From Actimicrobium sp. CCC2.4 (lineage in GTDB: Bacteria > Pseudomonadota > Gammaproteobacteria > Burkholderiales > Burkholderiaceae_D), in contig NZ_CP133777.1 of NCBI RefSeq assembly GCF_034347385.1, positions 992,001 to 1,056,000 on the forward strand: a stretch of DNA of 64,000 nucleotides, in the 5' to 3' direction. Below, one piece after another: positions 1-64,000 of this stretch. Both the position numbers and the translations under genes were made by a program. The notes below the pieces were generated by a model, which searched no databases, was not told the DNA's origin, and saw only the letters and a list, made by a program, of their open reading frames with translations. Each line of letters opens with the position of its first letter. Position 1 is the first letter of the stretch.

Positions 1-828
1 GACTGGAACCAGATCACCGAACTGCCGATGATGTGGCAGCCATTCCATAGCCTCGGCCTGACCATCCTGCTGGTGCTGGCCGTACCAACGCTGATCGCGT
101 TCATCCTGGGCGTGGCGATGTTCAAGCGCCGCGTCGGCGACGTGTATTTTTCTATCGTCACGCAAGCCGTCGCTGCCATCCTGGCCATCCTGATTGTCGG
201 CCAGCAAGGACTGACCGGCGGCGTCAACGGCATCACTGACCTGAAGACTATGCTGGGCTGGGACATCCGCACCGATTCGGCCAAGCTGATCCTGTACTTC
301 GTCACCGTCGCCTTGTTGTTAGCTTGCGTACTGTTCGGCCGCTACATCCTCACTTCCAAGCTGGGCCGCCTGCTGATGGCGATGCGCGACAAGGAAGAGC
401 GTGTACGTTTTTCCGGCTATGACGTGGCCAGTTTCAAGATCTTCGTGTTCTGCGTCGCGGCAGCTTTCTCGGCCATCGGCGGCGCGATGTTCACGCTGCA
501 GGTCGGCTTCATGTCGCCGTCGTTTGTCGGTATCGTGCCGTCGATCGAGATGGTGATCTACGCCGCTGTCGGTGGTCGCATGTCGCTGCTGGGCGCGATC
601 TACGGCACCTTGCTGGTGAACTTCGGCAAGACGTATTTTTCCGAAACCTTCCCCGAACTGTGGCTGTTCCTGATGGGCGGTCTGTTCATCACCGTCGTCA
701 TGTATTTCCCGAACGGAATCGCCGGATTGTACGAGTCGCATGGCCGCAGATGGGTAGAGAAACTGCTGCCGGCAACCCGCCGCAAAGGGACCGTCCAAGC
801 TGCCGCCGAACTGGAGACCGCCACATGA
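1..828 (+). CDS. urtC: Urea/short-chain amide ABC transporter permease UrtC (5'-partial)
   Basis: This is the second inner-membrane permease of a branched-chain-amino-acid-type (LIV/Urt) ABC importer. The frame is open from base 1, so the true start lies upstream; 275 residues are visible. They are strongly hydrophobic, with several membrane helices, the signature stretch VYFSIVTQAVAAILAIL and a GGRMSLLGAIYGTLLVN stretch near the end that is typical of the LivM/UrtC family. The stop overlaps the urtD start (ATGA), so the two are translationally coupled. With urtD and urtE it would import urea or, given the amidase genes directly downstream, formamide or acetamide (compare FmdDEF of methylotrophs). 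No urease gene is in view, so the substrate is inferred. Confidence 0.9.
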   Translation, partial: DWNQITELPMMWQPFHSLGLTILLVLAVPTLIAFILGVAMFKRRVGDVYFSIVTQAVAAILAILIVGQQGLTGGVNGITDLKTMLGWDIRTDSAKLILYFVTVALLLACVLFGRYILTSKLGRLLMAMRDKEERVRFSGYDVASFKIFVFCVAAAFSAIGGAMFTLQVGFMSPSFVGIVPSIEMVIYAAVGGRMSLLGAIYGTLLVNFGKTYFSETFPELWLFLMGGLFITVVMYFPNGIAGLYESHGRRWVEKLLPATRRKGTVQAAAELETAT

Positions 829-1592
829 GCAACGCACCCATCGGCGTCAAGAATGCCAACCGGCCGGTCCTGTCCGTCGAAGGCCTGACCGTCTCATTCG
901 ATGGTTTCAAGGCCGTCGATAACCTGAACCTGTACGTCAACCGCAACGAAGTCCACGTCGTGATCGGCCCGAACGGAGCCGGCAAGACCACGGTGCTTGA
1001 TCTGATCTGCGGCAAGACTCAGGCCACCGCCGGCAGCATCCGCTTCAACGAGCGCGAACTGACGAAGATGGCCGAGTACGACATCGTCCGCGCCGGTGTC
1101 GGCCGCAAGTTCCAGACGCCCTCGATCTACGAAAACCTGAGCGTTTTCGATAACCTCGAAATGTCGTTCCCGCGTGGCCGTTCGGTGTTCGGTGCGCTGG
1201 TGTTCGAGCGTTCGGCTGACGTGATTGCCCGCGTCAATGAAGTCGCCGCCGAGATCTTCCTGAGCGAGCAATTGCATGCGCAGGCCGACCTGCTGTCGCA
1301 CGGCCAGAAGCAGTGGCTGGAGATCGGCATGCTGCTGATGCAGGAGCCGGAACTGCTGATGTTGGATGAACCGGTGGCCGGCATGAGTGTGTCCGAGCGC
1401 AGCAAGACCGCCGAGCTGCTGGGCCGTATCAGCCAGGGCCGTTCGGTGCTGGTCATCGAGCACGACATGGAATTCGTCAAGAGCATCGCGCACCGGGTCA
1501 CCGTGCTGCACCAGGGCAAAGTGCTGGCCGAGGGCAGCATGGAATCGGTGCAGGCCAATCCGAAAGTGATCGAAGTCTATCTGGGTCACTGA
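825..1592 (+). CDS. urtD: Urea/amide ABC transporter ATP-binding protein UrtD
   Basis: First of two ATPase subunits of the importer, 255 residues. The start chosen is the ATG overlapping the urtC stop; an upstream in-frame extension into urtC is less likely. Visible motifs are the Walker A GPNGAGKTT, the signature region LLSHGQKQWLEIGMLL, the Walker B ELLMLDEPVAGMS and the switch His in VIEHDMEF. The variant signature SHGQKQ in place of LSGGQ is characteristic of UrtD/LivG-type subunits. It acts on the cytoplasmic face with UrtE, powering transport through UrtB/UrtC. It is followed after 17 bases by urtE. Confidence 0.93.
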   Translation: MSNAPIGVKNANRPVLSVEGLTVSFDGFKAVDNLNLYVNRNEVHVVIGPNGAGKTTVLDLICGKTQATAGSIRFNERELTKMAEYDIVRAGVGRKFQTPSIYENLSVFDNLEMSFPRGRSVFGALVFERSADVIARVNEVAAEIFLSEQLHAQADLLSHGQKQWLEIGMLLMQEPELLMLDEPVAGMSVSERSKTAELLGRISQGRSVLVIEHDMEFVKSIAHRVTVLHQGKVLAEGSMESVQANPKVIEVYLGH

Positions 1593-1609
1593 GACCGAAA
1601 GGAAACACC

Positions 1610-2299
1610 ATGTTGAGCATCACCAATCTCGTTTCCGGCTACGGCCAGAGCCAGGTCATCCATGACATCAGCCTGAATGTCGAGAAGACCGAAATCGTCG
1701 CCATCATGGGTCGCAACGGCATGGGCAAGACCACGCTGTTCAAGACGCTGATGGGCGTGCTACCCAAGCGTAGTGGCAGCATCCGCATCGGCGGGCACGA
1801 AATCGGCGGCATGGAAAGCTACCAGCGCGTCGAAAGCGGTATCGCCTATGTACCGCAGGGCCGGATGATTTTTTCCAACATGACCGTACTTGAAAACATC
1901 CAGACCGGCTTGCCCGCCAAAGCGCGCGGCAAGGTACCCGAAGAACTGTATGCGCTGTTCCCGGTGCTGTTCGACATGCGCGGTCGCAAGGGCGGCAACC
2001 TGTCGGGCGGCCAGCAACAGCAGCTGGCGATTGCCCGCGCGCTGGCGACCGAACCGAAAGTGCTGTTGCTCGATGAGCCGACCGAAGGCATCCAGCCGTC
2101 GATCATCAAGGACATCGCGCGCAGCCTGAAAGAAATCCGCACGATGCGCCAGCTGACCATCATCGTCTCGGAACAGGTGCTCAGCTTCACGCTCGACATC
2201 GCTGACCGTTTTCTGGTGATCGACAAGGGCCGTTTTGTTTATGAAGACACGCGCGCCAATGTCGATGCGCCGACCATCAGCAAGTACTTGTCGGTGTGA
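1610..2299 (+). CDS. urtE: Urea/amide ABC transporter ATP-binding protein UrtE
   Basis: Second ATPase subunit, 229 residues, the usual LivF/UrtE length. It carries Walker A GRNGMGKTT, signature NLSGGQQQQLAIARAL, Walker B VLLLDEPTEGIQPS and a C-terminal SEQ in place of the usual switch His, as is common in UrtE/LivF. An AAAGGAAA-type ribosome site precedes the start. It closes the transporter operon; a long inverted repeat pair (2302-2376) follows and separates it from amiE, where it could act as an attenuator or mRNA stabiliser. Confidence 0.93.
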   Translation: MLSITNLVSGYGQSQVIHDISLNVEKTEIVAIMGRNGMGKTTLFKTLMGVLPKRSGSIRIGGHEIGGMESYQRVESGIAYVPQGRMIFSNMTVLENIQTGLPAKARGKVPEELYALFPVLFDMRGRKGGNLSGGQQQQLAIARALATEPKVLLLDEPTEGIQPSIIKDIARSLKEIRTMRQLTIIVSEQVLSFTLDIADRFLVIDKGRFVYEDTRANVDAPTISKYLSV

Positions 2300-2301
2300 A
2301 C

Positions 2302-2332
2302 GGTGCAATGCCCTGCGGTGATTGCACCCTAC
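2302..2332 (+). repeat. 30-base palindromic repeat, copy 1 (forward)
   Basis: Copy of the GGTGCAAT...ATTGCACCCTA repeat found nine times in this window. The core has its own inverted arms GGTGCAAT / ATTGCACC around a CCCTGCGGTG centre. It pairs with the inverted copy at 2346-2376 to give a long hairpin in the urtE-amiE gap. Confidence 0.85.
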
Positions 2333-2345
2333 GACGGCGCTACAC

Positions 2346-2376
2346 GTAGGGTGCAATCACCAACGGGCATTGCACC
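2346..2376 (-). repeat. 30-base palindromic repeat, copy 2 (inverted)
   Basis: Inverted partner of the copy at 2302-2332, separated by 13 bases. Together they form arms of about 31 bp with few mismatches, arranged like a paired REP/BIME element. Confidence 0.85.
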
Positions 2377-2460
2377 AAATGCACCACCAACCTACGCCAA
2401 GGCCAATGTGGCTGGCGTCGATAAAAATTGAGTTGTACGCAATCTAATCAAGGAGTCCGC

Positions 2461-3492
2461 ATGAGACACGGTGACATTTCCAGCAGCAACGACAGCGTCG
2501 GCGTCGCAGTCGTCAACTACAAGATGCCACGCCTGCACACCCGTGCCGAGGTACTCGACAACGCCCGCAAGATCGGCGAGATGCTGGTCGGCATGAAGAC
2601 CGGCTTGCCCGGCATGGACCTGGTGATTTTTCCGGAATACTCGACCCACGGGATCATGTACGACGCGCAGGAGATGTTTGACACCGCGTCCACCATCCCC
2701 GGCCCCGAGACCGATGTCTTTGCGGCAGCCTGCATCAAGGCCAATGTCTGGGGCGTGTTCTCGATCACCGGCGAACAGCACGAAGAGCATCCGAACAAGG
2801 CGCCGTACAACACGCTGATCCTGATGAACAACAAGGGCGAGATCGTGCAGAAGTACCGCAAGATCATGCCGTGGACGCCGATCGAAGGCTGGTATCCGGG
2901 CGACACGACTTATGTCTGCGAGGGTCCGAAAGGCTTGAAGATCAGCCTGATCATTTGCGACGACGGCAACTATCCCGAAATCTGGCGCGACTGTTCGATG
3001 AAGGGCGCCGAGCTGATCGTGCGCTGCCAAGGCTACATGTATCCGTCGAAAGAGCAGCAGGTGCTGGTCTCGAAGGCGATGGCCTTCATGAACAACGTGT
3101 ATGTGGCGGTGGCCAATGCAACGGGTTTCGATGGCGTGTATTCGTATTTCGGCCACTCGGCGCTGATCGGCTACGACGGCCGCACGCTGGGCGAATGCGG
3201 CACCGAAGAAATGGGCATCAACTACGCCGAACTGTCCGTCAGCAGCATCCGCGACGCGCGCCGCAACGGGCAATCGCAAAACCATCTGTACAAGCTGCTG
3301 CACCGCGGTTACACCGGCACCATCAATTCCGGCGAAGACCCGGCCGGCAAGGCCGACTGTCCGTTCGATTTCTACAAGACCTGGGTCAACGATCCGCAAG
3401 CCGCGCGGGCGCAATCGGAAGCGCTGACGCGCGCGACGGCCGGCACGCCGGAATGCCCGATCGCCGGCATCCCCAACACCCCGAATACCTGA
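2461..3492 (+). CDS. amiE: Aliphatic amidase (acylamide amidohydrolase) AmiE
   Basis: Hydrolyses short-chain aliphatic amides to ammonia and the carboxylate in the cytoplasm (nitrilase superfamily). The 343-residue protein begins [20 protein letters not shown], nearly the same as known AmiE N-termini. The catalytic triad falls at the classical positions: Glu59 (FPEY), Lys134 (KYRK) and Cys166 (LIICDDGN). The start at 2461 is favoured over an upstream in-frame codon because AAGGAG lies just before it and the known N-terminus begins there. It follows the urt-type transporter and precedes fmdA/fmdB, which points to amide nitrogen scavenging. The C-terminal 20 residues diverge from those of Pseudomonas AmiE. 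A close formamidase specificity (AmiF) cannot be excluded, but the N-terminus favours AmiE. Confidence 0.94.
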
Positions 3493-3518
3493 TTTTTTTC
3501 TGCCCAAGGAGAATCGCG

Positions 3519-3773
3519 ATGATTGGCTTCATGCACTACAACAAATTCGGCACCGCCGGATTCACCGATAGCGGCAAGGCGCGTTGTGCGTCATCGGCAC
3601 AAACCTGTCCGGTTTGTTTGCTGTCGTTCACTGCTTCCGGCGGCGTGCTGCCGGACGGCACCGTGCTGCAGCAGGACGCGTGGGTCAAGCTGGTCTGCAC
3701 CACGATCAAGGATGAGACCGTCAGCGGCGGTTATCAGGCCGGGTGCTTTGCAGGCGCGTTTCCGTCCTCCTGA
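3519..3773 (+). CDS. Small Cys-containing hypothetical protein in the amidase cluster
   Basis: An 84-residue reading frame with its own AAGGAGA ribosome site, lying 26 bases after amiE and 46 bases before fmdA on the same strand. It holds five cysteines (23, 30, 33, 60 and 76), including a CPVC pair that could bind a metal or form disulfides. There is no signal peptide or membrane segment. I do not recognise the family. Its position between two amidases, with strong ribosome sites on both sides, supports a real gene that may assist amide metabolism or metal delivery to FmdA; that role is inference. Confidence 0.65.
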   Translation: MIGFMHYNKFGTAGFTDSGKARCASSAQTCPVCLLSFTASGGVLPDGTVLQQDAWVKLVCTTIKDETVSGGYQAGCFAGAFPSS

Positions 3774-3819
3774 TTCATCTTCCTGATCCCCGATTTTTGT
3801 TACCTAACAAGGAGCAACC

Positions 3820-5001
3820 ATGCAGCACTTCACCATCAAACCGGGCGTCCCACTGGCCGAACAACCCGAACTGGGTCACAACCGCTGGCATCCGGATATT
3901 CCGTTCCTGTCACGCGTCAAGCCGGGCGAAGAAATCATCATCGAATCGCTCGACTTTCTCGATGGCCAGATCCATGACAACGACGACGTCGCCGATGTTC
4001 GCGATGTCGACCTGACCCGCGCCCATCCGCTGACCGGCCCGTTCTACATCGAAGGTGCCGAACCCGGCGACTTGCTGGTGGTCGACCTGCTCGACATCAA
4101 ACCGATCACACCGGTCGGTTTTTCGGGCGTGTTTGCGAAGTCGAATGGCGGCGGTTTCCTGGCCGATTATTTTCCCGAACCCGCCAAGGCAATCTGGGAT
4201 TTGAAAGGGTTATATGCGACCTCGCGCCACATCCCCGGCGTGCGTATCGCCGGCCTGACGCATCCGGGCCTGATGGGCTGTTTGCCATCAATGGACTTGC
4301 TCAATGAATGGAATCGTCGCGAAGCGCCACTGGCCAAGCTGGGCCTGGCCAAACCGCCGGATCCGAAGACGGCGGTGCTGCGTGGCGTGACCGGTTCGGC
4401 ATTCGACCGGATGGCAGCCGAGGCGGCGCGTACCGTGCCACCGCGCGAACATGGTGGCAATACCGACATCAAGGACCTGTCGTCGGGCACGCGGATTTTC
4501 TTCCCGGTGTATGTGAAGGGCGCGGGCTTTTCGATGGGCGACTTGCACTTCTCGCAGGGCGATGGCGAAATCGGCTTCTGCGGCGCGATTGAGATGGATG
4601 GCGCGACCCACGTCGCGTTCGACCTGATCAAGGGCGGCATGGCCAAGTACGGCCTGACCGCACCGATCTTTTTGCCCAGCGTGGTCAAGCCGCACTACAG
4701 CAAGTACATCACCTTCGAAGGCATCAGCGTCGAGAACGGCAAGAACTACTACCTCGATGCGACCGTCGCGTATCGCCAGGCCTGCCTGAAGGCAATCGAC
4801 TACCTGACCCGCTTCGGCTACACGGGTCCGCAAGCCTACATGTTGCTGACGGCCGCACCGGTCGAAGGTCGCATAGGCGGCATCGTCGACATCCCGAACT
4901 GCGCCTGCACGGTATCGATCCCGACCGAGATTTTTGATCAGGACATCACGCCCAAAGGCATGCTCAACGACCTCGCGCACTGGGGTCGCAAGCAGCCGTA
5001 A
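3820..5001 (+). CDS. fmdA: Formamidase/acetamidase FmdA
   Basis: Member of the acetamidase/formamidase family, 393 residues, close to the family length of about 400. It hydrolyses formamide or acetamide to ammonia and the acid and is structurally unrelated to AmiE. Recognisable family stretches are VADVRDVDLTRAHPLTGPF near residue 60, the GLTHPGLMGCLPS region, the central SMGDLHFSQGDGEIGFCGAI block and the CTVSIPTEIFDQDITP C-terminus. The start is supported by AAGGAGC 8 bases upstream. It lies with fmdB, as in methylotroph fmd clusters. Having both AmiE and FmdA side by side suggests either different substrate ranges or redundancy. Confidence 0.92.
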   Translation: MQHFTIKPGVPLAEQPELGHNRWHPDIPFLSRVKPGEEIIIESLDFLDGQIHDNDDVADVRDVDLTRAHPLTGPFYIEGAEPGDLLVVDLLDIKPITPVGFSGVFAKSNGGGFLADYFPEPAKAIWDLKGLYATSRHIPGVRIAGLTHPGLMGCLPSMDLLNEWNRREAPLAKLGLAKPPDPKTAVLRGVTGSAFDRMAAEAARTVPPREHGGNTDIKDLSSGTRIFFPVYVKGAGFSMGDLHFSQGDGEIGFCGAIEMDGATHVAFDLIKGGMAKYGLTAPIFLPSVVKPHYSKYITFEGISVENGKNYYLDATVAYRQACLKAIDYLTRFGYTGPQAYMLLTAAPVEGRIGGIVDIPNCACTVSIPTEIFDQDITPKGMLNDLAHWGRKQP

Positions 5002-5061
5002 CACGTCAGTATTGCGGCGGGATCTCCGATCCTGCCGCGTTCTCTTTTCAAGGAAATCACC

Positions 5062-5361
5062 ATGCCGTTCTATGACATCCACTGCAGCGAATGCGAAGGC
5101 ATCTTCGAACGCATGCTCAAGGTCAGCGACCTGCATACCGCGATCGACTGCCCGTACTGCAAACAGCAAACCGTCGCCCGTCCGGCCCTCAATGCATCGC
5201 GCGTGAGCTTGCAAGTGACCGACACCTGGAAGCCGCGCACCGGCGCCGAACGACTGGCCGGCAATGGCGTGGCGGGGCAAGGCACCAGCACGCGGCGCAT
5301 CCGCAATAGCGTGCTACATAACTGCAAGGGGCATAGCTGCAGCATTTGTGAATTGCCTTGA
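5062..5361 (+). CDS. fmdB: FmdB-family zinc ribbon protein
   Basis: A 99-residue protein with an N-terminal zinc ribbon: MPFYDIHC starts the FmdB fold, and the four metal ligands are Cys8, Cys11, Cys30 and Cys33. The remainder is basic and low in complexity, with a His/Cys tail (NCKGHSCSIC). FmdB was named as a putative regulator of formamidase expression in Methylophilus, but its molecular role is not established. It follows fmdA by 60 bases on the same strand, with an AAGGAAAT ribosome site, and is probably the last gene of the amidase unit. Confidence 0.85.
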   Translation: MPFYDIHCSECEGIFERMLKVSDLHTAIDCPYCKQQTVARPALNASRVSLQVTDTWKPRTGAERLAGNGVAGQGTSTRRIRNSVLHNCKGHSCSICELP

Positions 5362-5583
5362 GGGGGATATTTTCAATCCGTCAGGTGGCGTCAGACGGCT
5401 ACGAAATTTGCTTATCGTTCAGGGATGTATGCATTTTTTTCATGAAATGAATAAGCCGTGATGCATTGAAAAGTCCGTCCGGATAACTCTCTTACACTCT
5501 CCGCTAGGCTGACGCCGCGCTTACTGCACGGCACCACTACTTCCATGCACGCACGTCATGCATGTTGCCATTCGGAGGGAATA

Positions 5584-6654
5584 ATGAGCAGTTCAACATC
5601 TGGAAACATCACCGCCGAACAGGTCGATCGCCTGTTCCAGGAGATCAGCAGCTTGCTGCTGACGGCGCGACGCGAGGTGCGCAGAACAGTCAACGATGTG
5701 ATGATCCAGACCTATTGGCAAATTGGTCGACTCATCGTTGAGGAGGAACAGAGCGGTGCGGCCCGTGCGATGTATGGCAAAGGAACGCTCGAGTCACTGT
5801 CGCGGAGGTTGACTGCGCAGTTCGGCAAAGGCTACTCGCTGGCAAATTTACGAAATTTCCGTCAATTTTTCCAAACATATTGCGCTGACGACATTCACTA
5901 CACGGCAGGTAGCGAATTGAGCTGGTCCCACTATCGCTTGCTGATGCGCATCGAAAAAATCGAGGCGCGTCGCTGGTATGCACAGGAAGCTATCGCTCAA
6001 CACTGGAGTGTCGCTGCGCTCGACCGGCAAGTCAGCACGCTTTATTTTGAGCGCTTGTTGTCCAGTCAGGACCAGGCCTCTGTCAAGACGGAAGCGAAGC
6101 GCCTGATAGAACGCGATGCATCAGCAGATCCACGTGACTTTATTCGCGACCCTTACGTTCTTGAGTTTCTAGGTGCCGAACCTGGTGCCGCCTTGTACGA
6201 AAAAGACCTGGAACAAGGATTACTCAACCAGCTGCAACAGTTTTTGCTTGAGTTAGGAAAAGGTTTTGCATTCGTCGCTCGGCAGAAGCATTTTCGGATC
6301 GAGAGCGAAGATTGCTTTGTCGACCTGGTCTTCTATAATTTTTTGCTGCGATGCTTTGTGCTTGTCGAGTTAAAAGTGGGCGAGCTTTCACATCAGGATG
6401 TGGGGTAGATGGACATGTATGTGCGTGTCTGCGACCAGAAATTGCGGCAGCCAGCGGATAACCCGACGCTTGGACTGATACTTTGCTCGGAGCGCAACGA
6501 TGCGGTCGCCCGGTATTCGTTGCTCGCCGATAGCCCGCAATTGTTCGCCAGTCGTTACCGTGCGCTGCTTCCGACCGAAGAGGAGCTTCAGGCAGAGCTG
6601 CGTCGTGACCATGCATTGATCGAGTCAAGGAAGGCGCTGGACGACGGCGATTGA
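5584..6654 (+). pseudogene. yhcG: YhcG-type DUF1016/PD-(D/E)XK nuclease gene with an in-frame amber stop
   Basis: The frame runs from ATG 5584 (GGAGGGA ribosome site) to 6654, but codon 275 at 6406-6408 is TAG. Translation on either side of the stop matches one YhcG/DUF1016 protein: ...ELSHQDVG, stop, MDMYVRVCD.... Family members usually have Gln here (QDVGQMDMY), so a single CAG to TAG change explains the break. The N-terminal DUF1016_N part is intact, as are the nuclease residues Asp247 and Glu262-x-Lys264; about 80 C-terminal residues lie past the stop. The ATG right after the stop could allow reinitiation. Suppression or a sequencing error are other possibilities. Confidence 0.82.
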
Positions 6655-6673
6655 TGACTAGTTGCAGATTGTT

Positions 6674-7156
6674 TTAACTGCTGTTCGTGCGCCCCAGCCA
6701 CACATGCAGCGGCAACCCGGCAGCAAAGCCCCCCCCGATCAGCCAATGCACCCACGACCAGGCCGGCCGGGACATCTCGCCGGCGAGGTAATACAGACCG
6801 TAGCCGGTCAGGACCAGCAACCCCGTCAGCGCGATCATGCTCCAGCCGGAGCTGCGGTTGCGTCGCGCCCGCAAACCGCGCCGGATATGGTTGTTCAGCA
6901 TGCTGCCGAGCAGGAATAGCAGCGCCATCGCGGCGCCACCGTGCAGCTTCATCGACCACGGTTCGAACGGACTGACCGACTCGCCGAATTCGGTGACCGG
7001 CCGCAAGAAAAAATGCGCGACGAGCCACGCCACTCCGCTCAGCGTCAGCAATGCGATCGTCAGATAAACGCTGCGGCGCTGCCAGCGTTCCATCGGCATC
7101 GACATGGCTGCGGCTTGGCGCGACGGATGGTGCAGCGTGTGTTTGGGTGGGCGCAT
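6674..7156 (-). CDS. Four-helix membrane protein, probable b-type cytochrome (DUF4405-like)
   Basis: A 160-residue protein with four predicted membrane helices at about 30-50, 70-88, 105-125 and 134-152. Histidines sit at helix ends: His72 and His90 bracket helix 2, and His137 and His151 bracket helix 4. This arrangement could hold two haems b stacked across the membrane; His48 is extra. An internal Met (residue 18 or 20) is an alternative start. It starts 3 bases after the apbE stop and is the last gene of a coupled five-gene unit. The likely role is passing electrons from the quinone pool or cytoplasm to the flavinylated FMN-binding protein. The fold and topology are read from the sequence; the family name and role are inference. 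Confidence 0.72.
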   Translation of the reverse strand: MRPPKHTLHHPSRQAAAMSMPMERWQRRSVYLTIALLTLSGVAWLVAHFFLRPVTEFGESVSPFEPWSMKLHGGAAMALLFLLGSMLNNHIRRGLRARRNRSSGWSMIALTGLLVLTGYGLYYLAGEMSRPAWSWVHWLIGGGFAAGLPLHVWLGRTNSS

Positions 7157-7159
7157 GGA

Positions 7160-7987
7160 TCAGAGTATGAATGCCTGCGCGCGATGTCGCGCCAGCAGCG
7201 GATGCGTGGCATCGCCGCTGGCCATGACGATCTTGGTCAGCGCATCGGCGTGCAGGCAATCGGCGGCCTGCACGGTGACACTGCGACGGCTGTTGATTGG
7301 TTCGCCACTGCGGCCATCGACCAGTGCACTGACGGCGCGCCCGCCGATTTCCCCGGCCGAAAAATACGTCGCCGAGGTGGCCAGTGCCGCGTTGGCCAGA
7401 TCGACCGTGACGGTGCTTCCGGTGACGGTCGACGGGTCGCGGATGGCGATGGCAAACGGGGTTGCACCGAGCACCCGGACATCACCGCCGGCATTGACGC
7501 AAGCCGATGTCACGCCGGCCTGCTGCAAGACGGCGATGGCCTGGTCGACCGCGTAACCCTTGGCGATGCCGCCGAGATCGATCAGCACGTCGCGGGTTTT
7601 GTGCACGTGTCCATCGGCGGCAAGCAGCAGTCCGCAATCATTGGCGTCGTAGGCCGGCAAAGCGCGGCCGGGTGACGGCAAATATTCCCAGTGCACCAGC
7701 CGTGTCGCGCAGCTGATATTGAAGATCGCGTCACTGCCGGCATGCAGTTGCAGCGCGAGCCGGATGACGCAGGCGGTGTGAGCATCGATGGCAACGGTGG
7801 AGCCGACGGCAGCGCGATTGAGGCGGGCGACATCGCTGCCGGCGTCATGGAAACTCATCAGCCGGTGCACTTCGCTGATACGGGAAAACGCGGCTGTGAA
7901 GGCGGCATTCAGTGGTCCGGCATCGAGCACATCGCCAATCCGGATATCGACCAGCGTGCCTAGCCACGGTTGCGCGCGGCACTTCAT
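7160..7987 (-). CDS. apbE: FAD:protein FMN transferase (ApbE family), short form
   Basis: ApbE covalently attaches FMN from FAD to a Thr or Ser in target proteins. This form has 275 residues against roughly 330-350 for canonical exported ApbE, and has no lipoprotein signal. Family motifs are present: MSFHDAGSDVARLN near 44-57, DLGGIAKGYAVDQ at 137-149, NAGGDV at 165-170 and the Mg-site Asp in ADAL at 247-250. The usual HxxDPxTG segment reads SALVDGRSGEP, so the His is lost. The start overlaps the FMN-binding gene stop (ATGA), so enzyme and substrate are probably coupled. Without an export signal it may act in the cytoplasm, or be exported by an unrecognised route. Confidence 0.87.
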   Translation of the reverse strand: MKCRAQPWLGTLVDIRIGDVLDAGPLNAAFTAAFSRISEVHRLMSFHDAGSDVARLNRAAVGSTVAIDAHTACVIRLALQLHAGSDAIFNISCATRLVHWEYLPSPGRALPAYDANDCGLLLAADGHVHKTRDVLIDLGGIAKGYAVDQAIAVLQQAGVTSACVNAGGDVRVLGATPFAIAIRDPSTVTGSTVTVDLANAALATSATYFSAGEIGGRAVSALVDGRSGEPINSRRSVTVQAADCLHADALTKIVMASGDATHPLLARHRAQAFIL

Positions 7988-8520
7988 TTTTTGAGAGCGA
8001 CCTGCACGACGGCAGCGATGCGGCGTACGCCATCGGTGACATGATTCGAGGACAGCGTTGCACCGCTGATGTTGCTGATGCCCTCGCCGACGGCCAGTCC
8101 GGCTTGCGCCGATTTACCGACGAACTGCTTGCGCCATGCGGGGCTGCGGATTTCAAAGCCGTGGCTCTCGCGGTAGGTCAGGATTTCGATTTGTCGTACC
8201 GTCGCATCGGGGCTCAGTGCCACCGCATACGAAATCAGCTCGTACTTGCCGATCACGTCATCGAGCACGACATAGCCCAGCAGCGTCTCGCCGCGCCATG
8301 CCGACAAGACGCGCCATTGCACCGAGCGCGCCGGCAGGCCGGCAAGCTTTTGCACGTCGCGCATTTGCGCGGCAGTCAGTTCCAGTGGCTGCGGCTTGAA
8401 CGTGGTGGCGTCGGCAAACATGACTTGCTGTGCTTCTTCCGCCGTCAGGTATTGGGTGGCGAACGCGCTGCCGCTGGCCAGCAGCGCGCAGGTGACCAGC
8501 GCGCTGCCGGTGCGGCCCAT
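7984..8520 (-). CDS. Exported FMN-binding domain protein, predicted ApbE substrate
   Basis: A 178-residue protein with a signal peptide (cleavage likely after GSAFA) and a C-terminal FMN_bind domain. The flavinylation motif SGAT lies at 152-155, followed by LSSNHVTDGVRRI; Thr155 is the predicted acceptor for covalent FMN. The ATG at 8520 shares one base with the porin stop (TGATG); a TTG one codon upstream is less likely. It lies directly upstream of apbE with a 4-base overlap, which strongly supports the enzyme-substrate pairing. It probably carries electrons in the periplasm between the membrane cytochrome-like protein and a terminal acceptor. The acceptor is unknown. Confidence 0.87.
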   Translation of the reverse strand: MGRTGSALVTCALLASGSAFATQYLTAEEAQQVMFADATTFKPQPLELTAAQMRDVQKLAGLPARSVQWRVLSAWRGETLLGYVVLDDVIGKYELISYAVALSPDATVRQIEILTYRESHGFEIRSPAWRKQFVGKSAQAGLAVGEGISNISGATLSSNHVTDGVRRIAAVVQVALKK

Positions 8521-9815
8521 CAAAATGCGTAACCCATGCCGAGATTGACGCGGTCGCGGGTCCGGTCGATCTGGAATTTCTGGTAATCGGCCTTCAGTAC
8601 AACGCCTTCACCGACCCGCAGATTGGCACCGGCAGTGGTGACTTTTTCGGTCGGCCCTGTCGCGACCTCGGCGCCTTGCACCTGCCCGGCATAGCTGCGC
8701 GCGGTGTTGAATTGCTCATAGCGGACGAACGGCGAGAAGACGTAATCCTGCGATTTCCAGGCTTGATAGGCGGCTTGTACATACCAGCCATCGAACGATG
8801 ACGGTACCGGCGTCGGGTTGCCGGCAAACGTCAGGTTCAGGTTGGTCGTATTGCTGATCGTGCCGCGGGCGTACACGCCGGCCAGATCCCATTTGCCGGG
8901 GGTGTACCGGGCATGCACATCCCACAGCGTCACGCGGGATTTTGGTGCGGCGAAGTTGGCTGCGCCCTGCGCGACGTCACCGCTAAAGACAGAGCCGCCG
9001 AGCAGCAAGCCCGGTACGCCACGCCAGTTCAGTGCGGCGTGGCCGCCGAGGTTGCGTGATTTGGCAAGCTGACCTTCCTGATGGATCGCGGCCAGCGGCG
9101 ATTCGCGGCCATCGGGCGATGCCGCATCCCACTTGCCCAGATCGAATCCGGTGGTCAGGCCGAGGTCCCAGGTCAGGCCGTTGTCGAGTGTTGACGACAG
9201 ACCGATACCAGCTTCGCGCCAGGTCGACGGGATGATCGCGGTTTCGACAAAATTGCGTTCGACACCGTAAAACGCGGTCGGCTCGTGGTTGGTATTGAGC
9301 AGGCCGGCCGGCATCAGGAACAGGCCGACCTTGGCACGCAGGCCATTGTCAAATTCGCGCTCGATGTACAACTGCTCGACTGCGGCTTCGCCCTTGTCGT
9401 CGGCCGAGGTGACCGCGTGCTCCCATTCGAATTCGGAGACCAGCTTGGTCTTCGCATCGAAGCGATGCTGGATGCCGATGACGGCGCGGCGGACATCGGT
9501 CTGAGCGGCGCTGGCATCCTTGCTCGGGCGGTTGTAATTGATTTCGCCGTAGCCGGACAAGACCGTTTGCGGTTCGCTGCTCATGCCGCCTGAGGTGCCG
9601 GCCTGGCTGGAAGCGACCGGTGTTGGCCCGGCCAACTGGCGCGCTTCGACGGCATCGCTTTTTTTGCGGGTGGCGGCCAGTTCGGCCTTGACCTGATCGA
9701 GCTCGGCGGCGAGCTTGTCGAGTCGTTGCATCAGGTCGGCTTCGCTGGCATGCGCCAGCAGCGGAAGGGTACAGAAAGCGAGCGCAACAGCGCGTGCGGC
9801 AAGGGTCAGTTTCAT
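8520..9815 (-). CDS. Outer-membrane porin, OprP-like, with N-terminal coiled coil
   Basis: A 431-residue beta-barrel protein with a signal peptide ending LAHAS, a short coiled coil at about residues 25-55 (LMQRLDKLAAELDQVKAEL), a linker, then a barrel region ending in the terminal aromatic AF typical of outer-membrane proteins. The layout resembles phosphate-selective/OprO-P type porins. It starts 15 bases after the peroxidase gene stop and overlaps the FMN-binding gene, so it belongs to the same transcript. In this Fur-boxed context it may admit an iron-related or other redox substrate; that is inference. Confidence 0.78.
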   Translation of the reverse strand: MKLTLAARAVALAFCTLPLLAHASEADLMQRLDKLAAELDQVKAELAATRKKSDAVEARQLAGPTPVASSQAGTSGGMSSEPQTVLSGYGEINYNRPSKDASAAQTDVRRAVIGIQHRFDAKTKLVSEFEWEHAVTSADDKGEAAVEQLYIEREFDNGLRAKVGLFLMPAGLLNTNHEPTAFYGVERNFVETAIIPSTWREAGIGLSSTLDNGLTWDLGLTTGFDLGKWDAASPDGRESPLAAIHQEGQLAKSRNLGGHAALNWRGVPGLLLGGSVFSGDVAQGAANFAAPKSRVTLWDVHARYTPGKWDLAGVYARGTISNTTNLNLTFAGNPTPVPSSFDGWYVQAAYQAWKSQDYVFSPFVRYEQFNTARSYAGQVQGAEVATGPTEKVTTAGANLRVGEGVVLKADYQKFQIDRTRDRVNLGMGYAF

Positions 9816-9830
9816 GGTGGGGATGTGGAG

Positions 9831-11078
9831 TTAAGGGTTGATCTGATAGCCATCGTTGAGCGTGCCGAGAAACGTGATCACGTCGTCGATTTCCTGCGCT
9901 GACAAGGCCGGCGCCATGCCAGGCAATCGGTTGTACGGCACTTCGACGGTGTTGACATTTTTCTTGTAGGCCGCAGGCAGGTCGTCAAACTTGTCAATGC
10001 TGCCGTCGGCGGCACGCGGGTACCACTCTTCCGGGTTGGTATCGCGCCGGACATAAAAGCCGAGCACGTCGCGCAAATTGGTGAACCGGCCATTGTGGAA
10101 AAACACTTTGCGTGTGGTGACGTTGCGCAAGCCCGGCACCTTGAAGGCGCCGCACAGATCGGTGCGGCCGCTCAGGTCATTGCGGATAGGGCCGCACAGA
10201 CCGAGGTCAAAATAGGCCGGGTCGGCATTGGCTGGAATGGCCGGATTGCGCGGTACGCCGATATTGTCGTAGCTGAAATCAGTGAACAGCGGCGAGCTGC
10301 CATCGGCTCCGCGGGCGCTGACGTGGCAGGCCGCACAATTGCCCTTGGCGGGATTGTTGAACAGGGCCAGGCCGCGCAGTTCTGCACTGCTCAGCGCGAC
10401 TTTGCCGGCCAGGAACTGGTCGTATTTCGCGTCGAACGGGAAAAAATCGTGGTCCTCTTTCTGGTACTGCTGCAACGCGAAACCGATGCGTTCGACGGCC
10501 TGTTCGGGAGCCGCCAGGATGTCGCTGCCGAACACCTGGCGGAATTCTTCGACATAGGCGGCTTTTGCCAGGCGAGCCGTCAGATCGGCTGCGCTGATGT
10601 TGGCCATTTCATGCGCGGCCAGCAACGGCACCCGGGCCTGTCCGGCCAGCGTTGCCGCACTGCCGTCGCGGTTGAACCCGGCGGTCGGCGTGCCGTCTTT
10701 GGCAAAGAAGAACGCCGGCAGCAGGTTCAGATAGCGCAACGACGGTACGGCGCGCGTACCCGGTATTTGCTGGTTGACACCGCCAAGTTGCACGGACAAG
10801 TCGTTCGATTGGGCATGAGCGTTGGCCGGATTATGGCAAGTGGCGCAGGCCATCTGTCCGGAAGCCGACAAGGAAGTATCGCTGAAGATTTTTTGGCCCA
10901 GCAGCGCTGCTGCACTGAGGGTAATGGTCGCGGGGGGCGTGGCTACTGGAGTCACTGCGGTGCCACCGCCACCGCCGCAGCCAGACAGAAGCAGCAAAGT
11001 GAACAGGGCTGTGCGGGTGCTGCTCAGCAGCGGGAAATGGCGTCCGACGGATGATCGGCAAGGAGTGCTTGATAGCAT
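9831..11078 (-). CDS. Di-haem cytochrome c peroxidase/MauG-family lipoprotein
   Basis: A 415-residue protein with a lipobox LLSGC (Cys34), a Gly-rich tether and two haem c sites: CATCH at 78-82 and CAACH at 248-252. The spacing and overall length fit the CcpA/MauG superfamily of periplasmic di-haem peroxidases. The lipid anchor and the very short linker suggest outer- or inner-membrane attachment facing the periplasm. It is the first gene of the minus-strand unit that continues into the porin, FMN-binding protein, apbE and membrane protein. A Fur-box-like site lies 45-62 bases upstream. It could reduce peroxide or serve as an electron exit site; the substrate cannot be told from sequence. Confidence 0.85.
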   Translation of the reverse strand: MLSSTPCRSSVGRHFPLLSSTRTALFTLLLLSGCGGGGGTAVTPVATPPATITLSAAALLGQKIFSDTSLSASGQMACATCHNPANAHAQSNDLSVQLGGVNQQIPGTRAVPSLRYLNLLPAFFFAKDGTPTAGFNRDGSAATLAGQARVPLLAAHEMANISAADLTARLAKAAYVEEFRQVFGSDILAAPEQAVERIGFALQQYQKEDHDFFPFDAKYDQFLAGKVALSSAELRGLALFNNPAKGNCAACHVSARGADGSSPLFTDFSYDNIGVPRNPAIPANADPAYFDLGLCGPIRNDLSGRTDLCGAFKVPGLRNVTTRKVFFHNGRFTNLRDVLGFYVRRDTNPEEWYPRAADGSIDKFDDLPAAYKKNVNTVEVPYNRLPGMAPALSAQEIDDVITFLGTLNDGYQINP

Positions 11079-11122
11079 GGGAATAGGCGGGCAACGAGTT
11101 TGATCGGGCTGGATTGTCTTCC

Positions 11123-11140
11123 AATGAGAATGATTCTAAT
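11123..11140 (-). promoter_or_regulatory. Candidate Fur box upstream of the di-haem peroxidase operon
   Basis: On the minus strand the site reads ATTAGAATCATTCTCATT, an imperfect palindrome close to the Fur consensus of NATWAT-type repeats and like known Fur boxes containing AATCATTCTCATT. It lies 45 bases upstream of the first gene of the five-gene redox unit. This implies repression when iron is plentiful. No Fur protein is encoded in the window. Confidence 0.68.
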
Positions 11141-11218
11141 TTAGAAGCAGGAATTCGGCAAGCCCCCGTCCACTCGGTTCCCGTGTTTTGAAATTTATTT
11201 TTGGCTGATTTGTCGACC

Positions 11219-11249
11219 GCAGGGTGCAATAACCAAAGGGCATTGCACC
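11219..11249 (-). repeat. 30-base palindromic repeat, copy 3 (inverted, single)
   Basis: Reads AGGGTGCAATAACC...GGGCATTGCACC on the plus strand. It is a single copy in the 179-base gap between the peroxidase operon start and the marC stop, 9 bases beyond the marC stop. Confidence 0.85.
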
Positions 11250-11257
11250 GAACACAC

Positions 11258-11947
11258 TCAACCCGCCAGCGGCACCAGCAAACTACGCAGCAATTCGCTC
11301 GCACCGTCCCACACGATCTGCACGCCAAGACACAGCAGAATGAATGCAGACAGCCGCATGAAAATCACCGTACCGGCTTCGCCCAGCGGTTTCAGCAGAC
11401 GCTGCGCGTAGCGGAACGCCAGATACAGCAAGCAGGCAATGACCAGCAGTGCCAGCACGCCGCCGCTCATGTGCGCCAGCGACAGCGTCAGGCGCTGGTC
11501 ATTGAGCGATACGCCGACCGTGATGGCCGCCGCCAGCGAACCGGGGCCACAGCTGATCGGGAAGGTCAGCGGGTAGAACGCCTGGCGCAGCGAGTGCTCA
11601 TTCGAATACTGGTCAGCCAGTTCGGTCCGGCGATCGTCGGTGACATGGCTGGCGTTGAGCAAACGCCAGGCGTTGGCCGCGACGATCAGGCCGCCGCCTA
11701 CCCGCACGATCGGCAGCGAGATGCCGAAAAATTCCAGCACATACGAGCCGATCAGCATCGAACCCGCCATCAGCGCAAACATGTTGCGGGCAATCTTGCG
11801 TGCCAGCAGCGCGCGCGTCTTGGTCGATGCCCCATGCGTCAGGCTGAGAAAGATCGGTGCAGTCGCTGCCGGATTGAGAATCGGCAGCAGCGCCGCCAGC
11901 ACGAAGAGAAAGCTTTTGCCCAGTACCAGTAATAGTTCAAGCGCCAT
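11258..11947 (-). CDS. MarC/YchE-family membrane protein
   Basis: A 229-residue integral membrane protein with about six helices. Family signatures include the N-terminal FLFVLAALLPILNPAATAPI and LTFPISCGPGSLAAAI. MarC proteins are widespread inner-membrane proteins of unsettled function; the early link to multiple antibiotic resistance has not held up. The start at 11947 is chosen because it begins the family N-terminus and lies one base after the upstream transporter stop, suggesting translational coupling. Longer in-frame starts would reach into the transporter gene. Confidence 0.85.
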   Translation of the reverse strand: MALELLLVLGKSFLFVLAALLPILNPAATAPIFLSLTHGASTKTRALLARKIARNMFALMAGSMLIGSYVLEFFGISLPIVRVGGGLIVAANAWRLLNASHVTDDRRTELADQYSNEHSLRQAFYPLTFPISCGPGSLAAAITVGVSLNDQRLTLSLAHMSGGVLALLVIACLLYLAFRYAQRLLKPLGEAGTVIFMRLSAFILLCLGVQIVWDGASELLRSLLVPLAG

Positions 11948-11948
11948 G

Positions 11949-13481
11949 TCAGGACGCTGCTTCGGGTGGCGTCGTGAGCGCGCGCATTTTTTTGCGCAAC
12001 AGTTTTTCCTGTTTCTGTTCGACCAGCCAGTCTTCACGGATGGCACGCCACAGCGAGTACGCCATCAGCATGATGACCACGGTGAATGGCAGCGCGAATA
12101 CGATGGTCGCCGTTTGTACCGCTTTGAGCCCGCCGGCCAGCAACAGGCTGATCGCAATCCCGGCCACCAGCACGCCCCACATGACCTTGACCTTGTTCGG
12201 CGGATTCGGATTGCCACCGGTGCTCATGATGCCCAGCACCAGCGTGGCCGAGTCACCCGAGGTGACAAAGAACACCATCACCAGCACGGTCGCCACGCCC
12301 GACATCAGTGTGCCGAACGGCAGCGCATTGAACATCGTGAACAGCGCCGTCGAGACATCGCCCTTGACTGCTTCGGTCAAGGGCACGCTCTGCCAGATTT
12401 CCAGATAGAGCGCGGTACCACCAAAGACCGAGAACCAGACGAAGGCAGCCAGTGTCGGTGCCAGCACGGTACCGATAATGAATTCGCGGATGGTGCGGCC
12501 GCGCGAGACGCGGGCAATGAACAGGCCGACGAAAGGTGACCAGGACACCCACCAGGCCCAGTAGAAAATCGTCCATCCGCCGACCCAGCCGCCTTCGCTG
12601 AACGGCGTCATGCGCAAGCTCATGCGGACGAATTCACTGAGGTAGCTACCCAGTGTGTTGGTGAAAGTATCGATGATGGCAACGGTCGGGCCGATCACGA
12701 ATACCGCCAGCGCCAGCAATCCGGCGAGGATCAGGTTGATCGTCGACAGCCATTTGATACCGCGCTCTACGCCGGTGACGGCCGAGGTCACGAACAGTGC
12801 CGTGGTGATGGCGATGATGGCGACCTGCGAGGTATCGCTGACCGGCAAGCCGAACAAGGCATTGAGGCCGCTATTGATTTGCAATGCACCGATGCCCAGC
12901 GAGGCGGCGACGCCAAATGCCGTGGCAATGACCGCAAGCACGTTGACGACGATGGCCGAGTGCTTGGCCGCACGCCATGGCAAGGCTTCGATCGAGGTAC
13001 TGATCAGTGCCGCACCGCCGCGACGGAACTGGAAGAACGCAATCGCCAGCGCGACGATGCTGTAGACCGCCCATGGATGCAGTCCCCAGTGGAAGAAGCT
13101 GTAGCGCATGGCGGCATTGGCAGCGGCCGGCGTGTTGGCAGCGATGCCCGGTGGCGCAGTACCGTAATGCGAGATCGGTTCGGCCACGCCCCAGAACACC
13201 AGACCGATACCCATGCCGGCGGCAAACAGCATCGCAAACCAGGCCCCGACCGAAAATTCAGGTTCGTCGTCTTCATTGCCCAGCTTCATGTTGCCGTAGC
13301 GGCTGAACGCTAGATACACCGCCAGGATGACCAGGCTCAGTACAACCCACAGATACAGCCAGCCAAAGTCGTGAGTGATGAAGGCAAGCGCCTCGTTGAA
13401 CACGTCACGCAGGGAGTCCGGAGACAACAGGCCCCACAGGACAATGGCCAGAATGGATCCGGCGGAAAGAATGAGTTGCAT
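11949..13481 (-). CDS. BCCT-family transporter (choline/betaine/carnitine)
   Basis: A 510-residue secondary transporter with about twelve helices. BCCT signatures are GMGIGLVFWGVAEPISHY near residue 85 and the Trp-rich segment FYWAWWVSWSPFVGLFIAR near 310, which lines the substrate site for quaternary amines. It probably imports choline, glycine betaine or carnitine, coupled to Na+ or H+, for osmoprotection or as a nutrient. It has a charged C-terminal tail (about residues 480-510) like those with osmosensory roles in BetP-type proteins. It lies upstream of marC with only one base between them. Confidence 0.9.
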   Translation of the reverse strand: MQLILSAGSILAIVLWGLLSPDSLRDVFNEALAFITHDFGWLYLWVVLSLVILAVYLAFSRYGNMKLGNEDDEPEFSVGAWFAMLFAAGMGIGLVFWGVAEPISHYGTAPPGIAANTPAAANAAMRYSFFHWGLHPWAVYSIVALAIAFFQFRRGGAALISTSIEALPWRAAKHSAIVVNVLAVIATAFGVAASLGIGALQINSGLNALFGLPVSDTSQVAIIAITTALFVTSAVTGVERGIKWLSTINLILAGLLALAVFVIGPTVAIIDTFTNTLGSYLSEFVRMSLRMTPFSEGGWVGGWTIFYWAWWVSWSPFVGLFIARVSRGRTIREFIIGTVLAPTLAAFVWFSVFGGTALYLEIWQSVPLTEAVKGDVSTALFTMFNALPFGTLMSGVATVLVMVFFVTSGDSATLVLGIMSTGGNPNPPNKVKVMWGVLVAGIAISLLLAGGLKAVQTATIVFALPFTVVIMLMAYSLWRAIREDWLVEQKQEKLLRKKMRALTTPPEAAS

Positions 13482-13943
13482 GGGTCAGGTCCAGGTAATT
13501 CGCTGTCGTTGACAGCGATGTTTGCCGAAAAGAGGTTCTATTCCGGTCAAAGGGGCGCGATCTTAACAGACCGCTGACGCGCGAGCGAAAACCCGGCCGC
13601 GGTCAACATCTCCGGGTCGGTGCGTACATTGCGCGTGCGAGTGTCGGCATGGTCGCAGCTTGTGGCTGGCGCGTATGTGTGCTGCCGCGCTTTCAGCGGG
13701 GATGAGGCAGCAAGGGAACGAAAAGGTGGCGATTGACTGGGGCAACCGGTGGCGATGGGACTGCGGAAGCGAGGCGTTAGCCTTTTTATGGACGGGGATG
13801 GATACTTGGTACGCGCGAGATCGGTGGGTGCATCGAGCAAAAAAGTGTCCTGGCGAAGGCCGGGAAATTGCTGACGTGTCGCTCACTACACGGCTGTATT
13901 TTTTCGCTTTTACGCAAGGCTAACCAAGAGGAGGTTGACTACG
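13482..13943. other. Gene-poor gap between the BCCT gene and the antitoxin remnant
   Basis: About 460 bases separate the transporter start from the small gene at 13944. An 87-codon plus-strand frame at 13660-13923 has no ribosome site, unusual composition and no family resemblance, so I do not call it. If the small gene once had a toxin partner upstream, nothing recognisable of it remains here. The region probably holds the transporter promoter. Confidence 0.5.
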
Positions 13944-14111
13944 ATGTCTCAAAAATTAATCAGACCCACTGATGAAGAAGACGCTGCCATTACCGCGGCA
14001 GCATTGGGCGATCCGGATGCGCTGCCGCTGACTGACGCAGAACTCATCAAGTTGCGCCCGGTGTGTGGCCAGTCGTCTGACCGCGGAACAAAAGCCGGTA
14101 GGGTGCAATAA
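13944..14111 (+). pseudogene. Truncated antitoxin-like gene (BrnA/DUF4415 N-terminal part)
   Basis: A 55-codon frame with a strong AAGAGGAGG ribosome site. Its N-terminus, IRPTDEEDAAITAAALGDPD followed by ALPLTDAELIKLRPV, looks like the N-terminal half of DUF4415/BrnA-type antitoxins. Those proteins normally continue with a GRP linker and a ribbon-helix-helix DNA-binding part of another 40-50 residues. Here the match stops at LRPV, runs through about 15 unrelated residues and ends at a TAA inside the repeat at 14098-14128. The DNA-binding half is therefore missing. No toxin gene is recognisable next to it. It may be a decayed toxin-antitoxin module or a free-standing small protein. Confidence 0.62.
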
Positions 14112-14128
14112 CCGCAGGGCATTGCACC
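14098..14128 (-). repeat. 30-base palindromic repeat, copy 4 (inverted, single)
   Basis: Reads GTAGGGTGCAATAACC...GGGCATTGCACC. Its internal TAA (14109-14111) ends the truncated antitoxin frame, so the copy lies across the 3' end of that gene. Confidence 0.85.
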
Positions 14129-14182
14129 AAATGCACCGGATGCGTCGGATGCACTCCCGCTATCCGCCCGGTTGAACCACCC

Positions 14183-14218
14183 AAAAAAAACCCCGGGAAT
14201 CACTTCCCGGGGTTTTTT
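14183..14218 (-). terminator. Rho-independent terminator downstream of actP (bidirectional)
   Basis: Perfect 9-bp stem CCCCGGGAA / TTCCCGGGG with a 4-base loop, flanked by eight A on one side and six T on the other, so it can terminate in both directions. It lies about 20 bases beyond the actP stop, and can also stop transcripts from the small gene at 13944. Confidence 0.88.
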
Positions 14219-14238
14219 ATCAGCCAACGTCAAGCAGG

Positions 14239-15903
14239 TCAGTGACCGGAAGCACCCTCGGCACCGATACCGGTTTCCGAGCGCACTTTCTGAGCCGGAT
14301 AACCAGCGCGATCGAGGCGGGCCCGCTCGCTGCGGTCGGTGATCGAGAACAACCAGATACCGACGAAACCGGCCGTCATCGAGAACAGCGCCGGTGACGT
14401 GTACGGGAAGATCGCCTCGGTATGGCCGAGCACATCGACCCACACTGATTTCGACACGACCGTCAGGCCCACTGCAGTGATCAAGCCCATGAAGCCGCCG
14501 ATGGTGGCACCGCGGGTGGTGCAGTCTTTCCACAGCACCGACATGAACAGGACCGGGAAGTTGGCCGAAGCGGCAATCGCAAACGCCAGCGACACCATGA
14601 ATGCGATGTTCTGCTTCTCGAACACGATACCGAGGATGACAGCGATGATGCCCAGGCACAGCGTGGTGATACGCGAGACTTTCAATTCGCTGGCGCTGCT
14701 GGCTTTGCCTTTTTTGAAGACAGTGGCATACAGGTCATGCGATACCGCGGATGCGCCGGACAAAGTCAGTCCGGCTACCACGGCGAGGATGGTGGCAAAA
14801 GCGACCGCCGAAATGAAGCCCAGGAACACATTGCCGCCAACCGCTTTGGCCAGGTGAATAGCGGCCATGTTGTTGCCGCCCAGGAGCTTGCCGGCCGCAT
14901 CCTTGAATTCAGGATTGGTGCTCACCAGAACGATGGCGCCGAAACCGATGATGAAGGTCAGGATGTAAAAGTAAGCAATCCAGGTGGTGGCCCAGAAGAC
15001 CGATTTGCGGGCTTCCTTGGCGTTCGGTACGGTGAAGAAACGCATCAGGATGTGCGGCAAACCGGCGGTACCGAACATCAGTGCCATGCCGAACGAAATC
15101 GCCGATATCGGATCCTTGATGAAGTTACCCGGACCCATGATCGATTGTCCCTTCTCATGGACTTCGACCGATTTCGCGAACAGCGCTTCCGGACTAAAGT
15201 TGAACTGCTGCATGACGATGTAGGCCATGAAGGTAGCACCCGACAACAGCATCACCGCTTTGATAATCTGCACCCAGGTGGTCGCGGTCATGCCGCCGAA
15301 CAGCACGTAAATCATCATCAGGCTACCGACCACGACGACGGCGATCCAGTACTCCAGACCGAACAGCAGCTTGATCAACTGGCCGGCACCGACCATCTGG
15401 GCGATCAGGTAAAACGCGACGACGACCAGCGTGCCGGATGCCGCGAAGATGCGGATCGGTGCTTGCTGGAAGCGATAGGCAGCAACATCGGCGAAGGTGA
15501 AGCGGCCGAGGTTACGCAGGCGCTCTGCCATCAGGAAGGTGATGATCGGCCAGCCGACCAGAAAGCCGATCGAGTAGATCAGGCCATCGTAACCATTGAG
15601 GTACACGGCGGCAGAAATGCCGAGGAACGAAGCCGCCGACATGTAGTCGCCGGCAATTGCCAGGCCGTTCTGGAAACCGGTGATGCCACCACCCGCCGTA
15701 TAAAAGTCCGAGGCCGATTTGGTTTTGGAGGCGGCCCACTTGGTAATGAACAGCGTAAAGATAACGAACGCACCGAACATGCCGATGGCGGTCCAGTTGG
15801 TCGGTTGTTTGGCAACCTGACCGAGATCGGGGCCGGCAGCGTACACGGTGCCGGCAACGGCCAGCAACGCCGCTGCCATGAAAAGACGTTTAATGAACGA
15901 CAT
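14239..15903 (-). CDS. actP: Acetate/cation symporter ActP
   Basis: A 554-residue member of the sodium:solute symporter family. It has a cleavable-type N-terminal segment (ending GTVYA), as in E. coli ActP, then about thirteen helices. Recognisable stretches are [20 protein letters not shown] and [16 protein letters not shown], and the motif [13 protein letters not shown] typical of ActP. It imports acetate and other short-chain monocarboxylates. The start overlaps the stop of the DUF485 gene by one base (TAATG), and a strong terminator follows. The usual acs gene is not in view. Confidence 0.93.
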
Positions 15904-16208
15904 TACAGAACCTCTTTGTGAATAAGTGCGGTCAGCGTGTCGAATTCGTCATTGGCGCGCCGGACGTAAATGCCGGTGATGATGACGGTAAAAATGATCA
16001 CGAATAATCCGATCGGTATGCCCCAGGTCATGACGCCGGCACCGATTTTTGCTCCCAACAATTCCTTGTCAAAAGCAATCAGCGTGATGAAACCGTAGTA
16101 CACGATCAGCATCAGCCAGGTCATCGTCCAGCCGTAAGACGAGCGAGTCGCCACCAGCTTCTGGTAATTGGGATTGGCCATCACCCGTTCTGCGAGGTTG
16201 TGTTCCAT
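15903..16208 (-). CDS. DUF485 membrane protein paired with ActP
   Basis: A 101-residue protein with two membrane helices (about 33-53 and 65-87), matching the DUF485/YjcH family that nearly always precedes actP. The start at 16208 begins the family N-terminus, has an AGGAGACA ribosome site and leaves out 28 upstream in-frame residues. The stop overlaps the actP start, implying coupled translation and probably a physical partnership with the permease, though the molecular role of YjcH is not known. Confidence 0.88.
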
Positions 16209-16533
16209 TTTTGTCTCCTGTTTTTGTGTCGTACGTCCGTGCTGTCTGTGGGAAAGGTCGCTAATGCGTGCTACCCACTCGCTGAGAATCAACGTGCGGC
16301 GAACACTAGCAGTCTTTTCTTACCGTCATCTTACGGTCGGGAAAAACGTCGGTAATCGATGCTTCCCGGCAGCGTCTTGTCGCAGCGGGTGCCGCCGCCG
16401 CCGGGTATGTGGCGCAACGTACAGACTTGATCGCGCAAGCCGCGCATTGTGAAAAACACGCTTGTCGCGCGAGTCCGCACGCGACGCCGGCCCGGCGCAC
16501 AAGGGTGCGTCCGGCCCCACAGGAGAATTCACT
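16209..16533. other. Divergent intergenic region, DUF485-actP / SDR gene
   Basis: About 325 bases with no gene. It must hold the divergent promoters of the acetate permease pair and of the SDR gene. I see no convincing operator, terminator or repeat in it. Confidence 0.5.
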
Positions 16534-17409
16534 ATGGTTGCAAAAATCAATGGCCACACCATGACCGATACCCCGGTCTGGTTCATCACCGGTTGTTCCA
16601 CCGGCTTCGGCCGCGAGCTGGCGATCCAGGCGCTCGAACAGGGCTATCGCACCGTCGTGACGGCCCGCAATCCTGCCGACGTCAGTGACCTCGCTGCGCT
16701 GGGCGACGCGCTGGTGCTGGCCCTCGACGTGACCGACCAGGGTCAGGTCGATGCCGCCATCGAGGCCGCCATTACGCATTTCGGTCGCATTGATGTGCTG
16801 GTCAATAACGCCGGCATTGGCTATTTCGGCGCCATCGAAGAGAGCGACGAAGAGCAGGTCCGGCGCATGTTCGAGATCAATATCTTCGGCGTGAGCCGCA
16901 TGATCCGCGCCGTGCTGCCGGCGATGCGCCGCCGTCGCGCCGGCTTCATCGTCAACCTGTCGTCGATCGGCGGGTTGCGCTCGTTTCCGGCAGTCGGGTA
17001 TTACAACGCGACCAAGTACGCGGTCGAGGGTTTGTCCGAAGCCTTGTGGCAGGAAGTCGAACCGCTGGGCATCAAGGTCATGCTGGTCGAGCCGAGCGGA
17101 TTCCGCACCGACTGGGCCGGTCGTTCGGCCAATGACATCGTGGTGCCGATCGATGATTACGTCGCCACGGCCGGTGCCTGGCGCGCCCAGGTGCGGGCTT
17201 CGTCGGGCAAGCAGCCGGGCGACCCGAAGCGCGCCGCCCACGCCATCATCAGCGCCGTCTCGGCGGCCCAGCCGCCACACCGGCTGCTGCTGGGGAACCA
17301 GGCTTATGACGGCGCGATCGAAAAGCTCGACCAGTTGCGCACCGAATTCACGGCGTGGGAAGCCGTCTCGCGCGGCGCTGATTTTCCGCAGGATCCTGCC
17401 GTCCGATAA
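16534..17409 (+). CDS. Short-chain dehydrogenase/reductase (SDR) family oxidoreductase
   Basis: A 291-residue classical SDR. It has the nucleotide-binding TGCSTGFGRELA, the LDVTD acidic motif, NNAGIGYFG, the catalytic Ser in NLSSIGG and YYNATKY with the Tyr-x3-Lys pair. The start at 16534 has AGGAGA upstream; an internal ATG nine codons later is an alternative. It resembles the group of SDRs annotated as oxidoreductases related to retinol/steroid dehydrogenases; the natural substrate is unknown. A flavin reductase gene follows 20 bases downstream on the same strand. Confidence 0.87.
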   Translation: MVAKINGHTMTDTPVWFITGCSTGFGRELAIQALEQGYRTVVTARNPADVSDLAALGDALVLALDVTDQGQVDAAIEAAITHFGRIDVLVNNAGIGYFGAIEESDEEQVRRMFEINIFGVSRMIRAVLPAMRRRRAGFIVNLSSIGGLRSFPAVGYYNATKYAVEGLSEALWQEVEPLGIKVMLVEPSGFRTDWAGRSANDIVVPIDDYVATAGAWRAQVRASSGKQPGDPKRAAHAIISAVSAAQPPHRLLLGNQAYDGAIEKLDQLRTEFTAWEAVSRGADFPQDPAVR

Positions 17410-17429
17410 CCTTTTCCGGAGAACACCTC

Positions 17430-17981
17430 ATGAGTCAATGTCAGATCGCTGTCCTTGTCGGCAGCTTGCGCAAGGATTCCTACAACCGCCGGATGGCCAC
17501 CGCCATCGCCCGGCTGGCACCGCCGGAATTTACCTTCACCCAGCTCGAGATCGGCGACCTGCCGCCCTACAACGAAGACGATGATGCCCATCAGGCCGCG
17601 CCGGTACTGCGCCTGAAAGCCGCGATCAGCTCGGCGCAGGGTCTGCTGTTCCTGACGCCCGAATACAACCGCTCGATTCCCGGCGTGCTCAAGAACGCGA
17701 TCGATCACGCGTCACGTCCGTACGGCAAGAGTTCCTTTGCCGGCAAGCCTGCCGGTGTGCTTGGCGTATCGCTGGGAGCGATCGGTACGGCGATGGCGCA
17801 ACAGCATTTGCGCAATGTGCTGGCCTACCTCGATGCGCCGACGCTGGGGCAACCGGAAGCCTTCCTGCAGGCCAAGGACGGCCTGTTCGATGAGTCCGGC
17901 AACATCGGTGCCGACAGCAAACAATTCCTGCAGGGCTGGATGGACAAATATGTCGACTGGGTCAAACGTCATACCGTCTGA
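17430..17981 (+). CDS. NADPH-dependent FMN reductase (ChrR/quinone reductase-like)
   Basis: A 183-residue flavodoxin-fold enzyme. The FMN phosphate loop VGSLRKDSYNRRMA is near the N-terminus, LFLTPEYNRSIPGVLKNAID is the diagnostic FMN-binding block, and the GVSLGAIGTAMAQQHLR segment is typical of the ChrR/YieF/AzoR-like NADPH:FMN reductases. Such enzymes reduce quinones, chromate or azo compounds by two electrons and protect against redox cycling. It is closely linked to the SDR gene upstream. Confidence 0.88.
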   Translation: MSQCQIAVLVGSLRKDSYNRRMATAIARLAPPEFTFTQLEIGDLPPYNEDDDAHQAAPVLRLKAAISSAQGLLFLTPEYNRSIPGVLKNAIDHASRPYGKSSFAGKPAGVLGVSLGAIGTAMAQQHLRNVLAYLDAPTLGQPEAFLQAKDGLFDESGNIGADSKQFLQGWMDKYVDWVKRHTV

Positions 17982-18183
17982 GTTTTCCTCACAAGAAGGG
18001 GGGCGCGGAGTGTCGCTGCAAGCCGTGACGGCAGAGTCGTTGGGTCTATCACGCGAGATGTGTCGCGTAGCTCGAAAAGGGCGGGGTACCATCAGGCGTG
18101 GTAATCGATTTCTCCCGCTGCCGGTTGATGCCGTTGATGGGTACTGCCGGCCTTGAACAACGACTTGTGACTAGGAGTGCGCA

Positions 18184-19005
18184 ATGACCTACTCAACCCT
18201 GATGGTCCAGCTTGAGCTGGGACAGCCTAATACCGATGTGCTGCGCATCACCGCCGATCTGGCGCGTCGTTTTGACGCTGCCGTGATCGGCATTGCCGCC
18301 TGCCAGCCGATGCAGATGGTAGTCGGCGACGGCTATATCTGCGGCGATCTGATTGCCGAAAACGATCAGCTTGTGGTGGCCGAACTCGACGCCGCCGAAC
18401 AGCAATTCCGTACCGCGATGGCCGGTTGTTCCGGCGCACTATCGTGGCAAGGCAACCTCTCGTGTTCATCAATCGCCGACTACATTGCCCGCGCCGCGCG
18501 CGCGGCTGACCTGATCGTGGCCGGGACCGCGCCGGATGCACCGGCCGACGTGCAGCGTCGCCTGAGTCTCGACGACCTGGTCATGCAGTCCGGACGGCCG
18601 CTGCTGGTGGTGCCGCCCGGGGCGACACTGTTGCAACGCGTGCTGGTCGGCTGGACCGACACGCGGGAGACGCGGCGTGCCATCGTCGACGCCTTGCCCG
18701 TACTGAAAATGGCCTCACAGGTTGAAGTAGTTGAACTCGGTAAGGCCGGCGATCAGGACACGGCCCGTGCGCGACTCGATGACGTCTGCGGCTGGTTGCG
18801 CCGCCATGGCGTCGAATGCACCACCGTCGCAACCTTATCCAATGGCGACGACGCTAGGCAGTTGCAAGACATCGCCGCCGCGCAGCATTCCGACGTCATC
18901 GTCGCCGGTGCGTTCGGGCATAGCCGCTTGTTGGAGTGGGTGCTGGGCGGCATGACGCGCAGCTTGCTGGCACCGGTGGGACGCTGTTCGTTGTTGTCGC
19001 ATTGA
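18184..19005 (+). CDS. Universal stress protein with two UspA domains
   Basis: A 273-residue tandem UspA protein. The first domain spans about 1-145, and its nucleotide motif is degenerate (VAGTAPDAP). The second, about 150-273, ends with the ATP-binding-type signature GAFGHSRLLEWVLGGMT. Such proteins bind ATP or lack it depending on this motif, and help in survival of oxidative, metabolic or stationary-phase stress. AGGAG precedes the start. The gene stands alone, with a 200-base gap upstream and a repeat pair downstream. Confidence 0.88.
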   Translation: MTYSTLMVQLELGQPNTDVLRITADLARRFDAAVIGIAACQPMQMVVGDGYICGDLIAENDQLVVAELDAAEQQFRTAMAGCSGALSWQGNLSCSSIADYIARAARAADLIVAGTAPDAPADVQRRLSLDDLVMQSGRPLLVVPPGATLLQRVLVGWTDTRETRRAIVDALPVLKMASQVEVVELGKAGDQDTARARLDDVCGWLRRHGVECTTVATLSNGDDARQLQDIAAAQHSDVIVAGAFGHSRLLEWVLGGMTRSLLAPVGRCSLLSH

Positions 19006-19082
19006 GGGTTGTGAAGACATCGTCGGAGGGCAGTGTTGCGTGCGTCGAACCCGCAGGTAGTGTCTGATTTTTGAACTCGGCT

Positions 19083-19112
19083 GGTGCAATGCCCTTCGGT
19101 TATTGCACCCTA
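19083..19112 (+). repeat. 30-base palindromic repeat, copy 5 (forward)
   Basis: Consensus copy with centre GCCCTTCGGTT. It is the left arm of a composite element whose right arm is at 19180-19210. Confidence 0.87.
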
Positions 19113-19141
19113 CCAATTAAGCGGGGCACCTCCACAAGACC

Positions 19142-19168
19142 GTTCGTACTGAGCTTGTCGAAGGCGCA
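19142..19168 (+). repeat. Second repeat motif (GAGCTTGTCGAAGGCGCA) between the arms
   Basis: Reads TTCGTACTGAGCTTGTCGAAGGCGCA. The same motif occurs at 45606-45653 as an inverted pair. Motifs of this type (GAGCTTGTCGAA, often beside GTTCG) recur between genes in many proteobacteria. Confidence 0.65.
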
Positions 19169-19179
19169 CATAACAGACA

Positions 19180-19210
19180 GTAGGGTGCAATAACCGAAGG
19201 GCATTGCACC
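19180..19210 (-). repeat. 30-base palindromic repeat, copy 6 (inverted)
   Basis: Inverted consensus copy, the partner of 19083-19112. It ends 9 bases before the msrA stop on the convergent side. Confidence 0.87.
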
Positions 19211-19219
19211 GCGCGCTGA

Positions 19220-19828
19220 TCAATGCTTCGCTGTCCCCCACACTTCCGCCACCCGTGCATCGCGCCCGCAGCCGTTGCGGTAGTACGCATAGCGGATCGG
19301 GTTTTTCTTGTAGTAGTCCTGGTGGTATCCCTCAGCCGGATAGAAGGTTGTCAGCGGGATCGTCTCGGTCTCGATTTGCTTGATGACGCCGGCTTTCAGA
19401 ATCGCTGCCTTGCTGCTATCGATGGCGGCGCGCTGGGCATCGTTCTCAACAAAAATCGCACTGCGGTACTGGCTGCCGACATCACAGAACTGGCGATTCT
19501 TGACGGTCGGATCGATGTGATGCCAGAAGTAATCGAGCAGTGCGGCATAGCTGACTTTTGCCGGGTTGTAGACAACCCTGACGACTTCGATGTGGCCGCT
19601 CTTGCCGGCGCTGACCTGCTCATAGGTCGGATTGACCAGCTTGCCACCGCTGTAGCCGGACTCGACTTCCAGCACGCCCGGCAGTTTTTCGAAGTCGGCT
19701 TCGATACACCAGAAGCAGCCGCCGCCGAAGACGGCGCTGGCTGTGGTCGCCGCTGCCGGCACCGGCGTTTGCGCATGGGCCGCTGCACTGAGCAGCAGCG
19801 CGGATAAAAACAGGGACAAACGATTCAT
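19220..19828 (-). CDS. msrA: Peptide-methionine (S)-S-oxide reductase MsrA, exported form
   Basis: Reduces the S-epimer of methionine sulfoxide. The 202-residue protein starts with a signal peptide (SLFLSALLLSAAAHAQ), so it is periplasmic. The catalytic motif GGCFWC places the nucleophile at Cys38, and ESGYSGG and the YHQDYY C-terminal stretch fit MsrA. The start at 19828 overlaps the msrB stop (ATGA). Lying downstream of the copper efflux genes, it may repair envelope proteins oxidised during copper or chlorine stress; that link is inference. Confidence 0.93.
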   Translation of the reverse strand: MNRLSLFLSALLLSAAAHAQTPVPAAATTASAVFGGGCFWCIEADFEKLPGVLEVESGYSGGKLVNPTYEQVSAGKSGHIEVVRVVYNPAKVSYAALLDYFWHHIDPTVKNRQFCDVGSQYRSAIFVENDAQRAAIDSSKAAILKAGVIKQIETETIPLTTFYPAEGYHQDYYKKNPIRYAYYRNGCGRDARVAEVWGTAKH

Positions 19829-20334
19829 GTGCGTAACTCCGGAAGAGCCTGGTCGGCGGGGATGAAGTGCAGCGCGACGCCATTGTTGCAATAGCGCAGG
19901 CCGGTTGGTTTGGGTCCGTCGTTGAACACATGACCCTGATGGCCGCCGCAGCGGGCGCAATGGTATTCGGTACGCGGAAAGAGGATCTTGTAATCCGTTT
20001 TTGTCGCGACGCCGGCCGGAATGAAATCGTAAAAACTGGGCCAGCCGGTGCCGCTGTCGAACTTGGTGGCGCTCTTGAAGAGCGGATTATTGCAGGCGGC
20101 GCAGACGAAGGTGCCACTGCGTTTTTCGGCGTCGAGCGCGCTGCTGCCGGGGCGCTCGGTGCCTTCCTCGAACAGCACGTTGTAACTGGCGGGCGGCAGC
20201 AACTGCTTCCACTGCACAGGCGTCTTGCTGACAGCAAAAGCGGCCGGTGCGGAGAAGGCCGACGGTGCCAGCTGGAGTAGCGTCGCGCCGCCGAACAGGC
20301 CGGATAATTTCTGGATCAGTTGACGTCGGTTCAT
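19825..20334 (-). CDS. msrB: Peptide-methionine (R)-S-oxide reductase MsrB, exported form
   Basis: Reduces the R-epimer of methionine sulfoxide. It has 169 residues with a Tat- or Sec-type leader (MNRRQLIQKLSGLFGG). The zinc ligands are Cys78/Cys81 and Cys126/Cys129, and the catalytic Cys149 is in RYCNN. FDSGTGWPSFYDF is the family hallmark. The start at 20334 is preferred over one six codons upstream because it begins the leader. It is coupled to msrA. Zn-type MsrB in the periplasm is unusual among cytoplasmic paralogues but known in fused MsrAB proteins. The cusA stop is about 70 bases upstream. Confidence 0.93.
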   Translation of the reverse strand: MNRRQLIQKLSGLFGGATLLQLAPSAFSAPAAFAVSKTPVQWKQLLPPASYNVLFEEGTERPGSSALDAEKRSGTFVCAACNNPLFKSATKFDSGTGWPSFYDFIPAGVATKTDYKILFPRTEYHCARCGGHQGHVFNDGPKPTGLRYCNNGVALHFIPADQALPELRT

Positions 20335-20405
20335 GATTTCTCCAAAACACAAAGTGGGTCAAAGTTTAACTGCAGTGGCCCTTTGTCGCTGGCGCCACGC
20401 ATCGC

Positions 20406-23400
20406 TTACAGGCGATTGCGCCGCCGCCGGATCAGCAGGTACACCGCCGGCACCACGAACATCGACAATAGCGGTGCGGTGATCATGCCGCCGACCATCG
20501 GTGCGGCAATGCGCTGCATCACTTCGGAACCGGTACCGGCACCCAGCAGAATCGGCAGCAGGCCGGCGATGATGACGGCCACCGTCATCGCTTTCGGGCG
20601 CACCCGCTGCACCGCACCGGCCCGGATTGCGGTCAGCAGGTCGGCCTCGCTCGCCTCGCCGCGCGCCAGACTGGCATCCCAGGCCTGGCGCAGATAGAGC
20701 AGCATGATCACACCAAACTCGGCCGACACGCCGGCCAGCGCAATGAAGCCGACCGCGCTGGCCACCGACATGTGCTGGTCCAGCAGCCACAGCAGCCAGA
20801 TACCCCCGGCCAGCGCAAACGGCAGCGTGGCCAGAATCAGCACCGCTTCATCGAGACGGCGAAAGGTCAGGTACAGCAGCAGCGCGATGATGGCCAGCGT
20901 GGCCGGCACGACGATGCGCAGGCGCTCGGTGGCGCGTTCCAGATATTCGAACTGGCCCGACCACGAAATCGCGTAACCGGCCGGCAGCGTCACTTGCTGC
21001 GCGACGGCTTGCTGCATCTCGCGCACCGCCGAGCGCAAATCGCGTTCGCGGATGTCGACATAGACCCAGCCGGACAGCCGCGCGTTTTCGCTCTTGAGCA
21101 TGGGCGGACCATCGCTGATGCGGATCGCCGCCAGATCGCCCAGACGAATCTGCGCACCGCGCCCGGTCAGCACCGGTAAATCGCGCAGCGCGCCGACCGA
21201 GTCGCGCAAGCCTTGCGGATAGCGCACATTGATCGGAAAGCGCTGCAAGCCCTCGACGGTTTCGCCGATATTATCGCCACCGATGGCAGCCGCGATGATG
21301 CTCTGTACTTCGGATATCGGCATGCCGTAACGCGCCGCCGCCGCGCGGTCGATATCGATGTCGATATAGCGTCCGCCATTGAGCCTTTCGGCCAGCGCCG
21401 AACTGATGCCGGGCAGCGGTTTGACGATGTGTTCGATCTGCTGCGCAAGGCGGTCGATTACCTTCAGGTCGGGCCCGGCGACCTTGATGCCGACCGGGCT
21501 CTTGATGCCGGTAGCGAGCATGTCGATGCGGTTGCGGATAGGCGGCACCCACAGGTTCGATAGTCCCGGCACGCGCACGATGCGGTCCAGTTCCTCGACC
21601 AGCAGTGCCGGTGTCATGCCGGCGCGCCATTGGTCGCGCGGCTTGAAGCGGATCGTGGTCTCGAACATTTCCATCGGGGCCGGATCGGTCGCGGTCTCGG
21701 CGCGACCGGCCTTGCCGAAGACAGTGGCGACTTCGGGTACGGTCTTGATCAGCCGGTCGGTCTGTTGCAGTAATTCGGCCACCTTGCCGATGCCAACCCC
21801 GGGCAGTGCCGACGGCATGTACAGCAGGTCGCCTTCATCGAGCGGCGGCATGAATTCGCTGCCCAGTTGGGATGCCGGCCATAGCGTCAGCAGCGTCGCG
21901 CAGCAGGCCACGACGACGGTGGTTTTCGGGAAGCGCAACACGCCATCGAGCAAGGGCCGGTAGGCCGCGCCGAGCCAGCGGTTCAGCGGATTGGTGTGCT
22001 CGGCCGGAATCCGGCCGCGGATCAGGTAGCCCATCAGTACCGGGATCAGCGTCACCGACAGCAGCGCCGCCGCCGCCATCGCGTAGGTCTTGGTGAACGC
22101 CAAGGGCGCGAACAACTTGCCTTCCTGGGCTTGCAGCGTGAACACCGGAATGAACGACAGCACGATGATCAGCAATGAGAAAAACAGTGCCGGCCCGACC
22201 TCAACGGCAGCATCGCCGATCACGCGCCAGCGTTCTGCCGGCAATAGCTTGCGCTCCGGATGATCGTGCTCCCAGGCTTCGATGTGCTTGTGGGCGTTTT
22301 CGATCATCACGACGGCCGCATCGATCATCGCGCCGATCGCAATCGCAATCCCGCCCAGCGACATGATGTTGGCATTGACGCCTTGCATATGCATGACGAT
22401 GAAGGCCGCCAGGATACCGATCGGCAGTGTGATGATGGCCACCAGCGCCGAGCGCAGATGCCCGAGGAATAGCGCGCAGACCAGCGCCACCACCAGGAAT
22501 TCCTCCAGCAGTTTTTCGTGCAGGTTGCTCACTGCGCGTTCGATCAGGTCCGAGCGGTCATAGGTCGTGACGAGCTCGACACCGGCCGGCAGGCTGCTTT
22601 TCAGCGTGGCCATCTTGGCTTTCACGGCAGCGATCGTGCTCAAGGCATTTTTGCCGGAACGCAGGATGATCACGCCGCCGGCGACTTCGCCTTCGCCATT
22701 GAGTTCGGCCACGCCGCGCCGCATTTCGGGGCCGATGCGCACCTGTGCGACATCACCCAGACGCACGGCCACGCCGGCATCACTGGCGCTCAGACCGATC
22801 GCGCGGAAGTCTTCCAGCGAGCGCAGGTAACCGTTCGAGCGGACCATGTATTCGGCTTCGCCCAGTTCGAGCACGGCACCGCCGGTTTCCTGATTGGCAC
22901 GCTTGACGGCCTCGATCACCTTTTCGTGCGTGATGCCGTACGCACGCAGCTTGTCCGGGTCGAGCACGATCTGGTACTGCCGCACCATGCCGCCCAGACT
23001 GGCAACTTCGGCCACATCGGGCACGGTCTTGAGTTCCGGTTTCAGGAACCAGTCCTGCAACGCGCGTAGCTGCGACAGGTCGGTCTTGCCAGTGCGGTCG
23101 ACCAGCGCATATTCATAAATCCAGCCGACCCCGGTGGCATCCGGTCCGAGCGTGCTGCGCGCTTGTGGCGGCATGCGTGCCTGTGCCTGTCCGAGCGATT
23201 CAAGCACGCGCGAACGGGCCCAGTACGGATCGGTGCCATCCTCGAACAACACGTAGACGAACGAGTCACCAAAGAACGAATAGCCGCGCACGGTCTTCGC
23301 GCCCGGCACCGACAGCATCGTCGTACTCAACGGATACGTGACCTGGTCTTCGATCAGTTGCGGTGCCTGCCCCGGATAAGACGTACGGATAATGACCTGC

Positions 23401-23534
23401 ACGTCGGACAGATCCGGCAGCGCATCGAGCGGCGTCTTGTTGAGTGCCCACAAGCCCCAGCACGTGACGAATAGCGTGCCCAGCAAGACCAGCACGCGGT
23501 TGGTGATCGACCAGCGAATCAGCAGCGCGATCAT
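20406..23534 (-). CDS. cusA: Copper/silver efflux RND pump CusA
   Basis: A 1042-residue heavy-metal RND pump with about twelve helices and two large periplasmic loops. It carries the three methionines that mark the Cu(I)/Ag(I) site of E. coli CusA, in [16 protein letters not shown] and RNRIDML. It drives metal from the periplasm (and perhaps cytoplasm) out through CusB and CusC using the proton gradient. The start overlaps the cusB stop (ATGA). The methionines argue against a divalent-metal CzcA pump. Confidence 0.95.
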
Positions 23535-24757
23535 GGCGCGGCCATGCGGCTGGTGACGCCTTTCAGGCTGGCGTCGGAGTCAATCAGGAACTGGCCCGAG
23601 CTGACCACTTTCTGGCCGGCTTGCAGGCCGCTCAGCACGATGGTTTTGCCATTTTCTTCGGCACCGGTCGTGATATCGATGGGTGTGAACGTGCCACCGT
23701 CATTGGCGAGCATCACGACGGTGCGCGTGCCGGTGCGGATCACCGCTTCGGTCGGCACCAGCAGCACCGGTGCGCCGGCCGGTGCCGAAAATTGCAGCGT
23801 CGCGAACATGCCGGGCACCAGCACTGCGCCCGGATTATTGAGTTCGATGCGCACTTTCAGCGTGCGCGTGATCGCGTTGATGTCAGGCAGGATCGCATCG
23901 ACCCGGCCGCTGAATGTCTTGCCGGGTAGCGCGGCGATCTGCGCACTCACGGCCATCCCCGGGCGGACCCGTGCGACCAGACTTTCCGGCAGTTCGGCTT
24001 GCAGCCAGACGGTACCGGTGCCATTGATCCGCAGCAGCGGCGCCCCGGCCATCACGGTGCTGCCGGCCCGTATCGATAACTCGGTGATGACACCGTCGAC
24101 CGGCGCGCGCAAGGTCATGCGCGGCTGCACCTTGCCGCTACCGGCGACCAAAGCGATCTGCGTGTCGTTCATGCCGACCAGCACCATGCGCTGGCGTGCT
24201 CCGGCCAGCAGCATCGCGTTATCCGGCAGGCGCTGCACGGTCAGGAATTCTTCCTGCGCGGCGATCCAGTCCGGCACAGTCAGTTCGACCAGAGTCTGGC
24301 CTTGTCGCACCGGATCCAGCACGGCGCGTACCGGCAGACGTTCGACGAAGCCGTTCGCGCGCGCTTGCAGCACCACCACGTCGCGCTCGTTCCAGGCAAT
24401 CGTGCCAACGGCGGCGAAGGTAGCCGGCAGCGCGCCGGACGTCACCAGCGCCGTGCGTACGCCGAGGTTTTGCTGCATGCGCGCACTGATGGCGACGCCA
24501 CCCTCGTCGCTGCCGGCATCGGCATAGACCGGCACCAGCGCCATATCCATGAACGGCGACGGACCGGGTTTATCGAACTTCTGGCCGGGCACCATCGGGT
24601 CGTGCCAGTACAGGACTTTCTTGTCGGCGGCCTTTTCCGGGACGGTGCCGGCAGTGGCCGGCATCGCCATGGACTGGTGTTTGCCTAGCTGATACAGACC
24701 GGTGCCGAGGGCAATCGCGGCGATGGCAATGAGAGGGAAAAGCAGGCGGTTTTTCAT
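23531..24757 (-). CDS. cusB: Copper/silver efflux periplasmic adaptor CusB
   Basis: A 408-residue membrane fusion protein. It has an N-terminal anchor or signal (about 1-24), a Met-containing segment ([12 protein letters not shown]), then the heavy-metal-binding domain with [20 protein letters not shown]. This is followed by barrel-sandwich, beta-barrel and hairpin regions. It bridges CusA to the outer-membrane channel and passes metal. The start at 24757 overlaps the cusC stop (ATGA); a longer in-frame extension upstream has no family resemblance. Confidence 0.93.
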
Positions 24758-25998
24758 TGGGTGACTCCGGATTCGTCGAGCAGCAGAAAGTTGAGTTGGG
24801 CCCACAGGCGGGCGGCGCTGGCAGCGTGATCGAGGGCCATCAGGGCGACCCCGGTTTCGGTACGCCGCGCCAGCAGCAGGTCCGGCAACGTCGCTTTGCC
24901 GCCGTTCCAGGCGGCCAGCACGGCAGCACTGCGCTGTTGTGCCAGCGGGATCAGTTCCTGCTCGTAGCGCTGGTGGCGTGCACGGTCGGAGCGCCACGCG
25001 TCGATCAGATTGCGGGTTTGCGCAGTGCGCTCACGCAGTGCTTCGTCGCGCTCGGCACGCGCTTGTCCGGCAGTGGCCAGACGTGCTGCCAGCGTGCGGT
25101 CCTGGCGATTGGCCTGGTCCAGCTGGAACGGGATCGACAGCCCGACCGACAGCATGTTCGAGTAGGCCGGGCCGCGTTGTGCATAGCCGACCTCGATGGT
25201 CCAATCGGATTTTTTCTCGGCCAGGGCCAGATTGGCATCGGCAGCGGCGACCTGTTCCTGCGCCGTCAGGACGGCGATCTGCGATTCGCGCGACAGGTCG
25301 GGGCTGCGGGTGTCGAGCGCAAGGTGATCGATGTCGGGCGGGGCGGATAAGGTGCCGGTGTCGGTTGCGCCGGTCCAGCGCGACAGCATCGTGGCGGCCG
25401 CGCGCAAGCGTTGCGACAAGTCGTCGCGCTGGTCGTCGATCAGCGCCAGCGCACTGCGCGCTGCCAGTACATCGGCGAGACTGCCGCGACCGCCTCGATA
25501 GGCCCCGTCGGCGGCGAGGATTTCCTGCTGCGCCTGCGTTGCCTGAAGCGCCACCAGCGCGACTTTCTGTTCGGCGTAATAGCGATCCAGCCAGGCCATT
25601 GCGGTCGCGCGGCGCAGTTCGGCAGCGGCGGCGCGCTGCTGTGCGTCGGCTTTGTCGGCAGTGCGCAATTGCACGTCGCGTCGCAAATTGCGCTTGTCGC
25701 TACTGGTGAGTTCCTGCTGGATGCCGACCCGCCGCATCGTCATGAAATCACGCCCGAGACTGCCCCGGTCGGGGCCGTCGGCCGGGATATTGTCGATACC
25801 GATCTTGAGCATCGGGTCCGGCAGCTGGCCGGCCGCAACCGCCAGCGAACGGGCCGCGTCGGCGGCCGCCTGATGGCTGTCGAGCTGGCGGGAATAATCG
25901 AGGGCTTGCTGCTGGGCGGCCGCTAGCGTGAGCGGGGCGGCGTGCAGCGCGCTGGCAGCCAGCACGGTGCTGGCGAAAAGGACGAACGAATGACGCAT
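24754..25998 (-). CDS. cusC: TolC-family outer-membrane channel of the Cus pump (CusC)
   Basis: A 414-residue outer-membrane efflux protein. It has a signal peptide (about 1-20), long helical repeats rich in Ala/Gln/Arg and two OEP repeats with QLPDPMLKIGIDNIP near residue 58 and LALEKKSDWTIEV-like strands in the second half. It forms the exit duct of the CusCBA complex. There is no lipobox. It is the first large gene of the operon and follows a small gene for a Met/His/Cys-containing protein by 72 bases. Confidence 0.88.
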   Translation of the reverse strand: MRHSFVLFASTVLAASALHAAPLTLAAAQQQALDYSRQLDSHQAAADAARSLAVAAGQLPDPMLKIGIDNIPADGPDRGSLGRDFMTMRRVGIQQELTSSDKRNLRRDVQLRTADKADAQQRAAAAELRRATAMAWLDRYYAEQKVALVALQATQAQQEILAADGAYRGGRGSLADVLAARSALALIDDQRDDLSQRLRAAATMLSRWTGATDTGTLSAPPDIDHLALDTRSPDLSRESQIAVLTAQEQVAAADANLALAEKKSDWTIEVGYAQRGPAYSNMLSVGLSIPFQLDQANRQDRTLAARLATAGQARAERDEALRERTAQTRNLIDAWRSDRARHQRYEQELIPLAQQRSAAVLAAWNGGKATLPDLLLARRTETGVALMALDHAASAARLWAQLNFLLLDESGVTQ

Positions 25999-26070
25999 GA
26001 TTTCTCCGGATAACAGGACACAACGGTGGCGCGCAGGGCGTCACCACGGACAGGTTCAGTACCGGAAAAA

Positions 26071-26439
26071 TCAGAGCTGGAAGCGGCAGTGCAGGAGGTT
26101 GCTGGGGGGAGCGGTGGTACGCGCCAACACGAAGCCGGGCAGCAGGCTGCGCGGTGTTGGCAGCGTGGCCGGGGCCAGCAGTTGTACCAGCGCGGTTGGG
26201 ATAAACAGCGCGACCGGCGGCGCGACGGGTTTGTCCGGAGCTTGGTGGCCATCGTGCTGGGAGGCATGGCACAGCGCCGGTTGCGCCGTGTCCATGCCGA
26301 CACAATCAGGCATCGCCTGCACCACCATCGCGCTGGTCTGCCCCGGACACGCGTACGCGGCCAGCGCCAGCTGTGCAAATAGCACGCCGGCAATGACAAC
26401 GAAGACGACCAGCAGGCGTCGCAGGGACAAAATTTTCAT
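26071..26439 (-). CDS. Small exported Met/His/Cys-containing protein leading the cus operon
   Basis: A 122-residue protein with a signal peptide (LLVVFVVIAGVLFAQLALA), then a stretch holding possible metal ligands: YACPGQ, VQAMPDCVGMDT, LCHASQHDGHQ and a C-terminal LLHC. The remainder is Pro-rich. I do not recognise a named family; small proteins of this type (CzcI-like, CopL-like) often open metal efflux operons. It starts only 9 bases after the amidase stop, so the promoter may lie within or upstream of the amidase gene. A periplasmic copper-sensing or chaperone role is inferred from the ligands and position. Confidence 0.7.
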   Translation of the reverse strand: MKILSLRRLLVVFVVIAGVLFAQLALAAYACPGQTSAMVVQAMPDCVGMDTAQPALCHASQHDGHQAPDKPVAPPVALFIPTALVQLLAPATLPTPRSLLPGFVLARTTAPPSNLLHCRFQL

Positions 26440-26448
26440 GCGCGCAGT

Positions 26449-28038
26449 CTAACCGAATTTCGGCGTCACGCTAGCCGGGAACGTCGGTGCGCGTCGATGC
26501 CGGGTTGCCTGCTCATAGGAATACGCCAGCTTGATCAGCATGCCCTCGGCATACGCACCGGCGACAAACGACACGCCCACCGGCAGACCCGCCACGTAGC
26601 CGGCCGGCACCGTGATGTGCGGATAACCGGCCACCGCTGCCGGACTCGAAAAACTCTCGCCGTAGTGATCGGCATTGACCGGATCGGTCAGCCATGCCGG
26701 TCCGCCGGTCGGTGCAAACAGCGCATCGAGTTTGAACTCGGCCAATACCTGATCGATACCTTCGGCACGCGAATAGCGCTGGTTATTGGCCAGCGCATCG
26801 CGGTATTCCTGGCTGTCGAGACCGCCCTTGGCCTCGGCCCGCAAGAATAGTTCCTGGTCGAAGAAACCCATCTCGATGGGCCGGTGGATCAGGTTGAAGG
26901 CGATCACATCCTTGAGCGAACGCACCGCTGCGCCTTGCCCGAATTCGGCCAGATAGACATTGAGGTCGGCCTTCAGTTCATACAGCATCACTTCCAGTTC
27001 CGAGTCGCCGTACTTGCTGATATTGGGTAGTTCGACGTCGATCAGGATTGCGCCTTTGGCTTTCAGGACCAGTAGCGCCGCGTCGGCGATATCCTGCACG
27101 GCCGGGTGGGAGGAGCGGGCATTGGTGACTACGCCAATGCGGGCACCGCGCAAACCATCGGCATCAAGGAAGCGGGTGTAATCGCGGGCTTTGCCGGCGC
27201 TACCGGCGGTGGCGGCATCGCGTGCATCGACGCCGGTCATCGCACCCAGCAGCACGGCGGCATCGGCGACGCTGCGGGTCATCGGGCCGGGCGTGTCCTG
27301 GCTGTGCGAGATCGGAATGATGCCGTCGCGGCTGATCAGGCCGACCGTCGGTTTGAGGCCGACCAGCCCGCAAATCGACGCCGGCGAAGTGATCGAGCCA
27401 TCGGTTTCGGTACCCACCGCAATCGCTGCAAGGCTGGCAGCGATTGCCGCCGCCGAACCGGAGCTTGAGCCGCTGGTATTGCGATCCAGCGCATAGGGAT
27501 TACGGGTCAGGCCGCCGCGCGCGCTCCAGCCCGAAGTCGAGCGGGTCGAGCGGATATTGGCCCATTCGCTCAAGTTGGTCTTGCCGAGGATGACGGCACC
27601 GGCAGCGCGCAATTGCGTGACCAGAAACGCATCGCGCGGGGCTTTCGCGCCGACCAGCGCGAACGAACCGGCAGTCGTTTGCATCGCATCCGCGGTGGCG
27701 ATGTTGTCTTTGATGAGGACCGGGATGCCGTGCAGCGGACCGCGCGGACCGGTTGCCTTGCGCTCGGCATCGAGCGCGCTGGCAATCGCCAGCGCGTCGG
27801 GATTGCGCTCGATGACGGCATTGAGGTGCGGGCCTGATTTATCGAAGGCCTTGATGCGGGCCAGGTAATGCGCGGTCAGCGTCCGCGAGCTCAGCGACCC
27901 GCTGCGCATGGCGGCCTGCAATTGGGCCACATCGGCCTCGACCAGGTTGATCTTGCTGCCGGCCGCATCGGCGGGCGCCGCGATAGTGCCGATGGCGCCT
28001 GCAGCGGCGCTCAACTTGATGAAATTTCTGCGATTCAT
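26449..28038 (-). CDS. Exported amidase-signature family enzyme
   Basis: A 529-residue amidase-signature protein with a Tat-type leader (MNRRNFIKLSAAAGAIGTIA) and a likely cleavage after ADA. The catalytic Lys is in PVLIKDNIATAD, the Ser-cisSer pair is in GSSSGSAAAIAASLAA, and TETDGSITSPAS follows. Such enzymes hydrolyse C-N bonds of amides or peptides; the substrate is not evident. The start at 28038 begins the Tat motif. The TonB-receptor terminator lies just upstream, so this gene probably has its own promoter, and it runs into the cus operon with only a 9-base gap. Confidence 0.88.
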   Translation of the reverse strand: MNRRNFIKLSAAAGAIGTIAAPADAAGSKINLVEADVAQLQAAMRSGSLSSRTLTAHYLARIKAFDKSGPHLNAVIERNPDALAIASALDAERKATGPRGPLHGIPVLIKDNIATADAMQTTAGSFALVGAKAPRDAFLVTQLRAAGAVILGKTNLSEWANIRSTRSTSGWSARGGLTRNPYALDRNTSGSSSGSAAAIAASLAAIAVGTETDGSITSPASICGLVGLKPTVGLISRDGIIPISHSQDTPGPMTRSVADAAVLLGAMTGVDARDAATAGSAGKARDYTRFLDADGLRGARIGVVTNARSSHPAVQDIADAALLVLKAKGAILIDVELPNISKYGDSELEVMLYELKADLNVYLAEFGQGAAVRSLKDVIAFNLIHRPIEMGFFDQELFLRAEAKGGLDSQEYRDALANNQRYSRAEGIDQVLAEFKLDALFAPTGGPAWLTDPVNADHYGESFSSPAAVAGYPHITVPAGYVAGLPVGVSFVAGAYAEGMLIKLAYSYEQATRHRRAPTFPASVTPKFG

Positions 28039-28059
28039 GGTGGCTCCGTGGTGATGCAA

Positions 28060-28093
28060 TAAAAAAGCCCCGCCGCGGTGCCTCTGGCGGGGC
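28060..28093 (-). terminator. Rho-independent terminator after the TonB-dependent receptor
   Basis: On the minus strand, GCCCCGCC, an 11-base loop and GGCGGGGC form a perfect 8-bp stem followed by six T. It lies about 20 bases beyond the receptor stop and just upstream of the amidase start. Confidence 0.87.
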
Positions 28094-28113
28094 GGCCATC
28101 GTTGCAGGCTAAC

Positions 28114-30963
28114 TTAAAACTTGTACGCTGCGCCAACGTTAATGAAGCGTCCGACCGCGCCGGCTTGATGCAGGCCGGCGTCGAAGAAGGTACCACCCGC
28201 GCCGCCGTAGGTCTGGTAATCCAGCGGTGGTGCCTTGTTCAACGCATTCTGCACTGAGGCGTGGAAAGTCCAGTGCTTGTCGTACTTGTAGCTGCTGTAG
28301 ACATCGAGCGTCGTGAAGCTGGCAACGCGGCAATACTGTGCCGGTACGGCTGCCGAAAACGCCGGACCGCTGAACGAATTGTTGATCGCACTGGCGCAAT
28401 CGACAGCGCCAACGGTCGGGTCGGTGACCTTGAAACTACTGATCCAGTTGACCGTGCCGGCGATGCTCAACGGACCGTTCTCCCAGGTCGTGATCAGATG
28501 AGCGCGGTCACGCGGATTGCCGGTATCGCCCGAGACGCCCGACGGACCATGCGTGCCGGCCAACTGGTAGACGGTGCCATCGGCGCCGACCTGCTCGTAC
28601 TTGAACATATGCGATTCCTGGAATTCGACGGTCAGCTTGCCGGCGGCTTTCAGGTTCATCGTGTAGCGCATGTCGAGGTCGACGCCGCGCGTATGGGTAC
28701 TCTGGGCATTTTCATACGGGAACGGCGCGAACAGGATATTGCCGGCACCCGGGGTCTGGTTGACGCTGCCGCCGGCGCCATTGAATGGCTGAATGGTCGG
28801 CGACGAGCGCACCAGATTATTGACAAAGCTGTAGGTCGGGTCCCCCGAGCTGGAGATGATCTGGTTGGCAATGCGGATGTCATAGAAATCCGCCGACAGA
28901 TTGAACTGCCTGGTCGGCTCGAAGATGATGCCCAGCGTGTAGGACTTCGAGGTTTCGGGTTTGAGCCTGGCATTTGGTTGCTGCACGCCGAGCAGGCCAA
29001 TGGCGCACTGGCGCGGATAGTTGCCGGCCAGCGTGGCCGGATCGACACCCGGCGCGGTGTTCGGGCAAAGCGTGTTGTCGCGGTAAGTGGTGTAGTAAAA
29101 CGACTGGCCGGCGTTGCCGTTTTCGGCCGGATTCGGTGCCCGGAATCCTTCGGCATAGGTGCCGCGGAAGGTCACCACTTCCAGTGGTGCAAACTTGAAG
29201 CCGACTTTCGGGCTGGTTGCGCTGCTGCTGCCGTTGTACTTGTCGAAGCGCACTGCGCCGTCAAGCTCGAGGTTCTTGAGCACCGGGGCGACCAGTTCGA
29301 GATACGCCGCCGCGATGTTCTGGTTGCCGATCGCAAAGGCATTATTGCCAACCTGTGTGCCATTGGCAAAGGCATCAGCGGCTTGCGAATTGAGTTCACG
29401 GTGGGTGAACTCGGTGCCGACACCAATGGCCAGCGGACCGCCCGCCAGATCCATCAGCTCACGCGTGCCGCGCAGGCTGACGAATTCGAGGATGTCGGTG
29501 GCTTTCGAACTGGTTTTCGGCGCGACGAAGGCATTGGCGGCGGCGCTGTTGCCACCGGCTGCCTGGCCAACCAGATACGGCGTGGCCGGATTGTTCAGCG
29601 CCGATTGCAGGTTCAGGAAATTGATCGAGCCATGACCGGTCAGCTTGACGATGTTTTCCGTGAAGCCGGCCGAGGCAGTCACATCCCATTTGCCGAGCGT
29701 GCCGCTGAGGTCGCCGACAAAACGGTAGGTCTGTGAATCGACGGCGGTCGAACTGCCGCCCAGGTTGGCGAAGTTGTATTGCAAGACCTGCGTCGCGCCG
29801 GTGGTGTTGCCCGGATAGGTCGATGGCACCGTGATGAGCAACGGCGCATTGGCCGGCGTGATGAACGGGATGCCGCCCGGCTTGTAGGCCACTGATGACA
29901 AGCCGCTCAGGCCGCCAGTGCTGGAATAGCCGTTGATCTGCTCGGCTTGCGAATCGAACAGCGAGCCCTTGAGCTTGAGTTCCCAGTCGCCGCCCAGTTT
30001 TTGCGTGTGCGAACCGATGATATTGATGTTGCGGGTTTGCGGCTGGACTTCGAGGTTGGCAGTACGGTACGCGCATTGTCCGGCCGCGAGGCGGGTGGCA
30101 TCGCAGCCCGGCAGGAAGCCGCTGATGTTGCCGCTGACCGGATCAAGCAGGTAGCCGGTGATGCTGCCCGGATAGCCGGCATTGAGATTGTTCGGCACGC
30201 CCGACGTCAGGTTGTTGCCGCCCTGGCTGCTCAGGTCGGTATTCGTGAAGGCCATGTTGCCGCGCTGCGAGACCAGGATTTTGTCCTGCTTGCGGTATTC
30301 GATGGACAGGTAGGTATTGCGGCCGTCTTCGGCCAGATTGCCCCAGCCGATGATGCCGGAAGCGTGGCTGGTGGTGCCGCCACCGCGCGTGCTGGTGCCG
30401 GTTTCGGCAGCGATTTCCTGGCCGACATAGGTTTTTTTCAGGATCACGTTGACCACGCCGGCGACGGCATCCGAGCCGTACACCGACGACGCGCCGTCCT
30501 TCAGGACTTCGATGCGGTCGATTGCCTCGAACGGAATCTGGCTGATATCGACGAAGCTGCGCTGGCCGTCATCGGACAAGGCATACGGTGCCATCCGGTG
30601 GCCATCGATCAGCACCAGCGTCGCGCCCACCGTCAGGCCGCGCAAGGCGACGCCGCTGGCACCGCCGGCAAAAGCGCCGTTGAACGATTGCGACAGCGTG
30701 CCCGCCCCGTTGGCCGTGATGTTGCGCAAGACGCTGGACACATCGGTGTAGCCCGATGCCTTCAAGTCCTGCAGCGTGATGACCTGCACCGGACTGGGCG
30801 TTTCCTTGTCGACGCGACGGATATTCGATCCGGTCACCTCGACCCGCTGGACCTTGTCGCCGTCAACTTGTTGCGCATGGGCGTTGTGGATCGCCAGCGG
30901 CATCAGGGCCAGACTGCCCAGTGCCAGCGCATTGATCTTGATGGTTCTCTGCATGGATTTCAT
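28114..30963 (-). CDS. TonB-dependent outer-membrane receptor
   Basis: A 949-residue receptor with a signal peptide ending NAHAQ, a TonB-box-like VEVTGSNIRR, a plug domain (residues about 50-170, with LKDGASSVYGSDAVAGVVNV) and a C-terminal barrel ending in YKF. The NIRR...PSPVQVIT leader and long barrel match receptors for oligosaccharides or peptides in Xanthomonas/Caulobacter-type systems rather than siderophore receptors. The S46 peptidase gene lies directly upstream on the same strand, which suggests a peptide-type substrate. The start at 30963 has an alternative Met three codons in. Confidence 0.87.
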   Translation of the reverse strand: MKSMQRTIKINALALGSLALMPLAIHNAHAQQVDGDKVQRVEVTGSNIRRVDKETPSPVQVITLQDLKASGYTDVSSVLRNITANGAGTLSQSFNGAFAGGASGVALRGLTVGATLVLIDGHRMAPYALSDDGQRSFVDISQIPFEAIDRIEVLKDGASSVYGSDAVAGVVNVILKKTYVGQEIAAETGTSTRGGGTTSHASGIIGWGNLAEDGRNTYLSIEYRKQDKILVSQRGNMAFTNTDLSSQGGNNLTSGVPNNLNAGYPGSITGYLLDPVSGNISGFLPGCDATRLAAGQCAYRTANLEVQPQTRNINIIGSHTQKLGGDWELKLKGSLFDSQAEQINGYSSTGGLSGLSSVAYKPGGIPFITPANAPLLITVPSTYPGNTTGATQVLQYNFANLGGSSTAVDSQTYRFVGDLSGTLGKWDVTASAGFTENIVKLTGHGSINFLNLQSALNNPATPYLVGQAAGGNSAAANAFVAPKTSSKATDILEFVSLRGTRELMDLAGGPLAIGVGTEFTHRELNSQAADAFANGTQVGNNAFAIGNQNIAAAYLELVAPVLKNLELDGAVRFDKYNGSSSATSPKVGFKFAPLEVVTFRGTYAEGFRAPNPAENGNAGQSFYYTTYRDNTLCPNTAPGVDPATLAGNYPRQCAIGLLGVQQPNARLKPETSKSYTLGIIFEPTRQFNLSADFYDIRIANQIISSSGDPTYSFVNNLVRSSPTIQPFNGAGGSVNQTPGAGNILFAPFPYENAQSTHTRGVDLDMRYTMNLKAAGKLTVEFQESHMFKYEQVGADGTVYQLAGTHGPSGVSGDTGNPRDRAHLITTWENGPLSIAGTVNWISSFKVTDPTVGAVDCASAINNSFSGPAFSAAVPAQYCRVASFTTLDVYSSYKYDKHWTFHASVQNALNKAPPLDYQTYGGAGGTFFDAGLHQAGAVGRFINVGAAYKF

Positions 30964-30990
30964 CGTTGATTCCAGTCTTCATCCTCGGGT

Positions 30991-31016
30991 TGCCGGGCAC
31001 AGGATAGTGTCCCGGC
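30991..31016 (-). other. Inverted repeat between the S46 peptidase and receptor genes
   Basis: TGCCGGGcAC / GTgtCCCGGCA arms around a 6-base centre, in the 126-base gap between the two genes. There is no T-tract, so it may be an attenuator or stability hairpin rather than a terminator. Confidence 0.4.
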
Positions 31017-31089
31017 AGATACAGCGGTGCGCGCAGTTCGGGAGCGCTTGCTCCCCTGCTGTCGGTTGGTAAAGAGGTGTGTTGTGCGC

Positions 31090-33150
31090 TCAGTCGGGAC
31101 GGATTTCCCGGACCAGTGCAGTCGCGCCGTAGATCACGGACAGGGTTTCGAGGATGGCACCGCTGTGCACGGCGACCGCCCGGTTGAGGCGCGGATCGAA
31201 CCAGAATGCGCCGCCCAGCGAGTGGATATTGCCGTCGAAGATCAGGCCGACGATTTCGCCATTGCGGTTGACCATCGGGCTGCCGGAGTTGCCGCCGATG
31301 ATGTCGTTGGTGGTCGAAAAATTGAACGCTTGCGATAGATTCAGACGCGATTTCGCTGCCAGCCACGAGGCCGGCAAGGCGAACGGGGCGACGCCGGTAT
31401 CGCGTTCGAACGCACCGCCGATCGTGGTGAATGGCGCGACCGGCTTACCGGCTTCTTCCCAGCCCTGCACTTCGCCATAGGACAGGCGCAACGTGAAGGT
31501 GGCATCCGGATAGTCGCCGGTGCCGCGCTGGGCGAAGCGGGCTTGGGCGATCAGTTCCGAGTTGCGTTCGACGATGGATTCGACCTCGCGTTCGTAGTCC
31601 TTGCGCAGCGTCCGTGCGGCCGGATCGATGGCCAGTGCGAGCCGTATGAACGGATCATCGGAGCCTTCGATGGCGGCCTGGCCGCCTTCCCACAGCGCCT
31701 TGCGTGCCGCGATGTCGCCGAGACGGGTGTTGCCGATCAGCGCGGCGGCGAGTTGCTCCGGCGATTGCCGGCCCAGTACCTGCTTGACCAGCGGATGGTC
31801 GCTACCGAGCCGTTCGCGCAGCTTGGTCAGCGAAAAGCCGAACTTGACCTGTTCGAACACGGGGTAGACCGGCGCACTGGAAAACAGCTGCTGTTCCAGT
31901 TCAGGCAGCTTGCCGTCAGTGAACTCCGGCAGGCGCTGGCCGTTCGGCAGGCTGCGTTCGCGGGCGGCACGCACCAGCAGGCGGGCGTACTCGAAATACG
32001 TGCTGTTGAAGGCGCGCCCGCGTTCGATCATGCCGTAGGGTTTTTCCAGTTGGCGATAGGTTTGCTGGGCGGCGGCGATGGCGTCCCAGGCCGGGCCGAC
32101 GGTGCCGGCAAGGGCGCTGCTGGCGGCGGTATAGCGACGCAGTTCGACCTCTTCGGCCAGCTTGCGTTCGCGCAGGGCCGGGTCAAGCAGGGCGCTCAGT
32201 TCGCCGAACATCGCCTTGTAGCTGTTTTCAACGCCAAACAGCGTGCCTTCGGAAATTCGTGCGGCTTCCGGATTGCTCTTGCCGAACTGCGCCAGCACGC
32301 CGCGCAATTCGGCCAGTTCCAGCAAGCCACCGATCAGGCCGAGGTCGCGGATCGTGTCGAGTTGCGCCATCGTCAACTGACGCTGGGTCGATCCGGGATG
32401 GCCGGTGACGAACACCAGTTCCTTGTCGGCAGCGCCGTTTTTGCTGAAGGGCAGGAAGTTGGTGATGGCGGCCGGCTTACCGTTTTCGTAGGCGCGCACC
32501 AGCGCAATATCGAGGTCGAAGCGCGGGAAGTTGAAGTTGTCCGGATCACCGCCAAAAAAGGCGCTGTCTTTCTCCGGCACCCAGACCAGCCGGGTGTCCT
32601 GGAAGCGATGGTAGCGGTACAGGTGATAGCGACCGCCGTGATACAGGTCGACGACGTCGCAGCGCACGGTCTCGCGCTCCTTGCCGATACAGGCCGAGGC
32701 AAGTGTGGCCTTGATTCCGTTTTGTGCTGCCTTGAATGCCTCGCCCTGCAAGCCGCGGGTGGCGTTCTTGACCTGGCTGGTCACGTCGGTGATCAGCTCG
32801 AGCCGGTTCAGCTCGATTTCCGGACAGCGCACTTCCTGCTCGCGCTGGCGTGCCAGGAATCCATCCTGCATGTAGTTCTTGCTGGCGCTCGAGAGCTGAT
32901 CGACGCATTCGGAGGCGCAGTGGTGATTGGTCATCACCAGGCCATCTTTCGAGATGAACGACGCCGAACAGCCGCCGGCAATCCGCGCCGAACCTTGCAT
33001 CATCCGGTTGGTCCAGGCGGCAGTAGGAGTGAAGTCATAGCCAGCCTGCAAGCGGGCGGTCGGCAGGTTGTCCAGCGTCCACATGCCTTCGGCCGCAAAG
33101 CTCAGGCCGGGCAACGCAAACAGGATGGCTAGAAACGAAGTATTACGCAC
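31090..33150 (-). CDS. S46-family dipeptidyl-peptidase (DPP7/DPP11 type)
   Basis: A 686-residue exported serine peptidase that removes N-terminal dipeptides. It has a signal peptide (SFLAILFALPGLSFA), GGCSASFISKDGLVMTNHHC with the catalytic His, and GNSGSPMVNRNGE with the catalytic Ser622. The residue 18 after that Ser is Gly (FDGN), as in hydrophobic-preferring DPP7, whereas DPP11 has Arg for acidic residues. The start is GTG, with GGAGA 6 bases upstream. It is transcribed towards the TonB-dependent receptor, consistent with periplasmic digestion of imported peptides. Confidence 0.92.
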   Translation of the reverse strand: MRNTSFLAILFALPGLSFAAEGMWTLDNLPTARLQAGYDFTPTAAWTNRMMQGSARIAGGCSASFISKDGLVMTNHHCASECVDQLSSASKNYMQDGFLARQREQEVRCPEIELNRLELITDVTSQVKNATRGLQGEAFKAAQNGIKATLASACIGKERETVRCDVVDLYHGGRYHLYRYHRFQDTRLVWVPEKDSAFFGGDPDNFNFPRFDLDIALVRAYENGKPAAITNFLPFSKNGAADKELVFVTGHPGSTQRQLTMAQLDTIRDLGLIGGLLELAELRGVLAQFGKSNPEAARISEGTLFGVENSYKAMFGELSALLDPALRERKLAEEVELRRYTAASSALAGTVGPAWDAIAAAQQTYRQLEKPYGMIERGRAFNSTYFEYARLLVRAARERSLPNGQRLPEFTDGKLPELEQQLFSSAPVYPVFEQVKFGFSLTKLRERLGSDHPLVKQVLGRQSPEQLAAALIGNTRLGDIAARKALWEGGQAAIEGSDDPFIRLALAIDPAARTLRKDYEREVESIVERNSELIAQARFAQRGTGDYPDATFTLRLSYGEVQGWEEAGKPVAPFTTIGGAFERDTGVAPFALPASWLAAKSRLNLSQAFNFSTTNDIIGGNSGSPMVNRNGEIVGLIFDGNIHSLGGAFWFDPRLNRAVAVHSGAILETLSVIYGATALVREIRPD

Positions 33151-33393
33151 GAATATCTCCCAAGTTTTAATTATGGGAAAGACAGTAGCATAGGTTAAAA
33201 AACAATGTTTTTTAGAAACTTAGATTCGCGGAGGGAGGGGTATTGCGTGGTGTTGCGCCATCAGAGATAGCGCAAATTTGGTCAGGAAAAAAATAGAAGC
33301 GTGAAGATTTTGTCGCGGAACGGTGGGTGGGCACGGGAGAATCGTGCCCACGCGAATGTACCGCCGGACGGTCGGAAGTGGCGGGCGTCGAAC

Positions 33394-33425
33394 GGTGCAA
33401 TGCCCTACGGTTATTGAACCCTACG
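33394..33425 (+). repeat. 30-base palindromic repeat, copy 7 (forward, single, diverged)
   Basis: GGTGCAATGCCCTACGGTTA then TTGAACCCTACG; one base of the right arm differs (GAACC for GCACC). It lies between the S46 peptidase start and the stop of the DJ-1/PfpI gene. Confidence 0.82.
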
Positions 33426-33449
33426 ACGCTACGACGCTGCGCTGTTGAT

Positions 33450-34127
33450 CTAGCCCAGCAATTTCAGCAAAGCCTTCGCAGCCGGCTCCGACGAGGCTGG
33501 ATTCTGGCCGGTGATGAGCAGGCCATCAGTGACGACATACGGCTCCCAGTCGGCCAGCTTGGAGTAGGTGCCGCCGTTTTGCCGCAGCATGTCTTCGACC
33601 AGGAAAGGCACGACATCGGTCAGCCCGACCGCCTGTTCTTCGGTATTGGTGAAGCCGGTAACAGCCTTGCCGGCGACGACGGATTTGCCATCGGCGCCTT
33701 TCGGATGGCGCAGCACCGCGGGTGCGTGGCAAACTGCTGAGACCGGTTTGCCGGCTGCCAGCAGGGTTTCGATCAGTTTGATCGAGGTGGCGTCTTCGGC
33801 CAGATCCCACAATGGCCCGTGGCCACCCGGATAAAAGACCGCATCGACACTGCTGACATCGACACTGGTGAGGGTCACGGTGTTGGCGAGGGCGGCTTGT
33901 GCTTCAGCATCTTCCTTGAAGCGTTCGGTGGCCTTGGTTTGCGCTGACGTGTCATCGCTTTTCGGGTCCAGCGGCGGTTGGCCGCCCAGCGGCGAAGCCA
34001 GCGTCAGCGTCACGCCGGCGTCCTTGAAAAGGTAATACGGTGCGGCGAATTCTTCCAGCCAGAAACCGGTCTTGTGGCCGGTATCGCCGAGTTTGTCGTG
34101 TGAGGTCAGTACCATCAGGATATGCAT
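33450..34127 (-). CDS. DJ-1/PfpI family protein (HchA-like)
   Basis: A 225-residue type 1 glutamine amidotransferase-like protein. The nucleophile elbow is SAVCHAPAVL with Cys at about residue 134, an acidic residue lies in the N-terminal LEEFAAPYY region, and FYPGGHGPLWDL is typical of the HchA/Hsp31-like subgroup. Members act as glyoxalase III, protein deglycase or chaperone; which applies here is open. The gene stands alone, on the opposite strand to the HiPIP gene. Confidence 0.87.
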   Translation of the reverse strand: MHILMVLTSHDKLGDTGHKTGFWLEEFAAPYYLFKDAGVTLTLASPLGGQPPLDPKSDDTSAQTKATERFKEDAEAQAALANTVTLTSVDVSSVDAVFYPGGHGPLWDLAEDATSIKLIETLLAAGKPVSAVCHAPAVLRHPKGADGKSVVAGKAVTGFTNTEEQAVGLTDVVPFLVEDMLRQNGGTYSKLADWEPYVVTDGLLITGQNPASSEPAAKALLKLLG

Positions 34128-34377
34128 AGCGAGCCTTTCTATCGGGGATGTGGGTGTTTTTCGCTGCGCAGCATGACGCTGGCAAGGAAAGCAATCGTGG
34201 AGCGTACGCTGCCTCCGGCGTGCTTGTCAGTGCGCTGGCGCACTTGCGACGACGCTTTGGTCATACCGTCCGGATACCTGAAAATTCTTTCCAACGATGC
34301 TAGACTCGGCCGGCTTTTCGTAATTCGGGCAGTAAGCCTTTTTCAAGCCAACTGATTTCCCACCTTGAGGATTCACC

Positions 34378-34686
34378 ATGACCATGAACCGCAGAACGTT
34401 CGTTATCCATTCGCTGGTCGGCTCCGCCGCACTGGTATCGGCCACACTGAGCCAGGCGCAAGCCGCCAAAGTCGCTGAAACCGATGCGCAAGCCGTCGCG
34501 CTGGCCTACAAGGAAGATGCTACCAAGACAGATAAAGTCAAATACCCGAAATACGCTGCCGGCCAACATTGCGCCAGCTGCCAGTTGTACGCCGGTGGGG
34601 CGACAGGCTACGGTAATTGCGCGCTGTTCCCGGGCAAGCAAGTTGCCGCCGCCGGATGGTGCAGCGCCTACGCCAAGAAGGCATGA
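34378..34686 (+). CDS. High-potential iron-sulfur protein (HiPIP), exported
   Basis: A 102-residue protein with a Tat leader (NRRTFVIHSLVGSAALVSA) and the HiPIP cluster ligands CASCQ, NCALF and GWCSAY, four cysteines for one [4Fe-4S] cluster. It is a periplasmic one-electron carrier between respiratory or photosynthetic complexes. A second in-frame ATG two codons on is possible as the start. It is a single-gene unit followed by a good terminator. Confidence 0.93.
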   Translation: MTMNRRTFVIHSLVGSAALVSATLSQAQAAKVAETDAQAVALAYKEDATKTDKVKYPKYAAGQHCASCQLYAGGATGYGNCALFPGKQVAAAGWCSAYAKKA

Positions 34687-34714
34687 TCGACCGGTCATCG
34701 ACCTGTTGACCCAC

Positions 34715-34744
34715 AAAAAAACACGCCGTGAGCGTGTTTTTTTT
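34715..34744 (+). terminator. Rho-independent terminator after the HiPIP gene
   Basis: ACACGC, a 5-base loop and GCGTGT, flanked by seven A and followed by seven T or more; it probably works in the plus direction to end the HiPIP transcript. Confidence 0.85.
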
Positions 34745-34815
34745 CGCCGTTCGCGGCTGACTGTCTTTTACTATGTCCACGCCGGTGACGTGCCGGCTCA
34801 ACAGGATTGCCCATC

Positions 34816-36327
34816 ATGGAAGTCGAACTGAAATTGCTGATCAATGCGAATGATGTCGCCGCTTTGCGCGCCCATCCGCTGCTCAAGGAATTTGCCCGCA
34901 CCGCGCCGCGTGACCAGGTCATGCACGACCTGTATTTCGATACGCCGGAGCTGCAGTTGCGCACCGCCGGTGCCGGCTTGCGGGTCCGGCGTGTCGGCGA
35001 TGAATGGATACAGACACTGAAGGCCGGCGGCAGCGTGGCCGGCGGTTTGCACAGCCGGCATGAATGGGAAACCCGCGTGGCCGGGCCGGTGCCCGATCTG
35101 GCGCTGTTGCGTGCGCTGGTCGATCGCAAAAGCGCCTGGGGCCAGCTGTTGCGTACGCCGGGTTGCGAAGAACAATTGCTGCCGATTTTCAGCACGCAGG
35201 TGACCCGCACAATCTGGGACTTGCAGCTGGCCGGCGGCGATGACATTGAATGCGTGCTCGACATCGGCTTTCTCGAGCGGGACGGCCAACGCATTCCGGT
35301 CAGTGAAATCGAGCTTGAGCTCAAGACAGGGGACCCGCTGCATCTGTTCGACGTGGCACTCGCGCTGCAACAGGATGTCGCGCTGCAGATCAGCAATCTG
35401 AGCAAGGCCGATCGCGGTTACGCGCTGTACGTGCCGCAACCGGTAGCCGCCGTGAAAGCGCAAGCGCTGGTGCTGCACCGCCAGATGACCATCGTCCAGG
35501 CGTTCCAGGTGATCGCTGCCAATTGCCTGGCGCAAGTCCAGGGCAACGAGGCGGGCGTGGTGCACCGGCTCGATACCGAAAGCCTGCACCAGATGCGGGT
35601 CGGATTGCGCCGCTTGCGCTGTGCCCTCGATCTGTTTCGCGGCTTGCAGCCCTTGCCTGCGCCGTTGCAAGCCGATCTGGACTGGCTCATGGAGCAGCTC
35701 GGCGCGGCGCGCGACTGGGATGTACTGGTCGGGACGACCTTGCCGGCGGTCGCGGCAGCGGCCCGCGGCGAAGTGCGGCTGGCCGGACTCGGGCTGGCGG
35801 CACTGGTGCATTCACGCGAGAAGCACGCCGCAGCAGCGGCCGCGGTCGGTTCGCCACGCACCACGCGGCTGATGCTGGGGCTGGCGCGCTGGTTGCTGGT
35901 GGTCGGCGCGCAGCCGGATCATCTGATGAAGCGCCTGCCGGGATACAGCCGTGGTCTGCTCGAACATCACCAGCAGCGGCTGCGCCGGCGCGGCAAGCAA
36001 TTGGACGAGAGCAGCGCGCAGGCGCGCCATCGCCTGCGTATCGCGGTCAAAAAAATGCGCTATGCGATTGAGTTTTTCAGTGCGCTGTACCCGGCGAAAA
36101 AGATGCGGCGCTACGCCGAAGGACTGGCGATGCTGCAGGACCAGCTGGGCAGCAGCAACGATGCGGCGGTGGCTGATCGCCTGCTGCGGCAGTTGCAGGA
36201 CGGGCCGCTGGAACTGGCCTGCAGCGCCGGCTTCGTGCGCGGCTTCCTCAGTGCCGGCGCGGCGATCGATGACCGGCTGATGCGCGAGCAGGCGCGGCGC
36301 TTTGGTGCGAAGAAAATTCCCGGGTAA
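34816..36327 (+). CDS. CYTH-CHAD domain protein
   Basis: A 503-residue protein with an N-terminal CYTH (triphosphate tunnel) domain at about 1-200, including EVELK at the start, and a C-terminal CHAD helical domain with conserved His and basic residues (VHRLDTESLHQMRVGLRRLR, RHRLRIAVKKMRYAIEF). CYTH enzymes act on inorganic triphosphate or similar, and CHAD binds polyphosphate. Such fusions are thought to deal with tri- or polyphosphate. The ATG at 34816 is chosen since MEVELKLL is the family start; a TTG three codons upstream is less likely. Confidence 0.92.
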   Translation: MEVELKLLINANDVAALRAHPLLKEFARTAPRDQVMHDLYFDTPELQLRTAGAGLRVRRVGDEWIQTLKAGGSVAGGLHSRHEWETRVAGPVPDLALLRALVDRKSAWGQLLRTPGCEEQLLPIFSTQVTRTIWDLQLAGGDDIECVLDIGFLERDGQRIPVSEIELELKTGDPLHLFDVALALQQDVALQISNLSKADRGYALYVPQPVAAVKAQALVLHRQMTIVQAFQVIAANCLAQVQGNEAGVVHRLDTESLHQMRVGLRRLRCALDLFRGLQPLPAPLQADLDWLMEQLGAARDWDVLVGTTLPAVAAAARGEVRLAGLGLAALVHSREKHAAAAAAVGSPRTTRLMLGLARWLLVVGAQPDHLMKRLPGYSRGLLEHHQQRLRRRGKQLDESSAQARHRLRIAVKKMRYAIEFFSALYPAKKMRRYAEGLAMLQDQLGSSNDAAVADRLLRQLQDGPLELACSAGFVRGFLSAGAAIDDRLMREQARRFGAKKIPG

Positions 36328-36371
36328 CGGCGCGGCGCCGGATCACGAAGCACGCCTTTCCGGCAGCTTCC

Positions 36372-36902
36372 TCAGCCCGGCGTGTGCCGGCTGCGCGCGC
36401 TGCGGCGGGTGCGCCACTGCCGCACGATCGCGAAGCGCCAGCCGGCATGCGTCAAGCCGAACAGCGACAGGCTCAGCAGCGCCGCGAGCAAAGGCATCCC
36501 GAGCAGCAGCGGCTTGCCGGCTGTCCGGATCCATTCCAGCCATTGTCCGCTACCGGCACCGAAGGCCTGTTCCGGCCAGGCCAGCGGGTGGCCAAGGCAC
36601 AGCGCGCCCAGCATCCAGGCCAGGCACAAGAGGGGCAATGCGGTCAGCGGATTACTCAGAAAAGTCAGTACCACGGCGGTCGGCAGATGGGCCTTGAAGC
36701 GCACGGCCAGCAGCGCGGCAATCAGGGTTTGTGCCGGTAGCGGCACGATGCTGATCGCGCCACCGATGGCCGCGCCCAGCGCTACCGAGCGACGGCGCGG
36801 TATCCAGATGTGCGGTTGCGCACTACCAAGAAAGCGCGCGATCTGCGGATGCTTCTTGATCATGTCGGCGCCGCGTAACCATTCACGCAATGATTTGGCC
36901 AT
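36372..36902 (-). CDS. DUF2062 membrane protein
   Basis: A 176-residue protein with a short cytoplasmic N-terminus (to about 30), then RRSVALGAAIGGAISIVPLP and three or four helices; VLTFLSNPLTALPLL is the DUF2062 signature. Function is not established; some members are fused to glycosyltransferases. It lies 4 bases after a small membrane protein gene and may be cotranscribed with it and with the hibernation factor. Confidence 0.82.
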   Translation of the reverse strand: MAKSLREWLRGADMIKKHPQIARFLGSAQPHIWIPRRRSVALGAAIGGAISIVPLPAQTLIAALLAVRFKAHLPTAVVLTFLSNPLTALPLLCLAWMLGALCLGHPLAWPEQAFGAGSGQWLEWIRTAGKPLLLGMPLLAALLSLSLFGLTHAGWRFAIVRQWRTRRSARSRHTPG

Positions 36903-36906
36903 GCGC

Positions 36907-37092
36907 TTATTCCTTGGGAAAAGGGAGTTGCAGAGGGCATTGCAACGTTCGCAACGGTGGCGGACGGGCTGCCCGTTTGCGCCATGTCAGGGCCGCGATG
37001 ACAGCCAGTCCGATCAGCAGGCTGACCGCCGCCAGTAGTAGCAGCGGCGGGATTTTCAGCAGGTTCAGCCCCAGTTTCCTGAGGCCTGCCAT
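36907..37092 (-). CDS. Small single-helix membrane protein
   Basis: A 61-residue frame with one hydrophobic segment (PPLLLLAAVSLLIGLAVIAAL), then basic and Pro-rich residues. It begins one base after the stop of the hibernation-factor gene and ends 4 bases before the DUF2062 start, which supports a real gene in an operon. I do not recognise a family. Confidence 0.6.
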   Translation of the reverse strand: MAGLRKLGLNLLKIPPLLLLAAVSLLIGLAVIAALTWRKRAARPPPLRTLQCPLQLPFPKE

Positions 37093-37093
37093 G

Positions 37094-37468
37094 TTAATCA
37101 CGCGCACCGGGCTCCTCGCTGTGCAGGGACGTGTCCGGCATCACGTCGGGTTTCGCGTAGCGCGGTGAACTCCGTCTGTGGGTCACGACGCGGGCGCGGT
37201 AGGCGGCGCGTTTGATGGCGGCGTTGATCGCCTTGTACATGTCGCTTTGCACTTCGCGGATCACCACGGCCGGCTGGCCGGGAATGGTCACGCTGATCTG
37301 GCAGGCCATGTCGCAACCGCCGCGCGGTCCATTGAGATCGCGCAAATGTACGACGATACGCATCACGCGGCTGCTGACACGGGCGAAGGCCGCACTGAGG
37401 CGGCGTTGGAGATAATCCTGCAGCGAGGGAGTAAGGGAGAAATCCTGGGCAACCATCTGGAGGTTCAT
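37094..37468 (-). CDS. Ribosome hibernation/translation inhibitor, HPF/RaiA family
   Basis: A 124-residue protein of the sigma-54 modulation/RaiA family. It begins MNLQMVAQDFSLTPSLQDYL and holds the basic KRAAYRARVV segment near 90 that contacts 16S rRNA; the tail (about 95-124) is variable. It binds the 30S decoding region and stalls translation under stress. It is a short-type HPF without the C-terminal dimerisation domain. It is followed by a small membrane protein gene one base away. Confidence 0.87.
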   Translation of the reverse strand: MNLQMVAQDFSLTPSLQDYLQRRLSAAFARVSSRVMRIVVHLRDLNGPRGGCDMACQISVTIPGQPAVVIREVQSDMYKAINAAIKRAAYRARVVTHRRSSPRYAKPDVMPDTSLHSEEPGARD

Positions 37469-37845
37469 GAAATGATCCTTTCGTGGAGTAAGGAAGCGTT
37501 GATGGTACGCACTTCACGCCCGGTAAATGCCTGCCTAAAGCTGTCGATAGGTTCGGTAAAGAGAAAGTAGCGACCGGACTTGCTGCGCAGGCGTGCCGAT
37601 AAAGCCGGTGACGGGTACTTTTCTTCTGTTAGTTGCCGGAAGTAACAGTTTATTTGGATATTGCTGCCGCAAGAAGGTTGGCTGTATAAAGATCAGGGCC
37701 AAGCAATATTGCGATCGGCTAACGCGATATCGCCCAAGGGAACGAAAAGTCAATTCCGCAGACTAAATCACTTTTCAGTGCGCCGGTTACCGCGGCTCTG
37801 CGTCCCGTCCTCTGTGCATTGATCACCGCCTCTTACAGGATTCCC
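37469..37845. other. Gap between the hibernation-factor gene and opgG
   Basis: About 375 bases with no supported gene. A 72-codon minus-strand frame (37535-37753) has no ribosome site or recognisable product. The region must hold the divergent promoters for raiA-type and opgGH transcripts. Confidence 0.5.
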
Positions 37846-39393
37846 ATGCATTCAACAACTCCGCGGCCGGCGTCCGCCGGTTCACTCTGGTATTTGCTCG
37901 CATTGCTGTTGGCCGCCTGCGCCGCGCTGGCCGGCAACAGTGCCTTGGCCTTTGATTTTGCCGACGTCGCCCAGCGTGCCAGGCTGCTGTCGCAAAGTAC
38001 CTATAAAAAACCTGCCAGCAATCTGCCCAAGAGCATCGACAACCTCAGCTACGATCAGTACCGCGATATCCGCTTCAATCCCGACAAATCGCTGTGGCGT
38101 AGCGCCAAGCTACCTTTCGAGGTGGCTTTTTTTCATCAGGGATTGTTTTACGATCACCCGGTGAAGATCAACGAAATCATGAACAAAAGGGTGCGCGAGA
38201 TCAAATTTGATCCGCAGTCCTTCCATTACGGTAAGAACGTAGTGGATCGAAAGCAGCTTGAACAACTCGGTTTTGCCGGGTTTCGGGTGCACACGGCGCT
38301 GAACTCGAAAAAGTACAAGGATGAAGTGGTGGTGTTCCTGGGGGCCAGTTATTTCCGGGCGCTCGGCAAGGGGCAGGGTTACGGTGCATCGGCACGTGGC
38401 CTGTCGATTGATACTGCGCAAAATTCCGGCGAAGAGTTCCCGCAGTTTTCCGAGTTCTGGCTGGACCGTCCCGATGGCAATGCCAAAGAACTGACGATTT
38501 ACGCGCTGCTCGATTCGCGTCGTGCCACCGGGGCCTACCGGTTCACCATCAAGCCGGGCAGCGATACGGAAGTGGACGTCAAGGCCCAGTTGTTCCTGCG
38601 CGAGAATGTCGCGACGCTGGGGATTGCACCGCTGACCAGCATGTACTTTTTTGGCGAGAACCAGCGTTCGACGGTTGAGGACTATCGGCCCGAAGTGCAT
38701 GACTCGGATGGCTTGTCGGTGCAAACCGGCAGCGATGAATGGATCTGGCGGCCACTGGTCAATCCGAAGCGCTTGCTGGTGACGTCATTTGCCCTCGAGA
38801 ATCCGAAAGGCTTCGGGCTGATGCAGCGCGAACGGAATTTTTCGAGCTTTCAGGATCTCGAAGCGCGCTATGAAAAACGGCCCAGTGTCTGGATAGAACC
38901 GACCGGTAAATGGGGCAAGGGTCGTATCGAACTGGTCCAGTTGCCGACGGCCGATGAAACCAACGACAACGCGGTGGCGTTCTGGACGCCGGAACAGAAT
39001 CCGAAACCGGGACAACCTTTCAACGTCGAGTACAAGATGCGCTGGGAAAAAGAATCCGAGACCCGCCCGCCGCATGCCTGGGTGACGCAAACCCGGCGCG
39101 GTCATGGGTACACCAAAAAAGTCGATGAAAGCCTCGCGCTGATTATCGATTTTGAAGGGCCGGCTTTCAAGAAATTACCGGCGGAGACAAAGCTCGAAGG
39201 CGCCGTCACGATCGATGCGAACGGCAAGCTGATGGAAACCAACACCTACCGTAACGAAGTCACGGGTGGCTGGCGCATCGCCGTGCGGCTGGACCGCAAC
39301 GACGATGCCAAGCCGGTCGAACTGACCGCGCACCTGCGCAACGGAAAAGAAGTCCTATCTGAAACCTGGAGCTACATATTGCCGCCCAACTGA
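37846..39393 (+). CDS. opgG: Periplasmic glucan biosynthesis protein OpgG (MdoG)
   Basis: A 515-residue periplasmic protein needed for osmoregulated periplasmic glucan synthesis, probably forming the beta-1,6 branches. It has a long signal segment (helix at about 15-40, cleavage likely after ALA). The OpgG core runs from [11 protein letters not shown] to the C-terminal beta-sandwich, with [16 protein letters not shown] and FYLDxxxxR-type stretches. The start at 37846 follows an ACAGGA ribosome site and excludes nine upstream codons. It precedes opgH, with which it forms the conserved operon. Confidence 0.92.
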
Positions 39394-41845
39394 GTCCTCT
39401 CCCGGCATCACCCGATGCGCAATGCGCTGCCTATCTCGACCGCTTGCCGCTGACACCGGCCCGTCGGCTGGTGCTGGAAGCTGCTGCCCGTGCCGCCGGT
39501 GATCCGCCAGCGGCGATGCAGGCGATCCACGCTGCTCTGGCCGGCGATGACGATGCTGCCTGTCCGGCCTACGCCTCGGTGGCGGCACGTCAGCAGCTGG
39601 CAGGGATGGCGGTATCCGGTGCGGCCCGTCCCGCAGGGGGCAAGATCACCGCGACCACGCCGGCGCTGAAACGGACCGCGATGGTGCCGCAGCCATGGGG
39701 CGAACTCAATCCGCTGGTGCGCTGGTTTCGCGCGATGGCCGGCCGCTACGATAGCGAGTCGCAGGCTATCCGGCGCGGACCGCCTGCGGCCGATGCACCC
39801 GATCCGCGCGGAAACTGGCAGCGTGGCGGCAGCTTGCGCCGCATCGTGTTGCTGATCCTGATGGTCGGACAAGGCGGTATGGCGACCTACTTCATGAGCC
39901 AGGTGCTGCCGTACCACGGTGCCAAGCCGATGGAAATGGTCACACTGGCGCTGTTCGCTATTTTGTTCGGCTGGGTATCGGTCGGATTCTGGACCGCGCT
40001 GGCCGGTTTTCTGGTGCTGCTGCGTCGCGGTGACCGTTATCTGATTTCGGCTGCCGATGCCGGTGCCCCGGTTGAGGCATCGGCGCGCACGGCCATCGTC
40101 ATGCCGATCTGTAACGAAGACGTTGGCCGGGTCTTCGCCGGTTTGCGCGCGACCTATGATTCGGTCAGGCGCAGCGATGCGCTGGCGCAATTTGATTTCT
40201 TTGTCCTCAGCGACAGCAGTGATCCTGACCTGTGCGTCGCCGAGCTGGCCGCATGGCAACAGCTGTGCCGCGACGTCGACGGCAGCGCGCGGATTTTTTA
40301 CCGGCACCGCCAGCTACGCGTCAAGCGCAAGAGCGGCAACATCGATAATTTCTGCCGGCGCTGGGGTGCCAGTTACCGCTACATGATCGTGCTCGACGCC
40401 GACAGCGTGATGAGCGGCAGTTGCCTGACCGCGCTGGTGCGATTGATGGAAGCCAACCCCGGCTCCGGCATCATCCAGACCGCGCCGCGCGCGTCCGGCC
40501 GCGACACGCTGTATGCGCGCATCCAGCAATTCTCGACCCGCATCTATGGCCCGCTGTTCACGGCCGGCCTGCACTACTGGCAGCTTGGCGAATCCCATTA
40601 TTGGGGACACAACGCAATCATCCGGCTGGCACCGTTCATGCGCCATTGCGCGCTGGCACCGCTGCCGGGAAGCGGCGGACTGTCCGGCGATATCCTGTCG
40701 CATGATTTTGTCGAAGCCGCGCTGATGCGGCGCGCCGGCTGGGCAGTCTGGATTGCCTATGACCTGCCCGGCAGCTACGAAGAAATGCCACCGAACCTGC
40801 TCGACGAGCTCAAGCGCGACCGCCGCTGGTGCCATGGCAACCTGATGAATTTCCGCCTGTTCACCGCACACGGCATGCATCCGGTACACCGCACCGTGTT
40901 TGCCACCGGCGTGATGGCCTACCTGTCGGCACCGCTGTGGTTCTTGTTCCTGGGGCTCTCGACCGGCATGCTGGCAGCGCACACGCTGCTGGTGCCCGAG
41001 TACTTCACGGCACCGCGCCAGTTGTTTCCGACCTGGCCCGAATGGCATCCCGAAAAAGCCCTCGCGCTGTTTACGGCGACGGCGACCTTGCTCTTTCTGC
41101 CCAAGATATTGAGTGTGGTGCTGATCTCGTTGCAAGGGGCGCGGCGCTACGGCGGCACGCTGCGCCTGCTGCTGGGAATGCTGATCGAGCTGGTGTTTTC
41201 GGCCTTGCTGGCACCGGTACGCATGCTGTTCCACACGCGTTTCGTGACGGCGGCTTTTCTGGGCTGGGAAATGCGCTGGAAGTCGCCACCGCGTGGCGAT
41301 GCCGAAACCAGCTGGGCTGAAGCGGTGCGCAAGCATGGCTTGCATACGCTGCTCGGTCTGGTCTGGGGCGCGGGCGTGTACTGGCTGGAGCCGGGATTCC
41401 TGTGGTGGCTGCTGCCCATTGTCGGTTCGCTGGCCTTGTCGATTCCGCTGTCGGTGCTGTCGAGCCGGGTGTCGCTGGGAAGGCGCTTGCGGCGCCTCGG
41501 CCTGTTCGTGATTCCCGAAGAAATCAAACCGCCGCCGGAGCTGCGCGCCACCACGGCTTACCTCGCCGCGACCTCGCCGGCACCGACATTTGCCGATGCC
41601 GTCGTCGATCCGCAACTCAATGCATTGGTGTGCGCCTGCGCGACCGCGCGTCCCGGCTTGCCGGCTGCCGCGCAAGCCAGTCATGCCGCGCTGGCCCGGA
41701 TCGCGCTGGAGCAGGGTGCTGCCGCGCTGACACCGCAGCAGACCAATCTGCTGCTGCAGGATCCGCTGGTGCTATCGCAGTTGCATCTGGCGGTGTGGAG
41801 CACACCGCAGGCGCACGCGCAGTGGCGTGACCTGATCGCCGCTGG

Positions 41846-41849
<4 letters not shown>
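39378..41849 (+). CDS. opgH: Glucan biosynthesis glucosyltransferase OpgH (MdoH), start uncertain
   Basis: Inner-membrane family-2 glucosyltransferase that builds the linear periplasmic glucan from UDP-glucose. It has about eight helices, [11 protein letters not shown]-type acidic motifs (here [11 protein letters not shown]), QTAPRASG, the HYWGHNAII block and [13 protein letters not shown]. The frame is open from 39363 with no ATG or GTG before the TTG at 39444. Yet the OpgH-like [12 protein letters not shown] begins before 39444. ATT 39378 is set here because GGAG lies 7 bases upstream, giving 823 residues. TTG 39444 (801 residues) and CTG 39366 or 39390 are alternatives. The start lies inside the opgG end. 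Confidence 0.8.
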
Positions 41850-43738
<1,889 letters not shown>

Positions 43739-43741
43739 CGG

Positions 43742-44554
43742 TCAGCGCAGGTTTTGCCGGACTTCCCGGGCGTACGGCTCCATGGCTTCCAGCTCGCGCG
43801 GCTTAAGCTTGCGATAGCCCTCCAGCTTGTACTTCAGGAAATAGGCTTTGCCTTCCGGCGTATCGGCAAAACTCCACAGCGCGGCGTCTATCCTGTCGCG
43901 CAGCGGCAGATCGCGCTTGTTGAGCAGGTAGACTCGACCGGCTAGCGCATCGCTGATCACCAGAAAACGCAATTGCGGCTGGATGTCGCGCGCCAGGCTC
44001 TGGTAATTGGCCAATGAAATGAATCCGGCGGCGGCATCTCCTGCCAGCACCAGTCGCGCCACGCTATCGGAAGCGCTGACGTAGCGCAGTGGCTCGGCGT
44101 TGCCATTGTTTTTCAGCCAGTTCTGGCCCCACAAGGTCACCAGCGAGGTCGACGACAGCCCGAGTACCGGCTTGCCCTTCAGGTCCAGCGCGGTTTTGTA
44201 GTTGCTGTTGCCGGCAACCAGCGCGACGGTACGGAAGTCGGCACGGTAAGTCAGCAGCGGGCTGTAACCGGCATCGGTCTGACCCATGCGGGCCTGGTGC
44301 CCGGTGGTGATGGCAATGTCGTATTCCTGGGCCAGCATGCGGCGCGCAAACTCCGTGAAGTCCGGCGCAGTGACGACCTCGACCGGCATGCCGAGGCTGG
44401 TCTCCAGATGCTGGCGCAGTGGCTGGTACATTTCGAGAATGACGCGCGCACTGCTGTGCGGGGCAACGCCGATACGCAATGTGGTCGGTGCCTGGGCGAA
44501 GGCCGCCGTGCAGGTGAGCAGGAGGGCGATCAGCGTACAGAAAAAGGGTCGCAT
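43742..44554 (-). CDS. PhnD-like periplasmic binding protein
   Basis: A 270-residue exported protein with a signal peptide (TLIALLLTCTAAFAQ) and the phosphate/phosphonate-binding (PhnD/SsuA-type) fold: TLRIGVAPHSSARVILEMYQ at the start, DIAITTGHQARMGQ and DLKGKPVLGLSSTSL. No transporter genes accompany it. Three bases downstream begins a hybrid histidine kinase with a periplasmic sensor region, so it probably acts as the ligand-binding partner of that kinase rather than in uptake, as in TtrS/TorS-like arrangements. The ligand is unknown. Confidence 0.85.
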   Translation of the reverse strand: MRPFFCTLIALLLTCTAAFAQAPTTLRIGVAPHSSARVILEMYQPLRQHLETSLGMPVEVVTAPDFTEFARRMLAQEYDIAITTGHQARMGQTDAGYSPLLTYRADFRTVALVAGNSNYKTALDLKGKPVLGLSSTSLVTLWGQNWLKNNGNAEPLRYVSASDSVARLVLAGDAAAGFISLANYQSLARDIQPQLRFLVISDALAGRVYLLNKRDLPLRDRIDAALWSFADTPEGKAYFLKYKLEGYRKLKPRELEAMEPYAREVRQNLR

Positions 44555-44764
44555 GAAAAAATCACTTGAGAGAGGGGCGTTCAGAAGGGGTACGCACGGA
44601 TTATAAGTGGTGGTAATGAAAGTTGCTAGGAAGTAATTTACTCAAAATACGTGAATCCATCCTTGGTGGCATGATAGGCAAGAAATTTCTTTTTGTTAAT
44701 AAATCCGGCAGATTGGATACCAGTATGCTGAAGCCTTTTGTTCCCCTTTTTGCAAAGTCCCGCA

Positions 44765-45556
44765 ATGAATCACTCCCCCCTTAACATCCGTCTGTCCCGC
44801 CTGAGCTGCCTGCTGCTGCTTGCCGTCAGCGCCAGCCACGCATTTGCCGCCTCCGAAGAAATCCAGGTCTACATGGATGAAATGAATGCGCCCGGCGCGT
44901 TCGGCCTGGATATCCACAGCAACTACGTCGCCAGGGGTAATCGCACACCGGACTATCCGGGGGCTCAGGCTCCCGGCAAGGTGTTTCGTCTGACACCGGA
45001 ATTGTCGGTTGGCCTGACGCCGACGCTCGATCTTGGTGCTTACCTGCTGACCTCGGTCGGTCCCGGCGGGATGACCTCGATCGATGGCGAAAAACTACGT
45101 CTGAAATTCATCGCCCCCAAGGCTGCGGAACAAGCGTATTTCTGGGGCGCGAACCTGGAAGTCGGCCGCGTCGCGCACCGGCTCGACGAAAACTCGTGGA
45201 ATGCCCAGCTCAAGGGCATCATCGGTTATCGCACGGCGCGCTGGACGATGGCGGCCAATCCGAACATCGACTGGAAAATTTCCGGTCCGGTGGCCGGTCC
45301 GGCGATGCTGGGTATGGATTCCAAGCTGGCTTACAAGACGGATGCGGGCTACGAGGTGGGGGCGGAGAGTTATAACGGCTTCGGGCAGATCAAGCATCTG
45401 GGCCATCTGAACCAGCAAAGCCAGACGCTGTTCGGCGTCATTGATACCGACATCCATGGGTGGGATGTCAATCTGGGTGTCGGGCGCGGTTTGACGCCGG
45501 CGAGTGATCGCTGGGTGCTGAAGGCGATTGTCAGTGTGCCGTTGAAGTCGCTTTGA
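44765..45556 (+). CDS. Exported hypothetical protein, probable outer-membrane type
   Basis: A 263-residue protein with a signal peptide (LSCLLLLAVSASHAFA). The mature part alternates polar and apolar residues and is rich in Gly, Tyr and Trp, with repeated short strand-like segments (FRLTPELSVGLTPTLDLGAY, WDVNLGVGRGLT) and a hydrophobic C-terminus. This suggests a beta-barrel. I do not recognise a family. The start at 44765 begins the signal peptide; an upstream in-frame ATG adds nine residues with no apparent role. Confidence 0.75.
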   Translation: MNHSPLNIRLSRLSCLLLLAVSASHAFAASEEIQVYMDEMNAPGAFGLDIHSNYVARGNRTPDYPGAQAPGKVFRLTPELSVGLTPTLDLGAYLLTSVGPGGMTSIDGEKLRLKFIAPKAAEQAYFWGANLEVGRVAHRLDENSWNAQLKGIIGYRTARWTMAANPNIDWKISGPVAGPAMLGMDSKLAYKTDAGYEVGAESYNGFGQIKHLGHLNQQSQTLFGVIDTDIHGWDVNLGVGRGLTPASDRWVLKAIVSVPLKSL

Positions 45557-45571
45557 TTATTTGGTGGAGAT

Positions 45572-45600
45572 GGTGCAATGCCCTTCGGTTATTGCACCCT
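45572..45600 (+). repeat. 30-base palindromic repeat, copy 8 (forward)
   Basis: Consensus copy, the left arm of a composite element at 45572-45716. It lies 16 bases after the preceding gene. Confidence 0.87.
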
Positions 45601-45605
45601 GCTGC

Positions 45606-45653
45606 CTGAGCTTGTCAAAGGCGCATAGTTAAGTGCGCCTTCGACAAGCTCAG
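45606..45653. repeat. Second repeat motif, inverted pair (GAGCTTGTC..GCGCA)
   Basis: CTGAGCTTGTCAAAGGCGCA and its inverse TGCGCCTTCGACAAGCTCAG are separated by 8 bases, forming a stem of about 20 bp between two copies of the 30-base repeat. Confidence 0.75.
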
Positions 45654-45685
45654 GGCGAACGGTCATTTAAAAGCGCCACGTTCCG

Positions 45686-45716
45686 GTAGGGTGCAATAAC
45701 CGAAGGGCATTGCACC
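45686..45716 (-). repeat. 30-base palindromic repeat, copy 9 (inverted)
   Basis: Inverted consensus copy, the right arm of the composite element; it ends 40 bases before the gabD stop. Confidence 0.87.
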
Positions 45717-45756
45717 GCACACGCTCAAAGGACTCGCGTCACAGATCCGACGAAAA

Positions 45757-47235
45757 TCAAATCCCGCCCATGCACAAGTATTTGATCTCCAGATACTCAT
45801 CCATCCCGTAGCGCGACCCTTCGCGTCCCAACCCCGATTGCTTGACGCCGCCGAACGGCGCAACTTCATTCGAGATCAGTCCGGTGTTGATGCCGACCAT
45901 GCCGTATTCAAGCGCCTCGGCAACGCGCCAGACGCGCCCGATGTCGCGCGAATAAAAATAACTGGCCAGCCCGAAATCCGTATCGTTGGCAGCGGCAATG
46001 ACTTCCTGCTCGCTTGAAAAACGCACGACCGCAGCGACCGGTCCGAAGGTTTCTTCACGCATGATCTTCATGTCGGCCGTGACATTCGACAGCACCGTCG
46101 GTTCGTAGAAGGTGCCGCCCAATGCATGCGGCTTACCGCCGGTGACCAGCGTGGCACCCTTGGCCAGCGCATCGCGGACATGGTCTTCGACCTTGGCGAT
46201 GGCTTGCCCGTCGATCAGCGGACCCTGCACGACACCGGCGCTGCTGCCATCGCCGACCTGGATTTTGGCTGCGCCTGCAGCCAGTTTTTCAACGAAGCGG
46301 TCGTAGATCGATTCATGCGCATAGAAGCGGTTGGTACAGACGCAGGTCTGGCCGGCATTGCGGTATTTCGATTGCAGCGCACCTTCGACGGCGGCATCGA
46401 GGTCGGCATCGTCGAACACGATGAACGGCGCATGGCCACCCAGTTCGAGCGCCAGTTTCTTGACGGTCGGGGCCGATTGCTGCATCAGGATGCGGCCGAC
46501 CGGGGTTGATCCGGTGAACGACAGGTGGCGTACCAGCGGGCTGGCGCACAGGACCTTGCCGACCTCGATCGAGTGGTCGGCATCGGCCGTGATGATGTTG
46601 ATGACGCCGGCCGGCAAGCCGGCACGATGGGCCAGTTCGGCCAGCGCCAGCGCCGACAGCGGAGTCTGTTCCGCCGGCTTGATGACGATGGTGCAGCCGG
46701 CGGCGACAGCAGGCGCGACCTTGCGGGTAATCATCGCAATCGGAAAATTCCACGGCGTGATCGAGGCACACACGCCGATCGGTTGCTTGAGCACGACCAT
46801 GCGCTTGTCGCTCCAGGTCGAGGCCATCACATCACCCGAGACGCGCTTGGCTTCTTCGGCAAACCATTCAATGAAACTGGCGCCGTACATCACTTCGCCT
46901 TTGGCCTCGGCCAGCGGCTTGCCCTGTTCGGCGGTCATGATGGCAGCCAGATCATCGGCATGAGTCAGCATCAGATCGAACCATTTGCGCATGATGGCGG
47001 CGCGTTCCTTGCCGGTCTTTTTCGACCAGGCCGGGAAGGCGGCGGCGGCGGCAGCTATCGCTTGCTGCGCTTCGGCCGGCCCCAGGTTGGGCACCGTGCC
47101 GAGTACCGCATCATCGACCGGATTGGTGACGGCGAAGCTGCTGGAGCCGGCGATCCATTCGCCATTGAGGTAGGCGTGCTGGCGCAGCAAAGTCGGGTCA
47201 TTGAGGGTCAGTGGCAGGGCAGGCTGTCTTGGCAT
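45757..47235 (-). CDS. gabD: NAD(P)-dependent succinate-semialdehyde dehydrogenase
   Basis: A 492-residue aldehyde dehydrogenase matching GabD. It has PWNFPIAMITRKVAPAVAAG at the nucleotide site, the catalytic Glu in ALELGGHAPFIVFDDADLD and the catalytic Cys in NAGQTCVCTNR. It oxidises succinate semialdehyde to succinate in 4-aminobutyrate catabolism; related glutarate-semialdehyde activity is possible. The start at 47235 begins the family N-terminus; the long upstream extension has none. It is a single-gene unit. Confidence 0.9.
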   Translation of the reverse strand: MPRQPALPLTLNDPTLLRQHAYLNGEWIAGSSSFAVTNPVDDAVLGTVPNLGPAEAQQAIAAAAAAFPAWSKKTGKERAAIMRKWFDLMLTHADDLAAIMTAEQGKPLAEAKGEVMYGASFIEWFAEEAKRVSGDVMASTWSDKRMVVLKQPIGVCASITPWNFPIAMITRKVAPAVAAGCTIVIKPAEQTPLSALALAELAHRAGLPAGVINIITADADHSIEVGKVLCASPLVRHLSFTGSTPVGRILMQQSAPTVKKLALELGGHAPFIVFDDADLDAAVEGALQSKYRNAGQTCVCTNRFYAHESIYDRFVEKLAAGAAKIQVGDGSSAGVVQGPLIDGQAIAKVEDHVRDALAKGATLVTGGKPHALGGTFYEPTVLSNVTADMKIMREETFGPVAAVVRFSSEQEVIAAANDTDFGLASYFYSRDIGRVWRVAEALEYGMVGINTGLISNEVAPFGGVKQSGLGREGSRYGMDEYLEIKYLCMGGI

Positions 47236-47367
47236 GGGGGCTCCTTGGGTTGTTTTATTGTGGCACGAGGATAACCGAAAGCCCGTGCCGTCGGGCTGAT
47301 CCGTCGCCGCGGGCCCGGCCGGTGACGCGTCGGGTAAAATCGTCGCATTCCAATTTGTTGAGATCCC

Positions 47368-48765
47368 ATGCACATCCATATTCTCGGTATCTGCGGCACC
47401 TTCATGGGTGGCCTGGCAGTGCTGGCGCGACAAGCCGGCCACCGCGTCACCGGCTGCGATGCCAACGTCTATCCGCCGATGAGCACCCAGCTGCAGGAGC
47501 AGGGCATCGAACTGATTGAAGGTTTTGATCCGGAACAGATCTCGCTGGCACCTGACCTGTTCGTCATCGGCAACGTGGTCAGTCGTGGCAACCCGCTGAT
47601 GGAAGCCATCCTCGACCGCGGCCTGCCCTACACGTCCGGTCCGCAGTGGATAGGCGAACACATTTTGAAAGACCGCTGGGTGCTGGCCGTGGCCGGCACG
47701 CACGGTAAGACCACTACCGCATCAATGCTGGCCTGGATCCTGGAAGACGCCGGCTATCAGCCGGGCTTCCTGATCGGCGGCGTGCCGCTGAACTTCGGCA
47801 TCTCGGCGCGGCTGGCCGGTGACGGTGGCGAGTCGGCGTTCTTCGTCATTGAAGCCGATGAATACGACACGGCGTTTTTCGACAAGCGCAGCAAGTTCGT
47901 TCATTACCGCGCCCGCACTGTCGTACTGAATAATCTCGAATACGACCATGCCGATATTTTTCCGGACCTGGTCGCGATTGAAACCCAGTTCCATCACCTC
48001 GTGCGCACCGTGCCGCGCATCGGCCGCTTGCTGGTGAATCAGCGCGAAGCGGCGCTGCATACGGTGATCGAACGCGGTTGCTGGAGCGAGCTCGAATGGT
48101 TCGGTGGCGCGGAGGATGCCACCGGCTGGCAGCTCGATGAACATGCCGACGGCAGCTTTACGGTTATCTTTCACGGCGCGCCGCAAGGCACCGTGCACTG
48201 GATGCTCAATGGCGAACACAACCGCATGAATGCGCTGGCGGCAATCGCTGCCGCGCGCCATGTCGGTGTGCCGATTGCGCAGGCAATTGCCTCGCTGGGC
48301 GCGTTCCAGAACGTGCGCCGGCGCATGGAATTGCGTGGCGAAGTCGATGCGATCCGGGTCTTCGATGACTTCGCCCACCATCCGACCGCGATCACGACAA
48401 CGGTGGCCGGCTTGCGCCAGGAAGTCGGTGCAGCGCGCATCCTCGCCGTGCTGGAACCGCGCTCGAACACGATGAAGCTGGGCACCATGAAAAGTGCGCT
48501 GCCGGGCAGCCTGGCCGAAGCCGATCTGGTGTTCGGCTACGGTGCCAAAGGCGACGGCAAGACCGCGCTCGGCTGGAATCTGGCCGACGCGCTCGCGCCG
48601 CTGGGACCGAAAGCGCAGGCCTTCGACGACTTGCCCGAACTGGTCGCTGCCATCGTCGCGGCGGCGCGGCCCGGCGACCAGATTCTGGTGATGAGCAATG
48701 GCGGTTTTGGTGGTGTCCACCAGAAAATCCTCGATGCGCTGGTGCTGCAACGGACGGCGCGATGA
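47368..48765 (+). CDS. mpl: UDP-MurNAc:tripeptide ligase Mpl
   Basis: A 465-residue ligase that attaches L-Ala-D-Glu-meso-DAP to UDP-N-acetylmuramate to reuse cell-wall peptide in the cytoplasm. It begins MHIHILGICGTFMGGLAVLA, has the ATP loop AGTHGKTTTASMLAWILEDA and FDDFAHHPTAI, and has the length of E. coli Mpl. It is followed by an esterase gene with an ATGA overlap. Confidence 0.94.
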   Translation: MHIHILGICGTFMGGLAVLARQAGHRVTGCDANVYPPMSTQLQEQGIELIEGFDPEQISLAPDLFVIGNVVSRGNPLMEAILDRGLPYTSGPQWIGEHILKDRWVLAVAGTHGKTTTASMLAWILEDAGYQPGFLIGGVPLNFGISARLAGDGGESAFFVIEADEYDTAFFDKRSKFVHYRARTVVLNNLEYDHADIFPDLVAIETQFHHLVRTVPRIGRLLVNQREAALHTVIERGCWSELEWFGGAEDATGWQLDEHADGSFTVIFHGAPQGTVHWMLNGEHNRMNALAAIAAARHVGVPIAQAIASLGAFQNVRRRMELRGEVDAIRVFDDFAHHPTAITTTVAGLRQEVGAARILAVLEPRSNTMKLGTMKSALPGSLAEADLVFGYGAKGDGKTALGWNLADALAPLGPKAQAFDDLPELVAAIVAAARPGDQILVMSNGGFGGVHQKILDALVLQRTAR

Positions 48766-49343
48766 TCCTGTACCTGCACGGGTTTCGCTCGTCGCCGCAC
48801 TCGTTCAAGGCGCAGGTGATGGCGCAGCGCCTGCAGGCACTTGGTCGATCCGCCGAGTTTATTTGTCCGCAATTGCCGGCCTCGCCGCGCGCGGCTATCG
48901 CACTGGCGCAGCAACTGGTGGCCGGCATCGACCCGGCCACGCTGACGGTGATCGGTTCGTCGCTCGGTGGTTTCTATGCGACCTGGCTGGCCGAACAACT
49001 CGGTTGCCGCGCGGTGCTGCTGAATCCTGCGATCACGCCCTTGCATGACTTGAAAAAATACATCGGCAGCACAACCCAGTTCCACTCCGATGAACCGTTC
49101 GACTTCAAGCCCGAATACATCGACGAGCTCGACGCCATCAGCGTCGCGCAGATCACGCAGCCAGAGCGCTACCTGTTGCTGGCCGCGACCGGCGACGAGG
49201 TGCTCGACTGGCACCAGATGGTGGCCCACTATCCGGCTGCCGTGCAGCATGTGATCGCGGGCAGCGACCATGGCATCAGCGAGTTTCCGGACTACGTCGA
49301 TGAAGTACTGACTTTTTGCGATCGCCCGCCGGAGCCGGCGTGA
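48762..49343 (+). CDS. YqiA/YcfP-like alpha/beta hydrolase
   Basis: A 193-residue esterase-like protein beginning MILYLHGFRSSPHSFK, with the nucleophile elbow IGSSLGGFYATWLA (Ser near residue 68) and a C-terminal SDHGISEF with the His. It matches the UPF0227/YqiA group of small esterases acting on acyl-CoA or short esters in the cytoplasm. Its start overlaps the mpl stop, and the next gene (ubiC) overlaps its stop. Confidence 0.85.
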   Translation: MILYLHGFRSSPHSFKAQVMAQRLQALGRSAEFICPQLPASPRAAIALAQQLVAGIDPATLTVIGSSLGGFYATWLAEQLGCRAVLLNPAITPLHDLKKYIGSTTQFHSDEPFDFKPEYIDELDAISVAQITQPERYLLLAATGDEVLDWHQMVAHYPAAVQHVIAGSDHGISEFPDYVDEVLTFCDRPPEPA

Positions 49344-49909
49344 CAGCGGTCGCGCCGGCGCAGTGGTCGACCCATGTCAACGCCTTGAACCCGTCGCCGC
49401 AGCAACGCGCGTGGCTGACCGCGTCCGGTTCGCTGACCGCGCGGCTGATCGCGCATAGCGAGCATTTCCGGGTGCGCCGGATCCGGCAGGCGAGCGGTCC
49501 GGTCGCCGCCGACGAGCAGTGCATCCTGCAATTGCCGCGCCGGGTGCTGGTGCAGCAACGCAATGTAGTGCTTGAATGTGATGGCCGGCCGGTGGTGTTT
49601 GCCCATACCAGCGTGCCGCTGACGGCGACGGCCACCGACTGGCCGCTGTTCGGCAGCCTAGGCGAACGCTCGCTCGGCAGCACGCTGTTCGGTGATCCGC
49701 TGGTGCAGCGCGGCGCGCTGGAATTTGCCCGGCTTTCGTCGCGTCATCCGCTGATGCGCCGGCTGGTGGCGACGCTGGGCGCGCAACCGGACTTGCTGGC
49801 ACGGCGCTGCCTGTACCGGCGCCGGCACGGCATCCTGCTGGTCTGCGAAATTTTCCTGCCGGCGATTATTGGGCTGGTACCGGTCTCCAATGGCACAATA
49901 ATGGTTTAG
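49340..49909 (+). CDS. ubiC: Chorismate-pyruvate lyase UbiC
   Basis: A 189-residue enzyme that splits chorismate to 4-hydroxybenzoate, the first step of ubiquinone synthesis. It has RVRRIRQ, VLQQRNVVL-like segments (VLVQQRNVVLECDGRP), LGERSLGSTLF and a RRRHGILLVCEIFLP C-terminus. The start is GTG, overlapping the esterase stop (GTGA). The ubiA partner is not in view. Confidence 0.88.
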   Translation: MTAVAPAQWSTHVNALNPSPQQRAWLTASGSLTARLIAHSEHFRVRRIRQASGPVAADEQCILQLPRRVLVQQRNVVLECDGRPVVFAHTSVPLTATATDWPLFGSLGERSLGSTLFGDPLVQRGALEFARLSSRHPLMRRLVATLGAQPDLLARRCLYRRRHGILLVCEIFLPAIIGLVPVSNGTIMV

Positions 49910-49968
49910 CCGATTTCGGCCCGCGTCCCTCGCGCAGACATTCCCCTCTTCCCACAGCAAAGCGATTA

Positions 49969-52041
49969 ATGAATTTATTTTTTGAAGAATCCGGCGATTT
50001 CAAGGCCGGCGTGATGATGTCGCAAGCCGGCGAGGCCTATCAGGTCGAGATGCAGTCCGGCAAGCGCACCAAGGTCAAGGTCCGCGACGTGCTGCTGCAG
50101 TTCGCCGCACCGGCGCCACAAGAGCTGATTGCCGCCGCCAAAAGCGTGTGTGACGAGATCGATCTTGATTTCCTGTGGGAAGTCGCCGGCGAAGAAGAAT
50201 TCGGTTTTGCCGACCTGGCCGTCGAATACTTCGGCAAGGCACCGCAACCGGAACAATCCGCCGGCCTGCTGTTCCTGTTGCACAGCTCCCCGATCTATTT
50301 CTACAAGAAGGGCAAGGGTCGCTACAAGGCCGCGCCCGAAACCGCCCTGAAAGCAGCACAGGCAGGCATCGAAAAGAAGAAGCAGCAGGCCATCGTGCAG
50401 GCGCAGTACGTCGAGCAGCTCAAGGTGCACGCACTGCCCGAATCGATGCGGCCGCTGGTGCGGCAATTGCTGTTCAAGCCCGACAAGAACAGCCTCGAAT
50501 TCAAGGCGCTCGACGCCGCCTGCAGCGAGCTGCAAACCACCGCGCCGCGCCTGATGCTGGCCTGCGGCGGGCTGGATTCGGCCAAGCAGCTGCACTTCGA
50601 GCGCTTCCTGTACGACCAGTTTCCGAAGGGGCTGGCTTTTCCGGCGTTCACGATTCCCGCCGCGCCGAAGTTGCCGGTGGCCGACGTGCAGGCGTTCTCG
50701 ATCGATGACGTCACGACCACTGAAATCGATGATGCGTTCTCGGTCACGACGCTGGCCGATGGCATGGTGCGCATCGGCATCCACATCGCTGCGCCGGCGC
50801 TCGGCATCCAGCGCGACGACGCCATCGATGCGATGGCGCGCGCGCGGATGTCGACGGTCTACATGCCCGGCGACAAGATCACGATGCTGCCGGATGACCT
50901 GGTGCAATCGTTCACGCTGGCCGAAGGCAAGACCTGCCCGGCAGTGTCGCTGTACGCGACGCTGGATCCGGCCGACTGGTCCGTCATCAAGACCGAGACC
51001 CGCGCCGAAGCGGTGCCGATTGCCGCCAACCTGCGTCACAACACGCTCGATGAATTTGTCACCGAAGAGAACCTGGCTGCCGGTACCGGCGAGTATCCGC
51101 ACAAGGTGGAGATCGCGCTGATCTGGCAATGGGCGCTGGTGCTGGAGCAGGGCCGCATGGCAAAGCGCGAGGGTTTCGGTTTGCGGCCCGAGCAGAACAA
51201 CCGGGTCGATTTCAATTTTTATGTCGATGATGATGTCGTCACGATCGCCAAGCGCAAGCGCGGCGCGCCGCTCGACAAACTGGTGGCCGAACTGATGATT
51301 TTTGCCAACAGCACCTGGGGCAAGCTGATGAACGATTGCGGTGTGCCCGGTATCTATCGCGCGCAGGGCGGCGGCAGCGGCGGCTGGGCCACCAAGATGG
51401 CGGTGCGCATGGTCACGCACGCGGCACCGCATCAGGGCCTGGGCGTTGATCAGTACGCGTGGAGCACTTCGCCGCTGCGCCGCTATACCGACCTGGTCAA
51501 TCAATGGCAAATCCTGGCCTGCGTCGAGCACGGCGTCACCGCGCCGCTGGCTGCGCCATTCAAGCCGCGCGACGCCGACCTGTTCGCGATCGTCTCGGCC
51601 TTCGATGCGACCTACAGCGCTTACAACGAATTCCAGTCGAACATGGAGCGTTACTGGTGTCTGCGCTGGCTGGGCCAGCAAGCGTCGCACCGGCTCGAGG
51701 CGGTGGTGCTGAAGGATGAAATTTTGCGCCTGGCCGATCTGCCGCTGGTCATCAAGTTGCCGGGTATGCAGGCATTGCCGCGTGGTACGCAGGTCTTGCT
51801 GGACCTGGCGCGCTGGGATGAGGTGGATCTGAGTGTCGAGGCCCGCCTGATTGAAGTGGTGCCCGCAGCGGTCGAGGAACTGGGCGAGGACGAGGAAGAA
51901 ACTCAGGAAGCCGACGCGGTGGCGGAAGTCGATGCCGATACCGAGGTCAATCACATCGTTGCTCCCGACCTGGACACGATTGTCGACGGTGCGCCACTGG
52001 CCGATGGCATCGGGCACGGTGACGGGCAGCCGATACCGTAG
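49969..52041 (+). CDS. RNB-family exoribonuclease (RNase II/R type)
   Basis: A 690-residue protein with the catalytic RNB domain in the middle and C-terminal half. The acidic active-site signature is FSIDDVTTTEIDDAFSV, and HNTLDEFVTEENL and the RYTDLVNQWQIL block follow. The N-terminal part (about 1-230) does not look like ordinary cold-shock domains, as in the RNase II-like proteins of Betaproteobacteria. It degrades RNA from the 3' end. The C-terminal tail is very acidic (about 645-690). ATG 49969 is preferred. Confidence 0.88.
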   Translation: MNLFFEESGDFKAGVMMSQAGEAYQVEMQSGKRTKVKVRDVLLQFAAPAPQELIAAAKSVCDEIDLDFLWEVAGEEEFGFADLAVEYFGKAPQPEQSAGLLFLLHSSPIYFYKKGKGRYKAAPETALKAAQAGIEKKKQQAIVQAQYVEQLKVHALPESMRPLVRQLLFKPDKNSLEFKALDAACSELQTTAPRLMLACGGLDSAKQLHFERFLYDQFPKGLAFPAFTIPAAPKLPVADVQAFSIDDVTTTEIDDAFSVTTLADGMVRIGIHIAAPALGIQRDDAIDAMARARMSTVYMPGDKITMLPDDLVQSFTLAEGKTCPAVSLYATLDPADWSVIKTETRAEAVPIAANLRHNTLDEFVTEENLAAGTGEYPHKVEIALIWQWALVLEQGRMAKREGFGLRPEQNNRVDFNFYVDDDVVTIAKRKRGAPLDKLVAELMIFANSTWGKLMNDCGVPGIYRAQGGGSGGWATKMAVRMVTHAAPHQGLGVDQYAWSTSPLRRYTDLVNQWQILACVEHGVTAPLAAPFKPRDADLFAIVSAFDATYSAYNEFQSNMERYWCLRWLGQQASHRLEAVVLKDEILRLADLPLVIKLPGMQALPRGTQVLLDLARWDEVDLSVEARLIEVVPAAVEELGEDEEETQEADAVAEVDADTEVNHIVAPDLDTIVDGAPLADGIGHGDGQPIP

Positions 52042-52076
52042 AATCATTGCTCCCTGATATCACTGACTGACCGCCC

Positions 52077-52970
52077 GTGAAGCTCATCCTGCGCAATCCG
52101 ACCCTGACCATCGCCATCGCCGTTTCGGTGCTGGTGCATGGCGCGTTGCTGGCGGTGCGCTTCACGTCGCCGGAACTGTTCCGGCAAAAGCCGGACGATC
52201 CCGGTCTGGAAGTGATCCTGGTCAATGCCAAGCACAAGGCACCGCCACTGAAAGCCGAGGTGCTGGCGCAGGCCAATCTCGATGGCGGTGGCAATGCCGA
52301 AGCGGGCCGTACCAAGTCGCCGTTACCGGACCTGCGCCGCACGCAGGATGGCGACAGCGTGCAGGCTACCCGGCGGCGTGTCAGTGATCTCGAACAGGCA
52401 CAAAAGAAGCTGCTATCGCAGATTAACAAGCCGACGCCGCTGGTCATCCCGTCCTTCTCCGACCTCGACCGGCTCAAGCAGCCGCTGCAGCCGGATGGCA
52501 ATGACGCGCAGGACAGTACCAAGTCGATTGCCCGCCGCGAAGCCGAAATCGCCCGCAACATCGAGGAATACAACAAGCGTCCGAAAAAAACCCAGATCAC
52601 GCCGAACACCCGCGAGGTCGGCTATGCGATGTATTACAAGTCGCTGCAGGACCGCATTGAAAAACGCGGCACGGTCAATTTTCCGCAGCAGGATGGCAAG
52701 AAGCTGTACGGCGAACTGGTGCTGTACATCCCCGTTTATCAGGACGGCACGATCTACGAGCGTGACGGCGGCCCGCGCGTCGAGCGCAGTTCCGGCAATC
52801 CGGCGCTCGACAATGCGGCGCTGCGCATCGTCCGGCGCGCCGCGCCGTTCGGTAAATTTCCGCCCAACATGCGTTCTTCCGACAAGGACGATGTATGGGA
52901 AATCATCACCCGTTTCAAGTTCACCCGGGAAGACGCGCTTGAGGCGGAACTTCGCGGTGGCAATAATTAA
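52077..52970 (+). CDS. TonB C-terminal domain protein (energy transducer)
   Basis: A 297-residue protein with one N-terminal helix ([20 protein letters not shown]), a charged spacer with a coiled stretch ([18 protein letters not shown]) and a C-terminal TonB-like domain (about 205-297), with [19 protein letters not shown] and the [20 protein letters not shown] motif. The start is GTG; there is no long Pro-rich region. It could energise TonB receptors, such as the one at 28114, or serve as a TolA-like link; exbB/exbD are not seen. It overlaps little with the genes next to it. Confidence 0.87.
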
Positions 52971-52981
52971 GGCGCTTTCCG

Positions 52982-53821
52982 TTGAATCCTTCCTCATTCC
53001 CTGCCGCTGACCGCTATGCCGTCATCGGCCATCCGGTTGCGCACAGCAAATCGCCTGACATCCATGCGGCCTTCGCCCGCCAGACCGGCCAGATCCTGAC
53101 GTACGAGAAACTGCTGGCGCCGCTCGACGACTTTGCCGGTAGCGTGCGCGCACTGATTGCCGCAGGGGGCCGTGGTGCCAATGTGACGGTGCCATTCAAG
53201 CTCGATGCCTTTGCGCTGGCGACGACGCTGAGCGACAGGGCGCGGGCCGCCGGCGCCGTCAACACCTTGCGCTTCGACGCTGCCGGCGTGTTTGGCGACA
53301 ACACCGATGGTGCCGGACTGGTTACCGATATCGTCGTCAATGCCGGTGTCGCGCTGCGCGGTAGCCGGATCCTGCTGCTCGGTGCCGGCGGCGCGGCGCG
53401 CGGTGTCATCCTGCCGTTGCTTTCGGGCCAACCGGCGCAACTGGTGATCGCCAACCGCAGCAGCGACAAAGCCATCGCGCTGGCGGCGCAATTTGCCCCG
53501 CATGGGGCTATCGTGGCGCAGGATTTCGCTGCGCTGGACGGGCAGTTCGATATCGTCATCAATGCGACTGCCGCGAGCCTGGCCGATGCCTTGCCACCGA
53601 TCGCGGGCAGTTTGTTCGGCGCGCACACACTGGCTTACGACATGATGTATGGCGCACAACCGACGATCTTTTTGCGCTTTGCCGTGCAGCATGGCGCGCG
53701 GGTGCGCGATGGTCTTGGCATGCTGGTCGAGCAAGCCGCCGAATCGTTCCTACTGTGGCGCGGCGTGCGTCCGGAGACGGCGGCCGTGCTGGCCGGCCTG
53801 CGTGCGGCGCTGGCATCATGA
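52982..53821 (+). CDS. aroE: Shikimate dehydrogenase AroE
   Basis: A 279-residue NADP-dependent enzyme of the shikimate pathway. It begins [15 protein letters not shown], has NVTVPFK with the catalytic Lys, the Asp in GDNTDGAGL and the nucleotide loop [11 protein letters not shown]. The start is TTG at 52982, close behind the preceding stop. The stop overlaps mtgA (ATGA). Confidence 0.93.
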
Positions 53822-54513
53822 AATCCCTGCGCAAGTTTCTGCTGTTGCTGGTGGTCGTGCCGCTGGTCATCGTGCTGGCGGTCCAGGCCTATTTTTTCCT
53901 GCAGATCTGGTGGTGGGTCGACCACAATCCGGGCTCGACGAGCTTCATGCGCGAGCAGGAATCGGTGCTGCGTGACAAAAATCCCGACTTCCGGATCCAG
54001 TACACCTGGGTGCCGTACAACCGCATCTCGAACAACCTCAAGCGCGCCATCATCGCTTCGGAAGATGCGCATTTTTCCGAGCATGAGGGAGTCGATTGGG
54101 ACGCTTTGCAAAAGGCCTACGAAAAGAATAACCGCCGCGGCAAGGTCGTCTCCGGTGGCTCGACCATCACCCAGCAGCTGGCCAAGAATTTGTTCCTGTC
54201 GGGCGAGCGCAGCTACGTGCGCAAGGGCCAGGAGCTGGTGATTACCTACATGCTCGAATTCCTGATGGACAAGGAACGCATCTTTGAAATTTATCTGAAC
54301 GTGGTCGAGCTGGGCGTCGGCGTGTTCGGTGCCGAAGCGGCGTCGCAGCATTATTTCCGGGTGTCGGCCGCCGGTCTCGGTGCCAGCCAGGCCGCACGGC
54401 TGGCCGGCATGTTGCCGCGACCACGGTTCTACGACAAGAACCGCGGCTCGGGTTATCTGGCCGGGCGCACCGGGTTGATCTTGCGACGGATGGGGTCGGC
54501 GGAATTGCCTTGA
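53818..54513 (+). CDS. mtgA: Monofunctional peptidoglycan glycosyltransferase MtgA
   Basis: A 231-residue enzyme with an N-terminal membrane anchor (about 7-28) and a GT51 domain. The catalytic Glu is in [18 protein letters not shown], then [20 protein letters not shown] and [20 protein letters not shown] with [17 protein letters not shown]. It extends glycan strands from lipid II. The start at 53818 begins the anchor and overlaps aroE. Confidence 0.94.
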
Positions 54514-54553
54514 GGTGACGTGTTCGTGCGCGCGCTTGCGCCACAAACGCCGC

Positions 54554-56101
54554 TCAATCCGGGTCCTGCGTTCGGCTGATCAGCACCGTCGCAATCCGGC
54601 GGTCCTGCATGGCTGCAATTTCAAAGCGCAGACCATCGAGCTCGATGGCGTCGCCGACGGCCGGCAAGGTCGCAAAGCGCGCCAGCAGGAACCCGGCGAT
54701 CGACGTGTAATCGTCCTCGTCGGTGACCAGCGCGCCGGTTTCCAGCACTTGTTCGAGGTAGCGTAAATCAGCGCTGCCGGCGACCTGCCAGTTATTTTCG
54801 GCCAGCAATTGCACGGTCGGTTGCTCGTCTTCGTCCGGAAATTCACCGGCGATGGCTTCGAGAATATCGAGCGGCGTGACCAGGCCCTGCAGCGTGCCGT
54901 ACTCGTCGGTGATCAGGATCAACTGGCCGGACGAGCGCTTGAGCGCTTCCATGACTTTCATCACGCCGACGGTCTCCGGCAGGATGATAGGCGGGTGCAC
55001 GCTGGCGTGCTCGTCGATCCGGCCATGGAGGTCGATGTCGGCGATCAGGTCCTTGGCGCGTGCCACGCCGATGATGTTATCCATCTGTCCGCGCGATACC
55101 GGGAAGGTGCTGTGCGGGATGGCGAGGATCTGGCGACGGATCGCCGCCGCGTCTTCGTCGAGGTTGATCCACGATATCTCCGAGCGCGGCGTCATGATCG
55201 AGCGGATCGACCGTTCGGCCAGGCTCAGCACGCCGCTGACCATGTTGCGTTCTTCGGCACCGAAGGTCGCCAGTTCGGCCTCCGGTTCGGTACTGGCAGC
55301 CAGTTCGCTTTGTTCGGCACGGGTACGACTGCCCAGCAGGCGCAGGATGGCTTCTGCAGTGCGGTCACGCAAGGTCAGGTGTGCAGCCTTGCGCATGAAA
55401 TTGCGCTGCATCAGCTGATTGAAAAATTCGATCAGGATCGAGAAGCCGATTGCCGCATACAGATAGCCTTTCGGAATCTTGAAGCCGAGACCTTCGGCGA
55501 CCAGGCTCAGGCCGATCATCAGCAGGAAGCTCAGGCACAGCACCACCACGGTCGGATGTGCATTGACGAACCGCGTCAGCGGCTTCGACGCCAGGATCAT
55601 GATGGCCATCGAAATGATCACCGCCGCCATCATCACGCCGAGTTCGTCGACCATGCCGACGGCTGTGATGACGGCGTCCAGCGAGAACACCGCATCAAGC
55701 ACGACGATTTGCGCAATCACCACGCCGAGACTGACGTAGACGCGCGGGCCGCTTTGCACATGGGTGATGCCTTCGAGCCGTTCATGCAATTCCATCGTCG
55801 CCTTGAACAGCAGGAACAGGCCACCCAGCAGCAGGATCAGGTCGCGTCCCGAGAAAGCCAGCGGGCCGAGCGAGAACAGCGGCGTCGTCAGCGTGACCAG
55901 CCACGAGATCATCGTCAGCAGGCCCAGTCGCATGATCATCGCCAGCGACAGACCGATCAGACGTGCTTTGTCACGCTGATGCGGTGGCACCTTGTCGGCC
56001 AGGATCGCGATAAAAATCAGGTTGTCGATGCCCAGTACGATTTCGAGGACGACAAGTGTCAGTAAGCCTACCCAGATAGTCGGGTCGAAGAGCCATTCCA
56101 T
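54554..56101 (-). CDS. TerC-like/CBS/CorC membrane protein (YoaE-type)
   Basis: A 515-residue protein with a TerC-type membrane part (about 1-220; helices with [20 protein letters not shown] and [19 protein letters not shown]), then a CBS pair (about 290-410) and a C-terminal CorC_HlyC domain (about 425-515). The family (YegH/YoaE) is linked to metal ion handling, with no fixed substrate. The start at 56101 begins the first helix; a start six codons upstream is less likely. Confidence 0.87.
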
Positions 56102-56167
56102 GTGTAATGCCTTGTGCAATAAGAGGATAAAAAGCGCGCGCTGGCGCAGACCGAAGCGGTCCGGAAA

Positions 56168-56494
56168 TCAAAGAAGGTGGCGGGGGCGGTCTTGTCGTGG
56201 CGGGGGCGTCGGTACCGGGAAAAACAGTATGCGCGGTACGACCGGCACGTAACCCGGCAACGATGTCGTGGCAGCGATGCTGCGCAGGCAGAAAAAGGTC
56301 GGGCTGGTCAGTGCGCTCAGGTCAGTGCTGGCCATCGGCAGGTCGGCCTCATCAGTGACAACCGATTGCGGGCACGACGAGGTGGTGTCGACAGCCGCAG
56401 CCGAAGCATGGCCATGAGCAGGAAAATTGAAGCCATCGGCAAGCAGTTGCAACGGAAGCAAACACATCAGGCACAGGACGAGGACTCGTCGCAT
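56168..56494 (-). CDS. Small exported protein, CzcI-like, upstream of the TerC/CBS gene
   Basis: A 108-residue frame with a signal peptide (RRVLVLCLMCLLPLQLLA), then a short ADGFNFPAHGHAS stretch and a Pro/Arg-rich end (FFPVPTPPPRQDRPRHLL). The layout recalls CzcI/NccX-type small proteins at heavy-metal loci, but it has few His residues. It ends about 66 bases before the TerC-like gene on the same strand. Family membership is a guess. Confidence 0.5.
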   Translation of the reverse strand: MRRVLVLCLMCLLPLQLLADGFNFPAHGHASAAAVDTTSSCPQSVVTDEADLPMASTDLSALTSPTFFCLRSIAATTSLPGYVPVVPRILFFPVPTPPPRQDRPRHLL

Positions 56495-56702
56495 AGATTC
56501 CGGCAGGGTTTCGAAGCGACCGAGTATAACCACAATTGCAGCTCGGCCTTTAATGGTGACTTGCGGTTGCCATGCGCCCGCGATTTTTTCGTCGCCGCCA
56601 GGAAGCTGTTTGAAATAGATTGCTGATCTTCCATCCAGGCACGCGCAACATTGCCGGCCTGCTGACCTGCCGATTGGTTGGTGGACCAGAACAGATGGGC
56701 AA

Positions 56703-57992
56703 TCAGCTCAGGGCGAGGTCCTCAAAGACGATCCGGGCTGCTGCGATAGTCGCATCGATGACCGCGTCGTCATGCTGTGCCGACACAAAGCCGGCCTCAA
56801 AGGCTGCCGGGGCGAAATACACACCATGGTCCAGCATGCGATGGAAGAAGTCATTGAAACGGGTCTTGTCGCTGGCCATCATCTCGGCAAAATTAGCCGG
56901 CACCTGCGCCGAAAAATACATCCCGAACATGCCTCCGATGGCATCGGCGCAAAACGCGATGTCGTGTTCTGCAGCGGCGGCCGTCAGGCCCTGCACCAGG
57001 CGCAGGGTTTGTGCGGACAGCCCATCGTAAAAACCGGGTACCTGGATTAGCTTGAGGGTGGCCATGCCGGCCGCCACGGCCACCGGATTACCCGACAAGG
57101 TGCCGGCCTGATAGACCGCACCGACCGGCGACATCTGCTGCATCAGGTCGGCCCTTCCGCCGAAGGCCGCCACCGGCAAGCCCCCGCCGATGACCTTGCC
57201 CAGCGCCGTCAGGTCCGGCACGATGCCGTAGATCGATTGCGCGCCACCGAGCGCCACCCGGAAACCCGACATTACTTCATCGAAAATCAGCACGGTGCCG
57301 TACTCGGTACACAGCCGGCGCATCGTTGACAGGAATTCCGGTGTCGCCTTGATCAGGTTCATGTTGCCGGCGACCGGCTCGACGATCACACAGGCGATCT
57401 CGTTGCCCACGTCGCGGAAAGCCCGCTCCAGTTGTTCCGGGTCGTTGTAGTCGAGGACCAGCGTGTGCTTGACGAAATCCTGCGGTACGCCGGCCGAGGT
57501 TGGATTGCCGAAGGTCAGCAAACCGCTGCCCGCTTTGACCAGCAACGAATCGGCGTGGCCGTGGTAGCAACCTTCGAATTTGATGATTTTGTCGCGTCCG
57601 GTGGCACCGCGCGCCAGGCGCAGCGCGCTCATCGTCGCTTCGGTGCCGCTGGAGACCAGCCGGACCTGCTCGATCGACGGCACCAGCCGGCAGATTTCTT
57701 CGGCCATCAGCACTTCGCCTTCGGTGGGCGCGCCGAAGCTCAGGCCCAGTACGGCCGCATCCTGCACCGCCTTGACGACGACCGGGTGGGCGTGGCCGAC
57801 GATGGCCGGCCCCCACGAGCCGATGTAGTCGGTATAGCGCTTGTCATCGGCGTCCCAGAAATACGGGCCGTTGGCGCGAGTCACAAAACGTGGCGTGCCG
57901 CCGACCGAACGGAAAGCGCGTACCGGCGAATTGACGCCGCCGGGCGTGGTCAGTTGCGCACGGGCGAACAGGGTGTCGTTATTGGAAGTCAT
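56703..57992 (-). CDS. hemL: Glutamate-1-semialdehyde 2,1-aminomutase HemL
   Basis: A 429-residue PLP enzyme forming 5-aminolevulinate from glutamate 1-semialdehyde, the second step of the C5 haem route. The PLP Lys is Lys266 in [31 protein letters not shown]-type sequence ([20 protein letters not shown]) and [11 protein letters not shown] are diagnostic. It lies about 20 bases after the thiD-like gene on the same strand. Confidence 0.95.
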
Positions 57993-58015
57993 GAGGGCTA
58001 CGCATTCAGTAAAAA

Positions 58016-58882
58016 TCAGTGTGGGGAGGTATCGTCGGGCGCATCGCCGGCATCGGCGTCGATATCCTGCATCGCCTCGCGCGCCCAGAAATAGCGGTCC
58101 GGGATCAGCTTGCCCATGCCCAGGCGCTGAGCCCCGAGCAAGGCAGCGTGAGTGAATTCCTGTGCCTCGAAGACGGCTTCGGGCGCTTCCAGTCCGTTTG
58201 CCATCAGCGCAGCAATAGCCGCCGACATGGTCGAGCCGGCGCCGGTGAAAGCGCCCGGCAAACGTGGCCAGTTATCCTGACGGATTACGCCGCCGTCGCT
58301 GTAGAGCGTGTTGGTGACTTCATGCACGGCGCCTGGCGTACCGGTTACCAGCAGGAAGGCGCAACCCAGTTCGATCACATGCAGTGCATCGACTTCCAGC
58401 GTGTCTTCGACGGTCGGCTCGCGCCAGGTTTCTGCCAGCCGGTCCAGTTCGCCAGCCGACAGCAGCAGCAGGGTTGCCTGTGGCAGCAGCAGTTCACGGA
58501 TGGCCATCAGCACATCGTCGCCATCCTGCACGTCATCCGGAATGGCCGTGATGAACGGATCCAGGATCAGCGGGATCTCAGGGTAATCGGAGACGATTTC
58601 GGCGATCACCGAGACGTTTTCGATGCTGCCGACGGCGCTGACCTTGAACGCGGCTACGGCCATGTCTTCGAGCACGACACGCGCCTGGTCGGAGACCCAG
58701 TCGGATTCGGTGATCTCCATGTCTTCGATTTTGGTGGTGTCGCTGATCATCAGCGCGGTGACGACCGACAAGCCGTGGCAGCCCATGGCGGCAAACGATG
58801 CAATGTCGGCCTGAATGCCGACGGCACCGGTAGGATCGGCCGCGCCGAAGGTAAGGACGATAGGAGAAGTTTGGTTTTGCAC
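58016..58882 (-). CDS. ThiD-like hydroxymethylpyrimidine/phosphomethylpyrimidine kinase homologue
   Basis: A 288-residue ribokinase-like protein matching ThiD overall: [18 protein letters not shown] for the usual GxDPSGGAGIQAD, [16 protein letters not shown] and a C-terminal [19 protein letters not shown]. In ThiD/PdxK enzymes the last motif normally reads GTG(C/D)T, where the Cys or Asp is important for catalysis; here it is GAGST. The GTG at 58882 is chosen as the start; an ATG at 58912 (298 residues) is possible. It precedes hemL and is divergent from rubredoxin. Activity may be altered. Confidence 0.82.
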
Positions 58883-58938
58883 GGCGGGTAGATTAAGATG
58901 GCGACTTCGCATTTTACTTGATTGAAGGGCAGCTAACT

Positions 58939-59145
58939 GTGAGCAACAACGGAACTTCGGACGCAGCGGTAAAGCAGGACTATCAGACATGGATGTGCCT
59001 GATTTGTGGATGGGTGTACGACGAGGAAGCGGGCTTGCCCGAAGAAGGTATCGCAGCAGGAACCCGCTGGGCGGATGTTCCGATGAACTGGACCTGTCCG
59101 GAATGCGGTGCCCGCAAAGAGGATTTTGAGATGGTGACCATGTAA
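58939..59145 (+). CDS. Rubredoxin
   Basis: A 68-residue protein with a 17-residue N-terminal extension, then the rubredoxin fold: MCLICGWVYDEE and NWTCPECGARKEDF provide the four Cys of the iron site (CxxC ... CPxC). It transfers single electrons, possibly to a hydroxylase or in oxidative defence. The start is GTG at 58939; an ATG just before the first CxxC would be too short. It is divergent from the thiD-like gene and 139 bases upstream of pilG. Confidence 0.92.
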   Translation: MSNNGTSDAAVKQDYQTWMCLICGWVYDEEAGLPEEGIAAGTRWADVPMNWTCPECGARKEDFEMVTM

Positions 59146-59160
59146 CGGATTGCCGACAGC

Positions 59161-59188
59161 CGCCCCTTGTGCAAGGGGCGTACGCTTT
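59161..59188 (+). terminator. Probable terminator hairpin after rubredoxin
   Basis: CGCCCCTT GTGC AAGGGGCG forms a perfect 8-bp GC-rich stem 15 bases after the rubredoxin stop, followed by TACGCTTTGA, a weak T-run. It separates rubredoxin from pilG. Confidence 0.6.
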
Positions 59189-59283
59189 GATGTGCGGCAA
59201 GATATGTTAAAAGTTGGTAGAAAGCATCTTGCTTTTTCGTCGAGTTGCCCTTTATATTGACTCAAGTTAATCGAGAGCCTGCC

Positions 59284-59715
59284 ATGACCACAGCCACTGA
59301 ACAGTCGGATCCCGCCAGCCTGAAAGTCATGGTCATCGACGACAGCAGCACGATCCGGCGTTCCGCCGAAATTTTTCTGGGTCAGGCCGGTTACCAGGTA
59401 GTACTTGCCGAGGACGGTTTCGACGCGCTGGCGAAGATGAACGACAGCCGTCCTGCATTGATTTTTTGCGACATCCTGATGCCGCGACTCGATGGCTACC
59501 AAACCTGCGCACTGATCAAGAAAAGTGCACGATTCCATGCCACACCGGTCATTATGCTGTCCTCCAAGGATGGCTTGTTCGACAGGGCTCGTGGCGCACT
59601 GGTCGGTTCCGATGCGTACCTGACCAAACCATTTACCAAAGACAGTTTGCTTAAGATCGTGCGCGAATTCACTGCTACGACGCAAGCTGTACCGGTTTTA
59701 CCTGAAAGTCCCTGA
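59284..59715 (+). CDS. pilG: Twitching-motility response regulator PilG
   Basis: A 143-residue single-domain receiver of the Pil-Chp chemosensory system that controls type IV pilus extension. It has a VIDDSSTIRRSAE start, the phosphorylated Asp63 in LIFCDILMPRLDGY, and Lys115. The start at 59284 begins the family N-terminus. It is followed by pilH with a one-base overlap (TGATG). Confidence 0.92.
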   Translation: MTTATEQSDPASLKVMVIDDSSTIRRSAEIFLGQAGYQVVLAEDGFDALAKMNDSRPALIFCDILMPRLDGYQTCALIKKSARFHATPVIMLSSKDGLFDRARGALVGSDAYLTKPFTKDSLLKIVREFTATTQAVPVLPESP

Positions 59716-60080
59716 TGGCTATCCACAAGATCCTGATCGTCGACGATTCGCCGACCGAGCGCTATTTCCTGACCGATGTACTGGTCAAGAACGGATTTTC
59801 AGTCGCGACGGCCGAGAATGGCGAAGAAGCGCTGCGCAAGATTAAGGCAGACAAGCCACAACTGATCCTGATGGATGTCGTGATGCCCGGACAAAATGGT
59901 TTCCAGGTCACACGCGCGATTTCGCGTGACCCTGAAACCCAGGACGTGCCGATCATCATCTGTACCAGTAAAGGCCAGGAAACCGACCGCATATGGGGCT
60001 TGCGCCAGGGCGCGCGTGATTACATTGTCAAGCCGGTCGATCCGCAGGAATTGTTGGCCAAAATCGCCGCGCTCGGCTAG
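59715..60080 (+). CDS. pilH: Twitching-motility response regulator PilH
   Basis: A 121-residue receiver, the second CheY-like partner that balances PilG (pilus retraction). The phosphorylated Asp54 lies in [15 protein letters not shown] and the Lys is in IVKPVDP. The start overlaps the pilG stop. Confidence 0.92.
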
Positions 60081-60090
60081 TCCGGAAGCC

Positions 60091-60666
60091 ATGAATCAGC
60101 CCCAAACCGAACCAGTGACGGCACATGCCGAGCGCGGCTATCGCAAACCGGACGCGACTGCGCGACGTCAGCGCATGCGTGATTTCCAGTCGCAACTGTC
60201 AGAGCGGATGCAGCAGGCGCGCATCAGTACCCGCGAGCAGACCAGCCAGCTCGGTCTGCAGATTGGTCCCGAACACTGCTTGTTGAGCTTGCGTGAGGCT
60301 GGTGAAATTGTCGCCGTCGGCACCATCGCTGGCGTACCGCTGACGCAGCCGTGGTTCCTCGGCCTGGCCAATGTCCGTGGCAATCTGGTCAGCGTGGTTG
60401 ATCTGGCACAGTTACGCGGCCATGGTCCCACCATCATCGACAAGCAGGCCCGGATCATCGCCTTCGGTCCGTCACTGGGGTTCAATGGGGCGGTATTGGT
60501 CTCGCGTGTGCTGGGCTTGCGCGACGTGGCCGCGATGACGCTCCAGCCCGGTCCGGTGGAAGGGCGCATGGCGAACCGCTACCGCGACACGGACGGCACT
60601 ATCTGGCGGCAGCTCGATGTCTCCGCTCTGATAGCGGATCCGCAATTTCTTCAAGTGGGTGAATGA
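60091..60666 (+). CDS. pilI: CheW-like coupling protein PilI
   Basis: A 191-residue CheW-domain protein that links the PilJ receptor to the PilL/ChpA kinase. It has a charged N-terminal extension (about 1-50), then the CheW core with [19 protein letters not shown] and [17 protein letters not shown]. The start at 60091 lies 10 bases after pilH. Confidence 0.9.
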
Positions 60667-60718
60667 TGTCCGGGGCGACAGTGCGCCGGTATTGCAACAG
60701 GATTCAGGAGATCCGTTA

Positions 60719-62950
60719 ATGGCATTGAAGCTTCCTTTATTTTCCGGTGCCGGCGCTGGCGCCGATGCTGGTTCCGACAAGCAGACCCCGCCCATATCGT
60801 CCCGGGAGCCCGGTCAGAATGCGACCTTCATCGGGGACGTACTCGAAAATCGCGGCGATATCACGCTGCCGCTGATTGGCCACCTGCCGCTCCAGGAACA
60901 GGTTCGGGTGCTGTTCCTGCTGATGGCTGCGGCATTGGTGGCGGTCGGGGTATTCGTCTTCCTCAATGTCAGCTATTCGACCCAGACTTCGACCCAGACC
61001 CAGATCGCCGGCGATGCGCTAATGCATACGCAGCGCGTGGGCAAAGCAGCACCGAATGCCATTCAGGGCAACCCGCAGGCATTCATCCAGCTCGACGAAT
61101 CCCGCAACGAGTTCAATCACGATCTCGACGTGCTGCGCAACGGCGGCACCTTCCAGGGGCGCAGCATCCTTGCGCCGGCTGCCTCGCTGGCGCCGTTGCT
61201 CGAGCAGACCGGACAACTCTGGGCTAGTACCGACAAGGCCGCCGCGACCATCCTCAAGCTCCGGAAAGAGCTGTCCGGATTCGGCGCAACGCTCAAGCAA
61301 CTCAATGCCCTGTCGCCGGACCTGCTTGAACTGACCGAACAGATCGCCACCTTGAAAGTACAAAACGGGGCCAGCCCGCGCGAAATTTCCGCTGCCGGTC
61401 AACTGGTCATGCTGACCCAGCGGCTGGGGCGCAGTGCCAATGAATTCCTGACTTCCGAAGGCGTTAATCCCGATACGGCGTTCCTATTGGGCAAGGATGC
61501 CAACACCTTCCGCGACATCGTCGAAGGCTTCCTCAATGGCAGCGAGGTACTGCGCCTCGGTGCCACCCGCGACAAAGATAGCCGCGACAAACTGCTTGAA
61601 CTGCAGACCCTGTTCGTCAAGTATCAGGTAGCCGTGTCGGCGATCCTTGGTAACCTGCAAAATTTCATTGCGGCCAAGCAGGCCGAGCAATTGGTCTTCT
61701 CCGAAAATGAAACCCTCAAGCAGCGCCTCAGTGCGCTGCAGCAGTCTTACCGCGACCGGCAGGATGCACAAGCCTGGCCGTTGTATGCGATGGGGCTGTC
61801 AGCTTTGCTGGCCGTGCTGGGGGCGATCGGGATTGCGCTGGTGCTGCTGCAGGACAGCCGGAACCGGCGCAAGGAATCGGATATCCGGCGGCAGCAAGCC
61901 GAACTGCAGCGCTTCGAGGCGGAGCGTCAGCAAGAAGAAGCCCGCAGTGCCAACGACCAGAATCAGGCCGCCATCTTGCGCCTGATGAATGAACTGCAGG
62001 AAGTCGCCGATGGCGATCTGACGGTACAGGCCACCGTATCCGAAGACATCACCGGCGCGATTGCCGACTCGGTCAATTACACCGTTGAAGAATTGCGCGG
62101 ACTGGTCGGGCGCGTCACCAATACCGCCGAGCAGGTGACCTCGGCCTCGAACGAGGCGCAGCAAATTTCAATTGCGCTGTTGAGTGCCTCGCAGCGCCAG
62201 TCGCGCGAAATCCGGGAAACCGGTCAGGCTGTGCTCGATATGGCGCTACAAATTACCGACGTCTCGAAGTCGGCCAACGAGTCGGCCGATGTGGCGCGGC
62301 AGTCGGTGAGCGCCGCCGACGAAGGCGCCCAGGCGGTCGAAAACGCGATCAAGGGCATGCACGAAATCCGCGAGCAAATCCAGGAAACCTCGAAGCGCAT
62401 CAAGCGTCTGGGTGAGTCCTCGCAAGAGATCGGCGAGATCACCGAACTGATTTCGGACATCACCGAACAGACCAACGTGCTGGCGCTGAACGCGGCGATC
62501 CAGGCAGCGTCGGCCGGCGAGGCGGGACGCGGCTTTTCGGTGGTGGCCGAAGAAGTGCAGCGCCTGGCCGAACGCTCCGGCGAAGCGACCAAGCAGATCG
62601 GCGCGCTGGTGCGCACCATTCAGACCGATACCCACGATGCTGTCGCCGCCATGGAGAAATCCACCCAAGGCGTGGTCGAGGGGGCGCGACTGTCGGACGC
62701 GGCCGGTGCCGCGCTGTCTGATATCCGGCGGGTGTCGAACCGGTTGGCCGAACTGATCCAGGGCATCTCGCTATCGACCGAGCAGCAGGCAAGCTCGGCC
62801 AATGGCGTGGCGCAGAATATCCAAAACATCCTGAGCGTCACCGAGCAGACCCAGCACGGTACGCAGCAAACCGCCTCATCGATCCGCGAACTGGCGCGAC
62901 TGGCCGAAGAACTGAAAAACTCGGTGTCGCGATTCAGGGTAACGGCCTGA
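60719..62950 (+). CDS. pilJ: Methyl-accepting chemotaxis-type receptor PilJ
   Basis: A 743-residue receptor of the twitching system. It has a first helix (about 68-88), a periplasmic all-helical sensor with PilJ-type repeats (about 90-365) and a second helix (about 370-395). The methyl-accepting signalling region has the tip [20 protein letters not shown]. It senses pilus-related or surface signals. The start at 60719 has CAGGAG upstream. Confidence 0.92.
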
Positions 62951-62976
62951 CAGGCTTAGCATCGTCGATGTGGATG

Positions 62977-63006
62977 ATCCGCCCTTCATGGGACGGATTG
63001 CTTTTT
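62977..63006 (+). terminator. Possible weak terminator between pilJ and the chpA-type gene
   Basis: ATCCGCCC TTCATG GGACGGAT hairpin with one mismatch, followed by TGCTTTTTG. It lies in the 75-base gap after pilJ; its short T-run and the mismatch make it an uncertain attenuator. Confidence 0.35.
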
Positions 63007-63025
63007 GAATTTCCGCGAGGTAGTC

Positions 63026-64000
63026 ATGAGCTCCCCAATTAGCGTCACTGCGCCAGGTGTGCGGGATAATTTCGATGCCGGATCACTGTCCTGGATCATG
63101 GCGGAAATCCGCGAGGCACTGGACCAATCCCGGACTGCGCTGATCGAAGCCATCCGGCAGGATGACGATGCCCGTCCGACCACGCTGCGGCACGCCCGCG
63201 CGTTTCTGCATCAGGCCCACGGGGCCTTGCAAATCGTCGATATCGAAGGTGTCACCATTCTCACCGAAACTGCCGAAGACCTGCTCGAACGGATGGAGTC
63301 CGGGCAGGTGCCTGCCTCGCCGCAAGCCGGGCAGGTGCTCGACAATGCCTATCAGGCCTTGCTCGGCTACCTCGATGAATTACTGGCGGGCGTGCCGCAA
63401 CAGCCGGTGCGACTGTTTCCGTATTACCGTGCGTTACTCGAATTGCGTGGTGCCGAACGGATTCATCCTGCCGATCTGTTTTTTCCGAATCTGGCGGTAC
63501 GTCCGCAACCGGTTCTGGTCCGCGTTGCCGGTGCGGCACCGGTCGACTATGCAAAGCTGCGTAAGCGTTTCGAGATGGCCTTGCTACCGTTTCTGAAAAA
63601 AACGGCGGAGCCGGCGCTGGCCAGTGTGGCCGAGATGCTGGACATCATCGCGCTGGTCGAGCAGGCGCAGCTGACACCGCAGGCGCGCAATTTCTGGTGG
63701 GTGCTGCGGGCATTTGCCGAGGGCGTGGCGACCAGCCAGATTCCCGCCGAGCTGTATGTCAAGCAGCTGTTTGCCAGGATTAACCTGCAAATCCGGCGTC
63801 TCAGCGAAGGCTCGGCCAGCATCGCCGAACGTCTGCTGCGTGATGCGCTGTTCTTCATTGCCCGCATTGAGCGACCGTCGCCGCTGGCGCAGCAAGTCCG
63901 CGCTGCCTATGACCTCGCCGGCAGGGTGCCGCAGGATTATGCGCGGCCCCGGTATAGCGCCGTCGATAGCGATGCGCTGGAGCAGGCGCGCGAGCATCTG
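63026..64000 (+). CDS. Pil-Chp histidine kinase (PilL/ChpA-type), 3'-partial
   Basis: The ATG at 63026 opens a frame that runs off the window (325 codons). The first part contains an FimL/Hpt-like helical stretch, with the Hpt-like site ARAFLHQAHGALQIVDIEG at about residues 57-75. The full protein would be a very large CheA-like hybrid kinase with several Hpt domains that receives signals from PilJ/PilI and phosphorylates PilG/PilH. The chain continues without a stop to the edge, so domains beyond about residue 325 are not seen. Confidence 0.85.
   Translation, partial: MSSPISVTAPGVRDNFDAGSLSWIMAEIREALDQSRTALIEAIRQDDDARPTTLRHARAFLHQAHGALQIVDIEGVTILTETAEDLLERMESGQVPASPQAGQVLDNAYQALLGYLDELLAGVPQQPVRLFPYYRALLELRGAERIHPADLFFPNLAVRPQPVLVRVAGAAPVDYAKLRKRFEMALLPFLKKTAEPALASVAEMLDIIALVEQAQLTPQARNFWWVLRAFAEGVATSQIPAELYVKQLFARINLQIRRLSEGSASIAERLLRDALFFIARIERPSPLAQQVRAAYDLAGRVPQDYARPRYSAVDSDALEQAREHL

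Follow-up and report, generated by a model that had tools for sequence, protein, structure and literature searches.

Which acceptor is reduced by an operon that combines a di-haem c-type lipoprotein, a porin, a putative flavoprotein, an ApbE homologue and a four-helix membrane protein, and is this operon controlled by iron? The genes lie in the window, i.e. the stretch of 64,000 nucleotides of Actimicrobium sp. CCC2.4 DNA analysed here, and a preliminary description had read them as an iron-starvation-induced electron-transfer locus. We favour, with a confidence slightly above even, a Fur-controlled envelope-spanning electron-transfer operon that encodes an iron-starvation-induced ferric-reduction chain for iron assimilation.

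Organization and conservation of the locus

Open reading frames and coordinates (Table 1) agree with the earlier description of five packed minus-strand genes in which no gap or overlap exceeds 15 bases. From 5' to 3', the coordinates give a gap of 15 bases, an overlap of 1-4 bases, one of 4 bases and a gap of 3 bases. The cysteine expected of the lipoprotein and the previously reported SGAT motif were both recovered. Gene order, box, motifs, conservation and the missing leader of ApbE, as described here and below, are read directly from the sequences.

Table 1. Features of the operon and its promoter region (positions in the window)
Feature	Position	Strand	Remarks
Sigma-70-like promoter TTGCCG-17-TAGAAT	11133..11161	-	sole promoter-like site found in 11070-11260
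Fur-box-like palindrome AATTAGAATCATTCTCATT	11123..11141	-	1 mismatch to perfect palindrome; overlaps -10 hexamer
Di-haem c-type lipoprotein gene	9831-11078	-	BthA-like, CCP_MauG family
Porin gene	8520-9815	-	OprP/OprO-type, 16-strand, N-terminal coiled coil
FMN_bind gene	7984-8520 (ATG start); 8523 with alternative TTG start	-	exported, RnfG/NqrC-like
SGAT flavinylation motif	8056..8067	-	Thr is predicted FMN site; Thr156 in 80/81 rows, Ser in 1
ApbE homologue gene	7160-7987	-	Pfam ApbE, PDB ApbE matches
Four-helix inner-membrane protein gene	6674-7156	-	His72/90/137/151; predicted di-haem cytochrome b, DUF4405/b561-like

Pfam searches with the window proteins returned CCP_MauG (E 2.3e-31), FMN_bind (PF04205, E 5.7e-9) and ApbE (PF02424, E 1.6e-49), and for the window porin and the window membrane protein no family scored above the cut-off. 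PepSY and DUF2271 did not match any of the five proteins (Pfam, E up to 0.1). We found no description of the five-gene set in the literature searched.

Conservation was followed in 80 of the 106 FMN_bind relatives found. All five genes occur in the same order in 43 of these 80 loci, so that the co-occurrence test named in the earlier description is passed, but the set is not indivisible. The core, judged from these loci, is made up of the barrel, the FMN_bind protein, ApbE and the predicted cytochrome b, and the di-haem protein can be absent. In 80/80 loci, the gene before FMN_bind encodes a predicted outer-membrane barrel, which belongs to the porin family in 63 and to the DUF6662 type in 17. 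The DUF6662 protein is probably an outer-membrane barrel; its match to the barrel family is weak (E 0.0081) and lies below the cut-off. The di-haem gene was present in 47/80 loci (47/63 of the porin form, 0/17 of the DUF6662 form) and was not found in 33, four of which end prematurely where the contig stops. DUF6662-form loci keep the rest of the module and carry Fur-like sites in 10 of 16 cases.

Individual loci deviate from the common arrangement. In L038 and L062, neither an ApbE nor a cytochrome gene was detected within 6 kb downstream of FMN_bind, and L010 lacks the ApbE gene. A cytochrome match is missing in L045 and L072, and L047, L064 and L079 are too short there to judge. The cytochrome gene of L076 and the ApbE gene of L064 lie on the opposite strand, and in L010 and L026 the di-haem match is fragmentary (50 and 119 bits, respectively). 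An apparent ApbE-FMN_bind fusion in L014 was set aside: the porin is split there too, and a homopolymer base-count error is a possible cause.

The FMN family occurs in 41 of 250 sampled Burkholderiales genomes (two of them weak matches), about one in six, and also in records labelled as other phyla. The di-haem family was found in 39 of the 250 genomes, within 3 kb of the FMN family in only 6; most of its members are located away from that family, as BthA is.

Fur-like box and iron-related neighbours

The palindrome lies 45 bases from the ATG of the first gene, as previously described. The promoter scan gave one site against a mean of 0.3 (sd 0.7) in shuffled sequences, which is weak evidence by itself. 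When the 4.15 Mb genome was scanned with the perfect palindrome, allowing up to 3 mismatches, three places were found, namely the operon, a site upstream of tonB-exbB and one upstream of feoB, and the reversed palindrome did not match under the same conditions. Thus, the box in the operon is not a chance occurrence. The tonB and feoB sites sit about 280 bases upstream of their genes. With the E. coli-type Fur consensus GATAATGATAATCATTATC and 3 mismatches allowed, the operon site was not matched and no site was found in the window; the operon site fits the shifted register AATGATAATNATTATCATT rather than GATAATGATAATCATTATC.

Among the relatives, a Fur-like site scoring at least 13/18 was detected in 55/73 upstream regions, compared with 26/1,460 shuffles and 36/1,410 GC-matched segments; gene starts are approximate in this count, and 7/80 loci were left out for short upstream DNA. 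The window's own site scores 15/18. In 18/73 loci no site reached 13, the lowest values being those of L040 (8), L039 and L047 (both 9). This scoring supersedes a first one with the E. coli-type consensus, in which at least 13/19 was reached in 41/74 loci, 35/1,480 shuffles and 49/1,480 random segments. By its sequence, the operon carries a Fur box at its promoter and is a candidate member of the Fur regulon.

A FeoB, Fur-family, bacterioferritin or close siderophore-receptor gene adjoins 20/80 loci (FeoB 12, Fur-family 6, bacterioferritin 4, close siderophore receptor 3). For FeoB, about 0.24 loci would be expected from the total length, assuming one gene per 4.15 Mb. In the other 60 loci, none of the four families was found in the available flanks, siderophore receptors being counted only when close. 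The operon itself contains no iron transporter gene, and in the window genome feoB lies distant on the chromosome and its reading frame is interrupted. These three observations weaken the iron reading.

The siderophore receptors raise another possibility. All three loci with a close receptor belong to Collimonas, and the two barrel families may indicate varied substrates. Both points would suit a periplasmic reduction of an acceptor other than free ferric chelates (a quinone, a metal oxyanion or a ferric siderophore in the course of iron release), with Fur control reflecting siderophore use. We regard this as quite unlikely, since the FeoB and bacterioferritin neighbours indicate Fe(II) and the close receptor is limited to three loci of one genus.

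Membrane protein and flavoprotein

The four-helix protein has four invariant histidines, which lie on two helices (His72 and His90 in 74/74, His137 in 72/72 and His151 in 71/71 rows with a residue). Among 74 family members, profile matches with E up to 0.01 were obtained for DUF4405 in 32 (best 1.2e-6) and for the cytochrome b561-type Ni_hydr_CYTB in 27 (best 3.8e-9); the window protein matched Ni_hydr_CYTB below the cut-off (E 0.031) and did not match DUF4405. A PDB profile search with the alignment of the membrane protein gave chance-level matches only. Structure models were made of the membrane protein and the porin, and the folds given here are predictions. For the membrane-protein model (pLDDT 91.6), di-haem b structures were among the best matches, but helical bundles of unrelated or designed proteins scored equally well; the charge distribution predicts an N-in/C-in topology. 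The protein is predicted to be a di-haem cytochrome b, and the invariant histidines together with this resemblance are in line with the electron-transfer chain suggested in the preliminary description.

Haem b binding has been demonstrated for one DUF4405 protein, and genes of this family are found in clusters with apbE (PMC11334425). These clusters share with the operon a four-His membrane cytochrome (predicted in the operon) beside apbE, but their DUF4405 protein has six helices and is often encoded together with a substrate of the Flavodoxin_4 type and a transporter for flavin; the main text of that article mentions neither "porin" nor "peroxidase".

The FMN_bind protein matches the RnfG/NqrC type in the PDB (9eri_G, E 3.6e-7), with which it shares an FMN_bind domain with an SGAT-type FMN site; the [S/T]GA[S/T] site lies within the domain (PF04205). 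In contrast to RnfG/NqrC, no Rnf or Nqr subunit gene is present in the operon, and the sequence shows a signal peptide but no further membrane anchor. An export leader was detected in 75/80 FMN_bind partners by a simple hydropathy test, not SignalP. The Asp three residues before the first Ser/Thr (D-x-x-[S/T]-G-A-[S/T]) is missing: the window protein carries Ser150, and Asp is found in 1/81 rows. According to a review, a D-to-A change at this motif Asp had only minor effects.

Predicted outer-membrane components

The first gene had been described as a di-haem peroxidase. Its product is BthA/MauG-like; a classical cytochrome c peroxidase was ruled out by the much higher scores of BthA and MauG and by the conserved Tyr ligand. 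Two CXXCH motifs are present in 45/45 rows, Tyr342 and the C295/C309 pair in 46/46, and the position of the Ca2+ site is taken by R323, corresponding to BthA Lys444 (R 43, K 2, G 1). The lipobox Cys (Cys34 in the window) is kept in 43/47 rows, and the distal-pocket peroxidase residues Glu, Gln and Pro in 45/45 rows with a residue. By alignment, the Tyr ligand, the Cys-Cys pair, the positive residue at the Ca2+ site and the Glu/Gln/Pro pocket are shared with BthA of Burkholderia thailandensis (PDB 6nx0, 6v59; PMC6405878). The operon protein differs from BthA in being a lipoprotein encoded beside a porin and a flavin module, whereas BthA stands beside a phosphatase, and at the inter-haem position it has Trp/Arg/His/Leu in its family and Ser in BthA. 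The role of BthA-like di-haem enzymes is described as unknown in PMC6405878; the locus gives such enzymes a conserved setting with a Fur-like box, a porin and a flavoprotein.

BthA turns over H2O2 (PMC6405878). Together with the conserved pocket and the position of the di-haem gene at the head of the co-directional operon, this would fit peroxide respiration or defence, in which electrons pass from cytochrome b via the flavoprotein to the BthA-like lipoprotein and H2O2 is reduced at the outer membrane when haem catalase is scarce in iron starvation. We consider such a function rather unlikely: the 33 loci in which the di-haem gene was not found (four of them at contig edges) include all 17 of the DUF6662 type with the rest of the module and their Fur-like sites (10 of 16) kept, and the recurrent neighbours identified are iron genes, oxidative-stress genes being outside that search.

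The porin model has 16 main strands; the best VIA matches are OprP/OprO (Z 26.6), and Foldseek puts OmpF/OmpC-type porins first. Porin_O_P was matched (E up to 0.01) by 35/59 members of the porin family, the window protein not being among them, and a PDB profile search with the porin alignment gave one weak outer-membrane match (E 0.017). An MtrCAB-type conduit combines a multihaem cytochrome with a large barrel (MtrB), whereas the operon has only two CXXCH motifs and a 16-strand porin. A surface ferric reductase, in which an outward-facing di-haem lipoprotein draws electrons from the flavoprotein, uses the porin as conduit or anchor and reduces external ferric iron or minerals, would account for the conserved lipobox, for the restriction of the di-haem gene to the porin form and for the barrel before the flavoprotein in all loci. 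It is very unlikely in our judgement, since the porin models as an ordinary OprP/OmpF-type pore with no multihaem wire inside, two haems would hardly span the outer membrane, and the porin is kept in loci without the di-haem gene. The outer-membrane barrel appears as a fixed partner of the flavin chain.

Proposed ferric-reduction chain

In the ferric-reduction scheme that we favour, haem and flavin occupancy, electron direction, the ferric substrate and the role of the di-haem protein are putative. Release of Fur from the box at the -10 hexamer in iron starvation would allow expression of the operon. The four-helix protein may hold one haem b at the cytoplasmic side (His90/His151) and one at the periplasmic side (His72/His137). 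Through this protein, electrons drawn from quinol or from NAD(P)H would cross the inner membrane and then pass to FMN on the SGAT Thr of the exported FMN_bind protein. The flavin would reduce ferric chelates entering the periplasm via the operon's outer-membrane barrel, and Fe(II) would be handed to FeoB. The di-haem lipoprotein may act as an outer-membrane accessory, most likely removing H2O2 with electrons of the chain and keeping Fe(II) from peroxide.

This scheme is favoured by the gene order, the invariable barrel, the Fur-like sites, the two further genomic sites before tonB-exbB and feoB, the FeoB and other iron-related neighbours, the SGAT Thr, the four histidines and the DUF4405 and cytochrome b561 matches in the membrane-protein family. 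It is weakened, beyond the transporter and neighbourhood data given above, by the 18 loci scoring below 13, by the distance of the tonB and feoB sites from their genes, by the tied helical-bundle matches and by the ApbE, which may not be the enzyme that loads the flavin (see below). Fur repression of a haem-rich protein conflicts with iron sparing, which also counts against it. If the scheme is true, the operon adds to the known routes of assimilatory ferric reduction.

Fur repression is described for flavinylation clusters of the PepSY type (PMC8238504). The PepSY/DUF2271/DUF4198/ApbE clusters of Caulobacter (CC_3059-3063) and Shewanella (PMC8238504, PMC3751524) resemble the operon in Fur control (predicted for the operon), in the proposed ferric reduction and in the combination of ApbE, a flavinylation substrate and an inner-membrane electron carrier. 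They differ from it in that the operon's predicted carrier is a four-helix DUF4405/b561-like protein, its substrate is an FMN_bind protein preceded by a barrel in every locus, and its ApbE is changed at the active site and shows no leader in the hydropathy test.

An unusual ApbE homologue

The ApbE domain is present (best PDB ApbE match E 4.6e-18), and in this respect the preliminary description holds, but the protein is not an ordinary exported enzyme. From any start up to 60 residues upstream, no hydrophobic leader was found in 64/69 testable loci (8 further loci untestable; hydropathy test, not SignalP). With the V. cholerae triad Ser241, His257 and Asp285 as reference, Ser205 is kept in 73/76 and Asp248 in 74/74 rows with a residue, and the position of the catalytic His aligns to Ala221 in the window protein. 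The catalytic-His motif H-x-x-D-[PA] occurs in only 2/78 rows (L072, L080). A solved ApbE has ADGLAT where the window protein has ADALTK, and Lys stands in the place of Thr in 73/74 rows. An ordinary secreted ApbE was ruled out by the missing leader and the lost His motif.

We infer that the operon's ApbE flavinylates its FMN_bind partner, before export if the enzyme stays cytoplasmic; lacking a leader and the His motif, it may also not load the flavin. The best-known ApbEs for envelope proteins are exported, and the flavin is attached outside the cytosol. A cytosolic ApbE of Klebsiella also has no signal peptide (PMC12052999), but its target is the cytosolic fumarate reductase, whereas the operon's partner has an export signal. 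With a leaderless, His-less ApbE beside an exported SGAT protein, the place and manner of flavin attachment become directly testable.

A more far-reaching interpretation, which we hold to be fairly unlikely, is a new type of envelope flavin wire. Here, a signal-less ApbE subfamily (no His, Lys for Thr) would attach the flavin in the cytoplasm, and the loaded flavoprotein would then be exported via Tat in some lineages and via Sec in most. At its outer end, this wire would have an outer-membrane barrel, always present but exchangeable, and in some cases a bis-Fe(IV)-type lipoprotein; this end would act on ferric iron or else on the porin.

The window genome encodes two other ApbEs. One of them, located beside a DUF3570 protein, is leaderless as well, so that a leaderless ApbE is not unique to the operon.

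Conservation of the gene set

The five genes of the preliminary description were all found on the minus strand, running from window position 11078 down to 6674 and spaced, in order, by 15 bases, an overlap of 1-4 bases, an overlap of 4 bases and 3 bases. When we scanned the FMN_bind protein against a collection of species genomes (84,980 species), we obtained 106 relatives, and the loci of the best 80 (L-numbers) were examined. At 43 of these best 80 loci, the order di-haem lipoprotein, porin, FMN_bind protein, ApbE, membrane protein was intact. The porin family was present at 63 of them, and at the remaining 17 a protein of about 300 residues, always from one homologous set, was encoded directly upstream of FMN_bind. 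Both members of this set that were submitted to a family scan (n = 2) matched DUF6662, and these proteins are presumably outer-membrane barrels. Since either a porin (63) or a DUF6662-type protein (17) is always there, a predicted outer-membrane barrel precedes FMN_bind at 80 of the 80 loci. The di-haem gene was detected at 47 of the best 80 loci (two of them fragments), every time together with the porin. At six other porin loci (L031, L032, L035, L036, L037, L039), a different secreted protein occupies its place upstream of the porin, and the one scanned (L036) matched TIGR03118. ApbE was found at 77 and the membrane protein at 73 of the best 80 loci, each once on the opposite strand.

Most record titles of the relatives name Burkholderiales; the others include Dokdonella, Rudaea, Moraxellaceae, Verrucomicrobia, Omnitrophota, Chlamydiae and Alphaproteobacteria, and many are metagenome bins. 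In an even draw of 250 Burkholderiales genomes, the FMN family occurred in 41 (two weakly) and the di-haem family in 39, and the two genes lay at most 3 kb apart in six. The seven top di-haem scores (at least 624 bits; next 548) came from these six genomes and from one in which the gene sits at a contig edge.

Promoter-like site and Fur-like box

A promoter-like site and a palindrome were identified in front of the operon (see table). A whole-genome scan (4,150,713 bases) for the perfect palindrome with up to three mismatches gave three places only, and a control scan of the same genome with the reversed pattern gave no match. All three copies lie on the same strand as their gene: the operon box has one mismatch, a second copy (three mismatches) lies about 280 bases before a tonB frame followed by exbB, and a third (three mismatches) about 280 bases before the likely first Met of feoB.

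Among the 73 loci with enough upstream DNA, 55 carried, ahead of the first operon gene, a Fur-like site agreeing with the consensus at 13 or more of 18 positions. Dinucleotide shuffles reached this level in 26 of 1,460 cases and GC-matched segments from the same loci in 36 of 1,410; because the loci share kinship, these sites are not independent events. At 14 or more positions, the figures were 39 of 73 loci vs five shuffles and 11 GC-matched segments. Sorted by first gene, sites with at least 13 positions preceded the di-haem lipoprotein at 38/45 loci, a TIGR03118-type protein at 4/6, the porin at 3/6 and a DUF6662-type protein at 10/16.

Positions of features in the window, in its own genome (contig G000:C1) and at one related locus
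Feature	Position	Strand	Remark
Promoter-like site TTGCCG-17-TAGAAT	in front of operon	minus	
Palindrome AATTAGAATCATTCTCATT	window 11123-11141		covers the -10 hexamer of the promoter-like site
DUF1016/YhcG-type nuclease gene	window 5545-6654	plus	converges on the operon end
feoB (L083/L089)	G000:C1 ~3577800-3579400		N- and C-terminal halves in different overlapping frames
DUF3570 protein, then second leaderless ApbE	L084 238-2406 (G000:C1 ~617,000)	plus	second flavinylation cluster
FMN_bind and ApbE in one open frame	L014 6863-8416		

Iron-related neighbours

Neighbouring open reading frames were clustered without choosing families beforehand, and clusters were identified from scanned representatives. 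After the DUF6662 set, FeoB was the commonest neighbour cluster, at 12 of the best 80 loci and on varied sides and strands. About 0.24 FeoB would be expected in the 1,005,303 bases searched, assuming one feoB per 4.15 Mb, a rate borrowed from the window's genome; the 12 loci are not independent. Six of the 80 had a Fur-family gene (directly upstream in L052, L057 and L072) and four had a bacterioferritin gene; close siderophore receptors were present in three Collimonas loci and more distant ones in L014, L045 and L070. Of the Fur-family, bacterioferritin and receptor genes, family scans confirmed four, two and one, respectively, and the others were assigned by similarity. Altogether, 20 of the best 80 loci had at least one FeoB, Fur-family or bacterioferritin gene or one of the three close receptors.

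In the window's genome, the single FeoB_C match falls within the split-frame feoB, upstream of which a Fur-like site was found. The split may reflect a frameshift or a sequencing error.

Properties of the encoded proteins

By far the closest solved protein to the di-haem lipoprotein was BthA of Burkholderia thailandensis (E 2e-75; MauG 2e-40). The alignment to BthA shows that Tyr342 as Tyr ligand, the paired cysteines C295 and C309, Glu157, Gln147 and Pro151 are retained, and that R323 places a positive residue at the calcium-site position. The K444R variant of BthA is described as active (PMC6405878). The inter-haem position carries Trp in 21 di-haem rows, Arg in 16 (including the window protein), His in six and Leu in two, and a lipobox Cys is present in 43 of 47 rows. 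In the model of the porin, a coiled coil precedes a 16-strand barrel, and OprP and OprO are the top VIA matches (Z 26.6 over 313 and 309 residues, respectively).

The window's FMN_bind protein matched its family with E 5.7e-9, and RnfG was the closest solved structure. At the last position of the SGAT motif, 80 of 81 rows have Thr and one has Ser. A hydrophobic leader was found in 75 of the best 80 relatives; in four divergent members (L068, L074, L078, L082) an in-frame ATG is followed by a twin-arginine motif, and the other leaders, including that of the window protein, appear by eye to be of the Sec type. The frame shared by FMN_bind and ApbE in L014 is perhaps a base-count error, its porin also being split, or may be a natural fusion.

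For the membrane protein, His72 and His90 were invariant across 74 aligned members, His137 in 72 and His151 in 71 rows with a residue. DUF4405 was matched by 32 and the b561 family by 27 of these members (E ≤ 0.01), the window protein itself reaching no more than a below-cut-off score with the b561 family (E 0.03). Its model (pLDDT 91.6) consists of four helices, with His72/His90 on the second and His137/His151 on the fourth. Loop charges place both termini in the cytoplasm, and therefore one His pair should lie near each membrane face. The top Foldseek match was the cytochrome b of hydrogenase 1 (weak, E 0.06), and VIA-align matches to the designed two-haem protein 4D2, cytochromes b6 and bc1 and superoxide oxidase (Z 10-13) tie with designed and unrelated helical bundles. 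Because these structural matches are weak or tied, it is mainly the histidines, together with the haem b reported for a DUF4405 protein (PMC11334425), that support the haem reading.

The ApbE homologue (E 1.6e-49) is an unusual one. It retains Ser205 and Asp248, but at the position where the solved ApbE has Thr, a metal ligand, Lys is found in 73 of the 74 rows that have a residue there. The catalytic-His motif H-x-x-D-[PA] was present in 2 of 78 rows (L072, L080). A His-to-Gly enzyme of V. cholerae has decreased activity (PMC12052999), and thus ApbE activity may persist without the catalytic His. In 64 of the 69 loci that allowed the test (8 more fell outside), none of the start codons lying up to 60 residues before the beginning of the conserved domain would give a hydrophobic leader. 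The five exceptions were the fused frame of L014, L024, L056, the opposite-strand ApbE of L064, and L072, whose ApbE looks like a true lipoprotein. Cytosolic ApbEs are known, and the bacterial case described in PMC12052999 has a cytosolic target; the published descriptions considered here contain no cytosolic ApbE paired with an exported target.

Downstream of the second ApbE of the window's genome, there is a frame with a CXXCH motif. A third ApbE, with a twin-arginine-type leader, adjoins a gene that looks like nosR.

Proposed electron transfer

Electrons probably flow from a quinol or NAD(P)H pool through two b haems and the flavin to ferric chelates, with the di-haem protein as a guard against peroxide. 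The chelates would enter via the outer-membrane barrel, and the Fe(II) product would go to FeoB. Box, gene order and motifs are seen in the sequence, and we infer the iron response of the operon, the direction and substrate of the transfer, the presence of haem and flavin, and the role of the di-haem protein as guard. A similar working is described for Fur-repressed PepSY/DUF2271 clusters (PMC8238504, PMC3751524) and DUF4405 flavinylation clusters (PMC11334425), and the parts of the operon are homologous to known families. However, the set as a whole (a barrel at every locus, a leaderless ApbE lacking the His, a four-helix cytochrome and an optional BthA-like lipoprotein) is unlike any published description considered, as far as the available texts go. 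The words 'porin' and 'peroxidase' are absent from the main text of a large survey of flavinylation clusters, whose supplementary tables may well list such loci.

Next to the operon, the 287-residue frame of the nuclease gene stops early in YhcG_C (positions 2-89 of 157) and an 81-residue frame follows directly, so that this gene looks interrupted.
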